From positions 1-22,154 of the IMG/VR virus record IMGVR_UViG_3300032265_000921: a stretch of DNA of 22,154 bases; one strand, written 5' to 3'. The notes under the pieces were generated by a model. That model had not been told where the DNA came from, did not search any database, and saw only the letters and a program-made list of their open reading frames with translations. Both the position numbers and the translations under genes were made by a program. The stretch is from a virus. Shown in pieces: positions 1-22,154 of this stretch (the stretch's first letter is position 1; each line of letters starts with the position of its first letter).

Positions 1-19
1 GAGAATGAGTGCTGATCAT
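1..19 (-). CDS. Partial 5' end of a leftward gene
   Basis: An ATG at 17-19 on the minus strand opens a frame reading MISTHS before the window ends. An AGGAG ribosome binding site lies in the last codons of the upstream gene, with suitable spacing, and the previous stop codon is one base away. This layout continues the tightly packed leftward operon. Nothing can be said about the product from six residues. Confidence 0.5.
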
Positions 20-20
20 A

Positions 21-206
21 TTACTCTCCTTGAAAACGAGTTAAGAATTGGCTAGTGTGAAAGCCAAGGAACAGGGAAAATACTACGATACCTACTAAGG
101 CTAGGCGTGGCGCGTCGTCCCACATATGAGCACCAAAGAACATGATGCCCGTTGTTAGTACAAAGAATACCGATAGCTCGGATATGATTATGTGTTTGTC
201 TTTCAT
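21..206 (-). CDS. Small two-helix membrane protein
   Basis: A 61-residue protein with two strongly hydrophobic stretches, about residues 9-27 (ELSVFFVLTTGIMFFGAHMW) and 34-51 (RLALVGIVVFSLFLGF). They are separated by a short polar turn containing DDAPR, which predicts a hairpin in the inner membrane. The start ATG overlaps the stop of the upstream zinc-ribbon gene (ATGA), so translation is probably coupled. The size and two-helix topology would fit a small class II holin, but no lysin is visible beside it and it lies far from the late genes. It could equally be an early membrane protein acting on the host. No family was recognised, so the membrane prediction is solid and the function is open. 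Confidence 0.7.
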   Translation of the reverse strand: MKDKHIIISELSVFFVLTTGIMFFGAHMWDDAPRLALVGIVVFSLFLGFHTSQFLTRFQGE

Positions 207-427
207 TTGAATTGCCCTCCTTTGTTGTTGATACCCTTCAGGTCTTCAGGGTCGGTGATTAGCATGTAGTTACTCTTGTGCATGGGCACGATGGTTCGTC
301 TGACTTGGTTTGCTACCTTATCTCCGCATGCCATACATACAGGCCGTGTCATCTTAGCCCGATGCGGTTCTACCCTTACGCTATAACACGATGTGCATAT
401 AGGTAAGTACTGTTCGTTGATGTTCAT
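203..427 (-). CDS. Small zinc-ribbon-like phage protein
   Basis: A 74-residue protein with two knuckles, CTSC (about residues 11-14) and CMAC (about 31-34). The 16-residue gap between them is typical of a zinc ribbon that coordinates one metal with four cysteines. The stretch between is basic (RVEPHRAKMTRP), and the C-terminal half (RRTIVPMHKSNYMLITDPEDLKGINNKG) has the look of a protein kept in many phages of this kind. I chose Met at 427 over the ATG nine bases upstream for two reasons: it forms an ATGA overlap with the preceding stop, and the AGGA/GGAG signal sits too close to the earlier ATG. Its own stop overlaps the next gene. A nucleic-acid-binding or protein-docking role is inferred from the fold only. 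Confidence 0.75.
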   Translation of the reverse strand: MNINEQYLPICTSCYSVRVEPHRAKMTRPVCMACGDKVANQVRRTIVPMHKSNYMLITDPEDLKGINNKGGQFK

Positions 428-609
428 AGTCTCCATCCTCTGCCGTATGATCTGCTAGGCCCACCGCCCTGCAATAAGGTCTTGGTTTGTTGCAATGGTG
501 TAAGTAATGAGTAAGGCCCCAATACATCTTGGCTGTTAGGTACAACCGATTTGAAAGTTGGGTTTAATGTTTGCTTGTTGTGCAAGCCGATGATTCTGTG
601 GGTACGCAT
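424..609 (-). CDS. Small protein of unknown function
   Basis: A 61-residue basic protein with no motif I recognise. It begins MRTHRIIGLHNKQTLNP and ends in a glycine- and arginine-rich tail (QGGGPSRSYGRGWRL). An AGGAG site stands a few bases before the ATG and overlaps the stop region of the preceding gene. Its own stop codon overlaps the next start as ATGA. The good ribosome site and overlaps on both sides make it a credible operon member despite its small size. There are no transmembrane segments and no cysteine pairs. The tail could be flexible and nucleic-acid binding, but that is only a guess from composition. Confidence 0.6.
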   Translation of the reverse strand: MRTHRIIGLHNKQTLNPTFKSVVPNSQDVLGPYSLLTPLQQTKTLLQGGGPSRSYGRGWRL

Positions 610-618
610 AGTTTTCTC

Positions 619-795
619 CTATCGATTATGGGTTGTTGATAGTACTGTGTTTGACAACAGGTAATCTTTGTTTGCATAGTACCTAGATATGCCAACCTCA
701 GGGTCTTCGCCGTCCAAGGGATTGTCTATTGGGGCATCGAACACGTAGGGCATGTCGTCTTCGTCATCGTCAAAGATAAAGTATTGAATGCTCAT
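619..795 (-). CDS. Small acidic protein of unknown function
   Basis: A 58-residue leftward gene starting MSIQYFIFDDDEDDMPYVFD and ending at a TAG in 619-621. The N-terminal half is strongly acidic (a DDDEDD run followed by more Asp and Glu), which is common in phage anti-host or DNA-mimic proteins but is not diagnostic. A GAAAG stretch precedes the ATG. The stop overlaps the AGGAG site of the next gene, and the upstream gene ends only nine bases before this start. The packing argues that it is translated. The second half (DPEVGISRYYANKDYLLSNT) shows no domain I know. Function is unassigned. Confidence 0.6.
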   Translation of the reverse strand: MSIQYFIFDDDEDDMPYVFDAPIDNPLDGEDPEVGISRYYANKDYLLSNTVLSTTHNR

Positions 796-804
796 GATTT
801 TCTT

Positions 805-1062
805 TCAGTGATTGATTTGAATACAACGTACGTACATTATACATCTGCAATTATCCAAATGTATAGTGCAATTATCCAAAAATTTAGGGGCTTGGATAAT
901 TCGATTTGGAAAGCATGCCTCTGCGATGCGCATGGATGCTAGCTCTCCGTGTGTGTATAGGGTAAACCCTTGCTGAATTAGCCAATTATCCAAAAATTCT
1001 GAAGGGTCAGAGCTTTTATTGAAGTGGCTTTTATGATGGGCATTAAGCACCGCATTTGACAT
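805..1062 (-). CDS. Possible small protein carrying the GGATAATT repeat in frame
   Basis: An 85-residue reading frame (MSNAVLNAHHKSHF...). An AGAGG sequence lies only two bases before the ATG, so the ribosome site is closer than usual. Three of the GGATAATT copies lie in the same frame and are read as Leu-Asp-Asn: FLDNW at about residues 23-27, and KFLDNCTIHLDNC near the C-terminus. A 22-bp sequence matched near 2400 encodes the GFTLYTH region. Tight spacing to the next gene supports translation. The heavy load of repeats could instead mean that this DNA is mainly a cis-acting site with an incidental open frame. No family was recognised. Codon-level conservation in related phages would decide between the two. 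Confidence 0.45.
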   Translation of the reverse strand: MSNAVLNAHHKSHFNKSSDPSEFLDNWLIQQGFTLYTHGELASMRIAEACFPNRIIQAPKFLDNCTIHLDNCRCIMYVRCIQINH

Positions 1063-1218
1063 AGCCTCTCTTAATTATTTTAAAGAAGGTCTGACCCTCT
1101 AAAATAGTGGATAATTGGATAATTGGATAATTAGGATACATAAGTGGTTGATTTATATACGTTTTGCTAATTATCCACGTGCCTCTTTTTTAAGCAGGGC
1201 TTGGATAATTGGATAATT
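849..1218. repeat. Array of ten GGATAATT/AATTATCC octamers (iteron-like)
   Basis: Copies lie at 849-856, 870-877, 894-901, 984-991, 1109-1116, 1117-1124, 1125-1132, 1169-1176, 1203-1210 and 1211-1218. They occur on both strands. Three are head to tail at 1109-1132 and two at 1203-1218. A longer 14-bp unit (TGCAATTATCCAAA) repeats at 846 and 867, and a 15-bp unit repeats at 870 and 984. The copies at 1106-1114 and 1171-1179 read TTATCCAC(T/G), one base from the classic DnaA box TTATCCACA; most others read TTATCCAA. The local sequence is AT-rich. This organisation fits a replication origin with iterons, or an operator array; the choice between them is inference. Confidence 0.8.
950..971. repeat. 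Left copy of a 22-bp inverted repeat
   Basis: These 22 bases are the exact reverse complement of 2390-2411. They contain a 12-bp palindrome, AGGGT-AA-ACCCT, at 959-970, of the kind bound by a dimeric repressor. This copy lies inside the GGATAATT array and inside the 85-residue reading frame. Confidence 0.85.
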
Positions 1219-1223
1219 GCAAA

Positions 1224-1709
1224 TTAAGCCTCGATCTGAGCTTCTTGATTACGAACGGCATGAGCCTTGGAAACTGCATTGATGATCTCAGTACAGACCG
1301 CTTTCATTTGCATGAGCATGGACAATTTAGCATTGGACACAAGCGAGCCAGTCTTTTTATCCATGCGATATCCGCCAGACTTGGACAACTTTACAGTCAT
1401 GATCTTGGCTTCTAAGAGATCAGGCAAAGACTCGAACGATGCACGATTAGAGATAACGATGGGCTCACCAAGGTTGATAGCTAACATCTCGCCAAGAGGA
1501 CGATAGTTAGAATTCATGCAGTGTTGAGCAACTTCTACGAAACCAGTCTGCGATGCGCTCTCACGGATTGCAGTGCCTACCTTACCACGAACATTTAAGC
1601 AAGCAGTCAAAGCGGACGATGATGCTTGGCGAACTACGGATAATTGACGATCAGCCTTGGTTTTGCCGTCGACATTGATGATGATTGGGTTGATTGTGAT
1701 GTTTGACAT
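1224..1709 (-). CDS. Unknown phage protein, first gene of the leftward operon
   Basis: A 161-residue protein starting MSNITINPIIINVDGKTKADRQ. I chose this ATG because AAAGGA stands six bases before it. Upstream GTG and ATG codons in the same frame (to 1766) lack a ribosome site and run into an inverted repeat. The body is alternating helix and strand, with SFESLPDLLEAKIMTVKLSKSGGYRMDKKTG in the middle and a helical, alanine-rich C-terminus (LSMLMQMKAVCTEIINAVSKAHAV). No signal peptide, membrane helix or catalytic motif is visible. Being promoter-proximal in a block of small genes, it could be an early or replication-associated protein, but I do not recognise it. The GGATAATT array begins a few bases after its stop codon. 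Confidence 0.75.
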   Translation of the reverse strand: MSNITINPIIINVDGKTKADRQLSVVRQASSSALTACLNVRGKVGTAIRESASQTGFVEVAQHCMNSNYRPLGEMLAINLGEPIVISNRASFESLPDLLEAKIMTVKLSKSGGYRMDKKTGSLVSNAKLSMLMQMKAVCTEIINAVSKAHAVRNQEAQIEA

Positions 1710-1744
1710 GGTGATCCTTTGATTGATTGAGTTAAGAGACATTA

Positions 1745-1796
1745 TGTACACCGATGCACGATGCACAATGATGTCCCCTATTGCTAGGGGTGTACA
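1745..1796. promoter_or_regulatory. Nested inverted repeats upstream of the leftward operon
   Basis: TGTACACC at 1745-1752 pairs perfectly with GGTGTACA at 1789-1796. Inside the pair, CCCCTA-TTGC-TAGGGG forms a six-bp hairpin at 1775-1790, and GATGCAC is directly repeated at 1754-1767. The element sits 36 bases before the chosen start at 1709. It is not followed by a T-tract on either strand, so an operator or leader structure is more likely than a terminator. Confidence 0.5.
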
Positions 1797-2239
1797 GTTA
1801 TGCTGATTTTTTGTTCTTGGTATCAGCGAAATAAGACCTCAATATTCATTTAAGTTAATATTTACTTGCTGATGCTGTCGTTACATCAGGCCTCGGCACA
1901 GCATGGGATTTGCACCCTCTACCGCACAGTTAAGTATAAGCACTACCTCTATGTTGCAAAGACTTAGGTTACTCAGTATGACAACGTGTACTTTACTGCT
2001 ACACACTCTCACGGCTTCGCTCCATTCGCATCGCATAGCGGGTTACCTACCTACTAACGCCCTTGCTACAAATCCAAGGGAAATCCCGTGACTTCTGGCT
2101 TGCTAGACCATACGCCCTAGAATTGACACAAATAATAAATTTTTAATGATCTTGGTGGTAACGAGGTTTCATACAAGCAAGTCACCGTAGCGACACGCCA
2201 GCCCCTTAGGGAAAATCCACCTCTGCAAGACGATGCTTG

Positions 2240-2305
2240 CTACACCATAGGGCAGTTGCCTACTCGCCAACTTCGCTCACCCTACACCATAGGGGATTTG
2301 CCTAC
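2240..2305. repeat. 24-bp direct repeat with 42-bp period
   Basis: Bases 2240-2263 and 2282-2305 match at 22 of 24 positions; both begin CTACACCATAGGG and end TTGCCTAC. Weaker relatives occur at 2104-2120 (CTAGACCATACGCCCTA) and near 2061 (CTTGCTACAAATCCAAGG). The family suggests a small dispersed element confined to this intergenic region. Confidence 0.7.
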
Positions 2306-2314
2306 CCCACCCAT

Positions 2315-2353
2315 GGCCCCAAGGGGCCGAGGCCCCGCCCCCCGTCCTTGGGG
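2315..2353. other. GC-rich multi-arm hairpin
   Basis: GGCCCC (2315-2320), GGGGCC (2323-2328) and GGCCCC (2331-2336) can pair in two alternative hairpins. An outer stem CCCCAAGG (2317-2324) with CCTTGGGG (2346-2353) is a third option. The segment is far richer in GC than its surroundings. No run of T follows it on the plus strand, so it is not a standard intrinsic terminator in that direction. Confidence 0.6.
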
Positions 2354-2389
2354 CGCGCTCTTACAGCAGGAACAAAAAAATAGAAAACT

Positions 2390-2411
2390 AAGGGTTTACC
2401 CTATACACACA
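2390..2411. repeat. Right copy of the 22-bp inverted repeat, at the promoter of the RHH gene
   Basis: This is the exact reverse complement of 950-971. Its palindrome AGGGT-TT-ACCCT (2391-2402) lies directly before the proposed -35 element, and the 3' part of the repeat overlaps it. This is a good position for a repressor operator. Confidence 0.85.
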
Positions 2412-2432
2412 ACGTATTCAATGTGATATACT
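2404..2432 (+). promoter_or_regulatory. Promoter for the RHH-terminase operon
   Basis: A -10 element TATACT (2427-2432, five of six to consensus) follows a weaker -35 TACACA (2404-2409, four of six) with 17-bp spacing. Transcription would begin near 2439, just ahead of the AAGGAG site at 2440-2445. Overlap with the 22-bp repeat suggests regulation. Confidence 0.6.
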
Positions 2433-2451
2433 GCGTAAAAAGGAGAACTAA

Positions 2452-2613
2452 ATGATGACACGACGCAATTTTTTTATTCATGATGACCTGTATCATGAGT
2501 TGCAAGAGCTAGCAAAAGAACAAAGGGTAGCAACATCTCATATACTGCGAGTTGCCCTTACTAAATATTTGGCGGCAGTTAAACGCGCCAAGGAAGACAA
2601 GAAAAATGGTTGA
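2452..2613 (+). CDS. Ribbon-helix-helix DNA-binding protein
   Basis: A 53-residue protein, MMTRRNFFIHDDLYHELQELAKEQ..., with the layout of the CopG/Arc/MetJ ribbon-helix-helix fold. It has a short basic strand (TRRNFFIH), helix A (DDLYHELQELAKEQ), a turn (RVAT) and helix B (SHILRVALTKYLAAVKRAKED). Proteins of this family bind DNA as dimers, placing the paired strands in the major groove, and usually repress their own promoter. AAGGAG is six bases before the first ATG. The gene is first in the packaging operon and overlaps the terminase small-subunit start by eight bases. The palindrome at its promoter is an obvious candidate target. It could also be a regulator of the leftward block, or an early-to-late switch. 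Confidence 0.8.
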   Translation: MMTRRNFFIHDDLYHELQELAKEQRVATSHILRVALTKYLAAVKRAKEDKKNG

Positions 2614-3094
2614 TATTCCAGATGGCCCACTGTCCAATACGCCAGAGTTCACATCATTTCCATCAGTTCCCGAAGAGTTAATTAACTCGATTGCATTGGG
2701 GCTAGAAGACGACCTTATAGTGGTTAGTCGATATGGCATGTCCGTGGAAGAATTTAGAGAATTGGAAAGCCAACCTTGGTTTATGATGCGCGTTGCCCAG
2801 TTGCGCAGTGAGTTTGAGAAAAATGGCATAACGTTTAAAGCAAAAGCAGGCTGGATGGCCAATGATTTGCTCCATAAAGTCTATATACAAGCTAGTAGCC
2901 CCGATGCACCGCTGTCTCAAGTGCATGATGTTCTCAAAACATTAATAAAAGCAAGCGGTTTAGAGCCAAAAGAAGAGCGTTATAGTGGTTCAAGTACCAG
3001 TTTTAGCATCCAAATTGACCTTGGAGAACAGTCCGTAAACATCTCAAATACACCCGAAATAATTGAAAATTCAACAAAATTACTGCAAAAATGA
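2606..3094 (+). CDS. terS: Terminase small subunit
   Basis: A 162-residue protein directly before the large terminase. The start MVDIPDG was chosen because AAGGA lies upstream and a longer frame would lie almost wholly inside the ribbon-helix-helix gene. The N-terminal half (EELINSIALGLEDDLIVVSRYGMSVEEFRELESQPWF, about 23-59) reads as a helix-turn-helix used to recognise packaging-site DNA. A long helical region (MMRVAQLRSEFEKNGITFKAKAGWMANDLLHKVYIQ) follows for ring assembly. After it, about residues 102-120 (PLSQVHDVLKTLIKASGLE) precede a beta-rich C-terminus that would contact the large subunit. Its role is to bind the phage DNA and regulate the motor. Its stop overlaps the terL start (ATGA), which implies coupled translation. 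Sequence identity with any named phage was not checked. Confidence 0.85.
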   Translation: MVDIPDGPLSNTPEFTSFPSVPEELINSIALGLEDDLIVVSRYGMSVEEFRELESQPWFMMRVAQLRSEFEKNGITFKAKAGWMANDLLHKVYIQASSPDAPLSQVHDVLKTLIKASGLEPKEERYSGSSTSFSIQIDLGEQSVNISNTPEIIENSTKLLQK

Positions 3095-4560
3095 GCAAAT
3101 TTAAGCCAACTGACACCCAAAAAGCCTTTATGTTGACAGATCAGTATGTACGCGTACTGGCAGGGCCCGTTGGAGGAGGAAAGTCAGTTACGTGCGTGCA
3201 TGAACTGGTACGATTGGCTTGTGGCCAAGCCCCGAATGCCAAAGGAATAAGAAAAACTAGAGCGGTTATTGTTAGGAACACGGCTGACCAGTTAGCGCTT
3301 ACTACCAGAAAGACTGTATTTGATTGGCTACCCCCTGGAGAAGCGGGAGTATGGAAGGCGGTAGAGAAAACTTTTATTTTGAAAGCTAAACTTTCAGACA
3401 ATACTGAAGTGGAATCTGAATGGCTGTTCATTGCCTTGGATACTCCCGACGACGTTAGGAAAGCGCTGTCGCTTGAGACAACGTTTATATGGGGTAATGA
3501 ATCTCGAGAGTTAAACTCCGAAGTTGTAGATGGTTTGCTTGGTCGTTTGAACAGGTATCCGTCTATGAAAGACGGCGGGCCAACAAGATCGTGTGCGCTG
3601 TTTGATACGAACATGCCAGATGAGGATACATGGTGGCACGATAAGATGGAGAACCCTCCCAGTAACTGGTCAATCCATATACAGCCAGCAGCGATACTTA
3701 AGCCGACGCGTTACACAGAGATGTATGGAGAAGAACCCCCCGAAGTCTTGCTCGATAAGGATGATGAGGAATGGTGTGTTAACCCAGAAGCGGATAACTA
3801 CGACCACCTGCCAAAACAGTACTACCCCAATTTGATTCCAGGTAAAACGGAAGATTGGTTGCGGGTTTATTTAAGGTCAGAATATGGCCGTTCACTGTCT
3901 GGAACACCAGTATATGAAAAAACTTTTACGCATGACTTTCATGTAGCGAAGGAACCGATTAAATATATTCGTGGAGATAGCTACACCATAACTATTGGCA
4001 TAGACTTTGGAAGAACACCTGCGGCGGTGTTTAAACAAAGAGATGCGCGAGGTCGAGTGATTACGTTAGGGGAGGTTGTTGGGGAAAATATGGGCATCGA
4101 GACGTTTCTTAATATTAAACTCAACCCGTACATAGCGAACAACTTTGCAGGGGCGGCGTTTGTTTGTGCGCCAGATCCAGCGGGGTTTGCCAAACAGCAG
4201 TTGAATGAAATGAGTTTAGTGGATGTTTTAAAGAGAGCTGGGTTTAAATGCGTGCGCCCCCCTAGCAACAACCCAGAAATTAGGATACAGTCCGTGGAAC
4301 GTCTCCTCAGTGCGCAGATAGATGGTAAAGCGTTGTATCTGATAGACCCGTCGTGCGATATGCTCATTAAAGGATTCCGTTATGGGTACAGGTATAAGAT
4401 AAAAAAGAACGGGGAAATTGAAGATCGTCCTGACAAAAACGAATTTTCGCATGTCCATGACGCTAATCAGTATGCCGATGCTGTTTTGGACATGAATGTT
4501 AGGGGGGTAGCGCTGAATACTGGTAGACGCAAAATTACGAAAGTCAGCTATAATTATTGA
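3091..4560 (+). CDS. terL: Terminase large subunit (packaging ATPase and nuclease)
   Basis: A 489-residue motor protein. The ATPase domain has a Walker A loop GPVGGGKS at residues 25-32 and a Walker B strand TFIWGNE at 131-137, ending in the catalytic glutamate. The C-terminal RNase H-like nuclease shows the expected acidic residues: GIDFGR with D305, a PDPAG loop with D362, and HVHDANQY with D457. It would pump DNA into the prohead through the portal and cut the concatemer. The size is normal for the family and no active-site residue appears lost. It starts at an ATGA overlap with the small subunit. The short gap after it carries promoter-like sequence ahead of the portal gene. Confidence 0.95.
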   Translation: MSKFKPTDTQKAFMLTDQYVRVLAGPVGGGKSVTCVHELVRLACGQAPNAKGIRKTRAVIVRNTADQLALTTRKTVFDWLPPGEAGVWKAVEKTFILKAKLSDNTEVESEWLFIALDTPDDVRKALSLETTFIWGNESRELNSEVVDGLLGRLNRYPSMKDGGPTRSCALFDTNMPDEDTWWHDKMENPPSNWSIHIQPAAILKPTRYTEMYGEEPPEVLLDKDDEEWCVNPEADNYDHLPKQYYPNLIPGKTEDWLRVYLRSEYGRSLSGTPVYEKTFTHDFHVAKEPIKYIRGDSYTITIGIDFGRTPAAVFKQRDARGRVITLGEVVGENMGIETFLNIKLNPYIANNFAGAAFVCAPDPAGFAKQQLNEMSLVDVLKRAGFKCVRPPSNNPEIRIQSVERLLSAQIDGKALYLIDPSCDMLIKGFRYGYRYKIKKNGEIEDRPDKNEFSHVHDANQYADAVLDMNVRGVALNTGRRKITKVSYNY

Positions 4561-4600
4561 CACAAATGGTTGACCGTGTGATAGGATAGTGGTACATAAC
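4557..4600 (+). promoter_or_regulatory. Possible tandem promoters ahead of the portal gene
   Basis: TTGACA (4557-4562, overlapping the terL stop) and TTGACC (4570-4575) lie in series. The second is followed after 17 bases by TACATA (4593-4598), resembling the TTGACA-N17-TACAAA at 6714. The -10 matches are weak, so this is tentative. The 12-mer ATTGACACAAAT here also occurs at 2122. Confidence 0.4.
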
Positions 4601-4616
4601 GTCATGTTGGGCCCTC

Positions 4617-6710
4617 ATGAATCAAAATTTAGGCATTAGTTTGGGCGGCATCCTTCCTGCTATGTCTGCGAAAGATGTTGCTAAAGACGAAAGAGATAAG
4701 GCGCAGCTCGCGCAGGCGCAGCCATTAATTAAATCTTTATCGACTTACGTTCGAGGACGTTGGGTCGAAGCTCGTAAAGCCAAAGAGCAGACAGTTGAGA
4801 TGCGCATGTTTAATGCCGTCCGCGCTCGCCGTGGTGAGTATGATCCTGATCGGTTGAGTAAAATTCGCGAAACAGGTGGGTCAGAAATTTATATGATGCT
4901 GACATCAAACAAATGTCGAGCGGCATCAAGCTGGTTACGCGATGTGTTGTTAGGTAGTGGGTCAGATAAACCTTGGACAATTGAGCCAACTCCAGTTCCC
5001 ACTCTACCAGCCGATGTAATGGAAGAACTGCGTCAAGCTGCTACAGAACAGATGACCCAGGTTATTCAGACTACAGGAAAGCCGCTACCGCCTACCCAAC
5101 TACGTAAATATCTTAATGAACTTCGTGAAGAATACCTCTTTAATATCCAAGAAGAAGCCAAGTTTAAGACGCGGCAGATGGAAGCTAAGATGGAGGATCA
5201 ACTTATCGAAGGCGGATTTATACGCGCATTGGATCAGTTTCTTGATGACATCACCACATTTCCAGCAGCATTTCTTAAAGGCCCGATTGTTAGACGCAAG
5301 CCAGTGATGAAATGGAATCGTGATGCGGCAGGCGGATATCAGCTTAGTATTCAAGATGATTTGGTTTTGGAGTGGGAACGGGTTGATCCGTTCATGATTT
5401 ATCCATCTCCATCTTCCATGGGCGTTGACGATGGCTATTTAATTGAGCGCCATAAGCTTAGACAAACAGACCTTGAAGCTATGATTGGAGTGGAAGGTTA
5501 TGATGATGGAGCGATCCGCATGGTGCTTGATAGCTATGGCCGTGGAGGTTTGCAAGAATGGTTAATTGTTGACTCTAGCAAAGCACAAGCTGAAGGTAGA
5601 AGTACAGTTGCAGTCATGCAAAACTCGGAGCATTTAATTGATGCACTACAGTTTTGGGGCCCCGTATCTGGCTCGATGTTGCTTGATTGGGGGCTTACTG
5701 AAAAAGAAGTTACCGATAAAGCAAAGCAGTATTACTGTGAAGCATGGTTGATTGGCGAATACGTTATTAAAGCGTCGCTGAACTACCACCCCATGGGGAA
5801 AATGCCTTACTTTAAAGCGTCTTTTGAAGAAATTCCAGGGACGTTTTGGGGTAATAGTACATACGATCTAATCAAAGATTGCCAAGACATGTGTAACAGC
5901 GCGGCTCGCGCATTGTCTAACAACATGGGTATTGCCTCAGGCCCACAAGTAGTTGTAAATATTGACCGCATCCCAGCGGGAGATGACATTACTAACCTTT
6001 ATCCATGGAAAATTCACCAAGTTACTAGCGATCCAATGGGGTCAAGCGCTAAGCCAATTGACTTTTTCCAACCTAGTTCTAACGTGCAAGAGTTGCTTAC
6101 AACCTACGAAAAGTTTTCTGTGCTGGCCGACGAATATTCGGGTATACCCCGATATATGACTGGCGCATCTCCTGCTGGTGGTGCTGGCAGAACAGCTTCT
6201 GGTATGAGCATGCTTATGAGCAACGCCAATAAATCCATGAAGCAAGTGGTGTCCAATATTGACAACCATGTTATGACTCCCTTGCTAAATCGTTTGTATT
6301 TCTACAACATGAAATACTCGGAAGATCAAGAACTCAAAGGCGATATTAATGTTGTGGCAAAAGGCGCAATTGGTATCGTTGCCAAAGAAGCCGCGCAAGT
6401 TCGCCGCAATGAATTTTTGCAAGCAACGGCTAATTCAATTGATATGCAAATCATGGGTATTGAAGGTAGAGCCACTCTTTTAAGAGAGACAGCCCGTGAT
6501 TTGGATATAAATCCTGACGAAGTTGTGCCACCTCGAGAAATGTTCCGAGTGTCACAGCAAGTGAACCAGATGTTGCAGCAAAATGCTGCAATGGCTAACC
6601 CTGCCGCTCAAATGCCCCAAGGACAGCCACAAAGTCAACCCCAAGGAAGCCCAACCATGAACCAGCAAACACTGACTAATGGCGCTCCAATTACGGATCA
6701 TTTTTCCTAA
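4617..6710 (+). CDS. Portal protein
   Basis: A 697-residue protein next to the terminase, the usual place and roughly the size of podovirus portals (P22's is about 725). It forms the ring at one vertex through which DNA enters and leaves, and to which the neck attaches. Visible features are a basic helical N-terminus (YVRGRWVEARKAKEQTVEMRMFNAVRARRGEYDPD) and a long helical stem region (about 140-195, EEYLFNIQEEAKFKTRQMEAKMEDQL). A conserved-looking stretch follows at about 507-545 (SGIPRYMTGASPAGGAGRTASGMSMLMSNANKSMKQ). The Gln- and Pro-rich C-terminus is low-complexity. No strong ribosome site precedes the ATG, which is unusual for such an abundant protein. Confidence 0.92.
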   Translation: MNQNLGISLGGILPAMSAKDVAKDERDKAQLAQAQPLIKSLSTYVRGRWVEARKAKEQTVEMRMFNAVRARRGEYDPDRLSKIRETGGSEIYMMLTSNKCRAASSWLRDVLLGSGSDKPWTIEPTPVPTLPADVMEELRQAATEQMTQVIQTTGKPLPPTQLRKYLNELREEYLFNIQEEAKFKTRQMEAKMEDQLIEGGFIRALDQFLDDITTFPAAFLKGPIVRRKPVMKWNRDAAGGYQLSIQDDLVLEWERVDPFMIYPSPSSMGVDDGYLIERHKLRQTDLEAMIGVEGYDDGAIRMVLDSYGRGGLQEWLIVDSSKAQAEGRSTVAVMQNSEHLIDALQFWGPVSGSMLLDWGLTEKEVTDKAKQYYCEAWLIGEYVIKASLNYHPMGKMPYFKASFEEIPGTFWGNSTYDLIKDCQDMCNSAARALSNNMGIASGPQVVVNIDRIPAGDDITNLYPWKIHQVTSDPMGSSAKPIDFFQPSSNVQELLTTYEKFSVLADEYSGIPRYMTGASPAGGAGRTASGMSMLMSNANKSMKQVVSNIDNHVMTPLLNRLYFYNMKYSEDQELKGDINVVAKGAIGIVAKEAAQVRRNEFLQATANSIDMQIMGIEGRATLLRETARDLDINPDEVVPPREMFRVSQQVNQMLQQNAAMANPAAQMPQGQPQSQPQGSPTMNQQTLTNGAPITDHFS

Positions 6711-6713
6711 AGG

Positions 6714-6742
6714 TTGACAAAGCGCTTTGATTAATGTACAAA
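6714..6742 (+). promoter_or_regulatory. Promoter ahead of the head-assembly genes
   Basis: A consensus -35 TTGACA (6714-6719) and a -10 TACAAA (6737-6742, four of six) are spaced by 17 bases, directly after the portal stop codon. A GAAGGAG ribosome site follows before the ATG at 6766. Confidence 0.6.
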
Positions 6743-6765
6743 CCTATTATTGAAGGAGTTATTCC

Positions 6766-6999
6766 ATGAGTAGAGCAGACACCCCCGCTGGTAAACACGG
6801 CGGATCAAATCCAAAAAGCACTAGCGGTTCGCGTGCAGACACTCCTGCGGGCGCCCCTGGAGGTACTGTAAGCACAGGCATGAAATCTCCTCGTGAGACT
6901 TCTCCTGGAGCTATTTATCCTGGTTGCGGAAAACCGACTATTAAAGCGTTGCATTTAGCAACTTCAAGTGCTTCAGCCATGAAGAGAACGGTGGATTAA
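6766..6999 (+). CDS. Small protein with a duplicated SRADTPAG motif
   Basis: A 77-residue protein rich in Gly, Ser, Pro and Thr, probably largely disordered. An internal repeat is clear: SRADTPAGKHGGS at residues 2-14 and SRADTPAGAPGGT at 22-34. The C-terminal half (PRETSPGAIYPGCGKPTIKALHLATSS) has a single cysteine. The start has a strong GAAGGAG site and a promoter just upstream. Lying between the portal and scaffold genes, it may be a minor head protein or an assembly factor, but I do not recognise the family. The next gene begins directly after its stop codon. Confidence 0.75.
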   Translation: MSRADTPAGKHGGSNPKSTSGSRADTPAGAPGGTVSTGMKSPRETSPGAIYPGCGKPTIKALHLATSSASAMKRTVD

Positions 7000-7605
7000 A
7001 TGAAAGCATCAAAAAGCTTTAATAAAGGCATGAAAGTTAAACGTTATGCCGATGGCGAGTACGTTCAAGACGACGAACCGCAATTTAAAGTAACTCCCGC
7101 GATGATGGCAAAATCTGAAGCTTCTCTTTCGGCTGGTTTAGAAAAAGAATCTGGTTCCGAAAACAAAGCTGAAGATAAGCCAGAATTTAAATCTTTTAAA
7201 GAAGCTTATGCTTGGAATAAAAAGAACAATGGGCAAGGTTCTACTTTTGATTGGCAAGGCAAAAAGATTAAAGTTCAAGATGCCGTAACTCCAAAAGAAG
7301 TTAAACCAGCAAAGTCTACTGTTGATTCTGGTATGGCTTCTCGTGCTGTGACAATGGCTAAAAAATCAGACATGCCAATTTCTGAAAATCGCAAAAGCGA
7401 TTACGAAGAAGCTGAAAAAATGCTTAAAAATCAACCAGCAGGTACAAGCCAAGCGGCTACCGATGCCTTGATGAAATTGCGTGATAGAGCTAAAGCAACG
7501 TATGAAAAAGCGGCTGCTTCGGAAAAAGCAGGAACATCTATGGTTCGCTTGAAAAGCGGTGGCATGGTTAATTCCTATAAAGCTAAATCACACGGAAAGT
7601 GCTAA
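7000..7605 (+). CDS. Lysine-rich protein of the head module, function unknown
   Basis: A 201-residue, highly charged, alanine- and lysine-rich protein predicted to be mostly helical and disordered. It opens MKASKSFNKGMKVKRYADGE and closes with a basic tail MVRLKSGGMVNSYKAKSHGKC. That tail resembles the Gly-Gly-Met-Val and Gly-Lys-Cys endings of several small phage proteins found beside portals, though this is recall rather than a search. The ATG follows the previous stop directly (TAAATG), so the two are probably coupled. Candidate roles are an internal head protein that contacts DNA or a decoration or assembly factor. No enzymatic motif is visible. Confidence 0.75.
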   Translation: MKASKSFNKGMKVKRYADGEYVQDDEPQFKVTPAMMAKSEASLSAGLEKESGSENKAEDKPEFKSFKEAYAWNKKNNGQGSTFDWQGKKIKVQDAVTPKEVKPAKSTVDSGMASRAVTMAKKSDMPISENRKSDYEEAEKMLKNQPAGTSQAATDALMKLRDRAKATYEKAAASEKAGTSMVRLKSGGMVNSYKAKSHGKC

Positions 7606-7838
7606 TGCACAGGCCAGATTCGCAAGAGCTTAATGCAATTGCACGTATTTCAAAATCAACGGATGGGGAGGTCTTGATAAAATACCTTCAAACCGAACTC
7701 GATACGTTGATGGCAACTTTGTTGGATTCGTCTGACGCAAATACCCCTAGAGTCCAGGGGATGGGCAAAGAATGTCAAAACATTCTTGGTCTACTTAGGG
7801 AAGCCCCTAAGATGGCAGAAAAACTCCGAAAAGCCTAA
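7605..7838 (+). CDS. Small helical protein of the head module
   Basis: A 77-residue helical protein (MHRPDSQELNAIARISKSTDGEVLIKYLQTELDTLMATLL...). The ATG at 7605 shares a base with the previous stop (TAATG); the alternative GTG at 7599 is less likely. The pattern of two long amphipathic helices, with AREISKS-like and LLREAPKMAEKLRKA segments, resembles small conserved proteins between portal and scaffold in other podovirus-like genomes. The function of those is also unclear. A structural or assembly role follows from context only. Confidence 0.7.
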   Translation: MHRPDSQELNAIARISKSTDGEVLIKYLQTELDTLMATLLDSSDANTPRVQGMGKECQNILGLLREAPKMAEKLRKA

Positions 7839-7902
7839 GGTTTGGCCTGGCAGATCGGTTTGTAAACACGCCTAAAGCGAAAGCTCGGCACAAGGAGTAT
7901 TT

Positions 7903-8892
7903 ATGGCATTGCCTAAACAGGTACAGAAACAAGCGGATGAGTTAGCAGCGTACGAACAGCAGGTTCTAGATGCCAGAGAGGCAAATGAACCTAAGCCAGA
8001 CGAAACCACTAACACGGAGGCTAAATCTGAATCAGTTGAAAATGCCCCGCAATCAGTAGACAACGCTCCAAAACCAACTGGTGATGATGACGCAAGTTTG
8101 TGGCGACAACGATACCAATCTTTGCAAGGTCAGTTCAACAGTCAAGTGCCAGCCTTGCAACAGCAAGTAAAGCAATTGACGGACACGGTGGGAAGTCTAA
8201 CCGAGAAGCTCGAAAAACAAGTGGCGCAACCGCCCAAAGTTGAAGAGCCAATCGAACTGGTTACGAAAACTGATGTGGATGCTTTTGGTGAAGACTTGGT
8301 AGATTTAGCGAGGCGCATAGCTAAAGAAGAATTTGGCAAACGCGAATCAAAATATCTCCAGCAAATAGATGCACTAGAAGGTAAATTGACGGAGGCAACG
8401 GGCCAAGTCGGTGAGGTACAACAGACGCAAGCAGCGGCGACTACAGAACGGTTTTTTGAAAACCTAAATCAGCAGTTGCCAACTTGGGAAAAAATTCAGT
8501 CAACTACTGAATGTCAAGATTGGTTAGGTACTAGGATTCCTGGTGTCAATCTAACTTGGAACCAAGCTTTATTAAACGCTGCAAATAGTCGAAATGTATC
8601 AGCCGTCATGGAAGTATTCAATGCGTTTTTTGAACGCTATCCTGCATACGACCCTAAGACTCAAGGACAGACCCAAACTAGCGCTCGACAAGAGTTGAAT
8701 CGTCAGGTAGCCCCAAGTAAGTCTTCGGCTTCTAGCTCGCAGTCTACGCAAAAACGCGTGTATACCGCTCGTGAATATGAGCAGGAAAGCATGAAAATAA
8801 TGCGTTTAATGCAACAAGGCAAGAATGAAGATGCTAGGCGCTTGGAGGCAGAACTAGATGCTGCTGCTGCCGAAAGTAGGATTCGTCCTTAA
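7903..8892 (+). CDS. Probable scaffolding protein
   Basis: A 329-residue acidic, Gln-rich protein lying between the portal and coat genes, where scaffold proteins are found. It has an N-terminal helix (PKQVQKQADELAAYEQQVLDAREA) and an acidic linker. A coiled coil runs over about residues 68-105 (YQSLQGQFNSQVPALQQQVKQLTDTVGSLTEKLEKQ) and a further helical segment over about 140-180. A Ser-rich linker (SKSSASSSQSTQ) joins a helical, charged C-terminus (YTAREYEQESMKIMRLMQQGKNEDARRLEAEL). Scaffolds guide coat assembly and leave or are cut before DNA enters. P22's is 303 residues, of similar design. AAGGAG lies eight bases before the ATG. No protease motif is seen. Confidence 0.8.
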   Translation: MALPKQVQKQADELAAYEQQVLDAREANEPKPDETTNTEAKSESVENAPQSVDNAPKPTGDDDASLWRQRYQSLQGQFNSQVPALQQQVKQLTDTVGSLTEKLEKQVAQPPKVEEPIELVTKTDVDAFGEDLVDLARRIAKEEFGKRESKYLQQIDALEGKLTEATGQVGEVQQTQAAATTERFFENLNQQLPTWEKIQSTTECQDWLGTRIPGVNLTWNQALLNAANSRNVSAVMEVFNAFFERYPAYDPKTQGQTQTSARQELNRQVAPSKSSASSSQSTQKRVYTAREYEQESMKIMRLMQQGKNEDARRLEAELDAAAAESRIRP

Positions 8893-8939
8893 TTTCGTCG
8901 GGGCGGTGTGTTAACAAACTGAAATTTTTGGAGTCTTAA

Positions 8940-9932
8940 ATGAGCACAATCACCCCAGCAGCCGTAATGGCTGTACAGTCCCCCTTTAATACGAGCCCTT
9001 CGTATTCAGGTACGTTTATTCCCACGATATGGTCTAGCAAACTCAATATCAAATTTTATGCTGCAACAACATTTGGTGATATTTCTAACACCACTTGGGA
9101 AGGCGACATTAAAAATATGGGCGATAAAGTTATTATTAATAACATCCCAACAATTTCTATCAATTCTTACACAATTGGTCAGAGTTTGTCTTACCAGGTT
9201 CCCACACCTAACTCTATCGAACTTCAAGTTGATCAAGGTTTTTACTTTGGTGTAAACGTTTCTGACGTTCTTGAGTTCCAAGCTCAGCCTAATTTGATGG
9301 ACATCTTTACAACTGATGCTGCCAATCAAATGAAAATTGCTATTGACCGTGAATGTTTTTTAAACATCATGAGCTCTGGTAATGGTGCGGATGCTGCCAA
9401 CATTGGAGCAACTGCTGGTGCTTTGAGCTCTAGCTACGCTCTTGGTACTGATGCTAGCCCAGTTGATTTGACAACCACTGTTGATACTGTATTGACAACA
9501 ATTACAGCTATGAGCTCTGTGTTGGATGAGCAAAACGTTCCTGAGACTGATCGTTATTTGATTATCACTCCTACTGAACGTCAAGCATTGATGTCTTCTA
9601 AACTTGCTCAAGCCTATGTTACTGGTGACTCCGAGTCTATCCTCCGTAACGGCAAGATTGGTCGCATTGATCGTTTCGACATTTATGTGTCTAACTTGTT
9701 GCCCAAAGCTGCCGCAACCTATGATTACTTTGGTAATTCTGCTTCTGGCACTCCCAAGCGTCACGTTATTTTTGCTGGTCACAAGTCTGCTTTGACATTT
9801 GCATCACAGATTAATAAAGTTGAGTCTATTCCTAACCCCAATGATTTCGGCGTATTAGTCCGTGGTCTTGTAGTTTACGGTCGTAAGAACGTAAAGCCAA
9901 CAGCTCTTGCAATGGCTGTCATTAAGAACTAA
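8940..9932 (+). CDS. Major capsid (coat) protein
   Basis: A 330-residue protein after the scaffold gene, with a good GGAG ribosome site and a strong terminator right behind it, as expected for a highly made protein. The composition is typical of HK97-fold coat proteins: low Cys, many Asn, Thr and Ser, and an N-arm. A DRECFLNIMSSGNGAD helix lies near residue 135. A long helix and loop region follows (TITAMSSVLDEQNVPETDRYLIITPTERQALMSS), and the C-terminal part reads VRGLVVYGRKNVKPTALAMAVIKN. The RYLIITPTERQALM phrase is a common coat-family signature. The identity rests on position, size and these phrases; a structure prediction would confirm the fold. Confidence 0.88.
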   Translation: MSTITPAAVMAVQSPFNTSPSYSGTFIPTIWSSKLNIKFYAATTFGDISNTTWEGDIKNMGDKVIINNIPTISINSYTIGQSLSYQVPTPNSIELQVDQGFYFGVNVSDVLEFQAQPNLMDIFTTDAANQMKIAIDRECFLNIMSSGNGADAANIGATAGALSSSYALGTDASPVDLTTTVDTVLTTITAMSSVLDEQNVPETDRYLIITPTERQALMSSKLAQAYVTGDSESILRNGKIGRIDRFDIYVSNLLPKAAATYDYFGNSASGTPKRHVIFAGHKSALTFASQINKVESIPNPNDFGVLVRGLVVYGRKNVKPTALAMAVIKN

Positions 9933-9937
9933 ACCCC

Positions 9938-9968
9938 AACCCCCTTCGGGGGGTTTTCTTTTATTTTT
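9938..9968 (+). terminator. Intrinsic terminator after the coat gene
   Basis: AACCCCC (9938-9944) pairs with GGGGGTT (9949-9955) around a UUCG tetraloop, followed by a T-rich tract (TTTTCTTTTATTTTT). This is a textbook strong terminator. It separates the coat gene from the downstream structural genes. Confidence 0.92.
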
Positions 9969-9978
9969 GGAGATTATT

Positions 9979-10317
9979 ATGTCATTATCGAGTATGCAAT
10001 TGAGCATGACCGTTGGCGGAGTTGAGTACGTTACAGGTACTGGCACTGCACAATCTGGCGCTGCTCCTCTTATTGGCGCGGTTAATGTAGTTACCGCAGC
10101 TTCTGGGCAAACAGCTTTTTTACTTCCAACAGGCTATCCTATCGGCTCACCTTTGTTTATTGTTAACACAAGTGCTGTTGCTGGTGTGATTTTCCCTGCT
10201 AGTGGTGGAGCAATTAACGGCGGTTCAGCAAATGCCTCTAAAGCTCTTTCGGCAAATGATACGGCTACGTATATTCAATACGCTGCAAATCAATGGGGTT
10301 CCGCTTTAGGAGCTTAA
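9979..10317 (+). CDS. Small beta-rich structural protein, paralog of the next gene
   Basis: A 112-residue protein starting MSLSSMQLSMTVGGVEYVTG. The ATG at 9979 has GGAG eight bases upstream; an in-frame start at 9907 would lie inside the coat gene and terminator and is rejected. The C-terminal half carries the motif VIFPASGGAINGGSANASKALSANDTATYIQYAANQW. This belongs to a beta-strand module seen in many phage virion proteins (a P-x-G-x-x-I-N-G-x-x-x-N-A pattern ending in an aromatic). It shares NGGSANA and the strand order with the next gene, so the two arose by duplication. Placed just after the coat gene, a decoration or head-fibre role is likely. Confidence 0.8.
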   Translation: MSLSSMQLSMTVGGVEYVTGTGTAQSGAAPLIGAVNVVTAASGQTAFLLPTGYPIGSPLFIVNTSAVAGVIFPASGGAINGGSANASKALSANDTATYIQYAANQWGSALGA

Positions 10318-10321
10318 TCAA

Positions 10322-10654
10322 ATGTCTAATTCAATGTCATTTGGGTGTTTAATCGGGGGCAATGAATTAGTTGCAGCGGCAGGAACTACTGCTGGTACAG
10401 CTACTCTTCTTCCTGGTTGTTTTAACCGCGTTACTAGCGCAACTGGCGGAAGTGCTACGGGAGTTATTCTTCCTTCCACATTTCCCTTGGCTTCGCAGTT
10501 GTACGTGATTAATGAAACTGCTGTTACGATTACTGTTTATCCTCCAACTGGTCATGCGCTTAACGGCGGCTCAGCAAATGCTGGCGTGACTATTGCGGCC
10601 AACGGATGTCGTAAATTTATGAACCATACAGCTACTCTTTGGGCGGCAATGTAA
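10322..10654 (+). CDS. Second small beta-rich structural protein (tandem paralog)
   Basis: A 110-residue protein beginning MSNSMSFGCLIGGNELVAAAGTTAG. Its core VTVYPPTGHALNGGSANAGVTIAANGCRKFMNHTATLW lines up with the preceding protein (shared NGGSANA, then a strand and terminal Trp), though the rest has diverged. The gap between the two is only four bases, so they are co-transcribed, and a terminator follows. Two tandem paralogs after the coat gene suggest a heteromeric decoration or fibre complex, or copies with different partners. The module is known from phage structural proteins; the exact role here is inferred from position. Confidence 0.8.
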   Translation: MSNSMSFGCLIGGNELVAAAGTTAGTATLLPGCFNRVTSATGGSATGVILPSTFPLASQLYVINETAVTITVYPPTGHALNGGSANAGVTIAANGCRKFMNHTATLWAAM

Positions 10655-10662
10655 GGTTATGG

Positions 10663-10685
10663 AAAAGCTCCCACGGGGGCTTTTT
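10663..10685 (+). terminator. Intrinsic terminator
   Basis: AAAAGCTCC (10663-10671) pairs with GGGGCTTTT (10676-10684, one G-U pair) around a CACG loop, and the stem runs into five T residues. It closes the two-gene unit before the neck and tail genes. Confidence 0.88.
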
Positions 10686-10725
10686 CTGTGTTAACATTTA
10701 GCTACTTTTCTTTTAAGGTTGATGT

Positions 10726-11415
10726 ATGGCAACGATTCTAGCTAGTACCCTCATTACTAACGTTTCCACCATTCTGCAAGATGTAACGAATGTTCGTTGG
10801 CCGACTGCGGAACTATTGACTTGGTTAAATGATGGCCAGAGAGAAATTGCTTTATATAAACCTAATGCGTTTATTACCAACGCTGCTGTTCAACTTGTGG
10901 CTGGCACAAAACAAACACTACCTTCCACTGCTGTGTCTTTGGTTGATGTAGTTAGAAATCTTGGTACTGGCGGAACAACTCCTGGCCGTTCCATTAGAAC
11001 GGTTTCTAGAGAAATTTTAGATGCGCAAACACCCTATTGGCATAGCGCAACTGCTGCGGCTGAAGTAATTCATTTTACTTATACTCCTTTGGATCTAAAA
11101 CATTTTTATGTTTATCCGCCACAACCAGCATCAGGGCAAAATCAAGTTGAACTAATTTATGTTGCTTCGCCAACTGATGCAACTTTGAGTTCTGTAATTT
11201 CCCTTGATGATATTTATGTCACGGCTTTAATGGATTACACGCTTTACCGCGCATATAGTAAAGATGCAGAATACGCAGCCAATACAACTTTGGCAGCGGC
11301 TTACTATCAACAATTCATGGCAATTGTGCAAGGTAAAGTTGCTTCTGAAAATGTTACTAACCCCAATCAATCTTTGGGGGCATTTAATCCTAACGTACCA
11401 GGATCGAATAAATGA
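10726..11415 (+). CDS. Head-tail adaptor protein (gp6/DUF6682-like)
   Basis: A 229-residue protein with the features of phage neck adaptors. The N-terminal helices (LITNVSTILQDVTNVRWPTAELLTWLNDGQREIALYKPNA, about 8-48) are followed by a beta part with GTKQTLPSTAVSLVDVVRNLGT and PLDLKHFYVYPPQPASGQNQVELIY. A helical C-terminus (LDDIYVTALMDYTLYRAYSKDAEYAANTTLAAAYYQQFM) completes the fold. I recall this as the family listed as DUF6682, but I could not search. Such proteins line the portal exit and join it to the tail. An AAGG site lies seven bases before the ATG. The stop overlaps the next gene (ATGA). Confidence 0.85.
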   Translation: MATILASTLITNVSTILQDVTNVRWPTAELLTWLNDGQREIALYKPNAFITNAAVQLVAGTKQTLPSTAVSLVDVVRNLGTGGTTPGRSIRTVSREILDAQTPYWHSATAAAEVIHFTYTPLDLKHFYVYPPQPASGQNQVELIYVASPTDATLSSVISLDDIYVTALMDYTLYRAYSKDAEYAANTTLAAAYYQQFMAIVQGKVASENVTNPNQSLGAFNPNVPGSNK

Positions 11416-12062
11416 GTTTAGATACTCGTCCTTACAGTGACTTTTTGCCATTTGTTCTGCCACATGTGCCGAACTGCTATGATGTGCAAGCTACGCTTGC
11501 GATCACGAATACGTGCATTGAGTTTTGTAAGGACACTTTGTTTTTGCAACAAAACCTTGATCCGATTTCCACAATCGCTGGGCAGAGCACATATGATGTT
11601 GACGTGCCTAATGGTTATGTGATGGGGCAAATGCTGGGGCTTTACTATTTGAATAGAAAGCTTGAACGCAAAAGCCAAACGGAAATGGAAAAACTTTATA
11701 CCCGAAATTGGCAAGCTCTTCAAGGCACTCCACAAGTCTATACGCAATTTAATCCAGATCAGATTACGTTAGCTTATTTCCCTGCTGAAAGTGTTGCTGG
11801 AGCGTTGACTGGTCGTTTTTCTTATATTCCAACTCGTGACTCTACAGTAATTGATGGCACAGTCTATGAACGTTTTTTGGATGTTATCGTTGATGGTGCA
11901 GTTGCCCGTTTGATGGCTACGCCTAACCAACCGTATTCAAATGAAAATGGAGCAAGATTTGCTGACTTAAGATTTAAATCAGGTAGAGAGAAAGCTTTGC
12001 GCTACACTACTGATGGTTTCAACAATGCCCCAATGCGGGCTCGTTTTAACAGGATTTGGTAA
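11412..12062 (+). CDS. Second neck/tail adaptor-like protein
   Basis: A 216-residue protein coupled to the adaptor by ATGA. It has an adaptor-like layout: an N-terminal helix rich in small residues (PFVLPHVPNCYDVQATLAITNTCIEFCKDTLFLQQNLDPI, about 12-51), which matches a recurring phage phrase. A beta-sandwich region follows (GQSTYDVDVPNGYVMGQMLGLYYLNRKLERKSQTEMEKLYTRNWQ; then FNPDQITLAYFPAESVAGALTGRFSYIP). A C-terminal helix carries several arginines (ARFADLRFKSGREKALRYTTDG). It probably forms the next ring of the tail neck, like tail tubular proteins, but the exact stage is inferred. Confidence 0.7.
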   Translation: MSLDTRPYSDFLPFVLPHVPNCYDVQATLAITNTCIEFCKDTLFLQQNLDPISTIAGQSTYDVDVPNGYVMGQMLGLYYLNRKLERKSQTEMEKLYTRNWQALQGTPQVYTQFNPDQITLAYFPAESVAGALTGRFSYIPTRDSTVIDGTVYERFLDVIVDGAVARLMATPNQPYSNENGARFADLRFKSGREKALRYTTDGFNNAPMRARFNRIW

Positions 12063-12403
12063 TGTCATCCTATATTAAACTCGTCCAAGGCGACGCAAAT
12101 AATCCACAAGTTCAAGCCACTATTACGGATGATAATACTGGCGTTGTAGTTGATTTAACTTATGGAACTTGCGTTTTAAAGTTTCGGCAAGTTGCCGCAA
12201 CAACTTTGACTGCCACAATATCGGGAACTATTACAAACGCAGTTGGCGGGGTAGTTGTTTTTCCTATGAGTGCTGCGTCCATGGTTGGCCCTCCTGGAGA
12301 TTATGAAGGCCAGATTAGTGTTACTTGGGCAGCTCCAAGTCCAAAAGTTGGAACACAATCCGTTTATAACACATTAAGATTTAGATTGGCTCCGTCTTTC
12401 TAA
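12062..12403 (+). CDS. BppU N-terminal-like tail protein
   Basis: A 113-residue beta protein starting MSSYIKLVQGDANNPQVQATITDDNTG. Start and stop codons overlap at both ends (TAATG), so it is coupled to its neighbours. The arrangement is an extended strand with QGDANNPQVQATITDDNTGVVVDLTYGTCVLKFRQV, then strands separated by PMSAASMVGPPGDYEGQISVTWA. This is that of the BppU N-terminal domain family, used as an attachment domain on phage baseplates and fibres. A short stand-alone version fits a fibre-anchor role. Similarity is judged by eye from motif order; a profile search would test it. Confidence 0.6.
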   Translation: MSSYIKLVQGDANNPQVQATITDDNTGVVVDLTYGTCVLKFRQVAATTLTATISGTITNAVGGVVVFPMSAASMVGPPGDYEGQISVTWAAPSPKVGTQSVYNTLRFRLAPSF

Positions 12404-13512
12404 TGACTGATAACTACACCTATATTGCTCTAGATGTTGATTTAACGTATGTAACGTTAAAAACTCTTTTGGCGTCTCCAAGTTTAGATGCGTCAACGCA
12501 ATATCAGCTTTTAGTGGCAGCCGCTATTACGGGTCATTTTGTTAGTTTTCTTACGTTTGCAGATTCATTTGGCCAAACGGATACGAAAACAATTAATGTT
12601 GGCAAGCGTTTGTTGGATTCTACTGGACAAGTAGATACGAAAACAATTAATGTTGGTAAGCGTTTGTTGGATTCCACTGGGCAAACGGACGTTAAAGCTG
12701 TTAACTTTGGAAAATTTAGATCGGATTCAAGTACTCCATCAGATACCAAAGCTGTTAACTTTGGTAAAACCAGATCAGATTCTAGTACGCCACTAGATAT
12801 TAAAACTATTAGTTTTGGTAAAGCGCAAGCTGATTCAAGTACTCCATCAGATACCAAAGCTGTTAACTTTGGAAAATTTAGATCGGATTCAAGCACTCCA
12901 ACAGATACTAAAACTGTTAGTTTTGGTAAAGCACAAACTGATTCAGTAACAGAATCGGATATTGTAAGTAAAAATCTTACTAAATCCCTATCTCATGTGG
13001 TTTACCCTTATGATGATTTAAATAGCACGATTATTGGGGATTTAGAACACATGCAATTTACGAAAGTAATTAGCAATGCTGTTGCCCCAACCGATACCTT
13101 TACTAGAGTTGTTGGGTTTGTTAGATCATATTCTGATTCAACTACCCCTAGCGAAAACAAACAAATTTTGTTTAGTAAAGCACTGTTTGATACTGTTACA
13201 GTAACTGATTCTTCATCTATTGCAAATACAAAAGTAACAAATGTTGGAGACTCATCAACGCTTTCAGATGTTTATCTAAAAACTTTTGGAAAAACATTAG
13301 CGGAGACTATTAGCACAAGTGATCTAAAAACAATTTCATTTTTTCGTAATTTAAATGATTCGGCTATGCCAACAGATTCCAAAACAAATTCGTTTGGAAA
13401 AAAACTAAATGACACCACAATCACATCGGATTCTGGTACATTATTTAGTCAAGGGTACTGCGACATCACGTATTTCGCAGAAGATTACGTCGGTTATTCC
13501 AGAACTTTTTAA
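12403..13512 (+). CDS. Tail protein with 18-residue tandem repeats
   Basis: A 369-residue protein with a short N-terminal head (residues 1-52, MTDNYTYIALDVDLTYVTLKTLLASP...) followed by repeats. Seven units of exactly 18 residues span 54-179 with consensus D-S-S-T-P-S-D-T-K-A-V-N-F-G-K-x-R-S. A diverged eighth unit (180-197) and further degenerate units follow, with D-S and S-F/N-F-G-K spacing, up to about residue 350. The pattern resembles the widespread phage 'DS..SD....F.K' repeat, probably a beta-helix or stacked-strand shaft. The C-terminus (CDITYFAEDYVGYSRTF) is aromatic. The start is a TAATG overlap with the previous gene. It is likely a fibre or whisker shaft; the assignment is structural inference. 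Confidence 0.75.
   Translation: MTDNYTYIALDVDLTYVTLKTLLASPSLDASTQYQLLVAAAITGHFVSFLTFADSFGQTDTKTINVGKRLLDSTGQVDTKTINVGKRLLDSTGQTDVKAVNFGKFRSDSSTPSDTKAVNFGKTRSDSSTPLDIKTISFGKAQADSSTPSDTKAVNFGKFRSDSSTPTDTKTVSFGKAQTDSVTESDIVSKNLTKSLSHVVYPYDDLNSTIIGDLEHMQFTKVISNAVAPTDTFTRVVGFVRSYSDSTTPSENKQILFSKALFDTVTVTDSSSIANTKVTNVGDSSTLSDVYLKTFGKTLAETISTSDLKTISFFRNLNDSAMPTDSKTNSFGKKLNDTTITSDSGTLFSQGYCDITYFAEDYVGYSRTF
12562..12993 (+). repeat. 54-bp in-frame tandem repeats
   Basis: Eight units of 54 bp encode the 18-residue repeats. Some are nearly identical: 12724-12764 and 12832-12872 share 41 identical bases. A 38-bp stretch starting at 12694 repeats three units later at 12856. The pattern shows recent duplication of two- or three-unit blocks rather than uniform decay. 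Confidence 0.9.
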
Positions 13513-13521
13513 GGAAACATC

Positions 13522-13968
13522 ATGATTGAAGATTTTATCAATGCAACGGGTAAGTTAAATATTCAGGTTATTGATCCGAATGGTAATGTAAAGCAAGAGC
13601 AAACTGTTGATAACCTAGTTGTTACAACTGGAAAAGTATTTATTGCTTCTCGGATGGCAGGTACAACTTCTGCTGTTATGAGCCATATGGCGATTGGTAC
13701 AGGCACTACCGCTGCGGCTGTAGGTGATACAGCTTTGCAAACGCAATCAGCTATTGTTTCTTTGACTTCGACAACTCCCAGTTCAAACACCGTTGTTTAT
13801 GTTGGTACATTTCCAGCAGGAACCCCAGCAAGTTTGACAGCAATTACTGAAGCTGGAATTTTTAACGCATCTAGTTCTGGAACTATGCTTTGTCATACAA
13901 TTTTTTCTGCTGTCAATAAAGATACTGGCGATACAATGGCAATTACTTGGACAATTACTTTGTCATAA
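13522..13968 (+). CDS. Tail-associated structural protein
   Basis: A 148-residue beta-rich protein with good AAGGAAA spacing to its ATG. The phrase MSHMAIGTGTTAAAVGDTALQT (about residues 53-74) is a familiar signature in a widespread family of phage tail structural proteins. These often have an N-terminal 'LNIQVIDPNGNVKQEQTVDNLVVTTGKVFIASRM' domain and a C-terminal strand array ending in TWTITLS. Its role may be a fibre-attachment or baseplate layer. It sits between the repeat protein and the modular fibre. The family similarity is remembered, and the function is inferred from context. Confidence 0.75.
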   Translation: MIEDFINATGKLNIQVIDPNGNVKQEQTVDNLVVTTGKVFIASRMAGTTSAVMSHMAIGTGTTAAAVGDTALQTQSAIVSLTSTTPSSNTVVYVGTFPAGTPASLTAITEAGIFNASSSGTMLCHTIFSAVNKDTGDTMAITWTITLS

Positions 13969-13971
13969 TCT

Positions 13972-15306
13972 ATGAGCACAATTGTTACCCGTTCTGGTAA
14001 AGGTTCTCCTCTAACAAATACGGAGGTAGATACCAATTTTACAAACTTGAATACTGATAAGGTTCAAGTGACGGGTAGCCCTACGACTGGCCAAGCAATT
14101 ATTTGGAACGGTACTGCGTGGGTTCCTGGGGCTAGTGCAACATATCCTAGTGCAGGAATTGCGAACTCTACAGGTACAGCATGGGGAACTTCTTACGGAA
14201 CTTCAGGAGCGACCTCGGTTGTTCTTAGAGACGCTAATGTTAACGCGTCGGCAAATACATTTTTTTCTGGGTTTAGTAATGTTGCTGCTGCTGGAACTAC
14301 GACTGCTTTAACTGTTAGCTCAGTTTATAACTGGGTTGTCACTGGTTCTGGTGGGCAAACGTATCAGTTGCCTGATGCCACTACTCTACCTAATGGTGCA
14401 ATTTATACCTTCAACAATAACCAAAGTTCAGGAACAATTGTTGTAAAGAACAATTCATCAACTACGATTGCAACCATTCAATCAGGTGGTTTTGTTGAAG
14501 TTCTTTTGTTGTCAAATGCAACCGCTGCGGGTTCTTGGGACACGCATAATCAAGCTCCTTCAAACGTTAGTTGGTCAACCAATACATTTGATTACGCAGG
14601 GTCTATTACTTCTGCAACATGGAATGGAACGGCTGTAGCAATCAATCGAGGTGGTACAGGCCAAGCAACTGCTACGGCTGCATTCAATGCTCTTGCACCA
14701 ACCCAAACGTCAAACTCAGGTAAATTTTTAACAACCGACGGAACCAATACATCTTGGGCAACCGTTACAGCTGGTGTATCTCAGATTGCTGCTGGATCAA
14801 ATGTAACAATATCGCCAACAGGCGGAACAGGTGTTGTAACTATTAACGCGGCTGCAACCACAGGTGCATACACAAGAACAGCGTTTACAGCGACTTCAGG
14901 TCAAACTTCATTTACAGTGACTTATACGGCAGGGTATGTTGAGGTCTTTTTAAATGGTGTTTTACTTAATGCAACGGATTACACAGCCACTAGCGGAACC
15001 GCAATTGTTCTTAGTACAAGTGCAACAACAGGTGATATTGTTGAAGTCATTGCTTACAACGCAATAGCGTTAGGTACTCTTGTTTCCACTGGTGTTCTTG
15101 GTGGAACGGCGGGTCAAGTTTTGACTTCCAATGGAACAAATAGTTATTGGGCAACATCAAGTGGTGGCGGCCCAATTGATCTAAATGCTACAACAATTTC
15201 AAGTGCAACTTCTTTAAGTAGCGGGCAAAATGGTTTGAGCGTTGGCCCAATGACTGTAACTGGGTCAGTAACTGTACCAGCAGGTCAGCGCTGGGTCATT
15301 TTATAA
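13972..15306 (+). CDS. Modular tail fibre protein
   Basis: A 444-residue protein built from recognisable phage fibre modules. The N-terminus MSTIVTRSGKGSPLTNTEVDTNFTNLNTDK is a common attachment motif. A strand repeat follows, containing GGTGQATATAAFNALAPTQTSNSGKFLTTDGTNTSWATV (about 224-262). Next is a domain of the form AFTATSGQTSFTVTYTAGYVEVFLNGVLLNATDYTATSGTAIVLS (about 303-347), also found in many fibres. It ends in GPMTVTGSVTVPAGQRWVIL. Such proteins form trimers that project from the tail and bind host surfaces. No clear ribosome site precedes the ATG, which begins three bases after the previous stop, so reinitiation is likely. Confidence 0.85.
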   Translation: MSTIVTRSGKGSPLTNTEVDTNFTNLNTDKVQVTGSPTTGQAIIWNGTAWVPGASATYPSAGIANSTGTAWGTSYGTSGATSVVLRDANVNASANTFFSGFSNVAAAGTTTALTVSSVYNWVVTGSGGQTYQLPDATTLPNGAIYTFNNNQSSGTIVVKNNSSTTIATIQSGGFVEVLLLSNATAAGSWDTHNQAPSNVSWSTNTFDYAGSITSATWNGTAVAINRGGTGQATATAAFNALAPTQTSNSGKFLTTDGTNTSWATVTAGVSQIAAGSNVTISPTGGTGVVTINAAATTGAYTRTAFTATSGQTSFTVTYTAGYVEVFLNGVLLNATDYTATSGTAIVLSTSATTGDIVEVIAYNAIALGTLVSTGVLGGTAGQVLTSNGTNSYWATSSGGGPIDLNATTISSATSLSSGQNGLSVGPMTVTGSVTVPAGQRWVIL

Positions 15307-15315
15307 GGATCAAAA

Positions 15316-15525
15316 ATGAGTATTATCGTAGACGGCACAAATGGACTTGTGCTTCCCAGTTGGACAACAGCAACTCGACCTGGCTCACCCACAGTGGGGC
15401 AGATGGGCTACAATTCAACAACAGGACAAATTGATCAGTACACTGCTTCTGGGTGGACATCAATTGCGACTTCAGCAGGTCTTTCAACAGGCAAGGCAAT
15501 TGCAATGGCAATAGTTTTCTCTTAA
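15316..15525 (+). CDS. Small fibre-related protein
   Basis: A 69-residue protein (MSIIVDGTNGLVLPSWTTATRPGSPTVGQMGYNSTTGQIDQYTASGWTSI...). It carries the MGYNSTTGQIDQY-W motif found at the junctions of phage fibre domains, here as a stand-alone gene. AAGGAT lies six bases before the ATG. It may be a fibre cap, an adaptor or a leftover domain of a larger fibre. The tail SAGLSTGKAIAMAIVFS is hydrophobic at the end. Confidence 0.75.
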   Translation: MSIIVDGTNGLVLPSWTTATRPGSPTVGQMGYNSTTGQIDQYTASGWTSIATSAGLSTGKAIAMAIVFS

Positions 15526-15539
15526 TTAGGAGTATTTAA

Positions 15540-15968
15540 ATGGCAACCCCATCACAAAATCCAAATATCGTTAATGTAACGGTAATTAAAGGTAACACGG
15601 CCTATATTGTTTCGTCTGGAACAACTGCAACAACCAACTGGACTTGCGACGGAGCATCTGGAGGTGCTACTTCGCTGACTGGTTTGACGCCTGCAACTGC
15701 GACAGTCAATAAAATTGACAACCTCGTTGTAACTAATACATCATCATCTGCTGTTGCTTGTACTGTTGCAATTTCAAACAACTCGACTTTTGCGTCTGGC
15801 ACTGCTTACCCAATTGTTTCTGCTGTTTCAATTCCACCAAATGCTTCGTTGATCGTTACGGACAAGACCACTGGTTTTTATCTAACAGAAAATCAATCAA
15901 TTGGTTTAACATCTGGAACAACAGGTGGTGTTTTAACAGCAATCGCATCATTTGAATCTATTACCTGA
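15540..15968 (+). CDS. Small beta-rich tail protein
   Basis: A 142-residue Thr-, Ser- and Val-rich protein with predicted beta-sandwich character (IVNVTVIKGNTAYIVSSGTTATTNWTCDGASGG; later AYPIVSAVSIPPNASLIVTDKTTGFYLTENQSIGLTSG). TAGGAG is eight bases before the ATG. The middle segment (KIDNLVVTNTSSSAVACTVAISNNSTF) resembles immunoglobulin-like or decoration domains of phages. Its place in the fibre operon suggests a tail-tip or attachment subunit. I do not recognise a specific family. Confidence 0.7.
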   Translation: MATPSQNPNIVNVTVIKGNTAYIVSSGTTATTNWTCDGASGGATSLTGLTPATATVNKIDNLVVTNTSSSAVACTVAISNNSTFASGTAYPIVSAVSIPPNASLIVTDKTTGFYLTENQSIGLTSGTTGGVLTAIASFESIT

Positions 15969-15980
15969 TAGGAGACTTTC

Positions 15981-16883
15981 ATGTCTCAAAGATATACAGG
16001 CGGGGCTCTTTCCGTTGGTTTAACTGGCATCAATTCACCTGTATTAACGGTGGAGTATCTTGTTATTGCGGGCGGTGGCGGTGGCGGTGGCATTTCAGTT
16101 GGTAACTACCCTTCTGGCGGCGGAGGAGCTGGCGGCTTGTTAACGGCAACAGGATATTCCGTCACTGCTGGGTCTTCTATCACAGTTACCATAGGCGCTG
16201 GAGGTAGCGGCGGTGCCGCTGTTACAAATGGAACATCAGGTTCTTCTTCTGTTTTTGGTTCTATTAGCCCTACAGGAGGGGGAGGAGGCGGTGGTGGTAA
16301 TTCTTCTTCTGCTGTTAATGGTTTATCTGGTGGTTCTGGTGGTGGAGGCAATGGCGCGGCGGGAGCAGGTGGTTCTGCATCACCAAGTGGTCAAGGATAT
16401 GCTGGAGGAACAAACTCAGTAGTAAACGGCGGCCCTCAATATAGTGGTGCGGGTGGGGGCGGTTCGGGTTCAATTGGCCTTGCTGGAACAAATAATTTTG
16501 GAGGTAATGGTGGTACTGGAACAGTATCTTTAATTACTGGAACCCCCATTCAATACGCTGGTGGAGGCGGTGGAGGAGCTTACACAACTGCTGCAGCGAA
16601 CGTCAATGCTTACGGTATAGCCATTTCTACCGCAGGTAATGGAGCACAACTTTCTACAGGTGTGAGCGCTTTAGCAAATTATGGTGGAGGAGGTGGAGGA
16701 ACTGGATCTGCATCTGGACTTTTCTCGCCTCTTTATGGTGGCAACGGTGGTTCTGGCATCGTAGTGATCCGTTATCCATCTTATTTAGCGCAAGCATCAA
16801 GCACAACAGGTTCTCCTGAAATGTACGTTGTCAACGGATGGCGTGTGTACAAGTTTATTGCCTCTGGCACTATTACATTCTGA
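15981..16883 (+). CDS. Glycine-rich (polyglycine) tail adhesin 1
   Basis: A 300-residue protein: a short N-terminus (MSQRYTGGALSVGLTGINSPVL), then VEYLVIAGGGGGGG, which opens a glycine-rich domain with many Gly2-7 runs (about 30-255). The close is IVVIRYPSYLAQASSTTGSPEMYVVNGWRVYKFIASGTITF. The pattern matches the glycine-rich domain of phage adhesins. In the best known example, phage S16 gp38, polyglycine II helices stack into a sandwich and the loops between them bind the host receptor. TAGGAG precedes the start. The loops are the likely variable, receptor-facing part. A structure prediction would test the PGII fold. Confidence 0.8.
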   Translation: MSQRYTGGALSVGLTGINSPVLTVEYLVIAGGGGGGGISVGNYPSGGGGAGGLLTATGYSVTAGSSITVTIGAGGSGGAAVTNGTSGSSSVFGSISPTGGGGGGGGNSSSAVNGLSGGSGGGGNGAAGAGGSASPSGQGYAGGTNSVVNGGPQYSGAGGGGSGSIGLAGTNNFGGNGGTGTVSLITGTPIQYAGGGGGGAYTTAAANVNAYGIAISTAGNGAQLSTGVSALANYGGGGGGTGSASGLFSPLYGGNGGSGIVVIRYPSYLAQASSTTGSPEMYVVNGWRVYKFIASGTITF

Positions 16884-16889
16884 GGTTCT

Positions 16890-17726
16890 ATGGCAAACGG
16901 TTTATTTAATCTTAAACAAGTTATCCAAGCGGTTCAGCAAGGTGGTTGGCCTGCTCAAAAAACGCCAATGGTGGAGTATCTTGTTGTTGCTGGTGGTGGC
17001 GGTGGCGGATCATATTCTGGATCGGGAGCAGGTGGTTTACTGCAAGGGGTTCTTTCTGTATTAAATGGTCAAACACTTTTAGTTACTGTTGGTGGTGGAG
17101 GCGCATCAACTACTGTTGGAGGAAATTCTATTTTTTCTTCAATCACAACTACTGGTGGCGGGACTAGAAGTAGTGTAGATGGTGGTTCTGGTTCTGGTGG
17201 ATGGAATGGGCCGTCTTCAAACACTATTGGTCTTGCTGGACGAGGAATTTTTGGGCAAGGGAATGATGGAGGATATGGCCGTGATGTAGGCGCTGCTTAC
17301 TTTGGCGGAGGTGGTGGTGGTGCTGGCACACAAGGTCTCCCCGCCACTAGCAATTCTTGTGGCAATGGCGGCGCTGGTATCTCTTCGGCCCTTTCAGGAA
17401 CAGTAACCGCATATGCGGGTGGTGGTGGTGGTGGTCAAGCCTATGGCGGTAGTCCTGGTGCTGGAGGTGTAGGCGGTGGCGGTGCTGGAGGTGATAGCGG
17501 TTCAACTTATAACGGTTATGCAGGTACAGCAAATACAGGCGGTGGGGGCGGTGCAGGTTCCTACGGCCCACCTGGTGGAAGTGGCGGAGCAGGCGGCTCT
17601 GGCGTTGTTATCATTCGCTATCCAACCGCATATGCTGATGCCATAACCGTAACCACTGGAACAAAAACTACAGCAAATGGGTATACAATTTATACTTTCC
17701 TTGCCTCTGGAACAATCACCTTTTAA
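16890..17726 (+). CDS. Glycine-rich tail adhesin 2
   Basis: A 278-residue paralog of the previous gene, six bases after it, with GAGG before the ATG. The N-terminus differs (MANGLFNLKQVIQAVQQGGWPAQKT). It resembles the N-terminus of the fourth adhesin (LSQVSQAVKAGLW) rather than that of the first. The glycine domain runs from MVEYLVVAGGGGGG (about 30) to GVVIIRYPTAYADAITVTTG and ends KTTANGYTIYTFLASGTITF, the same closing motif as its neighbours. It would act as another receptor-binding tip or an alternative tip. Different N-terminal anchors with a shared glycine body suggest attachment at different sites. Confidence 0.8.
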   Translation: MANGLFNLKQVIQAVQQGGWPAQKTPMVEYLVVAGGGGGGSYSGSGAGGLLQGVLSVLNGQTLLVTVGGGGASTTVGGNSIFSSITTTGGGTRSSVDGGSGSGGWNGPSSNTIGLAGRGIFGQGNDGGYGRDVGAAYFGGGGGGAGTQGLPATSNSCGNGGAGISSALSGTVTAYAGGGGGGQAYGGSPGAGGVGGGGAGGDSGSTYNGYAGTANTGGGGGAGSYGPPGGSGGAGGSGVVIIRYPTAYADAITVTTGTKTTANGYTIYTFLASGTITF

Positions 17727-17735
17727 GGAATAAAA

Positions 17736-18923
17736 ATGAGTAATAGATTAGGTGGTTTTATTGCAGGGCAGAACATCAGCGTGGCAATTGGCACGTTCAC
17801 GGCTGTAACTTCACCAACTTTTACTTTTGCTTCAACACAAGCAACACCCTCTGTGGGTCAGGCTGTGCAGTTTACAACCACAGGCACTTTGCCAACTGGT
17901 TTGTCTATAAACACAAATTACTATGTCATCAGCACAAGTACAAACACTTGCCAATTTTCTACAACGCTTGGTGGTTCTGCGATCACATTTACAAACAGTT
18001 CAGGCTCAGGTACTCATACTGCTGTAACCCAACGCGCATTCAATCTTTATGCTGGCGCTCCTGATACCGTTGAATATTTGATCGTGGCTGGTGGCGGATC
18101 AAGTTCTGGAATTAATAACAACAACAATGGAAATGGCGGGGGTGGTGCTGGAGGACTTTTAACTGCAATAGGTTATGCGGTTACTCCTGGGTCTGCTATT
18201 ACAGTTACCGTTGGCGCTGGCGGAGCCGCTGGAGGAACTAATGCGATTGGAAACAACGGTGGCAATTCAGTTTTTGGGTCTATAACCGCAACAGGCGGAG
18301 GCTATGGTGGAAATGGTACTACAGGCAACGGAGGCAATGGTGGTTCTGGTGGAGGTAGTTACGCTTTACAAGCTGGTGCTGGCCTAGGTACATCTGGTCA
18401 AGGAAATAATGGTGGAAATTCATATCAAAATGGATCAGGCGGTGGAGGTGGAGGAGGCGCTGGTTCAGCAGGAAATAGTTATATTTCGTCTATTTCTTTT
18501 TCTCTTGGAGGAAATGGCGGAACTGGAATATGTTCTACCATTACAGGAACTCGACAATTTTACGCTGGAGGAGGTGCTGGAGGAGTCGTTTCTTATCCTT
18601 ACTCTAATGACTATGATTATAATGCTGTTTCTTTAGGAGGAGCTGGTGGTGGCGGAAATAGCGGAGGTGCATCAAGTGGGAGTCAAGCAATTTATTACCC
18701 GCAAAATGGAAAATCAAATACTGGTGGGGGTGCTGGGGCACCAGGAGGTTCTAACAGTTCTTCATACACAAATTATGGTGCTAGTGGAGGTTCAGGAATT
18801 GTAATCATTCGTTACCCACAAATTAATTCAGCACCAGCTTTAGTAACAGGTTCACCTCAAGTAAGTTATGCCGATGGCTATCAAATTTACACTTGGACAT
18901 CTTCTGGCTCAATTACCTTTTAA
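17736..18923 (+). CDS. Glycine-rich tail adhesin 3 with an inserted N-terminal domain
   Basis: A 395-residue member of the array with AAGGAAT before the ATG. After a short start (MSNRLGGFIAGQNISV) it carries a beta domain at about 28-97 (TFTFASTQATPSVGQAVQFTTTGTLPTGLSINTNYYVISTSTNTCQFSTTLGGSAITFTNSSGSGTHTAV). This kind of domain recurs in other phage structural proteins, and its siblings here lack it. The glycine region runs from VEYLIVAGGG (about 112) to IVIIRYPQINSAPALVTG and ends in ADGYQIYTWTSSGSITF. The extra domain may lengthen or anchor the fibre. Confidence 0.8.
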   Translation: MSNRLGGFIAGQNISVAIGTFTAVTSPTFTFASTQATPSVGQAVQFTTTGTLPTGLSINTNYYVISTSTNTCQFSTTLGGSAITFTNSSGSGTHTAVTQRAFNLYAGAPDTVEYLIVAGGGSSSGINNNNNGNGGGGAGGLLTAIGYAVTPGSAITVTVGAGGAAGGTNAIGNNGGNSVFGSITATGGGYGGNGTTGNGGNGGSGGGSYALQAGAGLGTSGQGNNGGNSYQNGSGGGGGGGAGSAGNSYISSISFSLGGNGGTGICSTITGTRQFYAGGGAGGVVSYPYSNDYDYNAVSLGGAGGGGNSGGASSGSQAIYYPQNGKSNTGGGAGAPGGSNSSSYTNYGASGGSGIVIIRYPQINSAPALVTGSPQVSYADGYQIYTWTSSGSITF

Positions 18924-18932
18924 GGAGAAATC

Positions 18933-19298
18933 ATGGCACATTTTGCAAAAGTAGAAAACGGTGTAGTGACGCAAGTCATTGTTATCGAAAAAGAAGTTCT
19001 TGACCTTGGTCACTGGGGTGATCCAACGTCTTGGGTTCAGACTTCATACAACACCTTTGGTGGGGTTCATTCGCAAGGTGGCACACCATTGCGTAAAAAC
19101 TATGCTGGTATTGGTTACACATACGATTCCCAACGTGATGCGTTTATTCCTCCTAAGCCTCATGCTTCATGGGTTTTAAACGAAGATACCTGTCATTGGG
19201 GCGCACCTACACCAATGCCAACAGACGGCAAGCGTTATGATTGGGATGAAGCTACAATCACTTGGAAAGAATTAGCAGAAACTACAAATCAGGCGTAA
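18933..19298 (+). CDS. Conserved phage structural protein (MAHFAKV family)
   Basis: A 121-residue protein, MAHFAKVENGVVTQVIVIEKEVLDLGHWGD..., with AAGGAGA seven bases before the ATG. The phrases VQTSYNTFGGVH, LRKNYAGIGYTYDSQRDAFIPPKPHASWVLNEDTCHWGAPTPMPTDGKRYDWDEAT are highly typical of a family kept in many marine and freshwater phages, usually near tail genes. The aromatic residues Tyr and Trp are strongly conserved in recollection. It separates the third and fourth glycine adhesins and may be a shared tail-tip part. The biochemical role of the family is not established to my knowledge. Confidence 0.88.
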   Translation: MAHFAKVENGVVTQVIVIEKEVLDLGHWGDPTSWVQTSYNTFGGVHSQGGTPLRKNYAGIGYTYDSQRDAFIPPKPHASWVLNEDTCHWGAPTPMPTDGKRYDWDEATITWKELAETTNQA

Positions 19299-19303
19299 AC
19301 ATC

Positions 19304-20992
19304 ATGGCTCAATTCAGCGGAATGTGGACTCTTAGTCAAGTAAGTCAAGCGGTCAAAGCTGGTCTTTGGATAGGTACACCTCCGACTGCAATTGAGTATC
19401 TTGTTGTTGCTGGTGGTGGTACTGGCAGGATTGGTGGCGGTGGTGCAGGGGGATTACTTGCTGGATATGCTGGCCTTACATCTGGTACATCGTATTTTGT
19501 AACTGTAGGTGCTGGCGGCGCAGGTGGCGGGCAAACTTGGGGTTATTCTGGTGCAACCTCTGGTTCTAATTCTGTTTTTGACGCTGCTGGTTCTGGATCA
19601 TTTGCAGGTCGTATTGTTGCTACGGGCGGTGGTTTAGGTGGAGCTTATCTCGGCGGTTCTGGTGGCTCTGGCGGTGGCGGTGGCGCACCTTCTGCTGATC
19701 CTACTATTTCTGGCGGTTCAGGAATATCTGGACAAGGAAATGCTGGCGGTTTGAGTTATACAAATGCAGGATCAGCGGGTAGCGATGGTGGAGGCGGTGG
19801 AGGCGCAGGGACTGCTGGTTTAAACGCTCCTCCTAACACTGCTTATGGCGGAAATGGCGGAGCTGGAGTCGCTTCTGCAATCACAGGAACTGTGATCACT
19901 TATGCTGGTGGTGGGGGTGGTGGCGGTTATACGTCTGCTGGTATAGGTGGAGCAGGTGGCGGTGGAAATGGCGCTCCAAATGCTGGGACTGCGGCATCTG
20001 GTTCTGCAAATAGTGGTGGTGGAGGAGGGGGCGCTTCTTTCTCTACTGCGGCGTGCGGTGGCGGTGGTTCAGGCATAGTTGTTGTGCGCTATCCAGGATC
20101 AATTCAATACTTCACTGGTGGCACAGTAACGTATTCCGCTGGTTATGTTGTTCACAAATTTATATCCTCAGATACATTGGCCCCAACAACACCAACTAAT
20201 TTGCTTGGTGCAAACACAATTGTCTTTTTCTCTTCTGGCACATGGACAGCCCCCGCTGGTGCGACTCAGGTTCAATACCTAGTTGTTGCGGGTGGCGCTG
20301 GTGGTGGTAACAGTATTTTTAGTGGCGGTGGTGGTGGAGCAGGTGGCGGCGGTGCTGGGGCTCTATTGACCGCTACAGGAATGTCTGTGACTGCTGGAAC
20401 TACTTACACAGTTACTGTTGGTGCTGGCGGCAATGCTGGTATTGTTTTTGGCGGTGCGCCTGCTGTTGGTGGAAATTCTGTATTTAATGGAATAACTTCT
20501 ACTGGTGGCGGTATAGGCGCTTCATACAATGGTTCATATGCTAGTGGAGGTAATGGCGGTTCTGGTGGCGGAGGTGGCGGTAACAGTCCATACACATCCG
20601 CAGGTACGGGAACCACTGGTGGAAACAACGGCGGTATTGGTGTTAATAGCACAGGACAAGGTGGTGGCGGTGGCGGTGCTGGTGGGGCTGGTACAAGCGG
20701 TGCTGGAAGCACTGGCGGTGCTGGCGGTGCTGGCACTGCGTCTTCCATTACAGGAACTTCTATAACTTACGCTGGTGGTGGAGGCGGAGGTGGCTGGGTT
20801 AGCACTGCTGGTGGAACTGCCACTGGTGGAGGAGGTGCTGGTGGTACAGGCGGCTCTGGAAACTCTAGCACTAACGGAGCAAACGGAACGGCTGGTACTG
20901 GCGGTGGCGGTGGCGGAAGCGGTGCTGGATCAACAACTTCGGCTAATGGCGGTAACGGTGGATCAGGTATCGTAATTATCAAGTGGAGTTAA
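19304..20992 (+). CDS. Glycine-rich tail adhesin 4, two modules in one protein
   Basis: A 562-residue protein. The start MAQFSGMWTLSQVSQAVKAGLW was chosen over an in-frame ATG at 19262 inside the previous gene; the ribosome site is weak. The first glycine module spans about residues 27-260 (IEYLVVAGGG to GIVVVRYPGS) and a linker spans about 260-300 (YVVHKFISSDTLAPTTPTNLLGAN). The second module begins TIVFFSSGTWTAPAGATQVQYLVVAGG (about 303) and ends GGNGGSGIVIIKWS at the C-terminus. The second module lacks the closing SGTITF motif of the others. The doubling suggests a fusion of two adhesin units, perhaps a longer tip with two receptor surfaces. It is the largest of the array. Confidence 0.8.
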   Translation: MAQFSGMWTLSQVSQAVKAGLWIGTPPTAIEYLVVAGGGTGRIGGGGAGGLLAGYAGLTSGTSYFVTVGAGGAGGGQTWGYSGATSGSNSVFDAAGSGSFAGRIVATGGGLGGAYLGGSGGSGGGGGAPSADPTISGGSGISGQGNAGGLSYTNAGSAGSDGGGGGGAGTAGLNAPPNTAYGGNGGAGVASAITGTVITYAGGGGGGGYTSAGIGGAGGGGNGAPNAGTAASGSANSGGGGGGASFSTAACGGGGSGIVVVRYPGSIQYFTGGTVTYSAGYVVHKFISSDTLAPTTPTNLLGANTIVFFSSGTWTAPAGATQVQYLVVAGGAGGGNSIFSGGGGGAGGGGAGALLTATGMSVTAGTTYTVTVGAGGNAGIVFGGAPAVGGNSVFNGITSTGGGIGASYNGSYASGGNGGSGGGGGGNSPYTSAGTGTTGGNNGGIGVNSTGQGGGGGGAGGAGTSGAGSTGGAGGAGTASSITGTSITYAGGGGGGGWVSTAGGTATGGGGAGGTGGSGNSSTNGANGTAGTGGGGGGSGAGSTTSANGGNGGSGIVIIKWS

Positions 20993-20993
20993 G

Positions 20994-22154
20994 ATGACAC
21001 AAGCTCGCAATTTATCTCTATTCGCTGATAACGTATCATCTTCTGGAACCGTTGCTGTCGCTGGCATTAACGCTACAGGGACACCTTCTAGTTCAACATA
21101 TCTTCGGGGTGATGGTACGTGGACAACAGCAGGTAGCCCACCTGGCGGCTCTACAACACAAATTCAATATAACAATGCGGGTGCTTTTGCGGGTAGTGCT
21201 AATTTAACCTTTGATGGAACTAATGTACAAGTTGCTAATTCATTAAAGTCTGCAAACACTTTTGGATTTAAGAATCGTATTATCAATGGTGGGATGGTGA
21301 TTGACCAGCGTAATGCTGGTGCTAGTGTTACTCCAGCAGGCGGAAATTATACTTTAGATAGATGGACTTTTCAATTATCACAATCTTCAAAACTTACTTG
21401 TCAACAAAACGCAGGTTCTGTAACTCCGCCAGCGGGATTTACTAATTATTTAGGAATTACATCAAGTTCAGCATACTCTATTGGTGCAGGAGATTTTTTT
21501 TCTGTTAGACAAGTTATTGAAGGCTTTAATATTGCTGATTTAAATTTTGGTTCAGCCAATGCTAAAACTGTAACTTTATCATTTTGGGTTCGCAGTTCTT
21601 TAACGGGAACTTTTGGTGGTGTTTTAACAAATAGTAATTACACAAGAAGTTATCCTTTTACTTACACAATTTCTTCTGCAAATACTTGGGAACAAAAATC
21701 TATTACTATTGCTGGAGATACAACTGGAACTTGGGCTACAAATAATGCCGCTGGACTTAACGTTGAATTTGGTTTAGGTATTGGTTCAACATATAGCGGT
21801 ACTGCTGGAGCGTGGTCTAGTTCTGCTTATGATTCAGCCACAGGAGCAACATCCGTAGTCGGTACAAATGGAGCAACTTTTTACATCACAGGAGTACAAC
21901 TAGAAGTAGGTTCACAAGCCACAAGTTTTGACTATCGTTCTATTGGTACTGAGTTGGCTTTGTGTCAGAGGTATTGCACAGTTTTTGGAACCCCCTCATT
22001 GAATCAATCTGTTCACCTTGGGACGGGTTCCATGTACACGGGAACCGCTGTCAACATATCTGTTGCTCTTCCAGTGTCCATGCGGACAACTCCAACAATT
22101 TCAAAAACAGTAAATGGTTCGAGTGTATGGTTGCAAGTTTATATTGGCTCAAGC
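20994..22154 (+). CDS. Tail fibre protein, C-terminus cut by the window edge
   Basis: An open frame of 387 codons without a stop before the window ends. It starts MTQARNLSLFADNVSSSGTVAVAG at an ATG two bases after the previous stop. The N-terminal part has fibre repeats (YLRGDGTWTTAGSPPGG; IQYNNAGAFAGSANLTFDGT). At about 88-115 the phrase FKNRIINGGMVIDQRNAGASVTPAGGNYTLDRW matches a widespread phage fibre domain. At about 297-322, ITGVQLEVGSQATSFDYRSIGTELALCQRY is its usual closing signature. The remaining sequence (from about 323) is a further C-terminal part. It is likely the main distal fibre that binds host sugars. Full length is unknown. Confidence 0.88.
   Translation, partial: MTQARNLSLFADNVSSSGTVAVAGINATGTPSSSTYLRGDGTWTTAGSPPGGSTTQIQYNNAGAFAGSANLTFDGTNVQVANSLKSANTFGFKNRIINGGMVIDQRNAGASVTPAGGNYTLDRWTFQLSQSSKLTCQQNAGSVTPPAGFTNYLGITSSSAYSIGAGDFFSVRQVIEGFNIADLNFGSANAKTVTLSFWVRSSLTGTFGGVLTNSNYTRSYPFTYTISSANTWEQKSITIAGDTTGTWATNNAAGLNVEFGLGIGSTYSGTAGAWSSSAYDSATGATSVVGTNGATFYITGVQLEVGSQATSFDYRSIGTELALCQRYCTVFGTPSLNQSVHLGTGSMYTGTAVNISVALPVSMRTTPTISKTVNGSSVWLQVYIGSS

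Follow-up and report, generated by a model that had tools for sequence, protein, structure and literature searches.

The array of ten GGATAATT copies found at positions 849-1218 of the window (i.e., the whole 22,154-nucleotide stretch of viral DNA analyzed here) is very likely a replication origin, combining iterons, an IHF consensus and an AT-rich region, in a clade of ~60-kb tailed phages with circular assemblies, which are uncultured and come from water. This reading, drawn from sequence comparisons, is favored because lineage-specific repeats are clustered, an AT-rich core coincides with a triple tandem of the repeat, an IHF consensus lies beside it and replication genes co-occur with the array. 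In such an origin, a phage initiator would bind the octamers and IHF would bend the DNA next to the triple; the AT-rich stretch would open, and a helicase and a primase would be loaded there. The sequence-only reading had proposed an iteron-like phage origin recruiting a host or a phage initiator. The conservation of the array, its AT-rich core, the IHF consensus and the replication module support the phage-initiator part of this proposal, and the host DnaA part had to be abandoned.

Organization of the Octamer Array

On both strands of the window, GGATAATT occurs 11 times, compared to a mean of 0.98 and a maximum of 5 copies in the shuffled window. Ten of these copies are located within 849-1218 (at 849, 870, 894, 984, 1109, 1117, 1125, 1169, 1203 and 1211), in the order - - + - +++ - ++. 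They had been correctly recognized from the sequence, and none had been noticed elsewhere in the window. An eleventh copy is present at 1638-1645, within a 161-aa gene. As this copy is found in relative L007 and is absent in relative L004, it is probably incidental.

Iteron 1 (849-856, minus strand, reading AATTATCCAA on the plus strand) is identical in L004 and L007. Iteron 2 (870-877, minus), located 21 bp from iteron 1, iteron 3 (894-901, plus), iteron 4 (984-991, minus) and iteron 8 (1169-1176, minus) are octamer matches which were compared with the same two relatives. Head-to-tail runs with an 8-bp period are formed by iterons 5-7, a triple (1109-1132, plus) kept down to 37-38% TerL identity, and by iterons 9-10, a double (1203-1218, plus) of which only the first copy is complete in L004. 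The triple lies in the lowest-GC 60 bp of the window (1100-1159, GC 0.23), a candidate unwinding element, along with a perfect IHF consensus, AATCAACCACTTA (1141-1153, minus), which is a predicted site.

Alignment of 32 arrays revealed two further conserved elements between iterons 3 and 4: the block CGCATGGAT (929-937), whose columns are mostly >95% conserved, and the palindrome AGGGTnnACCCT (959-970). The latter is included in a perfect 22-bp inverted repeat, AAGGGTTTACCCTATACACACA, which is present at 950-971, inside the array, and again at 2390-2411, upstream of an RHH/Arc-like gene (2452-2610). Another palindrome, GTGTGTATACACAC, lies over the RHH promoter region in relatives (near the RHH start in, e.g., L029, L062 and L081), recurs in the early region and looks like an RHH operator. 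Rfam and tRNA searches returned no match.

Both TTATCCAC(T/G) extensions, which had been put forward as near-DnaA boxes, are indeed present in the window. They were rejected as such, the C after TTATCCA not being conserved and the relatives containing mostly TTATCCAA. Similarly, the words of other lineages (TTAGACAA, TTAATCCAA) are unlike a DnaA box, and the window contains no TTWTNCACA box (0 versus 3.6 expected), which argues against host DnaA as the initiator.

Conservation of the Array Among Relatives

Relatives (80) were gathered by a TerL-based search. Between the window and L007, octamer positions are all identical (80/80), compared to 54% identity for the remaining array DNA and 95% for the neighboring gene. 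Between the window and L004, the identities are opposite, with ~95% for the array and 70% for the neighboring gene, indicating a recombination break between the two. The 85-residue frame (805-1062) contains in L007 indels of 13, 8, 3, 2 and 1 bases across its length and, as these break the frame, does not appear to be a conserved gene. The array is thus kept as DNA while this frame varies, as the sequence-only reading had envisaged, and these comparisons point to selection at the DNA level.

Clustering, as opposed to scattering, of the octamer was also borne out in complete genomes. In complete relatives of 59-62 kb, the word of the lineage occurs 5-10 times, with all copies or all but one in a single cluster of ~300-350 bp. 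The window-type word is present in 9-10 copies in ~60-kb relatives, nearly all within one ~340-bp cluster, and GTCTAATT is likewise confined to one cluster per genome in other lineages. Two of the ~60-kb relatives have 127-bp identical ends.

The orientation order, the triple, the IHF consensus and the CGCATGGAT and AGGGTnnACCCT blocks all recur in the unique arrays of relatives. In the 15 genomes examined, including genomes of 61-65% GC, the triple coincides or nearly coincides with the 60-100 bp of highest AT content in the genome; GC skew gives no decision on the origin, since it follows transcription polarity. A perfect IHF consensus, WATCAANNNNTTR, whose four middle bases vary, is found on the minus strand at +31/32 of the triple, 7-8 bp past its end, in 35 of 49 unique arrays (chance about 0.002), and some of the remaining arrays contain it in the opposite orientation. 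Collectively, the array exhibits short, replicon-specific repeat copies grouped in one cluster, an adjoining AT-rich unwinding region (by composition) and a site for a DNA-bending protein, IHF or HU (by consensus), as do iteron origins. The DnaA box, which is common in plasmid origins but not universal, is lacking, and this was hence not counted as excluding an iteron origin.

No clear array was recognized in G052, G056 and G057, which are more distantly related. A search of genome_contigs for the exact triple gave 19 matches. These come from unrelated bacteria and archaea and include several long simple tandem repeats; the match in G021 was dismissed as a chance AT-rich run without array.

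The array is located between the divergent early (leftward) and late (rightward) genes. It had also been considered as an operator array for the leftward operon. In this case, the octamers would be bound by a phage repressor or activator governing the two divergent promoters, early and late, and IHF would act as an architectural helper. This fits the location of the array, but a separate dispersed element (TATACACAC / GTGTGTATACACAC), overlapping the RHH promoter region in relatives, is already operator-like. Furthermore, the layout stays constant beside differing neighboring genes, the triple of G019 is reversed relative to terL, and an operator would not need the genome-wide AT minimum found at the triple. 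An operator function is thus unlikely. The gene beside the array (1227-1709, minus strand) is replaced by unrelated-looking sequences among relatives, with W/G007, G009/G005 and G013/G004 types.

A packaging site bound by the small terminase with the help of IHF, comparable to lambda cosB, appears very unlikely. It would account for an IHF consensus and repeated sites near terS and terL, the distance from the array to the downstream terL being 1.8-3 kb in most genomes. Against it, G019 has the same word with a TerL of only 38% identity and no detectable TerS homologue, the TerS sequence does not track the word, and the contig ends of several independent relatives cluster ~1.2 kb from the array, at about -815 from terL, which is a better terminus candidate. 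This cluster of ends possibly corresponds to a genome terminus or to an assembly break. In L025, L026, L029, L031 and L032, the contig ends (window ~2290-2370) are located within GC-rich sequence immediately preceding TCTTACAGCA.

The arm sites of lambda resemble short tandem repeats with IHF, and the combination of short tandem repeats and IHF consensus in the array recalls them. An attP-like site with arm-type repeats and IHF for a tyrosine recombinase is nonetheless extremely improbable: an integrase (PF00589) is encoded in 2 of 10 genomes and is absent from the circular G007, G009 and G019, so that the integrase belonging to a lambda-type attP is mostly lacking.

Variation of the Repeated Word

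Within the favored reading as a replication origin, the repeated word itself differs between lineages, having changed in a stepwise manner. In relatives, GTCTAATT, GGATTAAT, GGATATTA and GGATTATT occur with the same layout and at the same place, and some arrays mix two words. The word types found are TTGGATAATT, TTGTCTAATT, TTGGATTAAT, TTGGATATTA and TTGGATTATT, with a TTGTCTTT-like word in G040. When each copy of the tandem triple is coded as A (any GGAT-type word, as GGATAATT) or C (GTCT-type, as GTCTAATT), triples are distributed as AAA (32), AAC (4), ACC (3) and CCC (11), and several CCC arrays have retained A in their flanking copies. No copy of GTATAATT, the single-step intermediate, is present; GGCTAATT is present five times.

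Since the word differs between lineages, its reader must either change in parallel or accept two or more words. It is conceivable, if somewhat doubtful, that iteron specificity has been caught in the middle of a switch, either by copy-by-copy replacement under an initiator reading both words or with two readers sharing one origin.

Replication Genes and Candidate Initiator

In G019 and G020 (TerL 37-38%), the array is kept together with a polymerase, an SNF2-type helicase, a PrimPol-DUF927 protein, nucleases and small replication proteins. Through this replication module, cultured relatives could be named, i.e., Pseudomonas phage Rollin and four Rhizobium phages. Rollin displays the same elements with another word, TTGCATACTT: of its 9 TTGCATA copies, 8 are within nt 260-680, three of them in tandem at 9 bp. 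An IHF consensus is located at 324, and the sequence at 521 is very rich in AT. In the Rhizobium phage RHph_TM3_14A, no clear octamer cluster was found; the only two perfect IHF sites of the genome flank its AT-richest intergenic stretch. In the early operon of this phage and of G007, G009 and G020, a MoxR-like ATPase and a DUF2201 metallopeptidase/VWA protein are jointly conserved.

The PrimPol-DUF927 helicase (~1000 aa), encoded in the early operon, is reasonably likely to be the initiator; its C-terminal winged helix would recognize the octamers in a SaPI Rep-like manner. The helicase gene lies outside the window and is deduced from relatives. Pfam identified DUF927 in this protein, and PriCT_2 exceeded its cut-off in a single one of the scanned orthologues; the primase part is assigned from motifs in the sequence and from a PDB match of low significance (E 0.14). 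Profile matches were obtained with SCCmec Cch (6e-16) and SaPI Rep (2e-11). As the model of the full-length 1012-aa protein was poor (pLDDT 61), the C-terminal model alone (pLDDT 83.5) was used. The folds that it matched best were those of SaPIBov1 Rep (E 4e-5) and Cch (5e-4); TM-scores remained low (0.31-0.36), reflecting a different arrangement of the domains. Relatives thus encode a DUF927-type helicase with a Rep C-terminal fold in the same genomes as the array. The C-terminal domain of SaPI Rep reads iterons (PMC7581432), and the winged helix at the C-end of such primase fusions has been proposed as origin reader (PMC5862659). The homologue from RHph_TM3_14A (MN988472, 42239-45322) carries the annotation putative integrase.

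Columns separating A-word from C-word phages number 3 in the primase and 0-2 in other families, and no residue of the shared proteins tracks the word convincingly. G895K, in the winged-helix region, was rejected as a word-tracking residue, as it holds in one clade only and is broken by G019 in a second alignment. Neither TerS nor RHH was retained as octamer reader, since neither of them varies in sequence along with the word.

Comparison With Known Origins

The ori/crr of phage P4 contains octamer iterons, and its alpha protein is a fused primase-helicase. Both properties are shared with the array and its candidate initiator, which differ by having a single site. The SaPI origin and its Rep (SaPIBov1 Rep; SCCmec Cch) are similar in having short clustered iterons and a DUF927-type helicase, the C-terminal region of which provides the closest fold among solved structures. 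In contrast to SaPI, the array belongs to tailed phages, the primase is fused to the helicase, an IHF consensus is present and several words are used across lineages. In addition, the SaPI origin adjoins rep, whereas the array is >20 kb from the candidate helicase gene in G007 and G009.

In the plasmid origins of pSC101 and R6K gamma, the iterons are close to an IHF site and to an opening region rich in AT (PMC5043065), a combination also found here with an IHF consensus nearby. Unlike these origins, the array is composed of 8-bp tandem runs in both orientations, lacks a DnaA box and has a different kind of candidate initiator; its 8-bp spacing is not helically phased, whereas most plasmid iterons are. 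The lambda ori likewise has phage iterons beside an A+T-rich opening region of ~40 bp, but these are 19-bp inverted repeats read by O protein dimers (PMC5043065) instead of octamers. No described origin of this kind, i.e., with iterons and IHF or with iterons in a PrimPol phage, was found in the literature searched.

If this reading is correct, the array would provide a sequence-defined origin for a widespread group of uncultured phages and would link SaPI-type initiator helicases to tailed phages. The natural series of origins would also make the evolution of initiator-iteron specificity, and the possible replication compatibility of co-infecting phages, directly testable.
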